Assembly (NCBI RefSeq): GCF_000756305.1
Contig: NZ_JRFE01000023.1
Location: forward strand, 33,222-97,221
DNA from: Myxosarcina sp. GI1
GTDB lineage: Bacteria; Cyanobacteriota; Cyanobacteriia; Cyanobacteriales; Xenococcaceae
DNA length: 64,000 nt
Direction of reading: 5' to 3'
Position numbers and translations under genes: made by a program. Every line of letters starts with the position of its first letter. Within the stretch, counting starts at the first letter, position 1. Shown here one piece after another: positions 1-64,000 of the stretch. The notes beneath the pieces are model-generated. The model made no database searches. It saw only the letters and a program-made list of their open reading frames with translations, and was not told the origin of the DNA.

Positions 1-728
1 CCTCTTTCTGCCATCAACCAAGCCGTTTTGGGTACGGCTAAAGGATCGCTAACGCCCCAGTCAGCACTACTATCGACGATGATGCGATCGCAGCCATACT
101 GGCGTACTACTTCGACCATTCTTTCATTACCCATTTTGGTGTTGGGATAAATGGTAAATCCCGCCCAGAAACCGCGATCTAAAACTTCTTTGCAGGTTTC
201 TTCGTTATTGTGATCGACAATTACCCGAGATGGTTCCAAACCATGTTCGAGACAGACATCCATACTGCGAGAGGTACCCGCTTTTTTATCGCGGTGGGGG
301 GTGTGAATCATCACGGGTAGGTTTAATTCTTTAGCTAGTTCTAGCTGAAGGCGAAAGTACTTATCTTCGGCTGGAGTCATGTCGTCATAGCCGATTTCGC
401 CAATTGCTACTACCCCTTCTTTACAGGCATATAGAGGTAATAGTTCCATTACTGCTTCTGCTAAAGGTTCGTTATTTGCTTCTTTAGAGTTCAAACCAAT
501 AGTGCAATAGTGTTTGATGCCAAACTGACTAGCTCTAAATCTTTCCCAACCAACCAAAGAACTCATGTAGTCTTTGTAACTATCGGCACTGGTGCGGGGT
601 TGACCCAACCAAAAAGTTGGTTCGATAACAGCAACTATTCCCGCTTTAGCCATTGCCTGATAGTCATCAGTAGTTCTGGCGGTCATGTGAATGTGAGGAT
701 CGAGAAACATCATTTTATTATTAGTCAT
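1..728 (-). CDS. eboB: TatD-family metal-dependent hydrolase EboB (3' end outside window)
   Basis: Reading the minus strand from the ATG at 728 gives an open frame running off the left edge (about 242 codons visible). The protein opens with MMFLDPHIHM, the metal-binding HxH of TatD/amidohydrolase TIM barrels, and continues with AIGEIGYDDMT, PVMIHTPHRDK and VIVDHNN, the expected further metal ligands of the family. TatD enzymes are metal-dependent hydrolases. This variant lies directly downstream of eboA, the order known from ebo operons, where eboB is a TatD-like gene; in cyanobacteria that operon is tied to export of the scytonemin precursor. The substrate is unknown. The assignment to EboB rests on the eboA neighbour; TatD-family membership rests on the motifs. 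Confidence 0.85.
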   Translation of the reverse strand, partial: MTNNKMMFLDPHIHMTARTTDDYQAMAKAGIVAVIEPTFWLGQPRTSADSYKDYMSSLVGWERFRASQFGIKHYCTIGLNSKEANNEPLAEAVMELLPLYACKEGVVAIGEIGYDDMTPAEDKYFRLQLELAKELNLPVMIHTPHRDKKAGTSRSMDVCLEHGLEPSRVIVDHNNEETCKEVLDRGFWAGFTIYPNTKMGNERMVEVVRQYGCDRIIVDSSADWGVSDPLAVPKTAWLMAER

Positions 729-770
729 GGTTATCAAGAATTTATTTTACTAATTAGTTTAAAATTGAGA

Positions 771-845
771 ATCTGAGAAATTAGTGGTAAATTTTTAGGA
801 ATCTGGGAAATTAGTGGTAAATTTTTAGGAATCTGGGAAATTAGT
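771..845. repeat. 30-bp tandem repeat, about 2.5 copies, between eboA and eboB
   Basis: Units start at 771, 801 and 831; each reads atctg(a/g)gaaattagtg and continues to atttttagga. Copies 1 and 2 differ at one base. The third, partial copy runs across the eboA stop codon at 841-843, so the array is stacked against the 3' end of eboA and fills most of the eboA-eboB gap. It may be replication slippage of the eboA 3' end. No function is visible. Confidence 0.9.
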
Positions 846-1581
846 CGTGCATTTTATCAAATGCCGCTTTTAATCTAACGACTTCTTCAGGTTGAAAAGC
901 TGCTGTCAAGTCCCAAAGTTCTGGATTTACTGTTCTTTTAGCTGCCAATCTTTCGCGAGCATAATTGAGCAGCATTTGGGATAGTTGCTGATTGTTACGT
1001 TGTTTTAAACCATAAATAGGATGCAAGGGAGTACCGACAAATAAAGCCTTGAGAATCATTTGATTCCAAGCTAAGTCGTCCAGATAGTTGGCAGGGTAAG
1101 GATTATGCAAAGCTACAGCGTTAAACACCGAAGTCATATTGGTGCGAATGCCCTCTGCCGCTCGTAATTTAAAACTATTGGGATAGGGTAGCAGAGGTAG
1201 ACTTTGATATAGCGCGATCGCTTCTCCCACATCCGCCGCCGCAAAAATTTTGTCTAGAGTTTTAATATATTTATCTTCGTCTCGATTGGGAAAAGAAAGA
1301 ATTAAAATAGTACGACCAACTTGGTCTAAAGTCCAGCGACTGGGATTCCAGCCAGCTTTTAAATTGTTTGCTGTTGCTAATTCTGCGTTTGTTAGTTGGA
1401 AATTAGTTTTTTCTATGTAACGAGGGACGGCACTAAAAGCAGTAAATAACTTTCTTTCTGCACCGTCTCGAATAATTTCGGCTTTTCGCTCTTTCAGCCA
1501 GGCAAAACTTTCTGGTGAAATTTGTCTTGACAGCCAATTAGTTAATAGAGTTACGCCGTTATTAGTTTCGATATCAGCCAA
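841..1581 (-). CDS. eboA: EboA-domain protein
   Basis: 246 residues, matching the EboA family in length and in its conserved pieces: the W-x-L-D-Q-x-G-R segment, PLLPYP followed by RAAEGIRTN, the LDDLAWNQMILKALF block, and a C-terminal region with MLxxYARERLAAKRTVNPELW. EboA has no known biochemical activity. It is the first gene of the ebo (edb) operon, which in scytonemin-making cyanobacteria is needed for correct periplasmic delivery of the scytonemin monomer. The frame has no ATG near its 5' end; the most upstream usable start is TTG at 1581. Its stop lies inside a 30-bp repeat array, and eboB follows after 112 nt on the same strand. Confidence 0.85.
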   Translation of the reverse strand: MADIETNNGVTLLTNWLSRQISPESFAWLKERKAEIIRDGAERKLFTAFSAVPRYIEKTNFQLTNAELATANNLKAGWNPSRWTLDQVGRTILILSFPNRDEDKYIKTLDKIFAAADVGEAIALYQSLPLLPYPNSFKLRAAEGIRTNMTSVFNAVALHNPYPANYLDDLAWNQMILKALFVGTPLHPIYGLKQRNNQQLSQMLLNYARERLAAKRTVNPELWDLTAAFQPEEVVRLKAAFDKMHD

Positions 1582-2229
1582 TATGATTATGTAATAACTT
1601 TAGTGTTACTACTTAAATATAATCACACTTGCTTTAATAAACCGTAAAAATTGTATATGGTTTGTGTCAATTAAAACCAACAGCATTATGAAATTGACTC
1701 TAAGTTTTGCTTTGCAGATGAGAAGGTTTGCGCGATCGCGCTATAGGAATGTTAATGCCAAGAATAGTTTTTCGGGCAACTGTTCTTTCAACACTTCTGA
1801 CTGGCGATCGATTGGCAGTGAGTCAATTTTTATCGAGCAAATAGCAAATAGACTTATGTTTTCTTAAGATTTTTATAAACTTTCGACTACTTTTCAGTAC
1901 GGTTACTAACATTCATTTAAAAAATATCAAAAATATTTTGTATATCATTATACTGTATTGTCGCAGAGTAACAACTGGTGTCTTACAAGAAACCTAACTA
2001 TAAACAACCAATGTCTTATTTCTACCGTTGGCGAGAGGAATATTAGTTATAGATATTGCTACGGTTGTATTTATCAAACTAGGTAATAATTCTCGATGCT
2101 ATTGCTAAAGTTATCCTTTTGGAGATCGCCAGAGTCGAGTAAATAACAAAATCTCGATCTGCTTTAGCTTTTGAGCCTGGCTTGTCTGGCGCAGCGAGCT
2201 TTTAAAAAAACATAGGTAGAAAATTAAGT
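1582..2229. other. Intergenic region between eboA and the SDR gene
   Basis: 648 bp separating divergently transcribed genes, so it should hold both promoters. It is AT-rich with a HIP1-type GCGATCG core near 1733. A 67-codon frame at 1664-1867 begins with GTG and has no recognisable domain or ribosome-binding site; I treat it as chance. No RNA gene or clear operator seen. Confidence 0.6.
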
Positions 2230-3108
2230 ATGAGTATGAGACGTTTTGAAGATAAAGTTGCAATTGTAACTGGTGCGGGTACGGGTATTGGAGAAGCGAT
2301 CGCTCATAAACTAGCCAAAGAAGGTGCCAAAGTAGTAGCTAATGGCTTGCCCTACGATCCTCTAGATGATGTAGTAGCTGCAATTAAAGATTATGGTGGC
2401 GAGGTAACTGGCTATTGCGGGGATGTGTCGGAAGCAGAAGAAGCTCTTAACTGCGTTAAAACAGCCATCGATAGCTACGGTAAGCTAGACATTTTAGTCA
2501 ACAATGCTGGTGTTTTTTTAGCAGTAGCAGAAACCCAAGACTATCCTATAGAAGCCTTCGATCGCACGATAAGAATGAACTTGCGATCGGCTTTTTTGAT
2601 GACTAAGTATGCTTTACCTCACCTGCAAAAAACCAGAGGTAATATTGTCTGTGCGGGTTCGGAAGCAGGTTATAATGGCTTGGCGCAGAACACACCTTAT
2701 GGCGGTACTAAAGGCTGGATGCACTCTTTTGTGAAAGGAGTAGCAGTAGAACAAGCAAAATATGGAGTGCGGGTTAACTGTTACTGTCCTGGCGCGATCG
2801 ATACTGGTTGGACGCACAAAGAGACGGGTCCTATGGACGCACAAATGGAAGAAATGTTAATTAACGCTACGCCAATGGCAAGACGGGGTACGCCAGAGGA
2901 AATGGCAAATGTCTGCGCCTTTTTAGCTTCTGATGAAGCCAGTTACGTTACGGGAGCCTTATGGCTGGCAGACGGCGGAGTTACTGTAGCCAAAGGTGCC
3001 ATCGGTCAACAAACACCAGAAGAGTTACGCTCTCTTCCACAAGGAGAATTACGTTTGGATCACTCGCAAGAAGGCTTGGTTAACAAACAAACCCAAACGA
3101 TTAAGTAA
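2230..3108 (+). CDS. Short-chain dehydrogenase/reductase (SDR), classical type
   Basis: 292 residues. NAD(P)-binding TGxxxGxG motif is present as TGAGTGIG (about residues 15-22), the NNAG motif as LVNNAGVF, and the catalytic Ser/Tyr/Lys as S in CAGSEAG and YGGTK (YxxxK). The C-terminal YVTGALWLADGGV is the usual SDR closing signature, followed by about 40 extra polar residues. Classical SDRs oxidise alcohols or reduce ketones; the best guess is a glucose-dehydrogenase/3-oxoacyl-reductase-like enzyme, but the substrate cannot be read from sequence. Start: ATG 2230, with a second in-frame ATG two codons later. It stands alone; a heptamer repeat follows the stop. Confidence 0.9.
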   Translation: MSMRRFEDKVAIVTGAGTGIGEAIAHKLAKEGAKVVANGLPYDPLDDVVAAIKDYGGEVTGYCGDVSEAEEALNCVKTAIDSYGKLDILVNNAGVFLAVAETQDYPIEAFDRTIRMNLRSAFLMTKYALPHLQKTRGNIVCAGSEAGYNGLAQNTPYGGTKGWMHSFVKGVAVEQAKYGVRVNCYCPGAIDTGWTHKETGPMDAQMEEMLINATPMARRGTPEEMANVCAFLASDEASYVTGALWLADGGVTVAKGAIGQQTPEELRSLPQGELRLDHSQEGLVNKQTQTIK

Positions 3109-3121
3109 ATATTCGACCGTT

Positions 3122-3156
3122 AGCAATGAGCAATGAACAATGAGCAATGAGCAATA
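3122..3156 (+). repeat. Short tandem heptamer repeat (5 x 7 bp)
   Basis: Five consecutive units AGCAATG, AGCAATG, AACAATG, AGCAATG, AGCAATA just after the SDR stop codon. Short tandemly repeated heptamers of this kind are common between cyanobacterial genes. Confidence 0.9.
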
Positions 3157-3195
3157 ACAGGTGTTAAATAATAAATGATAAATGTTTAATGTTCA

Positions 3196-3657
3196 ATGAA
3201 ATATCTATCGATAATAAAATACTTGCTGTCTAAAAACTTAATAGCCAAAATTTTTTTGATTAGTGCAACTTTTTGGGTTTGGAATAATTCTCTCGACAAT
3301 TCCAGCCAAAACGCTATGGCTACTTCAGTTTCTACACCAGTCATCGCTTCTAGTGTGCAGTCCGAACAGTCTGAAGAACGATCCCCATCTGAGTCAAAAA
3401 ATTTACCAATGCCAGTTCAAACTGCGGTTTTAGAAGCTGCTGCCAGTAGAACTAGCCGTACTGTGGCTGAGTTCCAAATTTTGGAAGCGCGACGGCGCAA
3501 TTGGTCAGATGGCTGTCTGGGTATTTCTCAACCAGATGAATTATGTACCCAAGTAATTACTCCTGGCTGGCAAGTGATAGTTACCGACGGACGAAGAAAT
3601 TGGGTTTATCGAACTGATGTTTTGGGCGAACGTGTTAAGTTAGCCGAAATACCGTAA
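3196..3657 (+). CDS. Conserved exported hypothetical protein
   Basis: 153 residues. The N-terminus has a lysine-containing start and a hydrophobic stretch (about residues 14-30), reading as an uncleaved anchor or signal peptide, then a low-complexity Ser/Glu linker. The C-terminal half (from about residue 75) has a compact block with AVLEAAASRTSRT, WSDGCLGI, CTQVITPGWQVIV and WVYRTD, and a pair of cysteines (C-x8-C spacing) that could form a disulfide. This block is one I associate with conserved cyanobacterial periplasmic proteins of unknown function. The start at ATG 3196 gives the whole hydrophobic segment. It may share a transcript with the lipoprotein gene 150 bp downstream. Confidence 0.7.
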   Translation: MKYLSIIKYLLSKNLIAKIFLISATFWVWNNSLDNSSQNAMATSVSTPVIASSVQSEQSEERSPSESKNLPMPVQTAVLEAAASRTSRTVAEFQILEARRRNWSDGCLGISQPDELCTQVITPGWQVIVTDGRRNWVYRTDVLGERVKLAEIP

Positions 3658-3804
3658 TAAAGAGGAAATAGCAGAAATTTGTTTAAAGTAGCAAGTGGCA
3701 TATTTTCTGTATTTCTAATTATCTGCTATTTTGTTGTCTTTAAAGCATTGTCAAAAGTTCGGCAACGCCAAAACTACCAGATGTTGCTTGCTAAAAACAT
3801 CTAT

Positions 3805-4398
3805 ATGAATAGAAAAATAAGTATTTTAATAGCTCTATTTATTATCTTAATTCCCTGGTTAGAAGGCTGCGATTCTACTTCTGAAATGCAAGAGTCTTTA
3901 TCGCCAAACTCAAATACATCTGAAGATAAGAGCGATAACGAGACAATTACTCTCAGTCAGATTTGTAATAATAACAATGTTGGTTATCAAATTAATTATC
4001 CTCAAGGTTGGCAGACTAATCCTGGTACGGTAATATCTCCCTGTCAAATTTTCGATCCTCAATCTGCTATCGTTCCTAAAAATACCGAAAGTATTGATAA
4101 AGCAATTTACTTACGAGTAGAAGAAAACGTAACTTTCGATTTAGTAACGAAAGAAAATAAACATGAGCGGCATTTATCGCGTCAAATGACCACTATCGAA
4201 AATAGGCGAGCTATGAAGATAGAAAGTGAGTCTACTGGTAAGGCTCTGTTACCTTCAGGGACACGCACCTATAGTTACATTATCGATTTAGACAACAGCA
4301 CTCTTATCGCCTTGACTTACAATCTGGCAGGCGATCGCTATCAGACAAATAAGCAAGTATTAGATCGCATGATGAAAACTATTAAGTTTGACAGCTAA
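3805..4398 (+). CDS. Putative lipoprotein of unknown function
   Basis: The frame is open from 3679, but I choose ATG 3805 because it gives a clean lipoprotein signal: MNRK, a hydrophobic core, then LEGC with the lipid-accepting Cys at residue 22. The mature part starts with a Ser/Asn/Asp-rich linker, followed by a domain with CNNNNVGYQINYPQGW and a C-terminal half containing RTYSYIIDLDNSTLIALTYN. The YPQGW motif and the alternating strand pattern recall PsbP-like or similar lumenal/periplasmic folds, but the similarity is too weak to assign. Probably anchored to the plasma or outer membrane. No functional neighbours. Confidence 0.65.
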   Translation: MNRKISILIALFIILIPWLEGCDSTSEMQESLSPNSNTSEDKSDNETITLSQICNNNNVGYQINYPQGWQTNPGTVISPCQIFDPQSAIVPKNTESIDKAIYLRVEENVTFDLVTKENKHERHLSRQMTTIENRRAMKIESESTGKALLPSGTRTYSYIIDLDNSTLIALTYNLAGDRYQTNKQVLDRMMKTIKFDS

Positions 4399-4511
4399 AA
4401 ATTATAAGATTGCGGCAAATTTTTTTACTCGCTATATCAAAGAAGATTGCCATCAATGAGTATAAGATTTATGTTCTAATTAATTATCTATAGCGATCGA
4501 TAAATAAAACT

Positions 4512-5534
4512 ATGCAATCTGGTAAAACGACCCAAATTTTAATGGCAATCATTGCTACAATTTTGGTCGTGGCGGCTCTCAAAGCAACTCGTCCGATTTC
4601 TATGCCGCTAGCATTTGCATTTTTTATTGTAGTTCTAGTGCATCCGCTACAGCGTTGGCTCGAAGGTCACTTTCCTCGCTGGTTGAGTCTAATTTTAGTC
4701 TTGTTACTTTTACTGGGAATATTGGGTATAGCTGGCGGAGCAATATCGCTGAGTGCCGAAATTATCGAACCCAAAGTTCCCGAATATCTCGATCGCCTGC
4801 AACAAATAGTAGCAACGGCAAAAACCTGGGCTAGCGATCGCGGTTTACAGCTGCCTCAATTTACTTCTCAAGCTAACGGCGCATCCAATAAGTTAGCGAG
4901 ACAGGCAATTGGCGGAATCCAAACTTTTTTATCGGCACTCAGCTTGTTTGTTCTGGTAGCATCTTTACTCGTATTGCTACTAATAGAAGTCAGTCAGTAT
5001 CGTCACAAGGTGCAAAAAGCATTTCCTACTGGCACTGGCGATCGCCTGATTAATGCCGTTGGCAATACCAGTGCTAAATTGCGGCGCTATCTTCTAGTTA
5101 TGACCCTTACCAGTTTTCTGACGGGAGTTCTAACTAGTATTTGGTGCTTTGTTTTGGGGGTCGATCTGGCATTTGTCTGGGGCTTGATTGCTTTTGTTCT
5201 TAATTATATTCCTACCATAGGTTCGATTATTGCAGTTATTCCTCCCGTTCTAGTCGCACTTTTGTTTGATGGTGTTAGTCGCGCTATTGCTACTTTAGTA
5301 GGGTTGGCGGTACTGCAAGTTGTAATGGGCAATTTTGTCGATCCCAGAGTTCAGGGAAAAAGTTTGCAGCTATCACCGTTTATTGCTTTGGTTTCTATTG
5401 TGTTTTGGGGGTGGGTTTGGGGAATTCCTGGTGCTATATTAGGTGTCCCGATGACTATATCGATTATTTTGTTCTGTCAGGAATTTAAAGTAACTCGAGG
5501 TGTTGCTATATTTCTAGGTGAAGGCAAAAGTTAG
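4512..5534 (+). CDS. AI-2E family transporter (UPF0118 permease)
   Basis: 340 residues with hydrophobic segments near residues 9-27, 30-48, 57-80, 150-165, 195-240 and 250-330, the TM pattern of the UPF0118/AI-2E family. Recognisable pieces are the N-terminal hairpin with FFIVVLVHPL, the cytoplasmic amphipathic stretch between TM3 and TM4, and the C-terminal block LNYIPTIGSIIAVIPP plus VQGKSLQLSPFIALVSIVFWGWVWGIPG, the most conserved part of the family. Members export small molecules or act as Na+/H+ antiporters; autoinducer-2 transport was shown only for some, so the substrate is left open. Monocistronic as far as can be seen. Confidence 0.9.
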   Translation: MQSGKTTQILMAIIATILVVAALKATRPISMPLAFAFFIVVLVHPLQRWLEGHFPRWLSLILVLLLLLGILGIAGGAISLSAEIIEPKVPEYLDRLQQIVATAKTWASDRGLQLPQFTSQANGASNKLARQAIGGIQTFLSALSLFVLVASLLVLLLIEVSQYRHKVQKAFPTGTGDRLINAVGNTSAKLRRYLLVMTLTSFLTGVLTSIWCFVLGVDLAFVWGLIAFVLNYIPTIGSIIAVIPPVLVALLFDGVSRAIATLVGLAVLQVVMGNFVDPRVQGKSLQLSPFIALVSIVFWGWVWGIPGAILGVPMTISIILFCQEFKVTRGVAIFLGEGKS

Positions 5535-5606
5535 AGATAGTTTTCAGCAAACTAACTCTAATTTTCAAAGCTGAGTTGTAAAGAAAGAGCCGATCGCACG
5601 AAGCTA

Positions 5607-6239
5607 TTATTGAAGCTTGACTGTAACCTCTGCTATTCGCTTGCCTAAAGCTTTAGCAATTGCTAAATCCTCTGGTTTTGGTTCTAATTCTCCCTGTCCG
5701 CCAGCAATTGTCGTCGGACCATAAGGAGTTCCGCCTCGCGCCTCGTTATGAATCATGCCGTCAACTGAATAGGGAACACCCATAACAATCATGCCCAGAT
5801 GTAGCAGGGGAACCATCATAGTCAGTAAGGTTGTTTCTTGACCGCCGTGAGTACTTGCAGTTGAAGTAAATACACCCGCAGGTTTACCTTCCATCTCACC
5901 ATTGAGCCATAGCTTGGTCATCGAATCAAACAACTGCTTTATTTGAGCAGACATATTGCCAAAGCGAGTCGGGCTGCCAAAAACTACCCCGTTAGCCGCG
6001 CGTAGATCGTCTAGCGAACAAACGCGAATATCTTGCTGCTGTTCCCAGATCTTTTGTGCGGCATCATTACCATCAATTGCCTTCTGTTTGACCACTTCAA
6101 ATTCTTCTACACGGCGCAACATAACTTCTACGTTAGAAACAGATTTTGCTCCTTCTGCCACTGCCTGCGCTAGCTGCAAAGTGTGACCGTATAAAGAATA
6201 GTAAACAACTAAAATTTTTACCGATTTTTCAACTGCCAT
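5607..6239 (-). CDS. wrbA: NAD(P)H:quinone oxidoreductase, WrbA type (flavodoxin fold)
   Basis: 210 residues. An N-terminal flavodoxin FMN loop is seen as VVYYSLYGHTLQLAQAVAEG, followed by GSPTRFGNMSAQIKQLFDS and FTSTASTHGGQETT, the FMN- and NAD(P)H-binding motifs typical of WrbA. The C-terminal GGTPYGPTTIAGG segment is also a WrbA signature. The enzyme performs two-electron reduction of quinones, avoiding semiquinone radicals, in the cytoplasm. Full length for the family (about 200). It is transcribed divergently from the 2-hydroxyacid dehydrogenase gene, sharing a 160-bp promoter region. Confidence 0.93.
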   Translation of the reverse strand: MAVEKSVKILVVYYSLYGHTLQLAQAVAEGAKSVSNVEVMLRRVEEFEVVKQKAIDGNDAAQKIWEQQQDIRVCSLDDLRAANGVVFGSPTRFGNMSAQIKQLFDSMTKLWLNGEMEGKPAGVFTSTASTHGGQETTLLTMMVPLLHLGMIVMGVPYSVDGMIHNEARGGTPYGPTTIAGGQGELEPKPEDLAIAKALGKRIAEVTVKLQ

Positions 6240-6399
6240 GTCGAGAGAACGAATGTTTTTGTACGTTTTTTAACATATTTGACGTATGAGCGGTACTCTT
6301 CCCTCTAAAGATAGAAGATTCCAGGCGATCGACTTGGTTAAGTTAAAAAAAATTTTTAGCCACACCAATATTGTTATTCAATAATACTAAGCAAAGATA

Positions 6400-7407
6400 A
6401 TGAAAATTGTAATTTTTAATGTCGAACCTTGGGAAAGACAGACTTTCGATCGCCTGAGTGAAGACGACCATCAAATCGAGTATGTCGATCGCCCTTTAAC
6501 CGCTAACAATGCCCATCAATATCAGGATGCAGAAATTATTTCTACATTTATTTACTCCGATCTTCACGCTAATGTATTGAAACAATTGCCCAACTTAAAA
6601 CTTATCGCTACGCGGTCGACTGGTTTTGACCATATTGACAACGAATACTGCGAACAACACGATATTAAAGTTTGTAATGTCCCTACTTATGGCGAAAACA
6701 CCGTTGCCGAACACGTATTTGGACTGCTGCTAGCCATTAGTCATAAATTAATCGAGGCTAGCGAACGCACTCGTAAAGGAGATTTTTCGCTCAAAGGATT
6801 GCAGGGTTTTGACTTGCGGGGTAAAACTTTAGGAGTTATCGGTACGGGAAATATTGGTTTGTGCGTTATTGAAATTGCCAAAGGCTTTCGGATGGAAACA
6901 GTAGCTTTTGACATTAAACCCAAAGAAGAATTGGCTACCAAACTAGGTTTTCGCTATGCACCTTTAAAAGAAGTGTTAGCAACTGCCGATATTATTACCT
7001 TGCACCTTCCTGCCAATCCTAAAACCGAAAATTTTATCTCCACCGAACAATTTAACCAAATGAAAGATGGAGTTGTCTTAATTAATACTTCTCGCGGTAC
7101 TATTGTCAATACCAAGGCTTTGCTACGTGCGCTAGCTGAGGAGAAAGTAGCGGCAGCGGGACTGGATGTGTTGCCAGAAGAACCAACAATGCGAGAAGAA
7201 GCAGAACTATTACGCTCGGTTTACACTCAACAGCACGACTTAGATACATTACTTGCCGACCACGTATTGTTACGTTTGAGAAATGTAATTATCACCCCCC
7301 ACAGTGCTTTTAATACTCGCGAGGCAGTCCAGCGCATTGCCGATACTACCGTTTCAAACATTCAGGCTTTTGTCAAAGGACAACCTCAAGAGGTTGTTGT
7401 CGGTTAA
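6400..7407 (+). CDS. D-isomer-specific 2-hydroxyacid dehydrogenase (D-lactate dehydrogenase-like)
   Basis: 335 residues. The Rossmann motif is GVIGTGNIG (about residues 146-154). The catalytic Arg is in INTSRGTIVN, the Glu in LPEEPT, and the His in ITPHSAFNT, all in the right order for this family. The substrate domain opens with ATRSTGFDHID, as in D-lactate and related dehydrogenases. Predicted role: NADH-dependent interconversion of a 2-oxoacid and its D-2-hydroxyacid in the cytoplasm; the exact acid (lactate, hydroxyisocaproate, phenyllactate) is not readable from sequence. The GH13 gene follows 94 bp downstream on the same strand, possibly co-transcribed. Confidence 0.9.
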   Translation: MKIVIFNVEPWERQTFDRLSEDDHQIEYVDRPLTANNAHQYQDAEIISTFIYSDLHANVLKQLPNLKLIATRSTGFDHIDNEYCEQHDIKVCNVPTYGENTVAEHVFGLLLAISHKLIEASERTRKGDFSLKGLQGFDLRGKTLGVIGTGNIGLCVIEIAKGFRMETVAFDIKPKEELATKLGFRYAPLKEVLATADIITLHLPANPKTENFISTEQFNQMKDGVVLINTSRGTIVNTKALLRALAEEKVAAAGLDVLPEEPTMREEAELLRSVYTQQHDLDTLLADHVLLRLRNVIITPHSAFNTREAVQRIADTTVSNIQAFVKGQPQEVVVG

Positions 7408-7501
7408 ATTATTATTGCGATCGCTTGTTTCATAGTAGAAAAAGCCAATTTTTTTTAAGGTAAAGTAGACGTTGACGAAGTATAAAGATAAATAAAGCAA
7501 A

Positions 7502-9154
7502 ATGCCAAAGCTGGAATGGTGGCAAAATGCCATAATTTATCAAATTTGTCCCTGGAGTTTCTTTGATACTACTGGTAAGGGAATAGGAGATCTCAAGGGA
7601 ATTATTGCCAAACTCGATTATGTAGCTACTTTAAGTGTTGATGCTATCTGGCTTTCGCCTATTTTTACCTCGCCAATGAAAGATTTGGGCTATGACATTA
7701 CCGATATGCGTGGTGTAGATCCACTCTTTGGCAGCATGGCAGACTTCGATCTTTTGCTGGATCTCTGTCATGCTAGAGGATTGAAACTAATTTTAGACCA
7801 AGTTTGGAATCATACTTCAGATCGACATCCCTGGTTTCTTGAAAGTCGCAGCAGTCGCGATAATGCCAAAGCCAACTGGTATGTTTGGGAAGATCCTAAA
7901 GAAGATGGTTCGCCTCCCAACAATTGGCTTTCTTCTTTTTTAGGAGAAAGTGCCTGGGCATGGGATGAGCAAAGACAACAGTTTTATCTCTACAATTTTG
8001 TTAAAGAACAGCCCGATCTTAACTGGTACAATCCAGATTTAATTGAAGCAATCTTCGAGCGAGCTAAGTTTTGGTTAGATAAGGGCGTAGACGGCTTTCG
8101 CATCGATGCCCCAAACTACTTTCTGCACGATCGCGCTCTCAGAGATAATCCCCCTCGTCCCGCTGACGCGCCCTTACCCGACGGTATACCCCCAGATAAC
8201 CCAATGGTACGGCAACTGTTTAAATACAATTTTTGCCGCCCTGAAACTATAGAGATTATCAAACAAATCCGTAAATTTGTCGATCGCTATCCTGGAGTTT
8301 TTACACTCGGAGAAACTACACTAGCAGAAGACTCAATTGCCCTATCGGGGGAATATGCCTTTGGTGAGGACAGGCTGCATTTAGCCTACAGTAGTGCTTT
8401 ACTGGTCGATGAGCCGATTAGTGCCAAACTGATGCAGCGTATCTTAAAAAAAGTAGACCGTCACTTTACTCATGGCGGTAACTGCTGGATGGTAGGCAAT
8501 CACGATTACGGACGGATGCGATCGCGCTGGACGGGAGTAGATGCTGCGGGTAATCCCTATCCTGAAGAATTTTATCATTTGTTGGCGGCATTGTTAGTTT
8601 CTCTGCCTGGAGCATTATGTCTCTATCAGGGAGACGAATTAGGTTTACCAGAAGCTCGCATTCCCGACGATATTCCCGTAGAGCGAATTAAAGATCCCTT
8701 TGGTCGGGCTTTATATCCCAATGTTAAGGGTAGAGATGGTTCTCGTACTCCCATGCCCTGGCAAAAAGAGGCTCGTAATGCAGGGTTTACTACAGCTAAA
8801 GAACCCTGGTTGCCTATCCCCCAAGCTCATTTCGATCGCGCTGTGGACGTGCAAAGTCACGACAGGCAATCGCTCCTAAATACCTGGCGACGGATGCTTC
8901 ACTGGCAAAAACAGCAGCCTGCTTTGAGATTTGGCACCTGTCAAATTTTAGATACTAAAGAACCAATTTTAGGCTTAATTAGAAACTGCGAACGACAGCG
9001 AATGTTTTGTTTGTTCAATCTCAGCGAAGAAAGAGCTAAGTATCAACTGCCTGCTTGCTGTGAAAGTATTGAAGATTCGGGTTTTGCTGTAGAACGACAG
9101 GGCAATCTGGTTGAGATACCTGGTTACAGTGCCTTTTTTGGAGTTTTAGAATAA
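7502..9154 (+). CDS. Alpha-glucosidase / oligo-1,6-glucosidase-like enzyme (GH13)
   Basis: 550 residues, the usual length for single-chain GH13 alpha-glucosidases. The four conserved GH13 regions are visible: LILDQVWNHTSD (region I), GFRIDAPN with the nucleophile Asp (II), FTLGETT with the acid/base Glu (III), and MVGNHDYGR with the third carboxylate (IV). The start, WWQNAIIYQICPWSFFDT, and the tract RPADAPLPDGIPPDNP are typical of bacterial alpha-glucosidases acting on short alpha-linked sugars. No signal peptide, so cytoplasmic. Substrate (maltose, isomaltose, sucrose or trehalose) is undetermined. Start ATG 7502. Confidence 0.93.
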   Translation: MPKLEWWQNAIIYQICPWSFFDTTGKGIGDLKGIIAKLDYVATLSVDAIWLSPIFTSPMKDLGYDITDMRGVDPLFGSMADFDLLLDLCHARGLKLILDQVWNHTSDRHPWFLESRSSRDNAKANWYVWEDPKEDGSPPNNWLSSFLGESAWAWDEQRQQFYLYNFVKEQPDLNWYNPDLIEAIFERAKFWLDKGVDGFRIDAPNYFLHDRALRDNPPRPADAPLPDGIPPDNPMVRQLFKYNFCRPETIEIIKQIRKFVDRYPGVFTLGETTLAEDSIALSGEYAFGEDRLHLAYSSALLVDEPISAKLMQRILKKVDRHFTHGGNCWMVGNHDYGRMRSRWTGVDAAGNPYPEEFYHLLAALLVSLPGALCLYQGDELGLPEARIPDDIPVERIKDPFGRALYPNVKGRDGSRTPMPWQKEARNAGFTTAKEPWLPIPQAHFDRAVDVQSHDRQSLLNTWRRMLHWQKQQPALRFGTCQILDTKEPILGLIRNCERQRMFCLFNLSEERAKYQLPACCESIEDSGFAVERQGNLVEIPGYSAFFGVLE

Positions 9155-9241
9155 TAAATAAAAGTGAATAATTGAAAGAGATCGCAACTGTAGACTAAAC
9201 AGTTCGCCAAATTGCAGACAATTTTAACTTCAACTTTTAGC

Positions 9242-9448
9242 AAAAATAATAGCACCCAGACAACATAATCGCGTCTGGGTGAGAGTTATTATATACCAGC
9301 TTTTTATATTAGGTAGCTGGCGACTTAAATATATTTGACTAAATTATAAAATTAGATTTTTAAAATTGAAAGTGCTTTGAGATAATTAAGGCTATATTTC
9401 ATTGATTCTTTATCATAAATCTACAAACGATCGCTTTGTCTATAAATA
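9242..9448 (+). repeat. Duplicated intergenic element, copy 1 (hairpin-bearing)
   Basis: About 207 bp, repeated at 9541-9746 with roughly 90% identity. Begins with a perfect 9-bp inverted repeat, CACCCAGAC / GTCTGGGTG with an 11-nt spacer, then a second shorter one, CCAGCT / AGCTGG. The first about 40 bases are identical between copies while most changes fall in the distal 100 bp. It follows the GH13 stop and may serve as a terminator, a small RNA, or be a non-autonomous mobile repeat. Confidence 0.85.
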
Positions 9449-9540
9449 TTTGCGTTTTAAAAGTTGTTTTTGTACGTAATTTAAAAACAAAGCAGAATAA
9501 TTTCATTTATTTGTGGAATTTACTATTGATTTTTTTATTA

Positions 9541-9746
9541 AAAATAATAGCACCCAGACAACATAATCGCGTCTGGGTGAGAATTATTATATACCAGCTT
9601 TTTATATTAGATAGCTGGCGGCTTAAATATATTTGACTAAATTATAAAATTAGATTTTTAAAATTGAAAGTGGTTTCAAGTAATTAAAACTAAATTTCAT
9701 TGTTTCTTTATCAGAAACCTACAAACGATCGCTTTATCTATAAATA
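9541..9746 (+). repeat. Duplicated intergenic element, copy 2 (hairpin-bearing)
   Basis: Second copy of the 9242-9448 element, offset by about 299 bp. Both hairpin stems are kept unchanged: CACCCAGAC / GTCTGGGTG and CCAGCT / AGCTGG. The interval between copies (9449-9540) is AT-rich unique sequence, so the duplication unit is the hairpin element rather than the whole interval. No coding frame with recognisable content in either copy. Confidence 0.85.
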
Positions 9747-9852
9747 CTCGATCTGAAAAAAGCTTTGTTTGGTCGAGCAAATTAAATTTCTGTAATTTCT
9801 TTAGCTAAAATGGGTAGCCTCAATAAACCCCTTAAAAATTAGACAAATAGAG

Positions 9853-10044
9853 ATGTCAATAGAACGTTTGCTTATTCGAGAAAATTGTTTGTTGCTAGTG
9901 TTTCATACTAAAGAAAATAGCTATCAGTATGAAATACTATTTACTAACGGCGCAACAATTGTTTCCAGACAGATTTACTATTCTGAAGTTCAAGCATACA
10001 GGAAAGGGATCGATATGATTGAGTTGGTTCTCGATCGTCAGTAG
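9853..10044 (+). CDS. Small hypothetical protein
   Basis: 63 residues starting ATG 9853 (MSIERLLIRENCLLLVF). The sequence alternates hydrophobic and polar residues in a beta-strand-like pattern and has normal amino acid composition for this genome, which argues for a real small gene. No domain recognised and no strong ribosome-binding site. It ends 9 bp before the stop of the convergent O-methyltransferase gene. Function unknown; it could also be a chance frame. Confidence 0.5.
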   Translation: MSIERLLIRENCLLLVFHTKENSYQYEILFTNGATIVSRQIYYSEVQAYRKGIDMIELVLDRQ

Positions 10045-10053
10045 TTAGTTGTT

Positions 10054-10722
10054 TTAATTCACTTGCTTCATAGCCAGAGTCAAACCATCGGCAATAGGCA
10101 GCATACTAATTTTGACACGTTTATCTTGATGTAGCTGCTGGTTGAATTGTTGTAAGGCGATGGTTCGCTTATCAGTTGGGTTGCGGTCGGCGACACTTCC
10201 CGACCATAATACATTGTCGATCGCGATCGCACCACCTGGACGAATTAACTGCAAGCATCTTTCGTAATAGTTAGGATAGTTTCGCTTATCTGCATCGATA
10301 AAAGCAAAGTCAAAGCTATTCGCCTCTCCTGCTGCAATTAATTTATCGAGAGTTTCTAAAGCTGGCGCAATTCGCAAATCGATTTTATGAGAGACTTCTG
10401 CTTCTTGCCAATATTTACGAGCGATCGCAGTAGTTTTTTCATCAACATCGCAAGCAATAATTTTACCGTCGGGTGGTAACGCTAAGGCTACTGCCAGAGA
10501 ACTATAGCCTGTAAACACCCCAATTTCTAAAGTTTTTTTTGCTCCCATTAACTGTACCAGCAAACTCATAAACTGTCCCTGATCGGGAGAAATTTGCATT
10601 CTATTCATTGGCAGCTTGTCTGTTTCTTGACGCAGCTTGACTAGAACTTCTGGTTCTCGCAGAGATACGGATAGTAAATATTGATATAGTTGGCTATCTA
10701 AACCTAAAATTGTTTTACCCAT
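10054..10722 (-). CDS. Class I SAM-dependent O-methyltransferase (catechol OMT family)
   Basis: 222 residues. SAM-binding motif I is LEIGVFTGYSSLAVALALP, followed by IIACDVDE (acidic ribose-binding residue), the metal-binding FIDADKRNYPNYYE and a second metal/substrate site in AIDNVLWSGSVAD. This is the signature of cation-dependent O-methyltransferases similar to the cyanobacterial SynOMT and plant CCoAOMT, which methylate catechol-type phenols. Cytoplasmic. Full length. The Nudix gene lies just upstream on the same strand across a 88-bp gap of simple repeats. Confidence 0.92.
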   Translation of the reverse strand: MGKTILGLDSQLYQYLLSVSLREPEVLVKLRQETDKLPMNRMQISPDQGQFMSLLVQLMGAKKTLEIGVFTGYSSLAVALALPPDGKIIACDVDEKTTAIARKYWQEAEVSHKIDLRIAPALETLDKLIAAGEANSFDFAFIDADKRNYPNYYERCLQLIRPGGAIAIDNVLWSGSVADRNPTDKRTIALQQFNQQLHQDKRVKISMLPIADGLTLAMKQVN

Positions 10723-10810
10723 TAGTTAGTTATTAGTAGTTAGTGGTTAGTTGTTATTTGTTAGTAGAGGAGAAGAAACGTTAGTAGTCTTACTTCCTAC
10801 TTTCTACTTT

Positions 10811-11254
10811 TTACTTTCTACTTCCTGCATAGTTTGGTCTAATACCATAGTTGCGATAGTGGTAATATTCTTTGATTATGCGATCGTGGTCGAAGCATAG
10901 TTTTGTCGGTATTTCCCATTGATGGAACACGCCGAGATTTTTGGCATCGTCGGCAGCTTCGGGATTTCCCGTCGCAGTAGCAATGAAAACAATAGATAGA
11001 GTATGTTTACGAGGATCGCGATCTGGGGCAGAATAAACTTGAAACTGTTCGATTAATTCTACTGTCAAACTAACTTCTTCTTGTGCCTCTCTAACGGCAG
11101 TAGTTTCGGCTGACTCGCCATAGTCGATAAATCCTCCAGGAATTGCCCAACCGTAAGGAGAATTAAGTCTTTCAATCAGCACAATTGGTCTTGAAGGGCG
11201 ATCGATTAATTCGATAATTATATCTACAGTCGGTGCGGGATTACGATGAGCCAT
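10811..11254 (-). CDS. Nudix hydrolase
   Basis: 147 residues. The Nudix box is present as [14 protein letters not shown] followed by REAQEEVSL, matching GX5EX7REUXEEXGU except that the glycine near the end is Ser. All metal-binding glutamates are kept, so activity is likely. Nudix enzymes cleave nucleoside diphosphates linked to another moiety (ADP-ribose, NADH, oxidised nucleotides); the substrate here is unknown. [10 protein letters not shown] together with the short length resembles ADP-ribose pyrophosphatase/8-oxo-dGTPase-like members. It shares orientation with the downstream O-methyltransferase. Confidence 0.9.
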
Positions 11255-11337
11255 ATTTAGTTAATAATATTCAATTCAATTAGTTTCGGCTGTCGGACAA
11301 TTTTATCTAATGAAAATTTCAACCAGGCAACTTTACC

Positions 11338-12384
11338 ATGTTTGTTTGCGTCTGGGAATCTATAATATTGGCGATTAAATTTTGTAAAATGAGGAAATAT
11401 TTAACTGCTAAGTTGTTAAAAGTTACCGAACCTAACTTGCTTCCTAAGAAAGCAGCGATCGCACCACGTTTATTTATTTCTCTCATTGCTTTTATTGCTA
11501 TTTATAGTGCGCCGATTTTTAATCCACCACATCCTTTATTTAGATCGCTCTTCTTAAAAGACAATTTAGCTGTTGTGAATAACGCTTTAAATAATGTCGA
11601 GTTAATCAAATTACCCACGCCACCTTTTGAACGAGATTCGCCAGGAGAAGTTAATGTTAGATACAGTCCTGTAAATCTCAATGTCGTATCGGTAGAGGGT
11701 AACAATATTACTGACGATCTCGCCTGGTTTGCTAATAATAATTTATCTTTACCTACTTACCAAGTACCAAATCCAAATCGAAATATAGCTGGCAATCTTC
11801 CTGACTATATTCCTCAAACTTTTAACGACAATGTTTTAGTGAAAGCCATTCGCTATCCAACTAAAGAATACCTAATTTATGGCAATAACTATGGCGACGG
11901 TAAATATCTATTTATTTACGATTTAAAAAAACGACAATTTACGGCAGGTTACGACTTCGGCAATTATCTCTTACCCCCAGATTATCCTGTAAGCGATGGC
12001 GATTTTATCGACCAAAGTTTGACTTGGATAGTACCAGAAGATAATATTCTTTATGTTTCTCATCGCCATCGTACATATGCCGAATCTTCTCAGGGAATGA
12101 ATGGCTATTTAACGGCGATCGATCTTAATACCAACAACATACTCTGGCGCAGCAAACCTTTAGTGTGTAATGCCGAAAACTTTGTCATTATCGATCGCGT
12201 TATTATCTGTGGCTATGGTTTTACTGCCGAACCAGATTATTTGTATTTAATTGACAAACAAAATGGCGAAATTTTGCAGCAGATAAATGTTAAAACCGCT
12301 CCCGATTATATTATTCCCAAAGACAATAAGTTATTCGTTCGTACTTACGATACAAATTATGTATTTGAAATTCAGCAGAAATAA
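11338..12384 (+). CDS. Membrane-anchored PQQ-like beta-propeller protein
   Basis: 348 residues from ATG 11338; an alternative ATG at 11389 (MRKYLTAK) would shorten it by 17 residues and still keep the single N-terminal membrane segment (about residues 47-62). The remainder is predicted periplasmic and strand-rich. Its C-terminal half repeats the pattern 'ID-x-N-T-N-x-I-L-W' (GYLTAIDLNTNNILWRSKP, then LYLIDKQNGEILQQINV), typical of PQQ-like propeller blades. Such domains serve as binding scaffolds (BamB-like) or dehydrogenases; no PQQ ligands can be assigned. No informative neighbours. Confidence 0.65.
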   Translation: MFVCVWESIILAIKFCKMRKYLTAKLLKVTEPNLLPKKAAIAPRLFISLIAFIAIYSAPIFNPPHPLFRSLFLKDNLAVVNNALNNVELIKLPTPPFERDSPGEVNVRYSPVNLNVVSVEGNNITDDLAWFANNNLSLPTYQVPNPNRNIAGNLPDYIPQTFNDNVLVKAIRYPTKEYLIYGNNYGDGKYLFIYDLKKRQFTAGYDFGNYLLPPDYPVSDGDFIDQSLTWIVPEDNILYVSHRHRTYAESSQGMNGYLTAIDLNTNNILWRSKPLVCNAENFVIIDRVIICGYGFTAEPDYLYLIDKQNGEILQQINVKTAPDYIIPKDNKLFVRTYDTNYVFEIQQK

Positions 12385-12409
12385 TAACTCTCTATATTTA
12401 GCGATTGCC

Positions 12410-12583
12410 TTATAATGTTTTCATAAAATCTTCAATATCGTTAATAGTTACACTCCATTCTGATATTTTATTTCCTTCTTCGTCTATTATTTCTCTTTCT
12501 GAAAGGCAATCGTATACATGACCTTCATCAAAAAGTCTATTAAATTCTTTAAGAAAAAGTATTTGATTTTGTATTAAATTTGA
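12410..12583 (-). pseudogene. Possible 5'-truncated coding remnant
   Basis: On the minus strand an open frame of about 57 codons ends in DIEDFMKTL before TAA at 12410-12412. It is protein-like (SEREIIDEEGNKISEW) but has no start codon: a TAG lies in frame at 12584-12586 and no ATG/GTG/TTG follows it. It looks like the 3' end of a lost small gene. Family not recognised. Confidence 0.35.
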
Positions 12584-12612
12584 CTATATATTCAATTCTT
12601 TGTTTCTACTGA

Positions 12613-13032
12613 CATGAATAATCAAATTAGTCAAAAACTTAATACTCGTTTGGCAACATTAGCATATTTTAAAAGAGCGATCGCGCCTTTGTGTAACGAA
12701 CAAGCAGAATTACAAGTTAATTAATATTTTAAAAACAGCTTTTTACTTATTACTTTAAATTAAGTAATATCAGGTTTTGAAATTTGCTGAAAACTTAGTG
12801 TCAAGTCAAAAATCAAAAGTTGAGAGTGCAAAATGTGCCATTAGGCAAAACGGACGGCAGACGTTGGAGCGTTTCGGCTACGAACTACACGTCTGCTTCG
12901 GAGACACCTTCTGAAATTGTGACTTGAGGCAAACTCAAGATAACCTCGCGGTTGAAAGCAAGATAAAAAAGACACTTAGACATTAATTTCAATAATCGAT
13001 AATAACTAATATGTCTAGCTACTTTTAAAGAT
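12613..13032. other. Intergenic region with short ORF and inverted repeats
   Basis: A 36-codon frame (MNNQISQK...) at 12614-12724 is the only start-to-stop frame and has no recognisable content. Around 12850-12915 lies a GC-richer patch with the 8-bp inverted repeat GCAGACGT / ACGTCTGC and inner imperfect repeats, resembling a decayed palindromic repeat element. No gene is supported. Confidence 0.45.
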
Positions 13033-13926
13033 TTAATTTATATCATAATTCAATGTAACTAAAACATCATGAAACTCTTTATTAAGTATTTCAATGGTTT
13101 CTGACTTCAATTTTCGACGATGATCGCCAGGTAATACTTGACGCTTATGAGAGTAAATGTTTTCCTGAGAAACATCAAAATTAGCTTCTTGAATAAGATT
13201 ACTAATAGTTTCTGGATCTGCTTTAAAAGGTAAAAACTCTACCACTGCATCCATCCAGTTATGAAAGTCACAAACCATCGATTCATATGTCAAAAATTTT
13301 ACATTCGATCGCCCTACTAATGTTTCAATATAAGCTCTATATTTTTTTGATAGCTCGCCAGCTTTTTGTAAAACATAGTCATCGATATTGTTGGTCTTAA
13401 TCATTTGTCGTTTTTTTAAAAAGTTTTCTTTTAACTTTTCATTAACTGGCATGGAATGACTAAAGCCAAAAGAAAAATATTGTGAAGTAAGAACATCTCT
13501 AGGATCTCGTAAGACAAGTAAAATTTTATAGTTTTCTAAATTAGGAATAAAATCCAAAAATTTACCATATCTCAAAGGACAATAAAAATAACCATGAGGA
13601 ACAAAGGCATTGGAGATCTTGGCGCGCTCATGCTCCTTCGCATCCCAGATTGAAATATTGAGTTTGTTAAGATGCGTTTCTAAATCGATTGTTGTTACTT
13701 GAGTGTTTGCTGTAATTCTTTTCATAACTTCACCCAAATACACAGAAGCGCACTTTGGAGAAGTAAATAACAAAGTACTTTGAACCTCGCTATTTTTTTT
13801 CTTTAAGTTAAAATCTATAAGGCTAATTTCCCGATAATGTTTCTTAATATACGAGTATTCATGATATGTGTCTTTAAGGACGGGAATTCTTGCAATTGAA
13901 TTAATAACTTTTTTCTTAAGTTCCAT
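13033..13926 (-). CDS. Sulfotransferase-domain protein
   Basis: 297 residues. The 5'-phosphosulfate-binding loop appears as LLFTSPKCASVYLGEVM (about residues 52-68) and the 3'-phosphate-binding motif as LLVLRDPRDVLTSQYFSF. The C-terminal part has the family's YESMVCDFHNWMDAVVEFL segment and a basic stretch with HKRQVLPGDHRRKL, typical of the loop that closes over PAPS. Predicted to transfer sulfate from PAPS to a hydroxyl or amine, perhaps on a polysaccharide, glycolipid or small molecule. No signal peptide. No biosynthetic neighbours, so the acceptor is unknown. It is flanked by long non-coding stretches. Confidence 0.85.
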   Translation of the reverse strand: MELKKKVINSIARIPVLKDTYHEYSYIKKHYREISLIDFNLKKKNSEVQSTLLFTSPKCASVYLGEVMKRITANTQVTTIDLETHLNKLNISIWDAKEHERAKISNAFVPHGYFYCPLRYGKFLDFIPNLENYKILLVLRDPRDVLTSQYFSFGFSHSMPVNEKLKENFLKKRQMIKTNNIDDYVLQKAGELSKKYRAYIETLVGRSNVKFLTYESMVCDFHNWMDAVVEFLPFKADPETISNLIQEANFDVSQENIYSHKRQVLPGDHRRKLKSETIEILNKEFHDVLVTLNYDIN

Positions 13927-14284
13927 GACCGCAAAAGTCTACAAATCTGCTCCAAGATATCTTATGTTAAAAAGATTGTCACTAAAAACATATCAAGGCT
14001 GATGGCAACTCATATTTTTTTATACACAGTACTTACGCAAATATGCGATACATACATACTAGAAGACAAGCATTTAACTTTATCTTAAGTTACAAGTAAT
14101 ATTTAGAGTCAGAGCGATCGCACCTTCATAATGTGGGCAAGCAGTTTCGGGGGTAAAAATTATTCGTTATGTTCTAGAAATTGGACAATGCCCACACTAC
14201 TTCTGTACGGACGTTACATGTAACGTTTCTTCTACCTGCTACTTTTTAGTAAGCTTTATAGATGGTGTAAGAAAAAAAAGATAT
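13927..14284. promoter_or_regulatory. Divergent intergenic region upstream of dapL with palindromes
   Basis: Between the divergently transcribed sulfotransferase gene and dapL. It holds a perfect 16-bp palindrome ACGTTACATGTAACGT at 14211-14226, about 58 bp before the dapL ATG, and an 8-bp inverted repeat TGTGGGCA (14141-14148) / TGCCCACA (14189-14196). The palindrome resembles short dispersed repeats common between cyanobacterial genes, so it may not be an operator. Confidence 0.6.
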
Positions 14285-14515
14285 ATGGCAACCATCAACG
14301 ACAACTATCTCAAACTGAAAGCAGGGTACTTATTTCCTGAAATTGCCAGACGAGTCAACGAATTTGTTAAAGATAATCCCGATGCTTCAATTATTAAGCT
14401 GGGTATTGGCGATGTTACCGAACCTTTACCCGAAGCCTGTTGTGAGGCGATAATTAAAGCTACACACGACATGAGCGATCGCGCTACTTTTCACGGCTAT
14501 GGACCCGAACAGGGT
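14285..14515 (+). CDS. dapL: LL-diaminopimelate aminotransferase, exon 1 (codons 1-77)
   Basis: Encodes the N-terminal 77 residues of DapL, starting [20 protein letters not shown] and ending [13 protein letters not shown]. DapL converts tetrahydrodipicolinate to LL-2,6-diaminopimelate in one PLP-dependent step, feeding lysine and peptidoglycan synthesis. The reading frame then enters a group II intron that starts GTGCGACTCG at 14516 and meets a stop at 14528. Joining base 14515 to base 17329 gives GAACAGGGT/TATGTGTGG (EQG/YVW) and continues the DapL sequence without gap. Total 411 residues, the family's normal length. The gene therefore depends on splicing for a full product. Start ATG 14285 gives the conserved family N-terminus. 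Confidence 0.95.
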
Positions 14516-15403
14516 GTGCGACTCGTTTAGTGCGAAAGTACTATTTATAGTATATAAGCACTAGCATGGTATGACTAAATGTTAAGTATTTAATAATTCT
14601 TAACAGGTCAAATAAAACGCTATTTATTACGTTTTTGAACCATGACAACTAAATACTTCGTATAGGTGAGATGTCCCATATTTATATGGTCGCTAAATAC
14701 CAATAAAAGCATAATCATCAAGTCCTATCTCTCAGGTGTTGGAGATGAAAGCATAACCCCTACGGTAGAGAATGGTCATCAATCCGTAAAGCGGGGTTAA
14801 ACGGGGCTATGACTGGTAGTCTGAACTAGTTACCCTCTAGCAAGAATCCTATGGATAGAGCGTTCGCTCGAAGTACCAGAACCATCGTCACGGGTACACG
14901 GCTAAATCAGTACTGATAAGCCATAGCCAAAAGGCGACATTGCAAATTGTTAGTTATATGTACCTTGCATATAACTCAATACCAACAAGCAATCGGTGGA
15001 AAGGTTAAAGTCCCAAGCATCGTGACTTCTAAACAGCCAAATCATGACTGATAGGCTGTAAACAAAAATGTTAAACCTACAAAAAATTACTTTGATACTC
15101 GAGTATATCAAAGTCAACACCAATAGTAGGCGGTGTAAAGACACATCCTAAAGGTTCATACCAACGAAGTATTTGGAACGAGGAAACCCTTCTTACAACT
15201 CTCAAGGAAAGGTCGAACCCCTTGAGTAGTCAACCAAGACGCAATATCTCGGATTTATGAGGTTGTAGAAGGAGTAGGATTCGGCAAGAAGCAAATGCCC
15301 TAACTCGATTCAACGAGTAATGCTAGTGATAGATGGTGTAATGCCAGGGATACGCCCACGTGCCGACTTTAATTAGGTAGGAAAAGAACTAGTAGCAATA
15401 AAT

Positions 15404-17221
15404 ATGTCTAATACACATCCAATACCCAAATTGAATAGTGTGGAATGGAACGAGATTAACTGGCGTAAAGTCGAAAAATCGGTGTTCAAGTTGCAAAAGC
15501 GCATTTTCCAAGCCAGCAAAACTGACAATGTTAGAAAGTTAAGACGGTTACAAAAAACCCTTCTAAACTCTTACTATGCCAAACTATTAGCGGTCAGACG
15601 AATTACCCAAGATAACAGTGGCAAGAAGACAGCAGGTGTTGACGGAGTAAAATCAATAACCCCCAAGCAACGCCTCAACCTTGTCCAATCAATGAAGTTG
15701 AGCAAAAAATCCAAATCGGTCAGACGAGTATGGATTCCTAAAGCCAACGGAAAAGAACGACCTCTTGGAATCCCAGTAATGCACGATAGAGCAGTCCAAG
15801 CTCTAGTTAAGGCAGCACTAGAACCAGAATGGGAGGCAAAATTCGAGCCAAATAGCTACGGATTCCGACCAGGAAAAAGCTGCCATGATGCTATTCAAAG
15901 CATCTTCAACCAAATTAGGTATAAAACTAAATTTGTACTAGATGCCGATATTAGTAAGTGCTTTGACCGCATAAATCACACCAAACTTCTAAAAAAGGTA
16001 AACACCTTTCCAAAAATAAGAGGACAAATTAGGGCATGGCTAAAAGCGGGAATTCTAGACAACGGGAAAATTATATTCCCTGAAACTGGAAGCCCCCAAG
16101 GTGGAGTTATTAGCCCACTATTAGCCAACATCGCCTTACACGGAATGGAACAAGAAGTAAAAGAATACGCCGCTACTTGGAAGGGGAACAAACGGGATAA
16201 TATGGATTCCTTATCCCTTATCAGATACGCGGATGATTTTCTGATACTGCACAAAGACCTGAACGTAGTCCAGACTTGCAGAAGGATATTAGAAGAATGG
16301 CTGTCCGACATCGGATTAGAACTAAACCAAGAAAAAACCAAAATTAAGCATACTCTTAACGAATATGAGAGAGAAAAACCAGGGTTCGATTTCTTAGGGT
16401 TCAACATCAGACAATACCCAGTTGGTAAACACCAATCAGGTAAGGACACAACAGGCAAAAAGTTAGGATTCAAAACGATAATCAAACCATCAAAAGAAAA
16501 AGTCACCAAACACTACCGCAAACTAGCAGATATAGTGGATGCCCATAAAGCTTCTCCACAACACGTACTAATTTTAAAATTAGCCCCTATTATTAGAGGA
16601 TGGTGTAACTACTACAAAACGGTATGTTCCAAAGACATTTTCGCCAAAGTATACAGTTTATTATTCCGTAAACTACTAAGATGGGGAATTCGCAGACATC
16701 CTAACAAACCAAAGAGCTACAGCATAAATAAATACTGGACTAGTAATAAATTGGACAACTGGACATTCGGATGCAGCAAGGAAGGAATTAAATACGTTCT
16801 CCCTCAGCATCGAAATACAGCTATTACTCGTTATACAAAAGTCAAAGGTGATGCTAGCCCCTACGATGGAAACTCAACGTATTGGGCAACGAGAATGGGT
16901 AAACACCCAGAAATCAAAGCCTCACTAGCAAGACTACTTAAAAAGCAAAAGGGTAAATGCAACCACTGTGGATTAACTTTCAAACCTGAAGATAGAATCG
17001 AACGCGACCATATTACCGCCACTAAAGCTGGTGGTAAAAATATAATCGATAATATACAGGTATTACACAAACACTGTCACGATGTGAAGACTAAAAAGGA
17101 TTTACAGGCAATTAAACGTCATAAAATCCGCAAAGGATGGAACAAAGTCTATAAACAATTTCAAGAACAATTTGACAAGACAGATTGGATTTGGAGTGAA
17201 GACTTACCTACCTTAGTCTGA
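15404..17221 (+). CDS. Group II intron reverse transcriptase/maturase with HNH endonuclease
   Basis: 605 residues, complete. Reverse-transcriptase blocks in order: GKKTAGVDGV (RT0), RRVWIPKANGKERPLGIP, EPNSYGFRPGKSCHDAI, DADISKCFDRINH, GSPQGGVISPLLANIAL, and the active-site YADD in LIRYADDFLILH. The maturase X domain follows (APIIRGWCNYYKTV). The C-terminus is an HNH endonuclease with CNHCG, ERDHI and LHKHCHDVKTKKD, giving two Zn-binding Cys/His pairs. It is required for splicing and retrohoming of its host intron. Start ATG 15404 lies in intron domain IV; the stop is 32 bp before domain V. Confidence 0.96.
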   Translation: MSNTHPIPKLNSVEWNEINWRKVEKSVFKLQKRIFQASKTDNVRKLRRLQKTLLNSYYAKLLAVRRITQDNSGKKTAGVDGVKSITPKQRLNLVQSMKLSKKSKSVRRVWIPKANGKERPLGIPVMHDRAVQALVKAALEPEWEAKFEPNSYGFRPGKSCHDAIQSIFNQIRYKTKFVLDADISKCFDRINHTKLLKKVNTFPKIRGQIRAWLKAGILDNGKIIFPETGSPQGGVISPLLANIALHGMEQEVKEYAATWKGNKRDNMDSLSLIRYADDFLILHKDLNVVQTCRRILEEWLSDIGLELNQEKTKIKHTLNEYEREKPGFDFLGFNIRQYPVGKHQSGKDTTGKKLGFKTIIKPSKEKVTKHYRKLADIVDAHKASPQHVLILKLAPIIRGWCNYYKTVCSKDIFAKVYSLLFRKLLRWGIRRHPNKPKSYSINKYWTSNKLDNWTFGCSKEGIKYVLPQHRNTAITRYTKVKGDASPYDGNSTYWATRMGKHPEIKASLARLLKKQKGKCNHCGLTFKPEDRIERDHITATKAGGKNIIDNIQVLHKHCHDVKTKKDLQAIKRHKIRKGWNKVYKQFQEQFDKTDWIWSEDLPTLV

Positions 17222-17253
17222 ATGGTACACATAACAAGTGCCTAATTAGAGAG

Positions 17254-17288
17254 GAGCCGTATGAGATGAAAATCTCACGTACGGTTCT
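17254..17288 (+). ncRNA. Group II intron domain V of the dapL intron
   Basis: 35-nt hairpin: 5' strand GAGCCGTATGAG, tetraloop region around GAAA, 3' strand CTCACGTACGGTTCT with the two-base bulge. It contains the AGC catalytic triad near the 5' end. This matches the consensus domain V of bacterial group II introns almost base for base and confirms that the ribozyme core is intact. Confidence 0.95.
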
Positions 17289-17328
17289 GAAGACGAGTCG
17301 CTTCGGTGACGAAGTGGCTTAGTTTAAC

Positions 17329-18333
17329 TATGTGTGGTTGCGAGACAAAATTGCCCAACACGATTTTCAAGCGCGGGGTTGCGAGATAAATCCAGCAGAA
17401 ATCTTTATCTCTGACGGTTCTAAATGCGACTGTGGTAACATTCTCGATATTTTTGGCAAAGATAATACTATTGCCGTAACCGACCCCGTATATCCCGTGT
17501 ATGTCGATACCAACGTCATGGCGGGGCATACAGGAGAAGTAAACGATAAGGGTGAATATGAAGGTTTAGTCTATCTACCTATTACTGCCGAAAATAACTT
17601 TACAGCAGAAATACCCAACCGCAAGGTAGATTTAATCTATCTTTGTTTTCCCAATAACCCCACTGGAGCGACGGCTACTAAAGAACATTTGCAAGCCTGG
17701 GTAGATTATGCCAGAGAACACGGCTCTTTAATTTTGTTCGATGCGGCTTACGAAGCCTTTATCACCGATCCCAATTTGCCTCATTCAATTTATGAACTAG
17801 AAGGTGCTAAAGATTGCGCGATTGAATTTCGCTCTTTTTCTAAAAATGCTGGATTTACAGGTACGCGCTGTGCTTTGACAGTCGTTCCTACCGAACTAAC
17901 TGGTAAAGCTAGCGATGGTTCTGATGTCAAACTGTGGCAATTGTGGAATCGCCGTCAAGCTACTAAGTTTAACGGTGTATCTTACATCATTCAGCGTGGT
18001 GCGGAAGCAGTTTATTCGGAAGCAGGTCAAAAACAGACTAAAGAATTAGTTCAGTTCTATTTGGAAAATGCCAAAATTATTCGCGAACAGCTAACCGCAG
18101 CAGGAATTAAAGTTTATGGCGGGACTAATGCACCTTATGTATGGGTAAAAACTCCCAACGAACTTTCTAGCTGGGACTTCTTTGACAAGCTGTTACACAC
18201 CTGTAATGTTGTCGGTACTCCAGGTTCTGGTTTTGGTGCTGCTGGTGAAGGATATTTTCGGATTTCTGCTTTCAATAGTCGTGACAATGTCAATGAGGCA
18301 ATGAAGCGAATTACCAAAAACTTTAAGGTTTAA
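17329..18333 (+). CDS. dapL: LL-diaminopimelate aminotransferase, exon 2 (codons 78-411)
   Basis: Encodes the remaining 334 residues: [34 protein letters not shown], the Asn/Tyr PLP contacts in CFPNNPTG, and the PLP-binding lysine in [12 protein letters not shown], typical of DapL. C-terminal [20 protein letters not shown] completes the fold-type I aminotransferase. Taken alone this exon has no start codon at its 5' end, so it is not an independent gene. A hairpin made of two HIP1-like stems (18348-18378) lies just downstream, and a second, opposite-strand group II intron begins (its 3' end) at 18386. Confidence 0.95.
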
Positions 18334-18347
18334 TTCTGGCTAACAGT

Positions 18348-18378
18348 AGCGATCGCCAACTATTTTAGCGCGATCGCT
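18348..18378 (+). terminator. Hairpin after dapL (HIP1-derived inverted repeat)
   Basis: AGCGATCGC at 18348-18356 and GCGATCGCT at 18370-18378 are complementary 9-mers with a 13-nt spacer, 14 nt after the dapL stop. There is no U-run, so termination is uncertain. Both arms contain HIP1 cores. Confidence 0.4.
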
Positions 18379-18424
18379 CCTAGTTGTTATCTAAGCTAGA
18401 GAGTCGCCTCTCTAACTCGACTAC

Positions 18425-18459
18425 AGAACGCAGCATGAGAGTTTCCCCTCACTGCGCTC
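18425..18459 (-). ncRNA. Group II intron domain V of the outer twintron intron
   Basis: On the minus strand the hairpin begins GAGCGCAGTGAG, has a GGAAAC loop region and closes with CTCTCATGCTGCGTTCT. It keeps the AGC triad and 2-nt bulge, but the lower stem differs from the common GCCGTA/TACGGT pair by compensatory changes (GCGCAG / CTGCGT). Domain VI follows to 18386. Confidence 0.88.
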
Positions 18460-18478
18460 CTCAATGAGATGATTCTTG

Positions 18479-19514
18479 TCATGAATACTTCTGTTTCTGC
18501 CATTCAAGGTAATCTTGTCGGCTTTTATTGTCGTGGCAATGTCGATGTAGTAGTTGAAGGTTTTTGTATGTGTCTTTCCCACCCAAGCTTATCGGTTTGA
18601 TATGGTCTACCTCTAAGATGTCTTGGTTTGTGAATGACAGTTTACATATCGTGCATTTTGCCTTTTGCCTCTTGAGTAAGATTCTTACTCTGATAGGGGT
18701 TTCAGGGTATGCGCTTAACCTTTGACTCCAATATACAAAATCCCCATCGTAAGGAGATTTTACTCCTCTTACTTTGATATGTCGGATTATTTTAGTGTCC
18801 GAGTGATTTATCAATTTATAGGTGATTTTGCCTTCGTGGGTGTTGGAGAATATCCAATTACGGTTATCAATAGGTTTCCAATATTTATTCTTCACCCATT
18901 TTTTTCCTTTATTTGGATGTCTTCTCTTAGCCCATCTTCTGAGTTTTTGATATGTTAGGTGGTCTAAAAGTTTAAATGTTTCACTACTAATAACGCCTTT
19001 GTAGTAATTACACCATCCTCTAATGATTGGGTTTAGTAATCCGATTATTTTATCGGGTTTAGAAGCTCGATGTTTATCGATAACCTCTTCAATCTTTACT
19101 AGATGGTTTTTAATACTATTTTTAGATGGTGTTATTCTTGTCTTGAAACCCAGAGGTATTTTGTGTCCATTCACTCCTGATTTATATTTTCCAACTTTGT
19201 ATTGTTGGATGTGGAAGCCGAGGAACTCAAATCCTATGTTTCCTTTATGTTCTTCAAGAGTGTGACTTATTCGAGTTTTTTCTGGTTTAAGTTCTAGTCC
19301 CATATCTTTTAGCCATGTTTCTATTAGAGACTTACAACGTTCTATGACTTCTATTTCCTTGTGAAGGACTACAAAATCATCGGCATAGCGGATGATATTT
19401 GGTGTTGGGCTATCCCATCGCTTACCGTCTTTACGACCTTGTCTACGTGGGAACGACTTTTTAATCAAGTCTTCCAGACCGTGTAAAGCGATATTGGCGA
19501 GTAATGGGGAAATA
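18479..19514 (-). pseudogene. Outer-intron maturase, C-terminal part (exon 2)
   Basis: After removal of the inner intron this segment resumes with ISPLLANIALHGLED, then IIRYADDFVVLH (RT active site), LNPIIRGWCNYYKGV (domain X) and the HNH region CTICKLS, LEVDHIKPISLGG, LHRHCHDNKSRQD. It is close to the maturase of the dapL intron. The frame also extends upstream to 19540 into inner-intron sequence, which is not part of the maturase. Joined to 21896-22587 it gives 1728 nt, exactly 576 codons. Because of the split and the amber codon near the start, I class it as a broken or splicing-dependent gene. Confidence 0.9.
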
Positions 19515-19575
19515 GAGTAGGCACAAAGCGCACTTTCCAATCTTGCGATTGATGTGTTTCTTCATACCTCTCTCC

Positions 19576-19609
19576 AAACCGTACGTGACAATTTCTCGTC
19601 ATACGGCTT
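19576..19609 (-). ncRNA. Group II intron domain V of the inner intron
   Basis: 34-nt hairpin on the minus strand: AAGCCGTATGACGAG, a GAAA-type loop, then TTGTCACGTACGGTTT. Contains the AGC triad and conserved bulge. Domain VI lies between 19515 and 19575. Confidence 0.92.
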
Positions 19610-19619
19610 TCCATCATTG

Positions 19620-21281
19620 TTACCTCCGACCAAACGAGGGTGTTAAGGCATGACAAGAGCGACATAGTAGCTGAAGATTATCTTCAGTGTCTTTACCCTT
19701 GCTTTTGCGCGGTATGATGTGGTGCAGGTCTAGTTTTCCTAGTGCGCCACAACATTCGCATTTTGCGCCCCTCTCAGCTTTAATTTTCTCTTTGAGTTCG
19801 CGCCATGTGACGTTCTCGGCATTTCCCATCCAGATTATTTGGGATAAAGGTATTTCTGGCTGTGCTGCTGATAATGTTCCAAACCCTTCTAAATAAGGGT
19901 TTTCTGGTGAACGAGAACGGTATTTCTTTAGGGGTAAATCGCTCATCCTATAAAGAAAAAGGTGATTATCCCCGTTGAGTACACCAAAGTTCCATCTCTT
20001 CCCGTTCTCACGGAGTTTGAATCTATCTAGTACTTTTCGTTTGGATACTTTATGCCGTTTACTTAACCAGAGAAACAGCCTTTCGTTAACCCAGAAGTCT
20101 AGATCTTTGGCTAATTTCTTGGTGTTAGTATGGCGATAGTAATTAATCCATCCTCTGAGTACTGCGTTTAAAGCTGAGATTTTGAGCAATGGTGAATCTT
20201 GAAACCACTTGCGTCGCGTCATCTCTTTAATCTTGAGCTTCAACTTTTTAATGTTTTCCTGGGCTGGAGTGACCAGCATTTTAGGTCGGTCATTAGATTT
20301 TACGTATCTTTGAACGTGAAAACCTAAAAAGTCAAAACCTTGATTTACATGAGTTATGTGCGTTTTTTCTGGTGAAAGTTCGAGCTTTAGTTCTTTCCAG
20401 AGGAAGGCTTGAAACTCTTCTTTTAGCCTGATGGCTTCTGCTTTCCCACCGTTGGTAAGTAGTAGCCAATCATCAGCATATCGAATCAGCGCACAGTTTC
20501 CCATGTGGTTTATTCGACGACGTTCTTTCTGTTTGCGGTGAAGATTGCCGTATTTGTTCCACCAGTAGAGGTCTAGCTGATGTAAGTAGATGTTCGCCAA
20601 AATTGGCGAGCAGATTGCACCCTGCGGTGTTCCCGTTTCGGTGCGTTTGAACAAACAACCTTCCATAATTCCCGCTTCAAGAAATCGTTCTATTAGTTTT
20701 AAGAACTTTTCATCAGAGATTCTTTGAGCCAGCAGTTTTATCAATATTTGATGGTGAATGCTGTCAAATGCTCCTTTGATATCCCCTTCGATAACCCAAT
20801 AGTATTTGTTGCGTCGGTTGATGTAGCTATCTAATCGGGCGATACAGTCCTGTGTTCTGCGTCCTGGTCGAAAACCGTTGGAGCAGTTCAAGAAGTCGCT
20901 TTCATAAATAGGTTCTAACACCATTTTGACAAGCATTTGTACTACTCGGTCTTTGATTGTAGGAATACCCAATGGGCGAGTTTTACCGTTAGACTTAGGA
21001 ATGTATATTCGACGAACGGGCATTGGGCGGAACTGTTTTTGACGCAGTTCGCTTTCAAGCTCTTTCACAAATTTAGACTTTGCTACCTCTGATTCTAGAG
21101 CCTTTTTGCTTATTCCATCGACTCCTGGTGTCTTAGACCCTTTATTTGAGAGAATTGTCTTTAGGACATCGGCAATCCAATCTCGACGGCAAATGAGCCG
21201 ATAGAGATGGTCAAATTGATGTTCCTTCTGGAACTTTGCTTTTATGGCGAGACTACGTTGGGTTTTGATGATATCGGACAT
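19620..21281 (-). CDS. Inner-intron reverse transcriptase/maturase with HNH endonuclease
   Basis: 553 residues, complete. Order of motifs: GSKTPGVDGI (RT0), RRIYIPKSNGKTRPLGIPTIKDR, CSNGFRPGRRTQDCI, EGDIKGAFDSIHH, GTPQGAICSPILANIYLHQLD, and YADD in LIRYADDWLLLT. Domain X is AVLRGWINYYRHT. The C-terminus carries an HNH with CECCG, LDLHHIIPRKSKGKDTEDNLQLLCRSCH. The sequence is only distantly similar to the two CL-type maturases nearby (for example GAICSPILAN against GGVISPLLAN), so it entered independently. Start ATG 21281; the stop lies 11 bp before domain V. Probably needed to excise the inner intron. Confidence 0.95.
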   Translation of the reverse strand: MSDIIKTQRSLAIKAKFQKEHQFDHLYRLICRRDWIADVLKTILSNKGSKTPGVDGISKKALESEVAKSKFVKELESELRQKQFRPMPVRRIYIPKSNGKTRPLGIPTIKDRVVQMLVKMVLEPIYESDFLNCSNGFRPGRRTQDCIARLDSYINRRNKYYWVIEGDIKGAFDSIHHQILIKLLAQRISDEKFLKLIERFLEAGIMEGCLFKRTETGTPQGAICSPILANIYLHQLDLYWWNKYGNLHRKQKERRRINHMGNCALIRYADDWLLLTNGGKAEAIRLKEEFQAFLWKELKLELSPEKTHITHVNQGFDFLGFHVQRYVKSNDRPKMLVTPAQENIKKLKLKIKEMTRRKWFQDSPLLKISALNAVLRGWINYYRHTNTKKLAKDLDFWVNERLFLWLSKRHKVSKRKVLDRFKLRENGKRWNFGVLNGDNHLFLYRMSDLPLKKYRSRSPENPYLEGFGTLSAAQPEIPLSQIIWMGNAENVTWRELKEKIKAERGAKCECCGALGKLDLHHIIPRKSKGKDTEDNLQLLCRSCHALTPSFGRR

Positions 21282-21895
21282 ACTTCTTAGTCCTCTCTAC
21301 TTCCTATGTGTATCTCTAACAATGACTGCCATCCTTCGCCATGTACCAGACTATTTTCTGGCTCGGACTACTACGATGGCTCTGCCACGCAATAACTACT
21401 TCAGTTGCAGTTAACCCAGTCTGTGACCAGACCAGCTATTGCGCTTCCTACGTTCATACTTCGGTAAGTGGTTACATTTAACCGTGGGCTTCTTCTTTAC
21501 TCCGTAAGGATACAGACCTAGTATCCCCGACATCAGTTGATAATTTGTACCCTTATAATTAGAGCAATTTGAACCGCGTCGAAAGTTCTTTTCAGTCAAA
21601 CGAGTGCAACATTGACTTACCTGATGTCTCACGCCATCTCTGTTGTTTAGCGGCGTGTCCAAGGTGTAGGAGCGTCGGACGAAGATTCCTTTCGTAGCCA
21701 TAGTTAAATTCAGGCTCGAAGCCTCATACTGTAACAGAGTGCCAGTATTTTGCCCCTTGTTCCCCAGGCTTCAAACAGGTTTTTACTCATTGTCCCCTGC
21801 CTGCTGGGTCAGCCTTAGTACATTAGGGAATGTACTATCTCTTGGTAGTTTTCACTCTCCTTGAGCATTACCAAAGTACGCTTCGCAGCGCACAC

Positions 21896-22587
21896 ACACC
21901 TCCTTGAGGTGTTCCTTCGTTTGTTGGAAATAGGTCGCCTTTATCTATCACCCCTGCTTTTAGCCAAGCTTTTACTTGTCTATTTATGGTAGGGGATGCG
22001 TTTAATTTCTCTAATAGTTTTTGATGGTCAATTTTGTCAAAACATTTAGATATATCTGCATCTAGGACGTATTTTGCTTTCTGCTTTAACGTTAAATAGA
22101 TTGCTCCTATTGCGTCGTGGCATGAGCGTCCAGGTCTGAATCCGTATGAATTAGGTTCAAATTTGGCTTCCCATTCTGGCTCGATTGCCATTTTTACCAG
22201 AGCTTGTTTAGCCCTGTCATTCATGGTGGGTATGCCCAAGGGTCGTTTTTCTGTTTTTCCTGGTTTTGGTATCCAAATTCTTCGAGTAGGCTTTGATTTA
22301 TTGCCTAACTTGAGATTTTCTACCAATTCCCTTCTTTCTCTGGGTTTTAGTGATTTAACACCATCTACTCCAGCCGTTTTCTTCCCTTGATTATCCTGCG
22401 TTACTTTCCTAACTGCGATTGCTTTGCTCGACCATGAGCTAATCAGAAGTTTTTGAAGTCTGCGAACTACTTTGACATCTCCACGTTCAGAAGCTTGATA
22501 AATTCTTTTTTGAAGCTTGAATACTTTCTTCTCTAGCTGATGCCAGGGAATAGTATTCTATTCATACATCGGTTTTGCCGTGTTCAT
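21896..22587 (-). pseudogene. Outer-intron maturase, N-terminal part (exon 1) with amber codon 10
   Basis: From ATG 22587 the frame reads MNTAKPMYE, then TAG (22558-22560), then NTIPWHQLEKKVFKLQKRIYQ, GKKTAGVDGVKSL, RRIWIPKPG, EPNSYGFRPGRSCHDAI, DADISKCFDKIDH and EGTPQGGV, where the inner intron begins. The dapL-intron maturase aligns well and has VEWNEINWRKVEK here, so the TAG most likely replaces a TGG (Trp). Apart from this codon no stop interrupts 692 nt. A downstream TTG at 22326 opens the longest uninterrupted frame but lacks RT0. The maturase is thus nonsense-mutated unless read through. Confidence 0.88.
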
Positions 22588-23236
22588 GACCTTACTTTTA
22601 CTACAGACTTTATCTTTCATCTCACCGTGAGTCCGTCAGCATATCTTGGGCATTACTCCAAGCATTCGCTTCTGACTCTATCCTTCCCTGATAAGGCTTG
22701 CGCTGGTTACTACTCAGCTTATTTGACCAAGCTGAGAGCCTTAAGAGGGTTATACCGTTCCTAAGATTCGTTGGTTTCTAACTTTAGAGTCTTTCTATTC
22801 GCCGAAGGCTGTTAGTTGGATGCCAAGAAACAAGGATCGATCTGTTTCTCTTTTGATAAGCAAAGATCGACTGCTTATCCTTTAGCCTTGTGAACTTTTG
22901 TTCCCAGCCTGACAACCTGTTTTGGCTGGTTTGGTATTACGACGATTCAAACGAAAGTTCGTCTCCTACTCATAGTTAGCTGCTTCGATGGGATTCTCAA
23001 TCAGGTTTTGAGTTACCACCTTTTAACATCCCGCTTCATCAATTAAAGTTACCACCTTTAGTTGATGGGGATGCGCTTTCACCCTTGCATCTAGGGGGAT
23101 GGACTTGGTTATTAACCTCACCATCACGAACCTTAAGTTGTCTAATTATTAATTTTTATTACTTTCGTAATATTCCTTAACAATTAGCAGTCTATCCTTG
23201 AGTATTAAATACTCATTTCAGACTAACGGTTCGCAC
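22588..23236 (-). ncRNA. 5' ribozyme domains of the outer intron
   Basis: About 650 bp upstream of the maturase start, on the minus strand, holding domain I and probably II-III. Starts GTGCGAACCGTTAG. Short frames here (for example 22540-22764 on the plus strand) are structural RNA sequence and not genes. Confidence 0.75.
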
Positions 23237-23419
23237 CAATCATTTACCAATTTACCAGTGTGCAATTGATGGGTTGACTGGACAAGCAGGAGTACAAAAT
23301 ATAAAAGAGCAAAGTGAAGTAAAAGCAAATATTAAGCGAGTCTTTACCTTTCTATTAGTTAATATACAAAACACTGCTTAAAAACGAGTCGATCGCGATC
23401 GATCAATTATTTTCTACTG

Positions 23420-24790
23420 ATGCGTAAGTTATATCTTTTTATCCTTCCCTTGCTAGTTATTTTCTATAGTTGTAAAACCCCAGAAAACGCCCAACCAGTT
23501 GAAGAAAAACCAGTAGAACCCGCCAACATAGAACAAGCCAGACCAGTCGCAGAGTATCTCGACTCGCTTGGTGTTGCCACTCATATTGGTTTTGCCAGAC
23601 TACCATACAATCAAAATTTTGATGAAATTATCAAACCTCGCCTTCAGGAATTAGGTATAAAGCATATTAGAACCGATCTTAGCGGACAAAAATTTTACTT
23701 TCAGCACATGAAAGAGCTAGGGGCAATGGGGATTAAAGCCAATGTGGTTACTAGACCACAGACTGGTATGACTTTGGATGCCCTAATGAAAAATCTTAAA
23801 ACTTTGGGAGATATGGCAATCTCTGTAGAAGGTCCTAACGAACAAGATGGTAGTCAAAATACAGGAAAAGGTAAACCAATATATCAAGGCAAATTTTATC
23901 CTGAAGGTCTAGAGTTATTTCAAAATAAGCTCTATGAAACTATAAATTCAGACTCAGAGACTCAAGATATAAAGGTAGTAGCACCATCATTTTTTACCAA
24001 AAATATCACTGAAGCATACTCTATGCTTGGTAAACTAAAATGCGATCTAAATAATATTCATAGCTATCCTGCTGGTCGCGGTATGACAACTAGAGGATTG
24101 GATACGATGGGTGGTGCTTTAAACAACGCTCTGGAATTTTGTGGAGAGGATAAGCCAATTATTGCTACAGAGACTGGCTATCACAATGCAATCTATGTCA
24201 GAGGTAAAAATCATAATGATGAAAAGTCGGCTGGTACTGGTGTTTCTGAAGCAGCAGCAGGAAAGTATATCAATCGCCTGTTTTTAAACTATTTCAACAG
24301 AAACATCGAGCGTACCTATATTTACGAACTTATCGACAAAAATCCAGACCCGTCTTTAAGCGAAACAAAAAATCACTGGGGACTATTGCGTAATGATGGT
24401 TCGCGCAAACCAAGCTTTATTGCCTTGCGTAATGCGATCGCCATACTCAGCGAAGACAATACTACTAGTACCGAACCAATAAACAATAAACTTGGCTTTA
24501 ACCTATCGGGAAATACAGCCAATGTCAGACACACTCTATTGCAAAAACAAGATGGTAGATTTTATCTGGCACTGTGGCAAGAAGTCGATTCATACGATCG
24601 CGTTCGGCTACAGGACATTGCGGTAGAACCCGTAAACTTACAGCTATTTATTGATGAAGATGTCAGGGAAGTAAATTTTTACGATCCCCTACAGCAAAGA
24701 AATGCCATTAAGCAAGTTACAGGCGAAAACTCTTTAGAAGTTGCAGTGAGCGATCGCCCGATATTTCTCGAAATTGTTATCGATAATTAA
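23420..24790 (+). CDS. Lipoprotein with glycoside-hydrolase-like TIM barrel
   Basis: 456 residues. Signal MRKLYLFILPLLVIFYSC is a type II signal with lipidated Cys18. The body looks like a clan A (beta/alpha)8 glycosidase: HIRTDLSGQKFYF early, VEGPNEQDGS with a candidate acid/base Glu in the N-E pair, and PIIATETGYHNA with a candidate nucleophile Glu at the next strand. A C-terminal beta domain (about residues 355-456) carries FYLALWQEVDSYDRV, as in GH39/GH5-like enzymes. Predicted cell-surface or periplasmic glycosidase; the exact family and substrate are not assignable. It starts 184 bp from the 5' end of the twintron. Confidence 0.7.
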   Translation: MRKLYLFILPLLVIFYSCKTPENAQPVEEKPVEPANIEQARPVAEYLDSLGVATHIGFARLPYNQNFDEIIKPRLQELGIKHIRTDLSGQKFYFQHMKELGAMGIKANVVTRPQTGMTLDALMKNLKTLGDMAISVEGPNEQDGSQNTGKGKPIYQGKFYPEGLELFQNKLYETINSDSETQDIKVVAPSFFTKNITEAYSMLGKLKCDLNNIHSYPAGRGMTTRGLDTMGGALNNALEFCGEDKPIIATETGYHNAIYVRGKNHNDEKSAGTGVSEAAAGKYINRLFLNYFNRNIERTYIYELIDKNPDPSLSETKNHWGLLRNDGSRKPSFIALRNAIAILSEDNTTSTEPINNKLGFNLSGNTANVRHTLLQKQDGRFYLALWQEVDSYDRVRLQDIAVEPVNLQLFIDEDVREVNFYDPLQQRNAIKQVTGENSLEVAVSDRPIFLEIVIDN

Positions 24791-24852
24791 AGTAAGGTGT
24801 CAGACTCAGCCTTCTCCGTAGGAATGGGAACCGAGCCTTAGCCTTCGGCTTG

Positions 24853-25887
24853 CTAAATTTCATCCCAACCACTAACGCCCGATGACATTACATAGCTAGT
24901 CACGCCTGCTTCAAAGAAATTCGCCTTAGTATGTCCTGCTTTTTTAGTATCGGAAAAACGTTCTAAATGTTTGTAGGGACTTTTCTGATACTTCTCTTCT
25001 GTGTACAGCGGTTCTAAACCGATCGCTTTGGCGCGTAAATTCGCCAGATACTTAGTATACTGTTCGGTACTGGCTGTGGTAATGCCCAAAATATTATCGC
25101 CGACAATATGATCCGTCCAGCGACATTCATGTTGCACTGCCGTATCGAACATCGTGTAAATTTGTTCGACTGAATGCGGAAATTGCTGCATCGCTTCAGG
25201 CAACAACTTCTGGTAGAGTCGCACGTGAGATAGTTCATCGCGGTTGATCATTTTAAAAATATCCGCGCTACCTGGCATTAGCATTCTCGATGCTAAATTG
25301 TAGAAGAAAATGAAACCGTTGTAGAAATATATTCCTTCTAATAAATAGTCGGCTAGTAAAGAAACAAAGTAATTTTCTGGTGTAGGATTATCGACATATT
25401 CTTGATAGATTTTAGCGATAAATTCACAGCGGTCTGCTAATACCTTGTCAGTACGCCAAAAATCATAAACTAAATGTCTGCGATCGCTGGGAATGACGGT
25501 TTCGATAATATATTGATAGCTTTGATTGTGCATTCCTTCCTGTGACATTTGTTCCGCCATACACAGGCTAATTTCTGGTGCGGTAATGCAGCTTTTAAGA
25601 TGGGGAATGTTACAGGTTTGTACTGAATCTAAAAAGGTTAAATAACTCAAAATACCGTCATAAGCGCGGCGTTCTTCTGTGGTCAAATTCCAGTAGTCGG
25701 TAACATCTTGGGTCAAGTCCAACTTTTGGGGAATCCAAAAGTTCTCTCGCATCTGTTGGTACAAACCAATTGCCCAAGAGTAACGCACATCATTTAACTG
25801 CATTAAGTTAGTGGTATTACCAAACCAGATCGAACGATTTTCTACGCGATCGTCACCACTAGGATTAAAAATTGGATTGGCTAACAT
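24853..25887 (-). CDS. nrdB: Ribonucleoside-diphosphate reductase, beta subunit (class I)
   Basis: 344 residues. Di-iron ligands are visible in the right order: Asp in LTFLDSVQ, Glu and His in MSQEGMHNQSY (E-x-x-H), Glu in DYLLEGIYFYN, and Glu-x-x-His in NRDELSHVRLY. The Tyr in HNQSY occupies the radical-tyrosine position, so a tyrosyl-radical (Ia-like) enzyme is likely. The C-terminal tail (VSGWDEI) would dock on the alpha subunit. It makes deoxyribonucleotides with NrdA. nrdB follows nrdA by 79 bp on the same strand, with an 11-bp-stem hairpin in the gap. Confidence 0.95.
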   Translation of the reverse strand: MLANPIFNPSGDDRVENRSIWFGNTTNLMQLNDVRYSWAIGLYQQMRENFWIPQKLDLTQDVTDYWNLTTEERRAYDGILSYLTFLDSVQTCNIPHLKSCITAPEISLCMAEQMSQEGMHNQSYQYIIETVIPSDRRHLVYDFWRTDKVLADRCEFIAKIYQEYVDNPTPENYFVSLLADYLLEGIYFYNGFIFFYNLASRMLMPGSADIFKMINRDELSHVRLYQKLLPEAMQQFPHSVEQIYTMFDTAVQHECRWTDHIVGDNILGITTASTEQYTKYLANLRAKAIGLEPLYTEEKYQKSPYKHLERFSDTKKAGHTKANFFEAGVTSYVMSSGVSGWDEI

Positions 25888-25927
25888 ATTATTTATACTC
25901 CTCGGTCATAGTTTTACTTTAAAGCTT

Positions 25928-25961
25928 CGACTACGCTCAGCTTTAATACCGAGCGTAGTCG
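25928..25961 (-). promoter_or_regulatory. 11-bp-stem hairpin between nrdA and nrdB
   Basis: CGACTACGCTC (25928-25938) and GAGCGTAGTCG (25951-25961) are perfectly complementary with a 12-nt loop. In the nrdA-nrdB transcript this would form a stable stem about 40 nt before the nrdB start. It could protect the upstream message or set the subunit ratio. The arm sequence resembles a dispersed cyanobacterial repeat, so it may be a repeat insertion. Confidence 0.75.
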
Positions 25962-25966
25962 AGGTG

Positions 25967-28297
25967 TTAATTCGCGCACGCTACACACGCATCATTAGAC
26001 TCTTTAAAATCGTCTTTTTGAACGGTGCGTATATAGTAGATAGCTTTACAACCTTCTTGCCAAGCCATTACTAAAGTATCGAATATATCCTTAGCTTTAA
26101 TCGCTCTTTCTGGTTCTTCAGGAAAGTAAACTCCCTGGTTGAGATTAAATAGCAGTTCCATAGAAATTCCCGTATCGATCCACTGCTGCATGGTAGCAAC
26201 GGCTTTAACGACAATTTTTTGATCTAAACTTTTATTTTCGTGATAGTACCAAAAGCGATCGCTAATAAAAGGCGGTGCGATGGGAACGGTGCCTTTTGCC
26301 CATTTATCATAAAAGAATTTACTATAAACTGGCAGGATGCTGGCGGTACATCCTTGAACCAGAGAAGATGATGTATTAGGGGCGATCGCAGTAATATGAG
26401 AATTACGAATCCCGTATTTTTGAATATTTGCCGCTAAATCTACCCAACGTTCTGGTTGTTTGGAATTAGTCAAAAACCATTCTATCGGCTTGGCTCCGAT
26501 TAATTTACCCTTACTCCACTCGCTACCAGCAAAGGCAGCATACGCACCTCGTTCTCGCGCTAACTCCATTGAAGCTGTGGTACAGGCAAGAGCTATGTTT
26601 TCAAACAAATCGCTAATTTCTGTGAGGCTGGTATAAGTTAGATGGCGTTTTGCCAACCAGTCGGCTAAACCCATACAGCCAACTCCGATTGTACGGTATT
26701 TATCGTTGTGTGTTTTACTGGCTGAAAAAGGAGGGTTAGTTAGATCGATGGTATTATCTAAAATTCTTACCGCTAGAGTGGAGATATGAGGAATATCTAC
26801 TTCTTCGACGTTGGCAAGATTGAGAGATACTAGATTACAACAATGTGCCTCTACCCCTGGTTTGACATTGCTAAAGCTCTCACAGCATAGATTGACACCT
26901 GGAATATACCCCTCATGCTGGTTGGGGTTAGCACGATTGATCGTATCTTTAAAAGCTAGATAGGGCATTCCCGTTTCTACCTGAGAACGCATAATGTGCT
27001 TGAAAAGTTCGCGAGCATCAACCTGTTTGTAGAGAGCGATCTTATTACCCAATTCGGCTTCAATTATTTTATAAGCTGCTTCAAACTCATCGCCCCAAAG
27101 TTCTGCCAGTTCGATACCTAATTTAATTCTGACTTCGTAAGGATCTACCAACGTCCAAAGCTCTCGCTCGACTACCCGACGCATAAATTCATCGACAATT
27201 ACTAATTGGGGAAAAATGTCGTAGGCTTTACGGCGACGATCGCCATTTTCTGCCTGCATTTCTAAAAATTCGGGTACGTCTAAATGCCAGACATCTACGC
27301 CAACCGTAACCGCACCAGCCCTACGCCCTCCCTGATTGACGGCGATCGCCGTATCGTTGAGTAGTTTGATCCAGGGTATAACACCACCCGAAGCGTTGGC
27401 TTTACCCATTACCCAGCTACCTGTAGCGCGGATACGAGAAACGTTAACTCCTACGCCACCACCGTTTTTGGAAATTCTAGCGGTGTTGGTAATTTCGGCA
27501 AAGATACTTTCTAAATTGTCATCCATGCCCGTAATAAAGCAGCTACTGAGAGAACCGCTAGGTACTCTCAAGTTAGCTAAAATTGGCGTTGCCAGAGAAA
27601 TTTTTCGTGAGGCGATCGCTTCATAAAATTGCTTGGCGACACTCAGTCGGTTTTCTGGTTTTTCTACAGACGCTAGTAATAGAGCGCAAGTTAAATAGGC
27701 TTCTTGTGGCAGCTCGTCGTCGAGCAAATAGCGTTTCATCAGCAAAACCGCCCCTGCCAGATCGTAATCTTTATCCCATTCAGGATTAATCCAGGAGCCA
27801 GCTACAGCCAATTCTTCTTCGGAATAAACTAAAATTTTCTTATCGTAGCGATCGGCATTAACCTGCAATTTAACCGTAGCGGGATAATTACCATATCCAT
27901 AACCCCGACTGACAATAGTATCTTTCCACAGACTCCAAATATGCAGTCTTCCTGCCACATAACGCCAATCGGGTTCTGAGGGACTACACATCGATAGAGC
28001 GCAATCGATTAGATTATCTTGAATTTCTCTGGTAGTGACACCGTTTCGCAACCGTGTTGTCAATCCAGCTTCTAAAGTAATGGGATTGACATCTTTTCCC
28101 AAACACGCCCATTCTGCAACAGCACGAATCTTAGTAATGTTTAAGGAAGTTGGAGTACCATCTCGTCTCACAACCTGAATATTGGAAGATAAAGTTTTTT
28201 CTGAAGAAGAAAGATGCGCGTTGTCTGTGCTGCTGTGAGTTGTTTGTTTAGCATCCTTAATAGATGTACGTTCTGTAGAAAAGAGAGTTGGCTGCAT
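25967..28297 (-). CDS. nrdA: Ribonucleoside-diphosphate reductase, alpha subunit (class I)
   Basis: 776 residues. An N-terminal ATP-cone (about residues 38-125: VVRRDGTPTSLNITKIR) gives allosteric activity control. The barrel carries the three catalytic cysteines: one in SLSSCFITGMDD, one in the finger-loop region CCESF, and its partner in AHCCNLVSLNL. ILPVYSKFFYDKW and the C-terminal CxxC (ACVACAN) complete the redox relay with thioredoxin/glutaredoxin. No intein is present. It reduces ribonucleoside diphosphates together with NrdB. Start ATG 28297 is followed by a polar leader before the cone. An operon with nrdB is very likely. Confidence 0.95.
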   Translation of the reverse strand: MQPTLFSTERTSIKDAKQTTHSSTDNAHLSSSEKTLSSNIQVVRRDGTPTSLNITKIRAVAEWACLGKDVNPITLEAGLTTRLRNGVTTREIQDNLIDCALSMCSPSEPDWRYVAGRLHIWSLWKDTIVSRGYGYGNYPATVKLQVNADRYDKKILVYSEEELAVAGSWINPEWDKDYDLAGAVLLMKRYLLDDELPQEAYLTCALLLASVEKPENRLSVAKQFYEAIASRKISLATPILANLRVPSGSLSSCFITGMDDNLESIFAEITNTARISKNGGGVGVNVSRIRATGSWVMGKANASGGVIPWIKLLNDTAIAVNQGGRRAGAVTVGVDVWHLDVPEFLEMQAENGDRRRKAYDIFPQLVIVDEFMRRVVERELWTLVDPYEVRIKLGIELAELWGDEFEAAYKIIEAELGNKIALYKQVDARELFKHIMRSQVETGMPYLAFKDTINRANPNQHEGYIPGVNLCCESFSNVKPGVEAHCCNLVSLNLANVEEVDIPHISTLAVRILDNTIDLTNPPFSASKTHNDKYRTIGVGCMGLADWLAKRHLTYTSLTEISDLFENIALACTTASMELARERGAYAAFAGSEWSKGKLIGAKPIEWFLTNSKQPERWVDLAANIQKYGIRNSHITAIAPNTSSSLVQGCTASILPVYSKFFYDKWAKGTVPIAPPFISDRFWYYHENKSLDQKIVVKAVATMQQWIDTGISMELLFNLNQGVYFPEEPERAIKAKDIFDTLVMAWQEGCKAIYYIRTVQKDDFKESNDACVACAN

Positions 28298-28717
28298 ATA
28301 TCTGAAGAAGAATCGATCGGACTGGATTTATAATATAACCTAACTAAAGCAATATATATAGTGTTTTTAAATAGAAAAATAGCTCCGATCACTCTACATA
28401 TAGGTTTATTTGAATAATGCAAGCGCACCGAAATAAAGTGAACATATTAAGGTATTATTTGATACATGAGCTTGAAGAGCATCCAGTTTAACTCATCTAA
28501 AATGCGCCAAAGTTTTCTTAGGTAGTCATTTTGAGGCAAAGCAAACAAATTTAATAACTAAAAATTTAAATTTATAATAAGTTTAAATTTCTTTGTCTCT
28601 AGACTTCTCAAGAATGTCGATAGCTATGGTAACTTTGTCAGAGAGGCTCTTTTAGGAGCTTTTTCTAATTTATTATGGCAACGATAACTATTAAAAAATC
28701 TATAGAATATTTTATAA
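28298..28717. promoter_or_regulatory. Divergent nrdA/pipX intergenic region with an NtcA-box-like sequence
   Basis: 420 bp shared by the divergent nrdA and pipX promoters. GTATTATTTGATAC at 28452-28465 fits GTA-N8-TAC, the binding site of the nitrogen regulator NtcA. A TANNNT box (TAAAAT) lies at 28498-28503, 32 nt downstream, which is about 10 nt more than the usual 22. The 6-base core is expected by chance roughly every 4 kb, so this is a candidate only. The rest is AT-rich. Confidence 0.4.
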
Positions 28718-28993
28718 GTGAACACTCAGAGGAACGAAACCTATTTAAACCATCCAACCTTCGGACTGCTTTATAGAATCTGCGCTCTTGATGAAGAGCA
28801 GGAAATTTTCACCACTTTGTACGCTCAACGTTTGTTTTTTACAGTAACTATTAAAGTAGACCGCTTTACTTTTGAACCAATGAGTCGTTCTGATGCTCGA
28901 TTATTAATAGAAACCCGTCTGCGTCGTCTGAGAAACACCTCATCCGAAGAATACCAGCAGCTTTATGAAATATATCAACGTACTTTCCAATAA
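28718..28993 (+). CDS. pipX: PII-interacting protein X
   Basis: 91 residues, normal PipX length, with the conserved block ETYLNHPTFGLLYRIC, FTTLYAQRLFF (Tudor-like domain) and the C-terminal helices ARLLIETRLRRLR and YQQLYEIYQRTF. PipX binds either the PII protein GlnB at low 2-oxoglutarate or the regulator NtcA at high 2-oxoglutarate, coactivating NtcA targets. The start is GTG 28718; no ATG lies in frame upstream of the conserved region. It is followed after 8 bp by pipY, the usual pipX-pipY operon, and then by sepF and proC. Confidence 0.95.
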   Translation: MNTQRNETYLNHPTFGLLYRICALDEEQEIFTTLYAQRLFFTVTIKVDRFTFEPMSRSDARLLIETRLRRLRNTSSEEYQQLYEIYQRTFQ

Positions 28994-29001
28994 TTTTATT
29001 A

Positions 29002-29664
29002 ATGATTGCCAGACAAATTAGTCAAATCGAAGAGCAAATTGGCGATCGCGTTAAGTTAGTAGCTATTACCAAACAGGTGTCGGTAGAACGAATGCGCCAG
29101 GCTTATCAAGCAGGAGTACGTGATTTTGGTGAAAATCGCCTACAGGAAGCATTAGCAAAACAGCAGCAGCTTCAAGATTTACCAGACATTTGCTGGCACT
29201 TTATCGGTCACATTCAGAAAAACAAAGCTAAAAAAGTTTTAGAAAATTTTGAATGGATCCATTCTGTAGATAGTTTTGCATTAGCAATGAGATTGGAGCG
29301 ATTGGCAGCGGAGTTATCGCGATCGCCCAAAATTCTACTACAAGTCAAAATGTTACCAGATCCTGACAAATATGGCTGGCACATAGCAGAGTTGTTAGCA
29401 GATTTAGCTCGTCTAAATGAATGTCAAAATTTGCATATATTAGGCTTAATGACAATTTTGCCTCTGGGTTTATCTTCCGAACAAACATTAGATGCTTTTC
29501 AAGGAGTTCGAGAAGTTGCCCGAGATATAGAAAAACAAAACTGGAGTTCTCTAAAAATGCAAGAGCTATCGATGGGAATGTCTGATGATTATTTACTAGC
29601 AGTAAAGGCAGGAGCGACAATGATTCGTCTGGGAAGGGGGATTTTTGGCGAACGTCCGAACTAA
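29002..29664 (+). CDS. pipY: PipY, YggS/PROSC-family PLP-binding protein
   Basis: 220 residues, single-domain alanine-racemase-like barrel. The PLP lysine lies in LVAITKQVSVERM (K about residue 22), followed by GVRDFGENRLQEAL, WHFIGHIQKNKAK, WIHSVDS and the C-terminal LSMGMSDDYLLAVKAGATMIRLGRGIFG, all family signatures. These proteins have no known enzyme activity and act in vitamin B6 and amino/keto-acid homeostasis. In cyanobacteria pipY is coexpressed with pipX, as the 8-bp gap here indicates. Start ATG 29002. Confidence 0.95.
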   Translation: MIARQISQIEEQIGDRVKLVAITKQVSVERMRQAYQAGVRDFGENRLQEALAKQQQLQDLPDICWHFIGHIQKNKAKKVLENFEWIHSVDSFALAMRLERLAAELSRSPKILLQVKMLPDPDKYGWHIAELLADLARLNECQNLHILGLMTILPLGLSSEQTLDAFQGVREVARDIEKQNWSSLKMQELSMGMSDDYLLAVKAGATMIRLGRGIFGERPN

Positions 29665-30043
29665 GTTTAAATTTTTTAAGCTGCTGTTGCTTAAAATCTC
29701 AGAGAATCAGCAATTATTAAAAAAAGTAAAATTATTGGCGCAAAAGGTTTGTACAAATCTGTACAAATAAAGCTTTCTAAAGTAGAATTGAATCGCCAAA
29801 ACTTAATATCTTACGTTTGGACGATGCAGTTATCTATTATTGTTTTCAGCCAAATAACCAAACAGTAATAACTAATCGTTTTAAATTTTACTTGTGTAAT
29901 TCGTTGGCAGTAAGTAATATTAATGACAAATATTTGACAGTTTGTTGTTTTAATAGACTTTTATCTCGCTCCGAATTAGACAATTAGTCAAGAGATATTT
30001 CACCAACCACCATTGAAGTCGTAAATTAATAGGAGTTTGAAAA
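29665..30043 (+). promoter_or_regulatory. Region upstream of sepF with an NtcA-box-like sequence
   Basis: 379 bp. GTACAAATCTGTAC at 29751-29764 fits GTA-N8-TAC and is a partly symmetric direct repeat of GTACAAAT. A TAGAAT -10-like hexamer lies at 29783-29788, 18 nt downstream (the usual gap is about 22). The sepF start has a clear Shine-Dalgarno (AGGAG, 30032-30036). This could give sepF-proC its own nitrogen-responsive promoter; evidence is from sequence only. Confidence 0.4.
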
Positions 30044-30619
30044 ATGGGTATTCGAGGAATTTTAGAAGATATTTTGGGTATAGACCATGGTGAAGGAACA
30101 GAATACCAAGTAATTGACCCACCGTATGATGATGAAGTAGAAAACACTTCTGTTTTTTCAAATTCAGAATCAGAGCATCCAGAAGTCAGCACCTCAACAG
30201 TATCTCAAAGTAGTCGTAAATTTTCTGTAGGAAAAGAAGGAAAAATGAACAACAAAGTAATTGGAATGCCAGGAATAGCCAATAGCAATTCAGAAGTAGT
30301 TGTTATCGAACCTCAATCTTTTGAGGAAATGCCCCAGGTAATTCAAGCATTGAGAGAACGCAAATCCGTCGTGCTCAACCTAAACATGATGAATCCCGAA
30401 CAAGCACAAAGAGCAGTAGACTTTGTAGCTGGTGGTACTTATGCTATGGATGGCCATCAGGAACGAGTAGGAGAAAGCATTTTCTTGTTTACTCCTAGCT
30501 GCGTTAAAGTTAGCAGTCTTACAGGAGTAATTCACGACGTACACAATCCCGAAACACACGTTCGCCGCCCTGCGCCCGTTCCCGAAGCTTGGGGAGAAGC
30601 GAGCGCGGTAGCTCAGTAA
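30044..30619 (+). CDS. sepF: Cell division protein SepF
   Basis: 191 residues. The C-terminal half (about residues 85-175) is the SepF core: [30 protein letters not shown], then [22 protein letters not shown] and [12 protein letters not shown]. The N-terminus begins with an amphipathic stretch ([13 protein letters not shown]) for membrane binding, then a disordered acidic linker. SepF tethers FtsZ to the membrane and builds the Z-ring; cyanobacteria use it (Cdv2) in place of part of the FtsA system. An AGGAG ribosome-binding site precedes ATG 30044. proC follows after 15 bp. Confidence 0.95.
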
Positions 30620-30634
30620 GCAATTCGATCGTAT

Positions 30635-31438
30635 ATGACATCTAGTAGTATCCGTCTTGGTATTATTGGTGGCGGGGTAATGGCAGAAGCTATATTGTCC
30701 CGCCTTGTCGCACAAAAAATTTATCCAGCAGAGCGAATCTTAGTTAGCGAACCCCAACAACAGCGTCGCGAACATTTACAGCAGCTTGGCATAAAAGTAA
30801 CATCTGTTAATCACGAAGCGGCTAAAGCTTCAGAGATTTTGCTGCTTGCAGTCAAGCCACAGGTTTTAGATTTGGCGATCGCCAATCTTGCTCCTCATAA
30901 AGAAAATATTATTATTTCTATTCTGGCGGGAATACCTTTAAGTAGACTAGAAACTGCTTTTCCTCAAAAACCAGTTATCAGAGTGATGCCTAATACTCCT
31001 GCTCTAGTCGGAGCGGGAATTTCGGCACTCGCTCCAGGAACCCATGCTTCTAGAACACACATCGAGCAAGCCAGAGCCTTGTTAGAAGCAGTCGGTGATG
31101 TAGTAGAAATACCAGAATCACAAATGGATGCAGTAACGGGATTATCTGGTTCTGGTCCTGCTTTTGCCGCAATTGCTATTGAAGCTCTAGCCGATGGAGG
31201 AGTAGCAGCAGGTTTGCCAAGAGCGATCGCCCTGAAATTATCAATTCAAACGGTTTTGGGTACTGCCAAACTAATTCAGGAATCTCAAATGCATCCTGCC
31301 GAATTAAAAGATCGAGTAACTAGCCCTGGTGGCACGACAATTGCAGGAGTAGCAGAGCTAGAAAGTGTAGGATTTCGCTCGGCACTGATTGAAGCAGTAA
31401 AAGCTGCCAGCGATCGCTCCAAAGAACTAGGTGAATAG
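30635..31438 (+). CDS. proC: Pyrroline-5-carboxylate reductase
   Basis: 267 residues. N-terminal Rossmann motif IGGGVMAEAIL, then LAVKPQVL, IRVMPNTPALVGAG, and the C-terminal dimerisation/active-site block LSGSGPAFAAIAIEALADGGVAAGLPR and SPGGTTIAGV, all characteristic of ProC. It catalyses the last step of proline synthesis, reducing 1-pyrroline-5-carboxylate with NAD(P)H in the cytoplasm. The sepF-proC order is widely conserved in cyanobacteria. Start ATG 30635. Confidence 0.95.
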   Translation: MTSSSIRLGIIGGGVMAEAILSRLVAQKIYPAERILVSEPQQQRREHLQQLGIKVTSVNHEAAKASEILLLAVKPQVLDLAIANLAPHKENIIISILAGIPLSRLETAFPQKPVIRVMPNTPALVGAGISALAPGTHASRTHIEQARALLEAVGDVVEIPESQMDAVTGLSGSGPAFAAIAIEALADGGVAAGLPRAIALKLSIQTVLGTAKLIQESQMHPAELKDRVTSPGGTTIAGVAELESVGFRSALIEAVKAASDRSKELGE

Positions 31439-31644
31439 TCTTAAAGTGGCAAACACTTTATAGTTTAATCAATCTTAATTTTTTCGGTTTTTCGTAGTCT
31501 ATAGTTAGCTAAGAGTAGATCGATATAATCTAAATTGTTGGCATTCTGGAAATATGCGCCGATAATTGTCTAAAAGACTGAATACAATATTTAGTTGCCA
31601 ATTATTGTGGCTTCATTAAATCTTTAGTTTTTATAGTTGAAATT

Positions 31645-32343
31645 ATGCATACGGACTCTGCCAAAATCCTTGTAGTAGACGACGATCCCGCAATTCGCAA
31701 TTTAATCTTTCGCTTTCTCAATCAGAAAAACTATCAGTTAGAGTCTGCCGCAGATGGCGAAACTGCACTCAAAATATTCGAGCAATTCAATCCAGATTTG
31801 GTGATTTTGGATGTTAATTTGCCCGATGCTTTAGGATACAACTTGTGTGAAGAAATGCAGAGTCGTACCGACGTATTTATTTTGATGTTAACCAGCCGTT
31901 CTGATGCAGCTGACAAAAAAGAAGGTTTTCTTAAAGGAGCAGACGATTATCTTACCAAGCCTTTCGATCTTTTAGAATTAGAATATCGCGTCAAAGCAAT
32001 TTTAAAGCGTCAGCGAACGGTTACAACTTCCGAAAAACAGCCCCTTATCTTCAAAGATTTGGAAATCAATCCCGTACGTCGCGAAGTGAAAATTAACGAA
32101 CGTCTTATCGGGCTTACTGCCTTAGAGTTCGATCTACTGCATTTTCTAGCTACTCGCCCAGGGCGAGTTTGGCGCAGAGAAGAATTAATTCAAAACGTTT
32201 GGGATTATGAGTATGTAGGCGATCAGCGAGTAGTGGACGTGCATATCGGTCAAATTCGCAAAAAAATCGAAACCGATCTTGCCGAACCTTGCTATATTCA
32301 GACAGTTAGAGGTGTAGGCTATAAGTTTGAAGTTGATTCTTAA
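31645..32343 (+). CDS. OmpR/PhoB-family response regulator
   Basis: 232 residues. Receiver domain (about 1-120) with acidic residues in VVDDDP, phospho-acceptor Asp56 in LVILDVNLPD, and the conserved Lys in LTKPFD. The C-terminal winged helix (about 135-230) contains LTALEFDLLHFLATRPGRVWRREELIQNVW, GDQRVVDVHIGQIRKKIE and IQTVRGVGYKFE. It should bind DNA as a dimer and regulate transcription. There is no neighbouring kinase (the next gene region is mobile DNA), so it is an orphan regulator here. The closest cyanobacterial relatives are of the NblR/ManR kind, not resolved further. Confidence 0.92.
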   Translation: MHTDSAKILVVDDDPAIRNLIFRFLNQKNYQLESAADGETALKIFEQFNPDLVILDVNLPDALGYNLCEEMQSRTDVFILMLTSRSDAADKKEGFLKGADDYLTKPFDLLELEYRVKAILKRQRTVTTSEKQPLIFKDLEINPVRREVKINERLIGLTALEFDLLHFLATRPGRVWRREELIQNVWDYEYVGDQRVVDVHIGQIRKKIETDLAEPCYIQTVRGVGYKFEVDS

Positions 32344-32523
32344 CTAACCTTCTTTGTTATTTAAAGTCTGTTTTTGCCAATTTTTAAAGCATTTCTTTGC
32401 CAATCAGATTGGTGAAACAAGCTTTTTTCGTTAGCATTTTGGATTTGTTTTCATAGCTTTTAAAGTTTTATTTTGCCGAAATATATTAAAGAATAAAGGT
32501 AAAACAGGGGTTTGGGAAAAGCA

Positions 32524-32629
32524 GAGCCTAGCGGCTCAAGTACGGCAGCAAAGCTGCCCGCAAGCGAAGCTTGCTTGGGGCGTAAGCCCCTGTTCGGCGA
32601 GGCTTGGCGCGAATGCGCCTGCGTAGCAG
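32524..32629. repeat. Array of six tandem mini-hairpins
   Basis: Six adjacent inverted repeats with 3-4-nt loops: GAGCC/GGCTC (32524-32537), GGCAGC/GCTGCC (32544-32558), GCAAGC/GCTTGC (32560-32574), GGGGC/GCCCC (32577-32590), GGCGC/GCGCC (32606-32619), CTGC/GCAG (32619-32629). GC-rich against an AT-rich background. It lies within what was an IS630-type transposase gene. Confidence 0.85.
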
Positions 32630-32639
32630 CCAGAAGAAA

Positions 32640-32944
32640 AGGAAAAAAAGATTTAATCGTACCAATGTTTTTTACAGGCAGTCTGAATGCCGAAGGGTTT
32701 GAAGGGTTCTTAAGTAGATATTTACTGCCATCGTCAACCAAACCATCAGTATTAATCATGGATAATGCACCGACGAACTTTGTTCGTCCCAGAAGCTTTG
32801 CTTCTGGACACAGCAAGTGCTGTGTATCGAAAAAATGTCATCAAATAATTACTCGAAGCGACGGTGCATTAAATAATATTTCTGCCAAAATATTCTCCTG
32901 ATTTGAACGATATCGAACACGATTTGGCTATGAAAGCTGCGATC
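32640..32944 (+). pseudogene. IS630-type transposase remnant
   Basis: Fragments of a DDE transposase are readable: IVPMFFTGSLNAEGFEGFLSRYLLP and VLIMDNAP (second catalytic Asp), then, in another frame after 32880, FLPKYSPDLNDIEHDLA with the catalytic Glu. This order is that of IS630/Tc1-mariner transposases. The first catalytic Asp is missing, the frame shifts, and two hairpin arrays interrupt it (32524-32629 and 32772-32825). A 129-codon open frame (32512-32901) runs through both arrays but is not a functional gene. The right part ends at the DUF3887 gene fragment. Confidence 0.85.
32772..32825. repeat. Array of three tandem mini-hairpins
   Basis: Back-to-back inverted repeats: GACGAAC/GTTCGTC with TTT loop (32772-32788), CCAGAAGC/GCTTCTGG with TTT loop (32789-32807), ACACAGC/GCTGTGT with AAGT loop (32808-32825). 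They abut with no spacer and sit right after the transposase MDNAP motif, replacing the downstream coding sequence. Confidence 0.88.
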
Positions 32945-32959
32945 GGAGAAATTTACTCT

Positions 32960-33118
32960 TTACTCTTGCGACTCTGGGAAATCAACCCCGACAATTTTTC
33001 CTAACGGATCGAAAATAATCATAAAGCTTCTACTCTCTCTTTCGAACTCAAGATCTACCAGCACGACATCAGAACCAGAAGAACTGTTCGCTACTTGAGT
33101 ACTCGTACGTTGCTTGAA
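32960..33118 (-). pseudogene. DUF3887-domain gene, 3' fragment cut off by an IS element
   Basis: Minus-strand sequence after the IS reads TTCAAGCAACGTACG and on to TAA at 32960-32962, encoding KQRTSTQVANSSSGSDVV, LVDLEFERESRS and FMIIFDPLGKIVGVDFPESQE. It joins in frame with the 5' part at 34869-35478 when one copy of the TGAA duplication is removed (610 + 155 nt = 255 codons). The 'FDPLGKIVGVDF' ending matches 'LNGDRQITAVDF' in the first DUF3887 repeat of the same protein. No start of its own. Confidence 0.9.
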
Positions 33119-34868
33119 ACCGACATTCCGCAGAAAAGTTTAAGAGAGCAGATAATATTGACGACAATAGGAATTAAAAAACTGAAGAATGTGACTTCGT
33201 TCACTAGTAAGATTACTAATTTGTTTGACTCCACCGAAGGAAACAAGATGAACCGACATAAAGCATTGAAAAACCCAACGTAGAGTAGGGGAAGTAGTCG
33301 GTTTGCCCAACTGATTAGGAATAGTTTGCCCTGCGGTTGCCAAAGCTAGTCGTAAAGCACGTTGACCCAGACTATAAACTAAAAGAGATAAGCCCATAAC
33401 TATTGCCAAAGCAGCAATCCGTTTTGGGGATTTAAGAAAAACACTACTGGTAAAGAACAAAGGCTCTTTGAGAAATCGAAAACCTCGCTCAGTAGATTGT
33501 TGTGCTTTATACTCAATCAACAATTGGTCATTGCTCAACTGATGTTTGTCCAAGACATTAGTTGCCAGAATAAATCTTCCTGCTTTTCGTTCTTCTAGAG
33601 CAATAGCATTTAGATTAGGAATCAAACTAGCATCAATTTGGTAATGAACCTGAGTTGGGAGTTGATTTTGAGGGGGTCTACCAGATTTGCCGTGACTAAA
33701 ATGTGGAATTAGTTTCACATCATCAAGTTGATAAAATCTTAGTTTTTTTCTCAGATTTTGTACTGCCTTTTCCGCATCAGGCTGACAGGCAAATTTTTGT
33801 CGGCATAATTGCTTTAATTGAGTTTGAGCTTGATTTTTCTTTGTTGTTAGACGCTTGGACAATTGATGAAGGTCTGATTGTTTTCGTTTCTTGCTTTCAA
33901 CGATTAACCAACGTTGTTTTACACTCCCGTAATAGCTACCACATTCAGCAATCAGGTATCCATCTATAGTGCTATGGTCAAACAATTCATCGGGCAATGT
34001 CAGTAAAGTAGTAGTTTCTTTAACTGTTGCAGGTACTCGTGAAAGCCATTGTAAAGACTGGATTTGCTGAAGGTTATCCGCGCTATAAAGAGCCGCATCG
34101 GCTACGAATAATGTATCTAGATTCCATTCCCGTTTGAATTGTTGAATTAGCTTTGGGAAAACACTTTTGTCTGCTTCATTGCCATCTGCAACTCTGAGGT
34201 ACAAAGGTACATCTCCATCTCCACTGCACATCAGATCGATAATAAATTGCTTTAAGTCTGGTCGATGATCTCTCGAATAGCCGTATTTGATTCTAATTCT
34301 TCCTGGCTCTGGGTCTATTTCTTCTGTTTCAAGATATTCTCCATCGACATGAAATGAACTCGAATCAAGATGTAAACTGTTGAGCTTGACTCCCATCTTC
34401 TGGGCTGCGGTCAATGCTACTGTTACAAATACTTTGGTTACTCCCTCTTGGTACAATTTATCCAAGGCTCTACCAAGGCAATCGTCATTAAGATGTTCTG
34501 GTAATATTCCTTCCCCCAGTAAATGTTCTGTAGCTTTACCCTCAAAGAATTTTGGGAACAGATATAATGGAGAGCTAATCATGCCCAAGCCATTGATAAT
34601 CATGGCTTTCACTGCTTGCCCTGTTGTTACTTTTTGGTTGCCATGAGAAGCGATAATTTTGTCTATTTCCTCTACTAGCCCAATTTCATCAATTATTCCT
34701 GCGATTATTCCACAGTGATTTAGGTCTTTAACTTTTACTTCTGCTGTTGATGGTGTCATGATTTTTAACATACCATCAACTTTTTCTTTAATTTAACTTG
34801 ATTTGATATCCAGACTTGATTCTTCCGATAATTATTCAGTTATTTTTTTATTTCTGCGGAATGTCGGT
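33119..34868 (-). mobile_element. Complete IS element of the IS4 superfamily (IS1634/DUF4277 type)
   Basis: 1750 bp bounded by perfect 18-bp terminal inverted repeats: ACCGACATTCCGCAGAAA at 33119-33136 and its complement at 34851-34868. Flanked by TGAA at 33115-33118 and 34869-34872, a 4-bp target duplication. Encodes one complete transposase. The right end supplies a stop codon (34840-34842) to the gene it has interrupted. Intact ends, duplication and transposase suggest a recent insertion. Confidence 0.92.
33140..34771 (-). CDS. IS4-superfamily transposase (IS1634/DUF4277 type)
   Basis: 543 residues, complete. The N-terminal DUF4277-type region reads CGIIAGIIDEIGLVEEIDK and TGQAVKAMIINGLGM, and the DDE catalytic residues fit: Asp in LNSLHLDSSSF, Asp in LFVADAALYS, Glu in the YKAQQSTERGFRFLK motif (Y...E-x6-K as in IS4 elements). 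It cuts and pastes its 1750-bp element. Stop codon is 3 bp inside the left inverted repeat. Start ATG 34771; a second ATG follows four codons later. No sign of decay. Confidence 0.93.
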   Translation of the reverse strand: MLKIMTPSTAEVKVKDLNHCGIIAGIIDEIGLVEEIDKIIASHGNQKVTTGQAVKAMIINGLGMISSPLYLFPKFFEGKATEHLLGEGILPEHLNDDCLGRALDKLYQEGVTKVFVTVALTAAQKMGVKLNSLHLDSSSFHVDGEYLETEEIDPEPGRIRIKYGYSRDHRPDLKQFIIDLMCSGDGDVPLYLRVADGNEADKSVFPKLIQQFKREWNLDTLFVADAALYSADNLQQIQSLQWLSRVPATVKETTTLLTLPDELFDHSTIDGYLIAECGSYYGSVKQRWLIVESKKRKQSDLHQLSKRLTTKKNQAQTQLKQLCRQKFACQPDAEKAVQNLRKKLRFYQLDDVKLIPHFSHGKSGRPPQNQLPTQVHYQIDASLIPNLNAIALEERKAGRFILATNVLDKHQLSNDQLLIEYKAQQSTERGFRFLKEPLFFTSSVFLKSPKRIAALAIVMGLSLLVYSLGQRALRLALATAGQTIPNQLGKPTTSPTLRWVFQCFMSVHLVSFGGVKQISNLTSERSHILQFFNSYCRQYYLLS

Positions 34869-35478
34869 TGAAAGAACCTGTTGTTGCTAAAATCTCCATC
34901 CACCGTTGCTCGATAGTTTCGGGCAAAATAGTCTCTTTTAAATCGGCAGCCAAGTATCCTCTTGCTACTCCATAGTTACCATTACTCACAGCATCGACAA
35001 ACTCTTCTGCATTGTCCTGAATATTGCGAATCCAAAGGAAGTCAACAGCAGTAATTTGGCGATCGCCATTCAAAGTAACCACAAAATCAGAGATAACATT
35101 TTCAAAATTGGCAGTTACCAAAACTTTATAGGTATCAAATACTTCTGTCGGACGAATTCTTCTGTATTTGACGAAAGCACCCATGTCATTTACTACTTGT
35201 TGCCAAGATCGCTCTAAATCTGTTGCAGACAAGTATTCTTTTAAACTAGTGCTTGTATACTCTCTGGCTTCATCGAATTCGCCTGCAATTAGAGAGTCAA
35301 AAAAGTTTTGCGTGACTTCTCTAGCACCAGTTAGCTGGTCGGACTGAGCATTGTCAGATTGAGAAACTTGTGCGACCATCTTTGTTTGTCGGGGAGTTGA
35401 AATCGCTCTGTTTGCAGTCGTTCCAAACAGCACTAGGCAGACAGAAAAGTAAAGTAGTCTTTGTATTTTATAGTTCAT
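34840..35478 (-). pseudogene. DUF3887-domain secreted protein, 5' part, truncated by the IS element
   Basis: 212 codons from ATG 35478 (the frame is open upstream to a TTG at 35514, but only ATG 35478 gives the signal peptide start MNYKIQRLLYFSVCLVLFG). After the signal come two related alpha/beta units: VTQNFFDSLIAGEFDEAREY to TLNGDRQITAVDFLW, and EEFVDAVSNGNYGVARGYL onward, a tandem DUF3887-type arrangement. The last 10 residues (NRHSAEIKK) are encoded by IS sequence. Native protein would have been 254 residues; the missing 52 are at 32960-33114. Function of DUF3887 is unknown. Confidence 0.88.
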
Positions 35479-35623
35479 AATGATCGATGATTTGCGTCTT
35501 TTGTCTACTAACAATCACATTAGCTCTGGCTTTAGTATCGACTTGTCTAGCAGCAATATGTAAAACAAAATTATCCGAAAAGCTAAGTAAGTGGGCGTAA
35601 TCAAATAGAAAATAGTTTTGGCA

Positions 35624-35651
35624 GGGAACAGGGAACAGGGAACGGGGAACA
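35624..35651 (+). repeat. Short tandem heptamer repeat (4 x 7 bp)
   Basis: Units GGGAACA, GGGAACA, GGGAACG, GGGAACA, just downstream of the stop of the barrel-protein gene. Typical cyanobacterial heptamer repeat, different in sequence from the one at 3122. Confidence 0.9.
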
Positions 35652-35703
35652 AAGGAAAATTCAAGTAGTAGGGTTTAATAGATTATTTTGCCTAGCTACT
35701 TAT

Positions 35704-36825
35704 TTACTGAGGGAACAAGAGTTGAAATTGAGTTCGCAAAGTCCAATCAGCACCTCCATCTGGTTTAGCAGCATTCCAATAACCTTGAAGAGTTGCATTA
35801 ACTGGTTGCTTGCCAATGGCAAAAACTCTGCCGAAACCTCCCCCAATAGGTACAGTCCACGTATCGTCAGATGAGGCTTCCCAATTAGCTGTAATAATTG
35901 GCGAACTAACGAGATACCACCCATTGGGCAAATTATAGTTAAAGAATGGTTGCAGCAAAAACTGACTTATATCTTCACGGTCTGAGTCGCCTGCAAAAGA
36001 GAAAACTTGGTTGACAAGTCCGCCGAAAACCAGATTATCTTTGGTCACCACAACTACAGCACTAGGTCCTATCGACCACTTGCCCGTACCCAAAACATCA
36101 TCTGTTGCCGTAGGGATTATCAAAGATGGACCTACGCCCCAGGTTATATTACTGGAATTTTTGGGAGAGAAAAAGAAAGTCGGGTTGAGATCGCCCAGAC
36201 CAAATGCGTCATCTCCACCTGATGACAACTGCGGTTGATAAACTATAGGAAGAATTACACGACTAATTAGCAATAGGTTTTCATTTAGGGAAGAAGGGAT
36301 AACGGGCTGGATATTAAGAGTGTTCCGAGTGCGATCGAATTCCCCCACACCAAAGTCAGTATTATTTTGAAAGGGTAAACTGATCAAATTTGCTACGGGG
36401 TTTTGAGACTGCGATCGCAAGTCTGTATCTCCACCATCGTTATCCTCATCAGCATCTAAATTTGATTGGGCAATTGCTTCTGGGGATCGTCTTTGAACTA
36501 AAGTCTCGTTAGGGAAGTCAGATTTAGTTTCTAGAAAAACAGGTAAAAGATCGTTGGCATTAGTGTTTGTAGGTGTGTTTTGTTTTGGTAGATCTTTTTC
36601 TAGTATTAAAAAACTAGTATCATCAATAGTGTATTCTTTGGTGTCTGTCAAAAACTGTGGTAGTTTCGCAAAACTAGTTACTGAATTTAAATCTTGCTCC
36701 AACGAGATAAGATTTTGCCGTTCAGACTGTACTGCTTCGTTAGCGATCGCTGGTTCTAATAAACTGCTTAACAATATAAAAGCAACCGAAAATTTTAAAG
36801 AAAATGGATGAACTCCTCTAACCAC
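35704..36825 (-). CDS. Outer-membrane beta-barrel protein (phenol-degradation 'meta' porin-like)
   Basis: 373 residues. An N-terminal signal (about residues 8-28, ending AIANEA), a polar linker of about 100 residues, then a strand-rich domain with NTDFGVGEFDRTRNTLNIQPVIP, LISRVILPIVYQP, GLGDLNPTFFFSPK and VGPSLIIPTATDD, ending in an aromatic RTQFQLLFPQ as barrels do. The pattern is that of the transporter-like family first named for meta-pathway phenol degradation, which contains outer-membrane barrels in many non-degraders. Role likely outer-membrane passage of a small hydrophobic molecule; not assignable further. Confidence 0.65.
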   Translation of the reverse strand: MVRGVHPFSLKFSVAFILLSSLLEPAIANEAVQSERQNLISLEQDLNSVTSFAKLPQFLTDTKEYTIDDTSFLILEKDLPKQNTPTNTNANDLLPVFLETKSDFPNETLVQRRSPEAIAQSNLDADEDNDGGDTDLRSQSQNPVANLISLPFQNNTDFGVGEFDRTRNTLNIQPVIPSSLNENLLLISRVILPIVYQPQLSSGGDDAFGLGDLNPTFFFSPKNSSNITWGVGPSLIIPTATDDVLGTGKWSIGPSAVVVVTKDNLVFGGLVNQVFSFAGDSDREDISQFLLQPFFNYNLPNGWYLVSSPIITANWEASSDDTWTVPIGGGFGRVFAIGKQPVNATLQGYWNAAKPDGGADWTLRTQFQLLFPQ

Positions 36826-36872
36826 GTTTAAAAACTCCTTTAAGCTACCTGACTGATATAAAGCTGAAAAAA

Positions 36873-37295
36873 TTATTTCTTGCCAAACGTTTTTGCCTGA
36901 ATATCTTCTTTATTTATGCTTTTTAAACTAATTATTCGGTTAAATGGACCTCGTAATAATACGTAAGGGACTATAGAAAGAAGACAAGCAACAATGAGAG
37001 CAGTCACCAGATTTAGCGATCGCAAGGCGATAAATTGGTAGATCGAGTCTAGTACTAAAGCGAGAATAAAAACTTTGGAAATTCCTTTCCAGCCATCTTT
37101 GAGTAAAAAGCGGCGATGTTCTGGGTTAGTTAAAATCGTCCAACCGTAGGGATCTCGATCTTCCCTGGCATCTGCGCGACCATCGCGGAAGGCAAACAAA
37201 GTTGCCATAATTGGCTGGAGGAAAAAGCGAAAGTGCAAAGGACCATCAATACGGGTGACGAGTTCGCTTGCCAAATTTGCCAAAATAATTTTCAT
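36873..37295 (-). CDS. Conserved membrane protein of unknown function
   Basis: 140 residues. Soluble N-terminal part with PLHFRFFLQPIMATLFAFRDG and REDRDPYGWTILTNPEHRRFLLKDGW, then two hydrophobic segments (about residues 70-90 and 95-112) and a basic tail. No named family recognised with certainty; proteins of this kind occur in cyanobacteria and other bacteria. It follows the 5'-nucleotidase-like gene by 42 bp on the same strand, suggesting co-transcription. Confidence 0.65.
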   Translation of the reverse strand: MKIILANLASELVTRIDGPLHFRFFLQPIMATLFAFRDGRADAREDRDPYGWTILTNPEHRRFLLKDGWKGISKVFILALVLDSIYQFIALRSLNLVTALIVACLLSIVPYVLLRGPFNRIISLKSINKEDIQAKTFGKK

Positions 37296-37337
37296 AATTA
37301 GAGATTTATACTAATGACGGCGATCTCAACCGCTCAC

Positions 37338-39233
37338 TTAAATTTTGATAGCGCGAACTTCCCTAGTCCGCTCATTTTTTTCTAAAATAGAAATTCCCGC
37401 AGCGTTTTTTAATGGTAAGCCTACAAAATAATCCATAATTGCCTGCCATTCTTTAATTTCTTTGTTTGCATTATCAGTCGCTGCCATAGAGTTATCTAAG
37501 TTAGCATTAGCAGGTAACACATAAGGACTGGTAGATTCTCTTGGGTCGGCAACCGCGTCCGTACGAGTATTAATAGGCGTGCCATCGGCTTTTTTAGGTT
37601 GTAGCGGCAACGCACCCTTGCTAAGTTTGGGGATAGCTGCAATAATCGTTCCGCCAAACAGACTAGTGGTAAAGCTGTATAGTGTAGGAAAATCTAGAGC
37701 GATCTCTTGATAGCCGTCATCGATGTTGCCCAATTCCAGTGCTGTTACTCGGTCAAAGCGAGGACGATTGGGGTCATAATAAAACCTCAAGCCCGATACT
37801 CTGGGAAAATATTCCCCAGGATGGTGGGGGTCATCTACCAGGAAAAATTCCAGGATATTTTTCAATTCCGCTGCTGTAAAATAACCTTTTAATAAAGCAC
37901 TTCCTGCCGTCGGATCGACAACGCCACCCCCCAGTGGGGCGATAGCAAACACATCGTAAACTGTTTGGACTCCACCACTGTTACCTTTAATTAAACCGGC
38001 CCGAATTAGACCGTTGGCGGTTAGAGCTATCTGACTACCTGTAGCTTGGCGTAAAGCATCCGAGACAACATTCGCTAACGGAGTTCCCGATTCAATATCG
38101 GGATAATTCATTGGCCAATCTTCCGAAACTACCACCAGCGGTTGCTTAGTTTTATACCCCCTAGAAGCAAAGACAGCTGTTCCAGATTTGCGTAAAAAGT
38201 TCTCAACCTGAGCTTGAATGTTCTCATCTCCCTTAATGCGATCGTCGATAGGAATTAACCGATAAGATTCGACCTGAACTCGACCGTTTTCGAGACTGAG
38301 TATTAGTTCGCCTAGATTTTCACCGTATTTACCCGTCTGTACTACTGGACGATTATCGACTAATAACGGCTCGTGCAACTCGGTATGAGTATGACCGCCA
38401 ATCACCAAATCTAGCTCTGGTATGGTTTTTAAGAGGTTAATGTCTTCCCCGGCATCGAACTTGCCGCTCGAACCTTTAGACACCCCTCCGTGATGCAGGG
38501 CGATCGCTATATCGACTCGTTCTTCTTGTTTGAGTTTTTGAGCTAGGGATTTAGCCGTTTCAATTGGATCTGCAAAAACCACCCCGCCAGGATCGATAGC
38601 GTATCGAAAAGCATCGTAACCAATCAAACCCAACAAACCAAACCGAATACCACCCCGTTCGATGATTTTATATGGTTCGATTGTACCAGCTTTAGCTAAT
38701 TCTTGAAGGACTTTCAGACGCTCGGAGTCAACACTAAAATCACTATTGGCTGCTAATACTGCTGGTATTGTCCCTGCCATTGTTGACTGTTCGATCGCTT
38801 TTCCCAGACCATCAGGACCGAGATCGAATTCATGATTGCCAAAGGTAGTGGCATCGTAGCCCATACGCCCCATTAGCTGGAGTTCGGCACCTAGTTCCCG
38901 ACAGGCGGCAGCTACGGCAGTTCCCATGCTGAAATCTCCAGCATCCAACACCAGCACTGGTCCTAGCTGCTTCAGTTCCGCTTTGCGTTCGGTAATTAAA
39001 GCGCCTAATCGAGAATATCCGCCTTTGGTCTGGTCATCTCCTAAACTGAGAGGTGTATAGTCTTGCAAGGGACCGACACCTACTACATTGGAGTGCATAT
39101 CGTTGGTATGAAGAATTGAGAAGATCTGCTTACCATGTGTTTGGGCGATCGCTTTAAGCGCATTAAAGTTGATGAGAGCAGTGCTAAACATTAAACTGTT
39201 TCCCACGAAAGTCCGTCGAGTCGTCATTGGCAA
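37338..39233 (-). CDS. 5'-nucleotidase / metallophosphatase (UshA-like), exported
   Basis: 631 residues. A twin-arginine-like leader (MTTRRTFVGNSLMFS) precedes the metallophosphatase domain: SILHTNDMHSN, DAGDFSMG, GNHEFDLG, AIALHHGG and GGHTHTEL supply the dinuclear metal ligands in family order. The C-terminal 5'-nucleotidase domain (about 370-570) includes LANVVSDALRQATGSQIALTANGLIR and a substrate-binding stretch. Predicted periplasmic enzyme that releases phosphate and nucleosides from nucleotides or cyclic nucleotides. Tat export would fit cofactor loading in the cytoplasm. Start ATG 39233 keeps both arginines. Confidence 0.9.
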   Translation of the reverse strand: MPMTTRRTFVGNSLMFSTALINFNALKAIAQTHGKQIFSILHTNDMHSNVVGVGPLQDYTPLSLGDDQTKGGYSRLGALITERKAELKQLGPVLVLDAGDFSMGTAVAAACRELGAELQLMGRMGYDATTFGNHEFDLGPDGLGKAIEQSTMAGTIPAVLAANSDFSVDSERLKVLQELAKAGTIEPYKIIERGGIRFGLLGLIGYDAFRYAIDPGGVVFADPIETAKSLAQKLKQEERVDIAIALHHGGVSKGSSGKFDAGEDINLLKTIPELDLVIGGHTHTELHEPLLVDNRPVVQTGKYGENLGELILSLENGRVQVESYRLIPIDDRIKGDENIQAQVENFLRKSGTAVFASRGYKTKQPLVVVSEDWPMNYPDIESGTPLANVVSDALRQATGSQIALTANGLIRAGLIKGNSGGVQTVYDVFAIAPLGGGVVDPTAGSALLKGYFTAAELKNILEFFLVDDPHHPGEYFPRVSGLRFYYDPNRPRFDRVTALELGNIDDGYQEIALDFPTLYSFTTSLFGGTIIAAIPKLSKGALPLQPKKADGTPINTRTDAVADPRESTSPYVLPANANLDNSMAATDNANKEIKEWQAIMDYFVGLPLKNAAGISILEKNERTREVRAIKI

Positions 39234-39561
39234 ATCAACTATTACAAGGATAAAGAACTTGCTAAATCCATTTTGGAGATAGGGGGCAATTTTAAAGTGC
39301 AGGCTGATATGCAGCTATCGGAAGAGATTAACACGAAGAAGTAAGAGTGAAATAACAACTTATAAGGGAGTTGTAAAGACTGAATTATTATCGATTGTTA
39401 TATAGATATTTATATTTAGTTACGACTTTCTTATTTCTTAGAGGTATTCTGTCATCTATGCAAGTTTTGAAGATTTATGGTTACTCCTTTGTTTCCTGAT
39501 TCCTTCTGTCCTCCAAAAATATCGTAAAAAGTTAAGTTGCTTATTAGAAAACAAATAAATT
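39234..39561. other. Intergenic region between the nucleotidase and yqhA-like genes
   Basis: 328 bp with divergent flanking genes. AT-rich, no operator or RNA motif recognised. A 103-codon minus-strand frame (39456-39767) overlaps the YqhA gene and is its shadow. Confidence 0.5.
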
Positions 39562-40104
39562 ATGAATGTAAAAACTAAAGACGACGAACCAACATCTAAA
39601 GCAGAAATATCATTGTTGTTAAAAACGCTTTCTGTATCCCGATGGATTAGTGCGATTCCGGTGTTCGCTTCTTTAGCTGCTTCATTACTTATGCTGCTGT
39701 TGGGAATTAAAGAAACCATTGCTGCTTTTGCGATCGCTTTTGAGGGAGGCGCAAATACCATGCCCATAGGTGCGACGGAAGAAGCTACTCTGCGTCTTTT
39801 AGAAGCACTGGATGATTTTCTTATTGGTTTAGCATTTCTCTCCTTCTCCTATGGTATTTATGCTCTGTTTATTAACTTTAAAGAAGAAGATTTAGAGATT
39901 CCTAAGTGGTTGAGAATTAAAAATATTGCCGCACTCAAAAAAAGTTTATTAGAAGTACTCCTGGTGCTATTGAGTGTAGTATTTGTCAAACGCATCTTAG
40001 AAGCTGTCACTCCTAGCGAGATTCAGTGGAAAATTATCATAATTCCCCTGTCAATTGTGGCGATCGCGCTAAGTACCAGATTTATGTCCGAAAGTGAATC
40101 ATAG
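39562..40104 (+). CDS. YqhA family membrane protein (UPF0114)
   Basis: 180 residues with hydrophobic segments at about 30-50, 85-105 and 130-150, plus a short C-terminal hydrophobic stretch. Matching features are RWISAIPVFASLAASLLMLLLG, LRLLEALDDFLIGLAFLSFSYGIYALF and LRIKNIAALKKSLLEVLLVLLSV, the conserved core of the UPF0114/YqhA family. The function of the family is not known. It starts a run of membrane genes on the same strand (DUF202 proteins follow 80 bp later). Start ATG 39562. Confidence 0.85.
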   Translation: MNVKTKDDEPTSKAEISLLLKTLSVSRWISAIPVFASLAASLLMLLLGIKETIAAFAIAFEGGANTMPIGATEEATLRLLEALDDFLIGLAFLSFSYGIYALFINFKEEDLEIPKWLRIKNIAALKKSLLEVLLVLLSVVFVKRILEAVTPSEIQWKIIIIPLSIVAIALSTRFMSESES

Positions 40105-40184
40105 CTAAAGATTGAATATATCTTATTAGGAACTTCTTTTTCAGTCCTAAAAGAGCTAATACATTTTTTTTACTCGTCTATCTT

Positions 40185-41576
40185 ATGTCTGATTCCTTTC
40201 AATCTCCCAAACCAGAAGAATCTTCCTTTGCTGGAGCGAGCAATAACGAACTTGCTATAACTCGCACCGAGCTTGCCAGCGATCGCACAGATTTAGCAGA
40301 AATTCGTACGGATTTGGCAAAAGACCGCAATCGTCTGGCAGCCGAACGCACTTTGATGGCTTGGATTCGTACCTCCCTATCAATGATTAGTTTTGGCTTT
40401 GGTATCGATCGCTTTTTTACCTATCTCAAGCAGTCACAAACTGGAACTTCGGTGAATCAGCTTACAGAAGAACGGGTTTTGGGACTGGGTTTAATTGTTC
40501 TGGGGGTAGTCGCTCTAGCAGGAGGCACTCTTAACTACTGGCGCGTGCTTAAAAACCTGGAAAGTCCTCGCTATAAATATAATTATGCCTCCACTCGTTC
40601 CTTTGCCATAACCATTGCCATCGTTTTGGTGTTTATCGGGCTAGCCAGTTATGTTCCCATAATTACTAAGGACGTGAGCTTCAAGGAGATTATCACCCTT
40701 AATAGTCAAATCGTGACAACCTTAGTCTCTTTCTCAGTGTTTGCTATTATGCTCTCTTTGGGTGCGGCATTGTCGGTATCGGACTTATTGGCGTTCTGGC
40801 AACAGCCCACTCTTGTAGCGCGATCGCTTCTGGCTATTGTTATTATTCCTCCCATAGTATTGGCAGCTATTCTGTCAGTCACCAAACTTCCCGAAACCTT
40901 TGTCTTAGCTCTGATTTTTATGATTGCCGCACCAGGTCCTGCGCTGCTTACTAAGAGGGCGGGAACTGCGGGAGCACGTCTGGACTTTACTCTCAGTCTG
41001 CAAATAACTCTGGCACTGCTTGCTATTCTAGTCACTCCGCTAATTTTAAAGTTCTTCGCTGTCTTCTATTCTGGTTCTGAACTAACGGTTAATGCCATGC
41101 AGGTTGCCAAGCAAGTAGGACTCGTTCAGTTTTTACCGTTGGGCATCGGCATTGCTATTGCAACTATCTGGAAAGACGTAGCAACAGAAATCGTGGAACT
41201 AATAAGCACGGTAGCCAATACGTTATTTATCATTCAGGTACTGATTATTTTCATCATTAGTTGGGAAATCGTTCCAGCATTGGGGACGACAATACTAATT
41301 GCAACCGCTCTGATTACGCTACTCGGTTTGGTCATTGGACAAGTTGCGAGTATTGGCTTGGCTCCAAATATTCAGTCGGGAATTGCCGTCGCCACTATCG
41401 CTCGCAACGCTGGGCTGGCGATCGCTCTTGCCGCACTTAACGGACAAGCAAACGTTATTCCTGTCATAGTCGGCGTACTAATTGTGGGAATTATAGTTGG
41501 TGTTCCTTACTCCGCCTGGATGAAACGTAAGGTACGGACGGCAATGACAGTGGGTACAGCAAGTATATCTTCTTGA
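40185..41576 (+). CDS. DUF202 domain fused to a BASS-type transporter
   Basis: 463 residues. N-terminal about 150: a heptad-like run (R-T-E/D-L-A repeated four times), then AAERTLMAWIRTSLSMISFGFGID, the DUF202/YidH signature, with three TM segments. From about residue 165 to the end: a transporter with about nine TM segments, including VFAIMLSLGAALSVSDL, IMIAAPGPALLTKRAGTAGARLDFT and IARNAGLAIALAAL, resembling the bile acid:sodium symporter (BASS) superfamily. The fusion is unusual; a role for the DUF202 module in regulating or assembling the transporter is inference. Two free DUF202 genes follow. Start ATG 40185. Confidence 0.8.
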   Translation: MSDSFQSPKPEESSFAGASNNELAITRTELASDRTDLAEIRTDLAKDRNRLAAERTLMAWIRTSLSMISFGFGIDRFFTYLKQSQTGTSVNQLTEERVLGLGLIVLGVVALAGGTLNYWRVLKNLESPRYKYNYASTRSFAITIAIVLVFIGLASYVPIITKDVSFKEIITLNSQIVTTLVSFSVFAIMLSLGAALSVSDLLAFWQQPTLVARSLLAIVIIPPIVLAAILSVTKLPETFVLALIFMIAAPGPALLTKRAGTAGARLDFTLSLQITLALLAILVTPLILKFFAVFYSGSELTVNAMQVAKQVGLVQFLPLGIGIAIATIWKDVATEIVELISTVANTLFIIQVLIIFIISWEIVPALGTTILIATALITLLGLVIGQVASIGLAPNIQSGIAVATIARNAGLAIALAALNGQANVIPVIVGVLIVGIIVGVPYSAWMKRKVRTAMTVGTASISS

Positions 41577-41680
41577 TGTTGTCAGTCATTCGTTCTTTGG
41601 CATTTGTCATTAGTTTTTTATTCTTGGTTTAACAACTAATAACCAACAATTAACGACTAATAATTTAATGGGAAATTATC

Positions 41681-42094
41681 ATGAGCCAACCACCTTTACC
41701 ATCCAAGCCGCCTAATATTCAAGCCGAACTTGCCAAAGAGCGTAATCGAGCGGCAGCAGAACGCACTCTTATGGCGTGGATTCGTACCAGTCTTTCTCTA
41801 ATTGGTTTTGGCTTTGGTATTGATAGTGTAGTTAGTGCAATTTTTAGTTTTCAAGCCGTCCAAAATCTCGACAGAGTGCGCTTGACTCGACTGTTAGGAT
41901 TGGCATTTATTGGACTGGGAATATATGCTCTGGTTACTGCCGCCATCGAACATCGTCAAGAACTGCTAAAAATTCAGCGTAACGCAGATTACTTCTATAA
42001 ATCTCGTCGTTCTCTAGGTTTGACTGTAGCCATAGGTTTAATTTGTATAGGAGCGATCGCTTTTGTTGGCATTTTATGGAAAGCAATAACTTAA
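41681..42094 (+). CDS. DUF202 membrane protein (YidH-like), first stand-alone copy
   Basis: 137 residues. ELAKERNRAAAERTLMAWIRTSLSLIGFGFGID is the DUF202 signature, followed by two further TM segments (LGLAFIGLGIYALVTA and LTVAIGLICIGAIAFVGIL). The fused gene upstream has the same signature nearly residue for residue, so these are close paralogues. Family function is unknown. It lies 105 bp downstream of the fused transporter on the same strand, likely in one transcription unit. Confidence 0.9.
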   Translation: MSQPPLPSKPPNIQAELAKERNRAAAERTLMAWIRTSLSLIGFGFGIDSVVSAIFSFQAVQNLDRVRLTRLLGLAFIGLGIYALVTAAIEHRQELLKIQRNADYFYKSRRSLGLTVAIGLICIGAIAFVGILWKAIT

Positions 42095-42158
42095 ATAATT
42101 TAACTTTTATTCTCTGTCATGTGTCTACTGCCAAAACCACTAATCGATAACCAATCCT

Positions 42159-42572
42159 ATGAGTTCAATACCACCTAGACCTACTAATGTTACTACTCAA
42201 TTAGCCAAAGAACGCAACCGTGAAGCTGCCGAACGCACTATGGCAAGCTGGATTCAAAACTGTATTGGAATTATTGGCTTTGGTGCGGGGTTCGATAGTA
42301 TTTTGACTGCGCTACATCAGGCGTTTCCCGAACAAGATCGAGCATTTGACCTGAATCTAGTTCACATCATTGGACTAGCGGCGATCGCGATCGGCATCTT
42401 ATTGTTGGTTCCCATAATTATTGCCTATAAGCAAGAGATACGCTATTTAGAGAGAGAAGATTATTTAGCAGAATTGCCTCGTCTTTCTAATCTCGGCGTT
42501 GTTGTCAGTTCTATTATTCTGTATGGTTTGATTGCCTTCGTTGCTGCTTTATTCGTTCTTCCCTGGCGATAG
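42159..42572 (+). CDS. DUF202 membrane protein, second stand-alone copy
   Basis: 137 residues. QLAKERNREAAERTMASWIQNCIGIIGFGAGFD aligns with the DUF202 signature but shows substitutions (MASWIQN for MAWIRT) relative to its two neighbours. Three TM segments. The first 30 residues repeat the short N-terminal pattern of the previous copy, indicating tandem duplication. It ends 97 bp before the end of the convergent hypothetical gene. Function unknown. Confidence 0.88.
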   Translation: MSSIPPRPTNVTTQLAKERNREAAERTMASWIQNCIGIIGFGAGFDSILTALHQAFPEQDRAFDLNLVHIIGLAAIAIGILLLVPIIIAYKQEIRYLEREDYLAELPRLSNLGVVVSSIILYGLIAFVAALFVLPWR

Positions 42573-42668
42573 CTGTTAAGTTGACAATACCCGTCGAACA
42601 GTTTCTTTAAGTTTTTCGTATTTCACGCTTCACTTTAAATATGACTTCATTATCGCTTATCCCCCTTT

Positions 42669-43241
42669 TCACAGATTTGCCTTACCGTCTTCTAAGGGAG
42701 TAAGCCTAATTATTACGTCAGTTGGGCTTTGGCGAATCAGTTGGATAAAATTAGAGGGTGTTTCCCATTCTACCAGTACGGATATTGGTTGAGGTTCGCT
42801 GACAGGTGGGTTAGCAGGTCGGGCGAAGGTTTCACTATCGACCAAACTAAATTTAGGAGGTTTTCTAGTTTGTTGAAGTTGACCTACCGCACGAGAAGGA
42901 CGACCAAACCTTTGTTTGAGTTCATCAACTAGACCTACAGTATTGCCTTGGGATACAAAAACTATTTCCGATAGCTGTGGTTCACTGCCAATAAAATTAA
43001 ACAAAACTTCAAATTGATACTTACCCGAATTCCAATCACTTTGTAGTAAAGTTTGTTGTCCGTCATCTGTCATTTTGGGATTTTTCACAGGAACTGCTGC
43101 CCCCTCTGAAGCTTGCAAAACTTCTTCAGCACTCATACCCCATTGGGTGTACTCCCATTCTGCTCTAGCAGGGCGAATTGTGAAATACTCGACAGCGGTA
43201 AAAATTGGCAACAGTAGCAAGAACGATAATATTTTTTTCAT
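42669..43241 (-). CDS. Exported hypothetical protein
   Basis: 190 residues from ATG 43241 (the frame is open to an upstream start at 43262, but MKKILSFLLLLPIFTA is the proper signal peptide start). The signal is followed by EWEYTQWGMSAEEVLQAS, a motif I associate with conserved periplasmic proteins that begin with a W-x-x-x-x-W-GMS pattern, then an extended beta-rich body with QFEVLFNFIGSEPQLSEIVFV. Probably periplasmic. No named family assigned. It is convergent with the DUF202 genes. Confidence 0.65.
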   Translation of the reverse strand: MKKILSFLLLLPIFTAVEYFTIRPARAEWEYTQWGMSAEEVLQASEGAAVPVKNPKMTDDGQQTLLQSDWNSGKYQFEVLFNFIGSEPQLSEIVFVSQGNTVGLVDELKQRFGRPSRAVGQLQQTRKPPKFSLVDSETFARPANPPVSEPQPISVLVEWETPSNFIQLIRQSPTDVIIRLTPLEDGKANL

Positions 43242-43527
43242 AGTATTGAATCTAATTAGCAATGACTAAATTTAAGCAGCAAATTTATGATACTGCTGGT
43301 TGCGAGCGGCAGGGCTATTAAGTTCTGTTAAAATTGCAATTAAAGTTTTTATAAGCAATACAATATGTAATTCATTGTCGTTTATCAAGATAAATGTTAA
43401 CTAGGCAGGCGATCGCGCCAAAGTAAATCACACTCACACATAAAAATGGAAATATTTTAGACTATTCAAATTTTGCCGAATGCTGAATAATTTAAATGCA
43501 GTAGAAACTATTTTGTGAGGAGTTTAC

Positions 43528-43980
43528 ATGAAAAAATTAGCGTTATTGTCTATGGTTGCATTGAGCATGGTATTTACATTTAATCCCAATACAGTCAGAT
43601 CGCAAACCAAATATAGCATCGCTGCTCAGCTTCTAGCGCAATCGCAACCAGAGCCACCATCGCCAGAAGAGTTTATCGATAGCCTCGACCTTGACGACGA
43701 ACAACGAGAAAATATTCAAGAAATCCTAGATAATTATCGACCAGAAGTCCGTAAAACATTTAATAAGCTTCAACGGGAATTACAGAATTTGAGAGATACT
43801 ACCGTTCCTACAGCTTCAGCAGACGAAATCCGCATCGCTCGGCAGGATGTCATTCACGTCAGACAACAACTTGGAGATTTGCTGTTTGAAGAGTTATTGG
43901 CGATTCGCGGTGAGTTGACAGTCGACCAACGGGGGCAGATAAACCAACGCCTGCAAGAACTCTATAGTCAGTCAAATTAA
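43528..43980 (+). CDS. Spy/CpxP-like periplasmic protein
   Basis: 150 residues. Signal peptide (MKKLALLSMVALSMVFTF...), then a proline-rich linker and a long helical domain with LDDEQRENIQEILDNYRPEV and ELTVDQRGQINQRLQEL. The helical, LTxxQ-like repeat pattern is that of Spy/CpxP-type proteins, which act as periplasmic chaperones or sense envelope stress and metals. The relation is by pattern, not by close identity. A GAGGAG Shine-Dalgarno (43517-43522) precedes ATG 43528. A stand-alone gene. Confidence 0.7.
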   Translation: MKKLALLSMVALSMVFTFNPNTVRSQTKYSIAAQLLAQSQPEPPSPEEFIDSLDLDDEQRENIQEILDNYRPEVRKTFNKLQRELQNLRDTTVPTASADEIRIARQDVIHVRQQLGDLLFEELLAIRGELTVDQRGQINQRLQELYSQSN

Positions 43981-44061
43981 TTAAAGCGATCGCCTACTGA
44001 CTTTAGAAAAATTTGACTTGTTTAATAATCTAACTGTTAAGTCTTCGCTCTTTTTTGACAA

Positions 44062-44721
44062 TCAAACATTGCTTGTAATCTTCGGCAAAGCTCCTATAGC
44101 TCTTAAAGAATTAATAATAAACTGTACGGCAAGTGCCGACTGTAGTACCGCAAAAACCCAGCCAATAATTTGCAGAACTGGAGGTGGTAAAACTTTAAAA
44201 ATCTGTCGCGCCAATAGCATAAAGATTAGATTTAAAACCATAATTACCAGAAGTAGACCTATAATTGCTGCTAAACCTGGCTGACCTTCATCTTGAGCTA
44301 GAGCGACAATTGCCACGATCGCTGCAATGCCTGGAGCGGTAACAATAGTGGGAATAGCCAGGGGAAAAATGGCAATATCTAAAGATGGTGGAGATATTGA
44401 CTTACTATCAGTACTTTTAGGTTTGGGTGGGAATGATTGATTGACTGCCGATAGTGCCAAGTTAAATAGTATAATTCCACCAGCAATTCCTACAGCAGGA
44501 GTAGAAACACCCCACTTACCCAAAATATTGATGCCAACAATAGCAATAACCACTGTAATTATTGTGGCGATCGCCGTAGCTCTTAAAGCCACCGTTCGGC
44601 AAAAACCAGGAGCGGCTCCCCTAGTCTGCTGCACGAAAGCACCAATAGTTTTTAGCGGTCCCAAGGTAATAAAAAAAAGCGTAAATATTTCTGATAGCTC
44701 TAACATGGATTGAGGTGGCAA
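44062..44721 (-). CDS. MarC family membrane protein
   Basis: 219 residues with six TM segments. FTLFFITLGPLKTIGAFVQQT is the conserved first segment (MarC has LGP with a partner), RATAIATIITVVIAIVGINILGKWGVSTPAVGIAGGIILFNLAL follows, and AIFPLAIPTIVTAPGIAAIVAI is the internal repeat of the first, with a PG/AP motif. LxxL-x-GP and IP-x-x-PG repeats are typical of the family. Its function is unresolved; early links to drug resistance were not confirmed. Start ATG 44721. Confidence 0.88.
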   Translation of the reverse strand: MPPQSMLELSEIFTLFFITLGPLKTIGAFVQQTRGAAPGFCRTVALRATAIATIITVVIAIVGINILGKWGVSTPAVGIAGGIILFNLALSAVNQSFPPKPKSTDSKSISPPSLDIAIFPLAIPTIVTAPGIAAIVAIVALAQDEGQPGLAAIIGLLLVIMVLNLIFMLLARQIFKVLPPPVLQIIGWVFAVLQSALAVQFIINSLRAIGALPKITSNV

Positions 44722-44811
44722 AAAAGCAAATTACAGCTCACAATATCTAAACAGCTATTAAAAGATCTCAAGCACAAAGACCGTACCCGTCCGAGCATAA
44801 TTCTGTGAGTT

Positions 44812-45594
44812 TTAAGATATTTGTTCCCCAACGGCAGGAGTAGTTTCTCTTACTACACGCGGCTCGGCAAAAACAGTGCGATAAACCCATCCAGCAAGTA
44901 TTGCTCCTAAAATAGGGGCTACCCAGAATAACCATAGTTGACCGACTAATTCTACTCCAGCAAACAAGGCAACTCCCGTACTACGAGCGGGATTGACTGA
45001 GGTGTTGGTGACGGGAATGCTAATTAAATGAATTAAAGTCAAAGCCAGCCCAATTGCCGCGGGTGCAAATCCTACGGGGGCACGAACATCGGTAACTCCT
45101 AAAATAATAATTAAAAACATAAAGGTTAAAACTACTTCAGTTATCAGGCAAGACAACAGCGGATAACCACCAGGAGAATGTTCTCCATAACCATTAGTTG
45201 CCAGAGGATTGGAACCAGAAAGACTAAATTCGGGATTGCCACTGGCAATAATCAGAATAATTAGTCCAGCCACAATCGCCCCTAACACCTGAGCGATAAT
45301 GTAAGGCAGTAACTCTCCACCAGAAAACCTCTTACCCGCCCAAAGCCCAAAGGAAACGGCAGGATTAAAGTGTCCGCCAGAAATATGTCCGACAGCATAT
45401 GCCATAGTCAACACTGTCAAGCCAAAGGCGAGAGCAACTCCGACAAAACTAATTCCAAGAGGGAAAAAAGTATCCTGTCCGATTACAGTATCTTCGGAGG
45501 TGAATACGGCTGCCAAAACAGCACTACCACAGCCACCAAGAACGAGCCAAAAAGTGCCAATAAATTCTGCAAAGCATTTTTTAAAAATTGACAT
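44812..45594 (-). CDS. aqpZ: Aquaporin Z-type water channel (MIP family)
   Basis: 260 residues, six TM helices plus two half-helices with the NPA boxes: [18 protein letters not shown] and [17 protein letters not shown]. The selectivity filter includes F in the [18 protein letters not shown] region, and the Arg directly after the second NPA, indicating a water-selective channel (AqpZ-like) instead of a glycerol facilitator. [19 protein letters not shown] is the conserved N-terminal helix. Long for AqpZ (about 230) because of an extended loop and a C-terminal polar tail. Start ATG 45594. Gene stands 91 bp from marC, same strand. Confidence 0.95.
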
Positions 45595-45964
45595 GGTTTA
45601 CCTCTATTTACTTTGTTGCTAACTAGAGGATGAGAACGAACGAAATTCTGTTTATGATTGCAATCGTAACCGCACTCATCCTAAACAAAAAACTGCATCA
45701 GTTATCGTGCAGCTTAGAACAAAAAAATAAGAGCGAGATACAAATTTATATGAAAGTTATAAAAAAGATTTTACTAAATCGTTTTCGACCGAGCGTAAAA
45801 ATATAAGACTTACGCAGTGTTACAAAACAAAAAGGGTTTGAGCGATTTCACCCAACGCAAAATCAGGGTTTCATGTTTTAAGTGCGTAAGTTTTAGAATA
45901 TTATTTTTGAATTGGGCTATTCATAAGAGCGAAATTCTTTTTAAGCTGTCTTACTCTATTTTTT
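45595..45964. other. Intergenic region upstream of aqpZ, with a MITE-like element
   Basis: 370 bp. The segment 45808-45891 is bounded by a perfect 9-bp inverted repeat, ACTTACGCA / TGCGTAAGT. Similar 'acttacgca' ends occur in cyanobacterial miniature transposable elements. A 65-codon frame (45817-46014) is mostly inside this element and is not a gene. Confidence 0.5.
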
Positions 45965-46339
45965 TCACCAATTTAGTAGCTTGGCAATTTGAGTGGGCAG
46001 AGAGACGGGATTAAACGGTTTGGCGATCGCTCCGATCGCCCCAATTTCTTCTAGTTGTTGTTGGGTAAACCAACTAGCTCTGGCTGTAATCAAAACGATG
46101 GGAATATATTTCCCCGAAAACCGTTTTAGTTCTTGAAGCAATTGCAAACTATGAGCTTCTCTCGAAAGCCGAACATCTACCAGGATAGCATCGGGTGGCT
46201 CGCTGTTTACCCTCGCTAATCCCTCTGGAATAGAAGTAGCTAAAATAACCTTCCAGCCGCCAAAATCCTTCAAACAGTGACTCAAAACCTCTCGAACTCC
46301 GACCTCAAAGTCAAACAGTAAAATAGATTTAGTCGCCAT
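45965..46339 (-). CDS. Single-domain response regulator, atypical acidic pocket
   Basis: 124 residues. Receiver fold with phospho-acceptor Asp55 (AILVDVRLS) and the conserved Lys in AIAKPFNP. The acidic pair normally at the end of beta-1 (VDDE) is here LFDFE: the second Asp is Phe, so Mg2+ binding may be weaker. C-terminus ends LLNW, like its neighbour's LLGW. Paralogous to the receiver at 46518 (shared FxxFGGWK / FEDFAGWK and PEGLA / KEGLA motifs). Likely an output or shuttle in a phosphorelay. Confidence 0.88.
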   Translation of the reverse strand: MATKSILLFDFEVGVREVLSHCLKDFGGWKVILATSIPEGLARVNSEPPDAILVDVRLSREAHSLQLLQELKRFSGKYIPIVLITARASWFTQQQLEEIGAIGAIAKPFNPVSLPTQIAKLLNW

Positions 46340-46517
46340 GGCTATATTACATAATTTTTTAGAAGTGTTATAAAATAAATCTCAATCTTATTTAGAACTA
46401 AAGACAGTTACGACCTGATAAATTAGCGAAACCCGAAACAGAAGTCCCAAATTTTCTAATTCAGCCTACTTTAGTATTTAGTTTTAGTAAAAAAAAATAA
46501 GAAACTTATAAGTAAAT

Positions 46518-46895
46518 CTATGATGTCCAACCTAAAAGTGCTGCAACTTGAGTCCAAACGGTAGTCGGATCGAAGGGTTTAGCAATTGACCCAGCAATTT
46601 TCATCTGGGCAAATTTGGCGCGATCGCCTGGCGTGACCTTTGCAGTTAGCAAAACGACTGGAATAGCTTCGGTTTGGGGGTCTAACTGGAGACGTTCGAC
46701 AAATTGAAATCCATCCATTTCAGGCATCGATACATCGAGAATAATGCTGTCGAGTTTTTCGGTTCTAGCTTTAGCTAACCCTTCCTTACCAGAACTCGCC
46801 GTCACTGCTTTCCAACCTGCGAAATCTTCAAAAACTCTTTGCAAAACAAATAGTATTTCTGGTTCGTCATCGACAATCAGCACCCGTTTATTCAT
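46518..46895 (-). CDS. Single-domain response regulator (CheY-like)
   Basis: 125 residues. VLIVDDEPEI provides the acidic pair, Asp54 the phosphorylation site (IILDVSMPEMDG), T in VLLTAK and Lys in SIAKPFDP complete the pocket. No output domain. It overlaps the 3' end of the histidine kinase gene by 8 nt (ATGAATAA), so translation is probably coupled and the kinase is the likely phosphodonor. Confidence 0.93.
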   Translation of the reverse strand: MNKRVLIVDDEPEILFVLQRVFEDFAGWKAVTASSGKEGLAKARTEKLDSIILDVSMPEMDGFQFVERLQLDPQTEAIPVVLLTAKVTPGDRAKFAQMKIAGSIAKPFDPTTVWTQVAALLGWTS

Positions 46896-49800
46896 AGTTC
46901 GACAATGGTAAGGTAAAGAAAAACGTACTGCCTATACCCAATTCACTTTCGACCCAAATTCGTCCCCCGTGTTGTTCGACAATGCTCTTACAAATAGCCA
47001 ACCCCAAGCCCGTACCTTTCTTGTCGCGAGAGTCGGAAATGTTTACTTGTTGAAAGCGATCGAATATGGACAATAATTTATTTTGGGGAATACCCTGTCC
47101 TCGATCTTTAACTTGAAACAGGATTGCCTTTGATTCCTCTTCAAAGTCTTTTGATTCTAATTTGAGGAATAGGGATGAGAAACTGTTAGTAATTAGCTCT
47201 GCTGTAAGCCAGATAGTCGAACCAGGAGGAGAGAACTTAATCGCATTGGTTAAGAGATTAGTCAAAGTTTGTACGATCGCGTTGGGTGCGGCTAAGATCT
47301 CGTAGGAACAGGAATTGACAATAAGCTCGATGCCATCTCGATCGGCAAGTATTTTAACCGACTCAGTTGCCTGGTGAAGCAAAGTAGAAAGATCGCATTT
47401 TTCTTTAACCAACTTAAATTTCCCTGACTCCAACCGCTCCAGGTCTAAAATATCGTTGACTAAGCAAACCATACGTTCGCTATTGTTGTGGGCAATTTGC
47501 AATAGTTCTTTTGCCGTATCTGATTTATCATTGTAAAATCCCGTATTGAGTAGACCCAAAGAACCATTAATTGCGGTTAGGGGAGTACGAAGTTCGTGGC
47601 TGACAATCGAAATAAATTCATCTTTGAGTCGGTCAATTTTGTCGCGATCGCTAAGATCTTGAATTTGAGCGATAAAATAAAGCGGTCGAACTTTAGAGTC
47701 TTTTACTAAAGATAAGCTGAGCAAACAGCTAATAGTATTGCCAAATTTATCTACACAGCAGATTTCTCTTTGAGTAACTCGCTCGTTGTCGGCTAACATT
47801 TGTTGCCTGATTTCTGAGACTCGCTGTCGATCTTCAAGGGCAGTTATGTCGTGTAGGGTAGCAGTGAGCAGTTCTGATTTTGTGTAACCAACAATATTAC
47901 ACAAAGAACTGTTGACTTTGAGAAACTTACCACTACAGGAAACAATAGCAGTGCCAATTGGCGTGTTTTCAAAGGCACTGCGAAACCGTTCCTCGCTTTC
48001 TAGAAGTTCTAGTTCTGCTGTTTTGCGTTCTGTAAGATCTCGAAGCACGATTAGTACATCGTCTTTGTCTAGAGGTACTACTCTTGCCTCTTGCCAAATT
48101 ACTCGTCCATCGTCTAGCAAGGGAAACTCATCAATTTGAGCTTTGCTGCTTTGTAGTGCCTCTTTAGTAGCTTTGAGGAGCTTTCTTGCCAATTGTGGAA
48201 AGAGAATACTGCGGTCGTTCTTTCCTACAGTTGCTGGCAATATCGTTTTTAAAATGGCATTTGATAGCTTGACATTAAGATACGTTCCATCACGATGCAT
48301 CCGAATTATCGAATCGGGCAGTGCTTCGATAATGGCGCGGTTTAATGCTTCGCCTTGTCGAATGGCTTCGGTTTGACGGGTAACCTGGCACTTCAACTCT
48401 TGTTCGTAACCAGCACGTAGTTCTTCTGTATGGCGACGTTCGCTAATATCCTGGAAAACATTAATAGCATAAACCACGTCGCCAGCTTCATCAAAAATGG
48501 GAATAGTACGAACTTCTAGCGGGATTCGCTTGCCCTCAACTTCTATTTCGAGATCGTCTAATACAGTTGATTCTCCTTTTAATGCCCTGATTGCAGGTAA
48601 TTTATTTACAGGATAACTACGGTTAGTTCCAGCGACGTAAATAGGCAAATCTCGCGAAAATTTTGCTGATAATAAGGGATTTAGTATTTCGTTGCGTCCT
48701 AAAATTTCTTTTGCTGCTCGATTTAGCAACACTGCCTTGCTATCGCGATCGAAGACGGTAATTCCCAAAGGGATACTTTGCAAAAAAGTTTCAAACTTTT
48801 TTTCGCTGGCTTGCAGAGAACCAAAGGTATCGTCTAGTTGCTGTGCCATCCGCTCGAAAGCGATACCCAGTTGCGCTACTTCCCCTACTCCACCTACTTG
48901 AATTTGTCGCTTTAATTGTCCTTCGGTAATAGCCGTTGCTGCCTGCTGTAAGCGGTGAATGGGGGTAGCGATCGCCCGTGATGTCCAAATCCCCGTAACT
49001 GTCGCCGATAGCAAGGTTAGCCCGCAAAGTAGTAACGTCCGTTGATTGTTTGCCTGGATATCTGCTAAAAAATCTGTTTCGGGAATCGCCGTTACTATTA
49101 GCCAGTCAAGTCCATAACTATTCTGATATGGCGTAATTTGCACGAACTGACGCTGCTTGTCTAAGAGAAAGCTAAAACTCTGGCTGGCTCGAATTCGGTT
49201 TAAGTCTTGCCATTTAGCGATCGCTTCTTGAGCTACGGCGCGAGTTAACAAGTTCTGGCTATCTGTACTCTGCATTCGGATTAGTTCTTTTCCCTGCCTG
49301 TGGAAAAGTCGTTCTTGAGTAGAGCTGGCGATTAATTCTCCTGTTGGCTCGACGATAAACGTTTGACCAGATGGAGAAAAATCTAGAGAATCGAGAAATA
49401 AACTAATATCTTCTAGCAGTAAATCCGAATTAAGAACTCCTTGCAATTCTCCGTTTATATAGACGGGAGTTACCGCAGAAATTATAGTAATAGGTAAGTT
49501 TAGAGCGGGAAAAACTGGAGTCCAGGTTGGTTTGCCAACTTTTAAAGCAGTTTTGTACCATAAAAGTCGGCGAGAATCAAAATTGGGCGTAACGTGTATT
49601 GTTTTTAGGCGATTTCGTTTTTCATCAATTTGGTAAAAGCGGCGTACTCCAGGTGCGGCTCCTCGCTTATCCCAGAGCGTAATAGTATTGGGAGTAGTAA
49701 CAACACCATGGCGATCGCGACCGACTCCTAGAACTTCTCCGTCAACATTGCCAAAGCTAAGAGTAGTCAGTGAGGGGAAAATTTGTATTTGCTGGTAAAA

Positions 49801-50091
49801 ATACTGTTCTAGTTTGGCAAAATCTGCTACGTCTATTTTTTCCTTGGCTATCGCGACTCGATTTAGTTCTACTATCTGCTGAGGAGTTGCTAAATATAGT
49901 TCGAGACGCTCGACAATCCGCACCGATACCTGATTCATTAATTGGTTAGCCAGGTCATTAACCGCTCTTTCGCCACTGCGATTAGATAGATAGGCAACAA
50001 GCCCCACTGCTCCCACCAACTGGAGCAGAAAAGGAATTGTCAGTAGTATTCCCAGGGAAATTTTAGTCAAAAATTGCCGCTGAATCTTCAT
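46888..50091 (-). CDS. Membrane hybrid-type multi-PAS sensor histidine kinase
   Basis: 1067 residues from ATG 50091, chosen because it overlaps the upstream regulator stop as ATGA and begins with MKIQRQFLTKIS, then TM1 (about residues 8-30). An extracytoplasmic Cache-type sensor domain (about 35-335) lies between TM1 and TM2 (about 345-365). Then a HAMP linker, three PAS/PAC domains (about 430-815, the first PAS after a coiled stretch), the HisKA dimerisation domain with H-box SHELRTPLTAING, and HATPase_c with N box LLTNAIKFSPPGS, G1 VKDRGQGIP and G2 KGTGLGLAI. No receiver is fused. It should autophosphorylate in response to an extracellular small-molecule ligand. Confidence 0.93.
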   Translation of the reverse strand: MKIQRQFLTKISLGILLTIPFLLQLVGAVGLVAYLSNRSGERAVNDLANQLMNQVSVRIVERLELYLATPQQIVELNRVAIAKEKIDVADFAKLEQYFYQQIQIFPSLTTLSFGNVDGEVLGVGRDRHGVVTTPNTITLWDKRGAAPGVRRFYQIDEKRNRLKTIHVTPNFDSRRLLWYKTALKVGKPTWTPVFPALNLPITIISAVTPVYINGELQGVLNSDLLLEDISLFLDSLDFSPSGQTFIVEPTGELIASSTQERLFHRQGKELIRMQSTDSQNLLTRAVAQEAIAKWQDLNRIRASQSFSFLLDKQRQFVQITPYQNSYGLDWLIVTAIPETDFLADIQANNQRTLLLCGLTLLSATVTGIWTSRAIATPIHRLQQAATAITEGQLKRQIQVGGVGEVAQLGIAFERMAQQLDDTFGSLQASEKKFETFLQSIPLGITVFDRDSKAVLLNRAAKEILGRNEILNPLLSAKFSRDLPIYVAGTNRSYPVNKLPAIRALKGESTVLDDLEIEVEGKRIPLEVRTIPIFDEAGDVVYAINVFQDISERRHTEELRAGYEQELKCQVTRQTEAIRQGEALNRAIIEALPDSIIRMHRDGTYLNVKLSNAILKTILPATVGKNDRSILFPQLARKLLKATKEALQSSKAQIDEFPLLDDGRVIWQEARVVPLDKDDVLIVLRDLTERKTAELELLESEERFRSAFENTPIGTAIVSCSGKFLKVNSSLCNIVGYTKSELLTATLHDITALEDRQRVSEIRQQMLADNERVTQREICCVDKFGNTISCLLSLSLVKDSKVRPLYFIAQIQDLSDRDKIDRLKDEFISIVSHELRTPLTAINGSLGLLNTGFYNDKSDTAKELLQIAHNNSERMVCLVNDILDLERLESGKFKLVKEKCDLSTLLHQATESVKILADRDGIELIVNSCSYEILAAPNAIVQTLTNLLTNAIKFSPPGSTIWLTAELITNSFSSLFLKLESKDFEEESKAILFQVKDRGQGIPQNKLLSIFDRFQQVNISDSRDKKGTGLGLAICKSIVEQHGGRIWVESELGIGSTFFFTLPLSNYE

Positions 50092-52106
50092 AGAGAATAC
50101 AAGCAATAGGTGTTTCCGCCTCGCCATTTTGCCGCTTGTAGTGCCTGGTTAGCGGTATTCATAAAAGTGCTAACGCTATTATTGGCTGCGGGAACGGTAC
50201 CAACAATTCCCAAACTCATAGTCAAGCGATCGCTCAAGGTAGAGCTTTGGTGAGGAATATTTAACTCAAAGATCTGCTGCTGAATTGTCTCGGTTAATCT
50301 TACTGCTGTATCTAAATATGTTGAGGGCAAGCAAATGGCAAATTCGGCTCCGCCATAACGGGCTACTAAGCCCGAAGCAGGAATACACTGTTGTAAAATA
50401 ATTGCCAGTTGCTGCAAACAGGTATTGCCTGCGGCGTAACCACAGTCGGAGTTGTATGCTTGAAAGCAATCAATCTCACTTAAGATAACGGCGATGGTTT
50501 TTTGTTCTCGCTTTGACTGTTCCCACCCTTGTTGAAGGGAGTATTGGAAAGATTGGCGGTTTGGAAGTTTGGTTAACGCGTCGGTATCGGTTTCTATAGA
50601 TTTATTAAAACTTAATTGCTTTTGAGACAATTGCTCTATGCGATTGACTACTCTACTGACTAGTTCGGGACCGAGAATTGGTTTGCTAACAAAGTCAATT
50701 GCTCCTGCCTCAAATGCCTGTCGCAAATAATCTGGTTCAGTTCGAGCAGTGAGGACAAAAATTGGTAGACTGCAATAGAGAGCATGGGAACTAACCGCTT
50801 GACAGATTTCAATCCCATCGAATGTAGGTACGTCTAAATCTAGTAGGAGTAGCAGAGGTAATTGGGAAAATAGAGCCTTCCACAATTCTTCAGGTTTAGT
50901 TACGCAAACTAATTCGATTTTTTTTGTCTCTAATACTCGTTGCAAAGCATCGGAAGTATTTAAGTCTCCGTAAAAGAGTACTTTCGTCCGCGATGGTTCG
51001 AGCCGCTGACTTGAGTTTTGCAGAGCATACTGCTGGGAGGCTGGCGACTCTATAGCATATGGCAATACTCTGGCTGTGGTAGCAGTAAGTTTGGGACGAT
51101 CGCCTGACAAAAACTGCTTGAGAGATGCGAGTTCTCGTGAGAAATCTCGAACTATTGTCAGTTCGTTCTTTCCTTTCTCACTCAAGAGTTGCTCTATCTG
51201 GCGAACAAAAGCTACAGCTTCAGGGTAGCCGAATGTCCCCAATCCTCCTACTAACTTGTGTGCCTCTTCTTTGGCTCGCTCTCTTTGGGGTTCGGTTAGG
51301 GTATTGGTTGACAATCCCCGCTCTACCTCTTCTAAAACCCTGATTCTTCGTTCTAAACCAGAGTCAAACGAGGCTTTAGCTTCAGCAATCGCTTTAATTC
51401 CCGATTGTTTGCTTTTTGACTGGTGATTGGGGACGGGTTTTAATCGATATCCTATGCCAAACACTGTCTCAATTACTTCCTCGACTATACCTACTTTTTT
51501 CAGTCGTTTACGTAAATCTTTGATCAGATTGGTTACCGCTCCTTCTGTCGGATAATTATCGCTCGTCCACAGGCGATCGATTATGGCATTACGACTAAAA
51601 ACTTGGCGAGGATGTTTTAAAAACAACTCTAGCAATTTATATTCTCTTGGTTTTAGCTCGATTTCTTGACCCTGGTAGCTAGCTTGCAACGATACTGGAT
51701 TTAAAGTCAATTTACCCCAGGACAACAGCGAGGAAAGCCTGGGATTTTTGCCTCTTCTTAACAAAGCTCTAATTCTCGCTAATAATTGCAAAAAAACAAA
51801 AGGTTTGGTTAGATAATCATCAGCCCCAGCATCCAAACCTCTTACAATATCATGAGTAGAATTCTTGGCAGTAAGCAGTAAAATTGGCATTTGGTAGCCT
51901 TGAGAACGCAGACATTGGCAGACCATAATTCCATCGAGTTTAGGAATCATTATGTCTAGCAAAATTATGTCGTACTGCCACCGATTAGCTAGTTCCAGAC
52001 TTGTTTGACCATCTCTGGCAAGGTCTACGGTATACCTTTCACCGCTTAAGGTTGCTGAGAGAACTCTGGCAGTAGATAGATCGTCTTCAACTAATAAGAT
52101 TTTCAT
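50088..52106 (-). CDS. Multi-domain regulator REC-wHTH-HPt-REC-GGDEF-like
   Basis: 672 residues. Module order: (1) OmpR-type receiver (about 1-120, phospho-Asp51); (2) winged-helix DNA-binding domain with LKPREYKLLELFLKHPRQVFSRNAIIDRLW (about 130-228); (3) helical HPt with the histidine in EEAHKLVGGLGTFG (about 255-345); (4) second receiver with Asp in LLLLLDLDVPTFDG (about 375-490); (5) a GGDEF-related domain (about 510-672) where the signature is RYGGAEF, so diguanylate cyclase activity is doubtful. It combines DNA binding with a complete internal phosphorelay. Overlaps the kinase gene by ATGA. Start ATG 52106. Confidence 0.9.
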   Translation of the reverse strand: MKILLVEDDLSTARVLSATLSGERYTVDLARDGQTSLELANRWQYDIILLDIMIPKLDGIMVCQCLRSQGYQMPILLLTAKNSTHDIVRGLDAGADDYLTKPFVFLQLLARIRALLRRGKNPRLSSLLSWGKLTLNPVSLQASYQGQEIELKPREYKLLELFLKHPRQVFSRNAIIDRLWTSDNYPTEGAVTNLIKDLRKRLKKVGIVEEVIETVFGIGYRLKPVPNHQSKSKQSGIKAIAEAKASFDSGLERRIRVLEEVERGLSTNTLTEPQRERAKEEAHKLVGGLGTFGYPEAVAFVRQIEQLLSEKGKNELTIVRDFSRELASLKQFLSGDRPKLTATTARVLPYAIESPASQQYALQNSSQRLEPSRTKVLFYGDLNTSDALQRVLETKKIELVCVTKPEELWKALFSQLPLLLLLDLDVPTFDGIEICQAVSSHALYCSLPIFVLTARTEPDYLRQAFEAGAIDFVSKPILGPELVSRVVNRIEQLSQKQLSFNKSIETDTDALTKLPNRQSFQYSLQQGWEQSKREQKTIAVILSEIDCFQAYNSDCGYAAGNTCLQQLAIILQQCIPASGLVARYGGAEFAICLPSTYLDTAVRLTETIQQQIFELNIPHQSSTLSDRLTMSLGIVGTVPAANNSVSTFMNTANQALQAAKWRGGNTYCLYSL

Positions 52107-52699
52107 GGAAAACTATCTTGACAAGCGTCTAAAAAAAATCCTGAATCGCAGCTATCTTGCAACTTCTAGCTTTTGGTTGTCTTTTCGAGGTAATAGAAAA
52201 CAGAGAATAAAAGTTAGATATAAAACTAAAGTTTTCTGAATATACAAATATTGTTACTCAGATTTTAATTTAATACATCGGCAGTCGAATTTTAAGCCAA
52301 TTAAAATTTTTTGTTAGTAAGTTTTTATTCATTGACTCTAATATTTTTGTTTTAAGATAGAGTTATGGCTATAGTAATCTTTGTTTTTTCTTAATTTAGC
52401 TTGGGAGTAGAGAAGTTAAAACAAACATAATTTTTATTTAAAACTAAATTAATTTTCTTTGTTCACTAATACTACAACATTTTCATTAATACAATATTAA
52501 ATGTTAGAAAAATTATATGAGTAGTAAACATAGAAAATAAAAATCAACAATCTCGACCGAATGATAAAATTGATACAGAAAGTTATTAGACTTCTTACAT
52601 AAATACGATTTTTCATTGTTTCAGCAATTACATAGAATTCTCAAAAACTCTTGTCTTTTAAACTACTCAGAGTTTTCTTAAAATATTTTGTGCAAAAGT
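52107..52699. other. Intergenic region upstream of the signalling cluster
   Basis: 593 bp, strongly AT-rich with many homopolymer runs. It precedes the regulator start at 52106 (minus strand) and lies after the stop of the membrane protein gene at 52700. No gene, RNA or clear repeat recognised. Confidence 0.6.
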
Positions 52700-53338
52700 C
52701 TACTTAATACGTCGATGACGAGACGTTTTGTTGCGTAATAAATATATAAAGTGCCCTGTTAGATATCCCCCCCAACCAGGAATAGCAAGAGAAGTAGCCA
52801 AAATTGTGGTTGTGGCACTAAGTCTGCTTGATAGTGTCCTTGCCTCTTCCAAGCCTTGAAAGATAAAACTAATCGTAACAATTGCGGCAAATACTCCTGC
52901 TGTCAGTCCACTAACGCTTTTAATAAATTCTTTGGGATGAGGAATACCAGATCTTGCTTTGTTCGAGCTAGAACCCAAAAAAAATCCCGAGACAATACCA
53001 GCTATGGCGAGAAAGCCAACCATAGTAACTCGGGTTTCTATTGTATGAGTAACATTTGTCTGAACCTTTAAATAATCTGCTAGTACAGAACCTGTACCGA
53101 CAACGCTTCCTGCGATCGCTGCCACACTCAGCCACCAAAAAAATGGTTTGTGTAGACGCGTACTGGCATAAGCCGAAAAAGCGATCGCCATGGAACAGAG
53201 AATAGCAGAAAGCAACAACTGTAAGTTACTGCCGATGATATAAGCTAAGATACCTCCCGTTACTGCTCCAGCAAGCCTATAAAGGTTAGTTCTGATTGGT
53301 TTAAAATGATGGCGTTCATACCCGTTCGTGTTTCGCAT
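52700..53338 (-). CDS. Multi-pass membrane protein of unknown function
   Basis: 212 residues with about five hydrophobic segments (22-40, 45-60, 68-88, 105-122, 145-165). Contains short repeated glycine-rich helices (GAVTGGILAYIIG and GLTAGVFAAIVT), and a basic tail. No family recognised. Start ATG 53338. Monocistronic between two long intergenic regions. Confidence 0.6.
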   Translation of the reverse strand: MRNTNGYERHHFKPIRTNLYRLAGAVTGGILAYIIGSNLQLLLSAILCSMAIAFSAYASTRLHKPFFWWLSVAAIAGSVVGTGSVLADYLKVQTNVTHTIETRVTMVGFLAIAGIVSGFFLGSSSNKARSGIPHPKEFIKSVSGLTAGVFAAIVTISFIFQGLEEARTLSSRLSATTTILATSLAIPGWGGYLTGHFIYLLRNKTSRHRRIK

Positions 53339-53471
53339 TTCATTGGGAATTTTCTGGTTTTGTCAGTAAAAATTTGAGCTTCAACTCTTAAATTCAACCT
53401 CGATTTTGATATATTTTCAAAAAACTTTAGAAATTTTTATTAAAAGCTGTCATTAAAAAAATTTGTTTTTC

Positions 53472-54113
53472 ATGATGAAAAAACTATTAATAAGTACAAT
53501 CGCTACTGGCATCATGGTTAGTTTTGCCACTCCATCGCTGGCGTTATTATTCGATCGCCCCGATTTTTTCGAGGAAGGAAAAGAGCAATTTGACCGAGAA
53601 ATCGAGCGATTTCAACAACAAGCACCCGAACCAGGTTTGAGTATTGAAGGAGAAGAACAAGAACAAACCTGGCAACATCTGGTTTCGCGAGAGGGAGGCT
53701 TTAGTATTTGGGCACCTCGCGGCACTATTGTTCAAGAAACCAAAACCTTACAAACAGAGGTAGGAAATATCGAGTTTAGAGTTTTAGCTACTAATCCCCA
53801 AGCTTCGAGATTTGTTGTTGCCTACTCAGAAGAACTATCTTCTACTCAGTTGGAAAACCCCAGGGCTATTTTAGCGGGGTTGCGGGAGCGACTAGTCAGC
53901 AACACGGCTTTCGATCTTATCGACGAGCAGCCTATAACCTACAAAGAATATCCTGGCAGGCAACTGAGACTTCGAGATTCTGAAGAAACTATTACCTTTA
54001 GAGTTTATTTAATTGATGAAACAATCTATGTTCTAGGCGCGAGCCAGCCACAGCAAGGCGAGCTTTCAGAAGCGGCAACTGCTTTTTTTAATTCCTTTGA
54101 AGCGATCGAGTAA
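53472..54113 (+). CDS. Exported hypothetical protein
   Basis: 213 residues from the ATG pair at 53472/53475; the frame is open from a TTG at 53463, but the signal peptide MKKLLISTIATGIMVSFATPSLA begins at the second ATG. The mature part has a helical acidic segment (EEGKEQFDREIERF), then a beta-rich domain with GGFSIWAPRGTIVQETKTL, VGNIEFRVLATN and YPGRQLRLRD, ending TAFFNSFEAIE. The 'FSIWAPRG' start resembles other cyanobacterial periplasmic proteins of about 200 residues; the function is unknown. Confidence 0.7.
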   Translation: MMKKLLISTIATGIMVSFATPSLALLFDRPDFFEEGKEQFDREIERFQQQAPEPGLSIEGEEQEQTWQHLVSREGGFSIWAPRGTIVQETKTLQTEVGNIEFRVLATNPQASRFVVAYSEELSSTQLENPRAILAGLRERLVSNTAFDLIDEQPITYKEYPGRQLRLRDSEETITFRVYLIDETIYVLGASQPQQGELSEAATAFFNSFEAIE

Positions 54114-54159
54114 GTTACTGTGCTGTAATTTGCAGCAAGAACGAGTGAGTTTGCTTTAA

Positions 54160-55575
54160 CTAATTCAATTGGCTGAGAATATTTTTGTAAATTATCCCAT
54201 CTTTCATAATTACAACAAAATTATTGCTCGGCTCTTCAATTAACTCGATGTTTTCCAGTGGGTTGCCGTCTACCAGCAATAGATCGGCTAGCGCACCTTC
54301 TTCGACAACGCCTAACTTACCAGGATAGGGATTGCGAGGACCAGACAAGGCAAGCAGTTCGGCATTGGTACTGGTTGCCATTTTAAGTACCTCAGCAGAA
54401 GTATACCAGCGTATCAGCTTTGCTAGCTTTGCGCCTTGGCGGGCGGCTCCTTCAGTACTGTATAAAGTATCGGTACCCCAGGCTGTTTTTAAGTTGTACT
54501 TCTTAGCCAAGTTGTAGGCAGTGTCCGTTCCTGCTGCCACCTTTAGCTGGTTAGCTCGGTTCTCAGATCCCTCTGGATAGGGATTGGCATCCGCATCATC
54601 TAAAAAAGGCTGAATACTAAGCCAAACGTCATTTTCTGCCATAATTTGGGCGGTTTCTTCATCCATTAGTTGACCATGCTCGATACATTTTACCCCTGCC
54701 CGAATCGCCGTCTGAATCGCCCTGGGAGTATAGGCATGGACGGCGACGTAGGTGTTCCAATTCTCAGCCGCTTCTACCGCTGCTTCAAACTCTGCTTCAG
54801 TATATTGACTGACATCGATTGGGTCATAGTCTGAAGCAACACCGCCTCCAGCCGCTAGCTTAATTTGGCTGGCTCCCATCATTAACTGCTCGCGAACGCG
54901 GCGCAGCACTTCGGGAACCCCATCAGCGATCGCCCCAATTCCATATTTTTCGCCCAAACTAAGTTCGGAGGTTGCTGTTCTGGGCAGTTCTGTTAGAGAG
55001 CGAAAGTCTCCATGACCGCCAGTTTGAGAAATCATGGCACCTGAAGGCCAGATACGCGGTCCCACTACATCACCGCGATCGATCGCCTTTTGTAGCTCAA
55101 ACACTGGTCCCGCCATATCCCGCGCACTGGTAAAGCCACGCATCAGCATAGCTGTGGCATTTTTTCCTACCTGCTGAAACAGCTTTTCGGGGGACGTTTT
55201 GCCCAGCATTATCAGTTCTTCAACCGAACCACTCTCCAAAAATAAGTGGGTATGGGCATCGATTAGCCCTGGCATTAGCACTCGACCTTCACCATCAATC
55301 CGAGTTAAACTGTTTTCTTCTGGTATGGAAAAAGGTCTGGTAGAAATCTTCTCTATTTGGTTGCCGACCACTAACACTGTAGACGGAGCAGACAGTCGCT
55401 CGGAGATGCCATCAAATATTCGCACATTCTCAAACAAGACATTGGTAGACTGTCGACCTTGACTAGTGCTAGGAGGTGGATTTTGAGCAAAGCTAATTCT
55501 TGATATAAACCCGATTAGCAAGATTAGCAATGCTCCTAAGATAATTAAGTGGCGCGATCGCATCTGCATAGACAT
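54160..55575 (-). CDS. Exported metal-dependent amidohydrolase (imidazolonepropionase-like)
   Basis: 471 residues. N-terminal hydrophobic signal (about residues 9-27), then the amidohydrolase domain: MPGLIDAHTHLFL (HxH metal motif), AGGGVASDY near the bridging Lys position, VAVHAYTP (third His), CIEHGQLMDEETA (fourth His) and TAWGTDTLY with the catalytic Asp. The closing DLLLVDGNPLENI is characteristic. Such enzymes include imidazolonepropionase-related and Xaa-Pro dipeptidase-like members; substrate unknown. Periplasmic or outer-membrane-associated. Start ATG 55575 (a second ATG three codons downstream is possible). Confidence 0.88.
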   Translation of the reverse strand: MSMQMRSRHLIILGALLILLIGFISRISFAQNPPPSTSQGRQSTNVLFENVRIFDGISERLSAPSTVLVVGNQIEKISTRPFSIPEENSLTRIDGEGRVLMPGLIDAHTHLFLESGSVEELIMLGKTSPEKLFQQVGKNATAMLMRGFTSARDMAGPVFELQKAIDRGDVVGPRIWPSGAMISQTGGHGDFRSLTELPRTATSELSLGEKYGIGAIADGVPEVLRRVREQLMMGASQIKLAAGGGVASDYDPIDVSQYTEAEFEAAVEAAENWNTYVAVHAYTPRAIQTAIRAGVKCIEHGQLMDEETAQIMAENDVWLSIQPFLDDADANPYPEGSENRANQLKVAAGTDTAYNLAKKYNLKTAWGTDTLYSTEGAARQGAKLAKLIRWYTSAEVLKMATSTNAELLALSGPRNPYPGKLGVVEEGALADLLLVDGNPLENIELIEEPSNNFVVIMKDGIIYKNILSQLN

Positions 55576-56042
55576 TTACCAGTATCATGAAATTATCTTA
55601 TGCTTACATTTACGGGTAAGAGATAAGATCGAAGGAATTAATGGTATATTAAACCATCAAAGCTAGTTTTAAGACGAGATCGAGTTTTTCTAACTACTAA
55701 GGCATAATCGGTTAGCCAAAGTTGATGAAGTCTGCCGAGTGAATTGACCAAAACGGAAATTTAGCGACCTCAATGCTATAAAGCAAGACTTGATATGAAA
55801 TACTTGAATGTTCGCTACGGAAAGGTTCTAAAAAGATTCTTATTTCCTAACTCCTGTTTACTAATTCAAGGTTATGTGTAGCGTTCTTTTTCAGATTTCA
55901 TATAACAACCGCTAAAGCCGTTTCAAGCAGGTAACACCGTAAATAATGTCTTGAGACTAGTAGCCACTGACGAGCGGTATTTCTAACAGTTGCCTGTTGG
56001 AAAAATTGACGATCTTCTTTTTAAGTAAAATTCTAAAGCTAT
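55576..56042. other. Intergenic region between amidohydrolase and barrel genes
   Basis: 467 bp between divergent genes. AT-rich, no recognisable gene. A small inverted repeat GGTATATTAAACC lies at 55641-55653. Nothing else noted. Confidence 0.5.
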
Positions 56043-57269
56043 GTGAGAAAAAAAGAGATGGTATCTAAGTTTTGGCTTGTTGGCGGGCTGGCGATCGACA
56101 TAGTTTTGTTTGTAAATGTGGCAGAAGCAACTGCCAGTGAAACATTTACAAAAATAAGCTTTGTTGAAGTTGCTAACCTGAAAACGGCAGCGGCAATTCC
56201 TCAGTTTCTCGCTGCCACCGAACAAAATTATGCAATATCTATATTGTCCGAAAATTGTTGTTCTCGGTTGCCTGCTATTGAGTCTTCGACTATCGAAGCG
56301 GTGACATTACTAGCGTTAGAAAACGAACTTTTCTCTCTTAGTCCGCTCCCTGCCACCAAAATTCCCCAAGCGTGGAAATTTAATGAACTCAACATTTATA
56401 CAAACGGTAATATTAAAGAAAATTTTAAACTTGAAACTGAATCCGAATCAAAGTTAGTAACTCAGGAAGCTACAGAGCCAAAAACTCGAAACTGGTCTTT
56501 CAGCTTCACGCCCTATTTTGTGGTTCCCTTAGAACTTTCGGGGGATTCAAGCATTGCCGAAGTAAGTGCCGATCTTGATGTTGGGTTGGGCGATATCATT
56601 GGAGCTTTAGATTTTGCTCTTTTTGGACAGTTTGAGGCTTTTTATCGCGATCGCTTAGGATTTTATTTTAATGGTTACTATACTAATCTTAGTTCTGATA
56701 GTTTTGAAACTGCCAGCGGTAGCGGATTGTCGGATCTAGGAATTAGCATAGAGGCTAAAGCAGAAAATCAACAAGCCTACTTTGACTTGGGGTTTACTTA
56801 TCGCTTCGATTTAGATGATAATGCTCCTTCGCTACAGATACGTCGCCAAAAAGGAGATACCTTTTTGGATTTAACAGGAGGGATGCGAATCCAGTATCTC
56901 AATCAAACCATCGATCTCGATATAAGCGGTAACGATCCTTTGCTTGAAAGTCTCGGTATCGATCGCGAAAACCGTCTGGGTAGTGATAATACCTGGGTAG
57001 AGCCTTTACTCAGAACCCGCTTTGGATATGCATTCAATGAAAAACTGGCTCTTTTTACAGCTGGTGAAGTTTCAGGTTTTGGAATCGGTGACTGGTCGCT
57101 TAGTTGGCGAACTTCAGCAGGTATTGACTGGATTTTTGCGGGAGATACTTCTTTTATTGGCGGTTATACTGTCTCTGGCTTTGATTATGAGTCTGGTAGC
57201 GGTAGAGAACAGTTTGGACTAGATGCGATCCAGCACGGACCCTTTTTTGCCTTTAGGTTTCGCTTTTAG
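56043..57269 (+). CDS. Outer-membrane beta-barrel protein
   Basis: 408 residues from GTG 56043; ATG 56058 (MVSKFWLVGG) is an alternative and leaves the signal peptide (hydrophobic about residues 9-26, ending EATA) intact. After a linker of about 100 residues, the C-terminal 270 residues show alternating strands: WSFSFTPYFVVPLEL, GLGDIIGALDFALFGQFEAFYRDRLGFYFNGYYTNLS, AYFDLGFTYRFDLDD and a terminal aromatic FFAFRFRF, typical of outer-membrane barrels assembled by BamA. Function (transport or structural) unknown. The fused hydrolase gene follows after 99 bp. Confidence 0.7.
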   Translation: MRKKEMVSKFWLVGGLAIDIVLFVNVAEATASETFTKISFVEVANLKTAAAIPQFLAATEQNYAISILSENCCSRLPAIESSTIEAVTLLALENELFSLSPLPATKIPQAWKFNELNIYTNGNIKENFKLETESESKLVTQEATEPKTRNWSFSFTPYFVVPLELSGDSSIAEVSADLDVGLGDIIGALDFALFGQFEAFYRDRLGFYFNGYYTNLSSDSFETASGSGLSDLGISIEAKAENQQAYFDLGFTYRFDLDDNAPSLQIRRQKGDTFLDLTGGMRIQYLNQTIDLDISGNDPLLESLGIDRENRLGSDNTWVEPLLRTRFGYAFNEKLALFTAGEVSGFGIGDWSLSWRTSAGIDWIFAGDTSFIGGYTVSGFDYESGSGREQFGLDAIQHGPFFAFRFRF

Positions 57270-57368
57270 GTTTTGTTGATTCAACTAAAGCAACCAGATG
57301 GGGCGGTAATGTATAAAAAAAATGTTGTAAGTTCGATTGACTTTATCTAAGACTCTGTATTACCAACA

Positions 57369-59846
57369 ATGAGGAAAATCGCCAGATTAATCAAGCTAAA
57401 TGCAGGGATTTGTATCGGTGTAATACTGCTAACAATTTTAAAAGCCAAGCCTGTTTTCAGTGCGGAGCGAGTTATTTTTTCGATTCCTGTTTTGGGCGAT
57501 TTTTACGTTTCTGTAGACTCTCTAGAAACTTTTGCCAAAACAGGGGAAATCACTTCAGACTTTGAGTTCTATGCCAAACGCCTCCAGCCGCACGCTCTAA
57601 ACCAACTGCGTCAGGTATTGCGCCACCGTCTCGATATTTCGCCAGTGACCGTCTCGCGCCTAACCAACATGCCCATGGGTGAAGACTACCTCAAGCGGGT
57701 AGGTCAAATCGTCTCTACCCATCGCAAGCGCAATGGGATGTATGCGCTGCGGTCGGCTTTAATTTTAGCTGCTGCTGACCCTGACGGGTTGAGCCTGCTA
57801 AATATCATGCGTCAGTTTCCTACTCAAGATATGCGGATCGATAGCAATTTAGTTTTCTCTTTGATTAAAGAATCGGCAAATTACCTGGAATATAACAAAA
57901 CTACGGTAGAGGCGATCGCACAAGAAGCAGAAGCAGAGTTAAATAAAACGCAACTATCTCAGTCTCAAGATTTGCGACAACGAGGTGCATATCAAGTTGT
58001 CAAAGAAACTAGAACTTTCCAAATCGATCGCGTTCGTCAAACCCTAACTGGTCTATCTAGTTTTTATCGCCTGGATGCCGATCTTTATTTTCCTCAAGAC
58101 TTTGGCAAACCAGCACCACTAATCGTGATTACTCACGGCTTTGGTTCCAATCGCTTCAACTATTCCTATCTAGCCGAACATCTTGCCTCTCACGGTTTTG
58201 TCGTTGTCGTTCCCGAACATATTGGCAGCGACAGCGAGTATCAACAGGCTTTCTTAAGAGGTGAATTAAGCGTCGATGTTAGTCCGATTGAATTTATTAG
58301 CCGACCTCTCGACGTAACTTACTTGCTCGATGCTTTAGAAAGCACAGCAGCTAAGAATCTTGAATGGCAGGGAAAAATTAAGTTCGACCAAATTGGGGTT
58401 ATCGGTCATTCCTTTGGTGGAGCTACGGCTCTACTGTTGGCTGGAGCGGAATTAAACCGAGCGCGATTGCGTCAAGAATGCGATCGCTACCAGTTCACCC
58501 TAAACGCCTCCCTGATGCTTCAGTGCCGCGCCAGATATTTGCCGCCTGGAGAATATCGCCTCCGAGATCCGCGTATTAAAGCAGCGTTAGCTGTTAGTCC
58601 AGTCACCAGCATTATGTTAGGACCAGAAGGGATGGGAGAAATCGAAATCCCAACGATGGTTTTGGGGGGAAGTCAAGATATAGTAGCTCCCTTTATTGCC
58701 GAACAAGCACATCCTTTTTTATGGTTGAATGCTACTCACAGGTATTTGGGATTGATGACTAATGGAACCCATTCATCGACCAGCAATGCAGAGGAAGTAG
58801 CTAAGATGGCTAAAATAATGCAAGGTCCGCGACCCGACTTGGGCAGAGGTTACCTTAAAGCTTTGAGTCTGGCATTTATGGAAGTGTATGTGCGCGATCG
58901 CTCGGATTACCAGCCATATTTGTCTACCTCTTATACCCAAACAATTAGCGGCGATGCTTTACCTTTACATCTTATTAAGTCTCTTACTCCCCAACAGTTA
59001 GAAAAAGCCTATGGTGATGTTCCACCCAAACCACCCATACCAGAACCCGTTGTAGCAGTCGAACCCCAAGCCGATGAAATATTGGCAGAAATTAGAAGAA
59101 CGGGAGTTTTGAAAATAGCGATGAGAAGCAATGCTCCGCCTTTTGGCTATATAGATCCCCAACAAGATCTTTGGACGGGTTATTGTTCCGATCTAGCCGA
59201 TGCTTTGGGTACTTATCTTGCTAACAAGCTCAACTTAGGCGCAGGAGTAGAAGTAATTAAGCTACCGTCTACAGCAGAAAATCGCTCGGAGTTGGTTAAA
59301 GATACGGTTCATTTGGAGTGCGGACCCAATACAATTACTGAAGATGCAGAAGTAAACTTTTCTAATGCTTTTTTTATCACTGGAACTAATTTCTTAGTCG
59401 AAACTGACAAAAACATCGAGATTACTCCAGAAGACGAACTGAATGATTTAAGCATTGGGGTGTTGGAAAATACACTTACAGAACAATTTATCAGACAAAA
59501 TTATCCCCAAGCCAACATCGTATCTTTTTCAGGGGAAAAAGGTCGGGCTGAGGGAGTGAAAGCGATCGCCACAGGCGAGATCGATACTTTTGCTAGCGAT
59601 GGAGTTTTGCTAGCAGGAGAAGTGGCACGACAAAACCTGGAACCAAAACAGTTCCAGCTAGTTCCAGAGAAACCTTTGACTTGCGACTTTTACGGACTGA
59701 TTCTGCCCCAGAGCGATCGCCAGTGGCAAAGTACGGTCAATAGTTTTTTGAGCGATCGACAACTAGAACTGAGAGAAAAGTGGACTACTGGCTTTTCTGA
59801 CAAATTGTTATCCGATCTCGATTATTGTGTGAACCAGCAGAGATAA
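57369..59846 (+). CDS. DUF1400 / alpha-beta hydrolase fused to a solute-binding protein domain
   Basis: 825 residues. After an N-terminal signal (about 1-30), residues 30-155 form a DUF1400 domain (AERVIFSIPVLGDFYVSVDSLE, RHRLDISPVTVSRLTN). Residues about 215-540 are an alpha/beta hydrolase with the nucleophile elbow GHSFGG (Ser348), an acidic residue in GGSQDIVAPF and a His near TNGTHSSTS. Residues 570-825 are a family 3 extracellular solute-binding domain: LAEIRRTGVLKIAMRSNAPPFGYID, YCSDLADALGTYLA and GVLENTLTEQFIRQNYP. The catalytic triad looks complete. Such a fusion is unusual. MscS-type channel gene follows 71 bp later. Start ATG 57369. Confidence 0.85.
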   Translation: MRKIARLIKLNAGICIGVILLTILKAKPVFSAERVIFSIPVLGDFYVSVDSLETFAKTGEITSDFEFYAKRLQPHALNQLRQVLRHRLDISPVTVSRLTNMPMGEDYLKRVGQIVSTHRKRNGMYALRSALILAAADPDGLSLLNIMRQFPTQDMRIDSNLVFSLIKESANYLEYNKTTVEAIAQEAEAELNKTQLSQSQDLRQRGAYQVVKETRTFQIDRVRQTLTGLSSFYRLDADLYFPQDFGKPAPLIVITHGFGSNRFNYSYLAEHLASHGFVVVVPEHIGSDSEYQQAFLRGELSVDVSPIEFISRPLDVTYLLDALESTAAKNLEWQGKIKFDQIGVIGHSFGGATALLLAGAELNRARLRQECDRYQFTLNASLMLQCRARYLPPGEYRLRDPRIKAALAVSPVTSIMLGPEGMGEIEIPTMVLGGSQDIVAPFIAEQAHPFLWLNATHRYLGLMTNGTHSSTSNAEEVAKMAKIMQGPRPDLGRGYLKALSLAFMEVYVRDRSDYQPYLSTSYTQTISGDALPLHLIKSLTPQQLEKAYGDVPPKPPIPEPVVAVEPQADEILAEIRRTGVLKIAMRSNAPPFGYIDPQQDLWTGYCSDLADALGTYLANKLNLGAGVEVIKLPSTAENRSELVKDTVHLECGPNTITEDAEVNFSNAFFITGTNFLVETDKNIEITPEDELNDLSIGVLENTLTEQFIRQNYPQANIVSFSGEKGRAEGVKAIATGEIDTFASDGVLLAGEVARQNLEPKQFQLVPEKPLTCDFYGLILPQSDRQWQSTVNSFLSDRQLELREKWTTGFSDKLLSDLDYCVNQQR

Positions 59847-59917
59847 TATTATAGTAAATCTGGCGATCGCAACTTTTAATACACAGCGATATCTATAAAA
59901 CTTTTTGGGTGAGCGAT

Positions 59918-61633
59918 ATGTTGGAAAAACGCTGGAGAACAATTATTCTAGGATTTTGTTTGGCTCTAATTCTGGTAGTTACTCCAAACGGACTCACTCA
60001 ACCCGACTCAAGATCTTCTCCTGCAACAGAAAACAGTATATCTAGCGTAACGGTCGAGTTAGACGATCGACCTTTGCTTGTTGTAAAAACAAAAGGGCTT
60101 GCGCCTTCTATTGATGAGCGAGCTTCGGACATCAAGCGAAGAATCGAGCAGTTTGCTAAATCTACAGTTTCAGTAGAGGCACTTAACACTTTGGATACTG
60201 AAGGAGCTACTCTCGTAGGAGCAGAAAATGAATTGCTGTTTGGCATCACTGATGAAGATGCTAAAGCAGTTGGCAAAACTCGCCAGGCTCTAGCTAAAGA
60301 ATCTCTTCAAAAGCTACGACAGGCTGTCGAACGCTACCGCGAACAACGCAGCATCCAATCTCGAATCAGAGCTTCGATTATAGCTATAGTTAGTACCATC
60401 GGACTGTTGCTGTTATTAACTTTGTTAAATAACATAGCTCCGCAAATATATCAGTGGCTAGACGAGCAACGGAATCGCCGCATACCCAATATTCGCATTC
60501 AGAGTCTAGAATTAGTTTCTTCCTCTCAATTATCAGGATTTTTAAAAATACTCACCAAACTGATTCTTAGAGTATTGGCGTTGCTAGCTATTTTTTGGTA
60601 TCTCGCTCTAGTACTTAGTTTGTTTCCTCTTACCCGCAAGCTTGGCACGAGGATGTGGGGGTGGTTTGGGAGTCAGTTAGAGCGGTTTAGCAAAGGTTTT
60701 ATCGATTACTTGCCAAATTTGATGACCATTTTGCTGATTGTCGTCATTGCCTATTGTGCGATTCGTTTTTCGCGTTTTTTCTTTTCTGCATTGTCTAGAG
60801 GAGTCTTTACTCTGCCAGGGTTTTATCCAGAATGGGCGCAGCCAACTCACCAGTTGCTGACTTTTGCGATTGTTGCTCTGGCATTTGCCAGTTCGTATTT
60901 CTACTTGCCAAACGCCGAATCTCCAGCTTTTCAAGGAGTTTCGATTTTTTTAGGAGCTTTAGTTTCTTTTGGAGCTACCAATGCCATTAGCAATATTTTT
61001 GCTGGCATAACGCTGATTTATACTCGTGCCTTTATAGTAGGCGATCGCGTCGAAGTAGCTGACAAATTAGGGGACATAGAAGATAGAACCCTGCTGGTGA
61101 CCAGGATTCGTACCGTAAATCGAGAGTTAGTGACAATTCCCAACAGCATTTTGCTAAGTAGCAGTATCGTTAACTACAGTGCTTTAATTAGAGAGACGCA
61201 TACTTCTCTGACTTTACAAACTACAATAACGATCGGCTACGATGTTCCCTGGCGAGAACTCCACAATGTATTGATAGCTGCTGCCCTTGCCACAACTGAT
61301 ATCTTAGACAACCCAAAACCCTTTGTCCTGCAAACTTCTCTCGACGATTATTACGTCAGCTACAGACTTAAGGCATTTACCAATCATCCAGAAAGAATGC
61401 AGTTTATCTATTCAGAATTGCATCAAAATATTCAAGATAAATGTAACGAAGCAGGCATCGAAATTATGTCACCTCATTACACTACTCTTCGCGATGGCAA
61501 CCGAACCACTATTCCCGAAAATTATTTACCACCAGACTACACAACACCTGGTTTTCAAATCGATTCTCAAATGTCGCCAATAGATCCTTCGAGCAGAGCA
61601 TCAGATAATCTTAATTCCTCAAATTTCCCATAA
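59918..61633 (+). CDS. MscS-family mechanosensitive ion channel, long form
   Basis: 571 residues from ATG 59918 (the frame is open from GTG 59909). N-terminal signal/TM (about 10-28), a periplasmic region of about 130 residues, then TM segments at about 155-175, 205-230, 265-285, 305-330 and the pore-lining segment GVSIFLGALVSFGATNAISNIFAG. The cytoplasmic beta domain follows: FIVGDRVEVADKLGDIEDRTLLVTRIRTVNRELVTIPNS, as in MscS. C-terminal about 50 residues are polar and low-complexity. Works as a tension-gated safety valve or a signalling channel. Possibly co-transcribed with the upstream fused hydrolase (71-bp gap). Confidence 0.9.
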   Translation: MLEKRWRTIILGFCLALILVVTPNGLTQPDSRSSPATENSISSVTVELDDRPLLVVKTKGLAPSIDERASDIKRRIEQFAKSTVSVEALNTLDTEGATLVGAENELLFGITDEDAKAVGKTRQALAKESLQKLRQAVERYREQRSIQSRIRASIIAIVSTIGLLLLLTLLNNIAPQIYQWLDEQRNRRIPNIRIQSLELVSSSQLSGFLKILTKLILRVLALLAIFWYLALVLSLFPLTRKLGTRMWGWFGSQLERFSKGFIDYLPNLMTILLIVVIAYCAIRFSRFFFSALSRGVFTLPGFYPEWAQPTHQLLTFAIVALAFASSYFYLPNAESPAFQGVSIFLGALVSFGATNAISNIFAGITLIYTRAFIVGDRVEVADKLGDIEDRTLLVTRIRTVNRELVTIPNSILLSSSIVNYSALIRETHTSLTLQTTITIGYDVPWRELHNVLIAAALATTDILDNPKPFVLQTSLDDYYVSYRLKAFTNHPERMQFIYSELHQNIQDKCNEAGIEIMSPHYTTLRDGNRTTIPENYLPPDYTTPGFQIDSQMSPIDPSSRASDNLNSSNFP

Positions 61634-61762
61634 GCGCAAGCAACCTAATGTATACTGCTCGGTCGAATGGAAATTTTTAATTACTCAAAGCATTTTATTG
61701 CAAGTATAGTAAAACCTAAGATTTAAAACGATCGGCAGTAAATAATGATGAAAAAAGAACGG

Positions 61763-62065
61763 TTATTGCCCTCTTTTTTTAAGTCCATCATCATAACCTT
61801 TATCGTAGTCTGAGGAGTTGCGAGGATTGTCGTACCTTTCGCCGTTGACTCCATCTTGAACGCCTCGGTAATATTCTTGCTCTGGCGGGACTGATTTGTA
61901 TCTGTCTTCTGTCGCCCGTTGATTATTTTTGTTGATAACTAAGCCAGTTGCGGCTCCCACTCCCACACCAAGCATGACATCACCAAAATCGGCTCTAGCT
62001 GGCGAGGGAAGACTAACAATACCGACTGTCAATGTAGTCAATCCGATTAAAGTTGCTTTATTCAT
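61763..62065 (-). CDS. Small exported glycine-zipper-like protein
   Basis: 100 residues. Signal peptide to about residue 25 (PSPARA), a glycine-rich hydrophobic segment VMLGVGVGAATGLVIN, and a charged C-terminal half with YYRGVQDGVNGERYDNP and YDKGYDDGLKKRG, two related YxxGxxDG repeats. The pattern suggests a small envelope-associated protein; function unknown. It follows the NTF2-like gene by 53 bp on the same strand. Start ATG 62065. Confidence 0.65.
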   Translation of the reverse strand: MNKATLIGLTTLTVGIVSLPSPARADFGDVMLGVGVGAATGLVINKNNQRATEDRYKSVPPEQEYYRGVQDGVNGERYDNPRNSSDYDKGYDDGLKKRGQ

Positions 62066-62118
62066 GGAACACCTCGAATTTTAATGTAAGTAGTTTATCT
62101 ATATAAATATAAATCGAC

Positions 62119-62763
62119 TTATGGTTGTTCTGATTCTTCGGTAGAGGGACGCTCGGATAGCCATCCTTCAAGGGTAGCAGAAACAATAGTTGGTTTTTCA
62201 TTCACCATCCCGAATCTTAAGGTATTGATACTTCCAGATAAGAGTCTCGTTCCCTCTTGGTTGGTAACTTCTCGGAGACGATAAACGGTTGCAATGCCAA
62301 ATTCGCCGTCAGTCGAAACTGAAATATCTACTTTCTGTTCTAGCGTCTTGCGGTTTTTAAAGCGATTGTACGATTGAGTTAATAAATTGCGATGTTCTTC
62401 TATACCGACCACTGTAGTTGTTAGCAAGGTATTTCCCATATTCAAGCTAACTTCAGAATGAGCAAAGGGAGCGACGTGTTCTAAAATTTCATCGACATTC
62501 TCTTGCTCTCCAGCATCTTGGATCTGGGTTAATACTTGACGGATATTCTCTGCTGTTAGTTGACCTGTAGCTTCTTCAATAGGTTGTTCTGTTTCTGCTT
62601 GAGCTTGCTTAAAATCGCTATTAGTATTAGACTTTATCGATCGCGACGAAAATGTTGGTTTGTTTAGTCGCTCTATTGGAGCGGCCAATGTAGAACTGGT
62701 AATGCTACTGACGATGAAGAGCAGACCGATACCTATTATATTTTGTTGCCATTTCCCGTTCAT
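62119..62763 (-). CDS. Exported NTF2/SnoaL-like protein
   Basis: 214 residues from ATG 62763, chosen because of a strong Shine-Dalgarno (AGGAG at 62772-62776, minus strand) and because it begins the signal peptide MNGKWQQNIIGIGLLFIVSSI; the frame also opens at 62781. After a linker, residues about 75-205 have the helix-strand pattern of NTF2-like domains: IRQVLTQIQDAGEQENVDEILEHVAP, then FGIATVYRLREVTNQEGTRL and GSINTLRFGMVNEKPTIVSATLEGW. Such domains bind small hydrophobic ligands or act as scaffolds. Likely in one unit with the next gene. Confidence 0.7.
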   Translation of the reverse strand: MNGKWQQNIIGIGLLFIVSSITSSTLAAPIERLNKPTFSSRSIKSNTNSDFKQAQAETEQPIEEATGQLTAENIRQVLTQIQDAGEQENVDEILEHVAPFAHSEVSLNMGNTLLTTTVVGIEEHRNLLTQSYNRFKNRKTLEQKVDISVSTDGEFGIATVYRLREVTNQEGTRLLSGSINTLRFGMVNEKPTIVSATLEGWLSERPSTEESEQP

Positions 62764-62781
62764 TAATTGCACTCCTCTCAA

Positions 62782-63225
62782 AAATTTAATCTTTGAGACA
62801 TTTTTTTAGATAGATAAGAGCATATCTCTAAAAGATAAGAAAGTTATAACCAAATATATGCTGTCTAAATTTTTTAAAGGCTCAAATGAATCGTACTTTT
62901 GCTGGTTTATAGTCAATTGTTTTCTTGACACTCTACATTTTTAGCCTTTACAATCGTGCAAACATTTTTTTATTATCTATGATAAAAGACAGCCCTAATT
63001 AAAGAATCTGTTTCTAATATTCTGTTCCATAGTCTAAATTTTTTCTTTCAGTATCACGGTGGTCATCATTTCTTATTTGAGACTTTTGTGCGCCTGTTAG
63101 TTTGACTGAGTTAACTAAACTTTAAGCGAAAATTTAAATATTGCCTAAATCGATCGCATCTATATTACCAAATACATTAGCCGTTACGCCTACATTTAAG
63201 GGTAGAGGTATGTAAAGTAAACTGA
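62782..63225. other. Intergenic region
   Basis: 444 bp, AT-rich, holding the promoter of the NTF2-like gene. No gene, RNA or repeat recognised. Confidence 0.5.
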
Positions 63226-63501
63226 ATCTATATTTGCCAACCATCATCGAGTTACAAGTTTGAAAAAGGCTCTTGCCCTTTTGGTGTTAGACGTGAAGGA
63301 AACGGAACTGGCGTTGTTACGGTAACTAAGCCAAATGGTCATACCCGCGCTATCTTCTTTGAGAATGGAAAGGCAACAAGGTACGAGGTGCCAGAAGTAG
63401 ATCCTAATGAATTTAGCGTCGAGAAGCAAGCCGATCTAAACGCAATTCGTATCGGTAGGGAACGCTACGAGATCTCCGATGCAGTTATTTTTGGAGGTTG
63501 A
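63226..63501 (+). pseudogene. 5'-truncated secreted-protein gene (conserved CPFG...AVIFGG type)
   Basis: 91 codons in an uninterrupted plus-strand frame from just after an in-frame TGA (63223-63225) to TGA 63499-63501, with no start codon near its 5' end. It encodes YKFEKGSCPFGVRREGNG, VTVTKPNGHTRAIFFENGK and YEISDAVIFGG. This domain occurs in small exported proteins of several bacterial groups; normally a signal peptide and about 30 more residues precede it. Here both are missing, so the gene looks decayed, though an unusual (ATT) start cannot be excluded. Function unknown. Confidence 0.7.
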
Positions 63502-64000
63502 TACTTTACTTTTCAACCGAAACTTGGCAATAATTCTTCTCTTAACCAAATTAAGTGACGAACGAGCGAATTGCTGCGATCGCGGTTTTTATATTCAAAT
63601 AGGGCAGTATAAGGGAATACGAATTATAGCGATCGCTCTCTCAGATAATTTACTCTACTTTTAAAACTTATTTAAGCTCTAAGCTATTCAGTGCTAAAAA
63701 TCGAATTAGATATACTGTGGCTCAAACAGATAAATAGGCATCAAGTGATTGTAATAGAAGTCCAAACATAGAGTGCAAGCTATTTTTGATTCACATTAAA
63801 CGTAAAAGACAAAATTTTAACATTGTTAAAACTTCTTTTATAACTCTCTTACAAGTTCATATGTGAGCTTTATTTCTTTGTCGTATTTTTTTAGGGGTTA
63901 CGACGACTCAACAATGAAAGAGACATTCTTCTAATGAGATCTATTGCTTTTGCTCATATAACAGTTTCAAAAACTAAAAAACTGCGTATAAAGTTACTCA
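63502..64000. other. Non-coding right edge of window
   Basis: 499 bp, AT-rich, two HIP1-like cores (around 63578 and 63630). No frame longer than about 60 codons with recognisable content. Nothing else seen. Confidence 0.5.

Follow-up and report, generated by a model that had tools for sequence, protein, structure and literature searches.

A twintron of Myxosarcina sp. GI1 and an RT-encoding group II intron family very probably specialised on the maturase genes of other group II introns

Homing of introns into the ORFs of other introns is already known from Thermosynechococcus and Methanosarcina. In Thermosynechococcus elongatus, F3 introns (TeI3a-e) are found inside F1 introns (Mohr et al. 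2010, PMC2882425), and the case resembles the one reported here in that identical inner introns occupy one conserved site of the RT ORF within outer introns that have diverged, which the authors of that study read as recent independent insertions. As described in that paper, the inner introns of T. elongatus are ORF-less and can be mobilised by the outer IEP, whereas the inner intron of Myxosarcina sp. GI1 encodes its own RT. The T. elongatus site is between two start codons near the start of the RT ORF, a position that lets the outer IEP be made without splicing, whereas the Myxosarcina site is located in the RT core. The Myxosarcina type of inner intron also belongs to a lineage other than that of its host and occurs across several classes of maturase and several genera, unlike the F3 introns of T. 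elongatus as presented there (PMC2882425). In Methanosarcina acetivorans, introns were reported to home repeatedly and site-specifically into other group II introns (Dai and Zimmerly 2003, via PMC4424553 and PMC2882425). The hosts in that study are called related introns in its title, whereas those of the family described below are mostly of distant classes; this comparison draws on the descriptions given by the citing papers, and the Methanosarcina case may be closer than it looks.

Among cyanobacteria, the twintron of Trichodesmium erythraeum, for which sequential splicing was shown (Pfreundt and Hess 2015, PMC4649490), likewise consists of two nested IEP-encoding group II introns, but according to that paper its inner intron is located in domain I of the host whereas that of Myxosarcina is within the maturase ORF. 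In the plastid of Porphyridium purpureum, one inner intron (mat1f) is found in two different outer introns (PMC4476101); unlike the Myxosarcina case it is a plastid intron that also occurs alone in atpB, and no specialisation on an RT motif is described in the parts of that paper considered here. In the open-licence literature searched, no description was found of an RT-encoding lineage that targets the PQGG motif in maturases of several classes.

The window, by which we mean the whole stretch of 64,000 nt of Myxosarcina sp. GI1 DNA that was analysed, contains an outer CL-like group II intron at 18386..23236. This and all other intron and maturase features of the window given below are on the minus strand. 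The outer intron starts with GTGCGA at 23236 and finishes with GATAAC at 18386, ends that are motif-based and not set by an empty site, and is intergenic, lying between dapL and an ORF beginning at 23420. Its domain V/VI (18389..18461) matched the Rfam model RF00029 with 49.2 bits. The 5' part of its maturase (21894..22587) extends through the RT motifs to PQGGV plus one base, and the ORF at 21868-22326 within this region gave an RVT_1 match with an E value of 2.9e-25. The 3' part (18479..19511) extends from SPLLAN through YADD, GIIM and HNH, and the ORF at 18479-19540 matched Pfam RVT_1, GIIM and HNH. The outer maturase is thus divided, one ORF half ending at TPQGGV and the other restarting at SPLLAN, at a point that maps to residue ~235 of a 605-aa paralogue, and the second intron between the halves is wholly contained within the first. 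An earlier note on this DNA had proposed just such a twintron, made of two intron lineages with the outer maturase interrupted, and these points hold; the D5/D6 and the maturase of each intron were found.

The inner group II intron is 2382 nt long (GTGCGCTGCG...CCTACTCTAT) and was placed at 19512..21893 because its ends, GTGCG at 21893 and CTCTAT at 19512, recur in the five copies of the Myxosarcina genome and in aligned relatives elsewhere. The 5' end reads GTG[CT]G in 15 of 15 aligned introns and the 3' end reads ...AT in 16 of 16, where GUGYG and AY are expected for group II introns. Domain V/VI (19512..19611) gave 65.6 bits over the full RF00029 model, and the alignment places an unpaired branch-site A 7 nt before the 3' end. 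Although the Rfam models for domains I-IV gave no match in the inner intron, domains I-III and the start of IV were located at 21282..21893 using a 13-sequence alignment, in which the DI-DIII fold has 147 predicted pairs, 70 of them with compensatory changes on both sides. The lack of these domains, which the earlier note had named as a sign against its reading, is accordingly not seen. The inner maturase (19620..21281), of 553 residues as the note had it, has RT (YADD), GIIM and HNH domains, matching NCBIfam TIGR04416 at 4.4e-114 as well as RVT_1, GIIM and HNH. The inner element is an RT-encoding group II intron with an extensively covarying ribozyme.

With the conserved inner ends, the outer exons measure 694 + 1033 = 1727 nt, and the 3' part is frame-shifted relative to the 5' part at their joint. 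The earlier note had instead cut the exons at 21896 and 19514 (an intron of 21895..19515), giving 692 + 1036 = 1728 nt, a multiple of 3. Neither the ends nor the exon sum survived comparison with the copies and relatives, since that cut assigns to the exon three bases with which the intron closes and which read TAT or CAT in each of the 16 aligned 3' ends. At the joint, the missing base may alternatively reflect an error of sequencing within a run of T. Codon 10 of the outer maturase is also an in-frame TAG (22560-22558, MNTAKPMYE*NTIPW), and the outer maturase of the window is doubly broken, by the frame shift and by the TAG. This TAG was read as a nonsense mutation because internal stops are rare among relatives of outer exon 1, occurring, by our count and irrespective of position, in roughly 10 of the 150 matches listed, with TAG as the stop in 5. 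For the same reason we rejected the idea that the TAG of the outer N-terminus is conserved or recoded. A TAG is present at apparently the same Trp position in the outer maturases of the window and of the related locus L056, which is a coincidence to be noted.

Five copies of the inner intron are present in the Myxosarcina sp. GI1 genome (7.07 Mb in 76 contigs), differing pairwise by at most 2 nt, with an N in copy C10 counted. All five are at one codon, PQGGV/SPLLAN, within group II maturase genes, and 5 of the 12 CL-type exon-1 matches in this genome carry the inner intron. Outside the intron, the copies have 0 nt in common upstream and 2-11 nt downstream, the exceptions being C1/C50 (both sides) and C1/C10/C50 (upstream side). 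Distinct copies share 64-76% identity in their outer exon-1 proteins, which are identical in C1, C10 and C50. Since C1 and C50 are the same over 1028 nt upstream of the inner intron and all 1530 nt available downstream, one twintron was duplicated as a unit or inside a larger segment; the outer frame of these duplicates is open throughout (238 + 381 aa). C10 has 917 nt upstream in common with C1/C50 and a different downstream side, a half-swap. Copies C1 and C8 are close to contig ends.

A contig scan gave 16 loci in other assemblies, with best-segment protein identities of 55-92% (at least 66% in 14 of them). Together with the five Myxosarcina copies, L070 on a complete Leptolyngbya boryana plasmid, and L082 and L083 on long contigs (6.3 and 4.5 Mb), these form a family set of 24 loci. 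L071-L074, L077 and L078 are repeats of named loci and were counted once, while L075, L076, L081, L082 and L083 had no exact 200-mer tested in common with the named loci. Because the inner gene of L083 is itself split, this locus was excluded from the IEP and fold statistics. A flank was readable on at least one side at 22 of the 24 loci, no intron end having been found in L060 and L062; reading was confined to the 3' side in L059, L063 and L064 and to the 5' side in L058.

Twenty of the 22 readable loci, from 14 assemblies including that of Myxosarcina, are in the PQGG motif of RT genes. As far as each side could be read, the intron follows base 1 of the codon after PQGG-(V/I/C/L/G), and the Ser-Pro codons begin two bases past the intron, or one base past it in the window copy. 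The two exceptions, L054 and L061, have flanks with no recognisable RT gene and a short PQG-like sequence ahead of the intron; they were excluded from the EBS pairing tests. Among the 17 two-sided loci, six (C1, C50, L051, L052, L070 and L082) have an outer ORF that is open to either side of the intron, so that a frame shift at the joint, given in the earlier note as evidence that would speak against it, is present in the window copy and absent from these six. In the other 11, L061 is non-RT, C10 and L083 stay open as far as the joint and end early downstream, and the rest have stops or frame changes.

The inner IEP was searched in 386 cyanobacterial genomes (E<=1e-100, three candidates scored per genome), where it was found in the Myxosarcina genome only. 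An order-level search at E<=1e-80, again with three candidates scored per genome, found it in 11 of 388 genomes, Myxosarcina included. Two distant relatives from the order-level search, L084 and L085 (43% and 37%), were viewed, and the long ORFs adjoining them are not RT-like; the PQGG habit therefore seems confined to a closer clade, as judged from these two. The pattern PQGGV+GTGYG had 5 matches in the Myxosarcina genome, none in 385 others and none in the controls, but it misses many family members because Val is required and mismatches are disallowed. In viral contigs there were 4 pattern stretches, with no relative among them. The assembly that contains L057 is labelled Flavobacterium, a label to be taken with caution because of possible contamination.

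The maturase hosts apparently fall into three to five classes, the family's own among them, as judged from exon-1 identity and from L064. A CL-like group is defined by exon-1 identity of at least 50%, and a second group (L049, L052 and L053) by 48-62%. The L057 host is 33-41% identical to all others, and the L082 host, at 38-52%, is borderline with respect to the CL-like group. The L064 host reads as the family's own IEP, from 46 aa on the 3' side that run to the contig end. Between the window and L049, the inner introns are 87% identical at the nucleotide level while the outer exon-1 proteins are only 39% identical. The inner intron appears to have entered divergent hosts independently, and copying of a whole twintron also occurs (C1/C50).

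The target in the outer maturase gene of the window is CAAGGAG (21900..21906), at positions -13..-7 of the exon, within a conserved CARGGNGG that is present in each of the 17 RT-gene targets for which the 5' side was read. A candidate EBS2, CACCUUG at 21660..21666, would pair with the Gln-Gly-Gly codons and is invariant in 15 of 15 aligned introns. Against exon -13..-7 it scored a mean of 6.25 of 7 in 12 introns, the top value among the 7-mers of DI-DIII (runner-up 5.42), and -13..-7 is the top scorer of 294 exon offsets, for which the mean of best scores was 4.44 with a standard deviation of 0.45. CACCUUG is unpaired in the 13-intron DI-DIII fold, whereas another fold puts two base pairs inside it. 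From these alignments, CACCUUG fits the role of EBS2 and appears well supported.

The assignment of EBS1 is uncertain. A candidate in a hairpin loop, GCACUC at 21602..21607, gave a mean of 3.69 of 6 pairs with exon -6..-1, a value attained by 1% of windows; its register was picked by eye. Its own targets scored 3.69 versus 3.89 for swapped ones, 88% of shuffles being equal or better, and a blind column scan preferred other windows, the best at 4.5 of 6. ACACGC, adjoining EBS2, was ruled out as EBS1 since those bases form a covarying helix. A hairpin in the 5' exon (ACNCC/GGNGT) was also considered as a recognition signal and rejected, being broken, as judged by eye, at PQGGI or PQGGL.

In 13 intron-target pairs, codon positions 1 and 2 pair in 97 of 104 cells and position 3 in 26 of 52. 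This contrast is partly built in, because positions 1 and 2 are conserved and EBS2 is invariant, and the match is a description and no proof of selection for it. The family's own RT motif is PQGA in 10 of the 14 distinct members in which it was seen, the Myxosarcina copies being counted as one, and PQGG in the other four (L056, L057, L070 and L082). The change to PQGA falls at -6, which is G in all of the 17 RT-gene targets mentioned above. The change from PQGG to PQGA may be a form of self-protection, or equally a single inherited change; overall pairing at the family's own site is 8-11 of 13, which equals or exceeds that of several real targets (7-11 of 13).

We consider it very probable that the inner element represents a mobile RT-encoding intron family specialised on the maturase genes of other group II introns. 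The insertion point, after base 1 of codon X, is in the RT motif Pro-Gln-Gly-Gly-(Val/Ile)-X-Ser-Pro, which is conserved, and the intron RNA would locate this target through pairing of CACCUUG with the Gln-Gly-Gly codons together with a looser EBS1 pairing, integration presumably taking place through retrohoming with the inner RT and HNH domains. Most maturase genes should offer the site, because protein function holds positions 1 and 2 of the motif codons. Once the site is occupied, the outer maturase could be produced only after the inner intron had been spliced out. The suggestion in the earlier note that inner splicing controls outer mobility might hold for the copies with open frames and does not hold for the window copy with its twice-broken maturase; there the maturase route is probably dead because of the frame shift and the TAG, and the outer intron is therefore likely a decaying host in need of maturase in trans. 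Members of the family look like parasites of parasites. Counted against the specialisation were the position of L054 and L061 outside recognisable RT genes, the weakness of EBS1, the 11 of 17 two-sided loci (L061 among them) whose outer ORF is not open to either side, the partly built-in codon-position contrast, a possible share of gene conversion in the likeness of the five copies, the nearness of C1 and C8 to contig ends, and possible assembly errors at repeats in the mixed outers of C10, L056 and L057.

It is unlikely that the insertions into several maturases are old, with gene conversion keeping the inner copies alike and with little present mobility. Recombination could act on the 2.4 kb over which the copies are nearly identical, the half-swap of C10 and the mixed-class outers of L056 and L057 speak for this reading, and the near-identity of the five Myxosarcina copies could come partly from gene conversion. 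However, conversion cannot account for first entry into differing maturase classes across genomes, no conversion tract extends far into the flanks of distinct Myxosarcina copies, and C10, L056 and L057 may be repeat misassemblies.

We regard it as somewhat less likely still that both introns are dead and that the common site is a trace of past activity. The broken outer maturase of the window and the small share of two-sided loci (6 of 17) with an outer ORF open to either side would agree with such a fossil, but 15 of the 16 copies examined (the Myxosarcina five included) encode a full-length inner protein and five near-identical copies are present within one genome. In 11 comparisons the inner maturase gave dN/dS values of 0.058-0.116, with dS near or above 1 in several, and a twelfth comparison was saturated; the inner protein is under purifying selection. 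For the outer exons, dN/dS was 0.08-0.19 in 6 of 9 comparisons, the other 3 being saturated, and the outer genes were therefore constrained through most of their history.

Spread of the twintron as a unit by way of the outer introns, with the outers diverging afterwards around an inner passenger, would account for the identical flanks of C1 and C50, but it is a very improbable explanation for the family: the other Myxosarcina outer exon-1 proteins have diverged to 64-76% identity around inner introns with at most 2 differences, close inner relatives are inside outer classes that are ~40% identical, and L064 is inside what is apparently an IEP of its own family. That inner splicing at 21896/19514 yields an intact outer maturase in the window is scarcely credible, since the in-frame TPQGGVISPLLAN joint of this cut depends on ends found in none of the aligned relatives and the TAG at codon 10 persists.

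If the family is specialised on maturase genes as we propose, a further and tentative reading, which we think possible though rather doubtful as a whole, is that of a hyperparasitic lineage whose guide fits the codon-invariant bases of the RT motif, so that it could enter almost any maturase class, whose own splicing would gate its hosts, and part of which would be self-protected by the change from PQGG to PQGA. With specialisation of this kind, homing of introns into introns would no longer be a matter of isolated cases but the way of life of a whole lineage, whose niche is the RT core of its hosts. It opens to experiment the way in which a selfish RNA can exploit another, the question whether host-intron spread is limited or regulated when the maturase depends on splicing, and whether a group II intron can track protein-level conservation through codon positions 1 and 2.

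Nesting goes one level deeper in L. boryana. On plasmid AP018204, an outer RT gene is split at YGFRPG by a CL intron, and the CL maturase is in turn split at PQGG, giving three nested levels with the family member innermost and three D5/D6 matches. In NZ_CP092420, a plasmid of a second strain, the inner gene is at the same record coordinates, as judged from the gene alone. In L083 the family's own gene is interrupted at about residue 152 by an additional RT-coding insert.

In the intron-encoded maturases of the family to which the inner intron belongs, the motif reads PQGA, not PQGG, in 10 of 14 distinct members, own-genome copies and relatives included, and PQGA is possibly protective against self-insertion. 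RT genes may also be targets of other introns, as in the three-intron nest of a Leptolyngbya boryana plasmid (L070, AP018204.1, 2588-9200), where a CL intron splits the outermost RT gene at YGFRPG, a site that differs from PQGG. At another family locus (L083, genome G523), a further RT-coding insert splits the family's own maturase at approximately residue 152.

A TAG is found in two outer maturases, at 22558-22560 of the window and in exon 1 of locus L056, apparently at the same Trp position; internal stops are few among relatives. At three loci, C10 (L040) of the own genome, L056 and L057, the 5' and 3' halves of the outer maturase match different sequences or classes, which may reflect either recombination via the shared inner intron or misassembly. 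The L057 member comes from an assembly that bears the label Flavobacterium sp. SUN052, where its contig is 237 kb long; its presence there may represent either contamination or transfer.

A separate CL-like group II intron, distinct from the outer one that hosts the inner intron, lies at 14516-17328 on the + strand of the window and encodes a 605-aa maturase. It splits a gene which we take to be dapL, encoding LL-diaminopimelate aminotransferase, with exon 1 ending in GPEQG and exon 2 beginning with YVWLRDKI, an arrangement in which dapL expression would depend on intron splicing. In the own genome, 14 Rfam tRNA matches are densely packed on a single strand of C43 (locus L043, 6233-7528).
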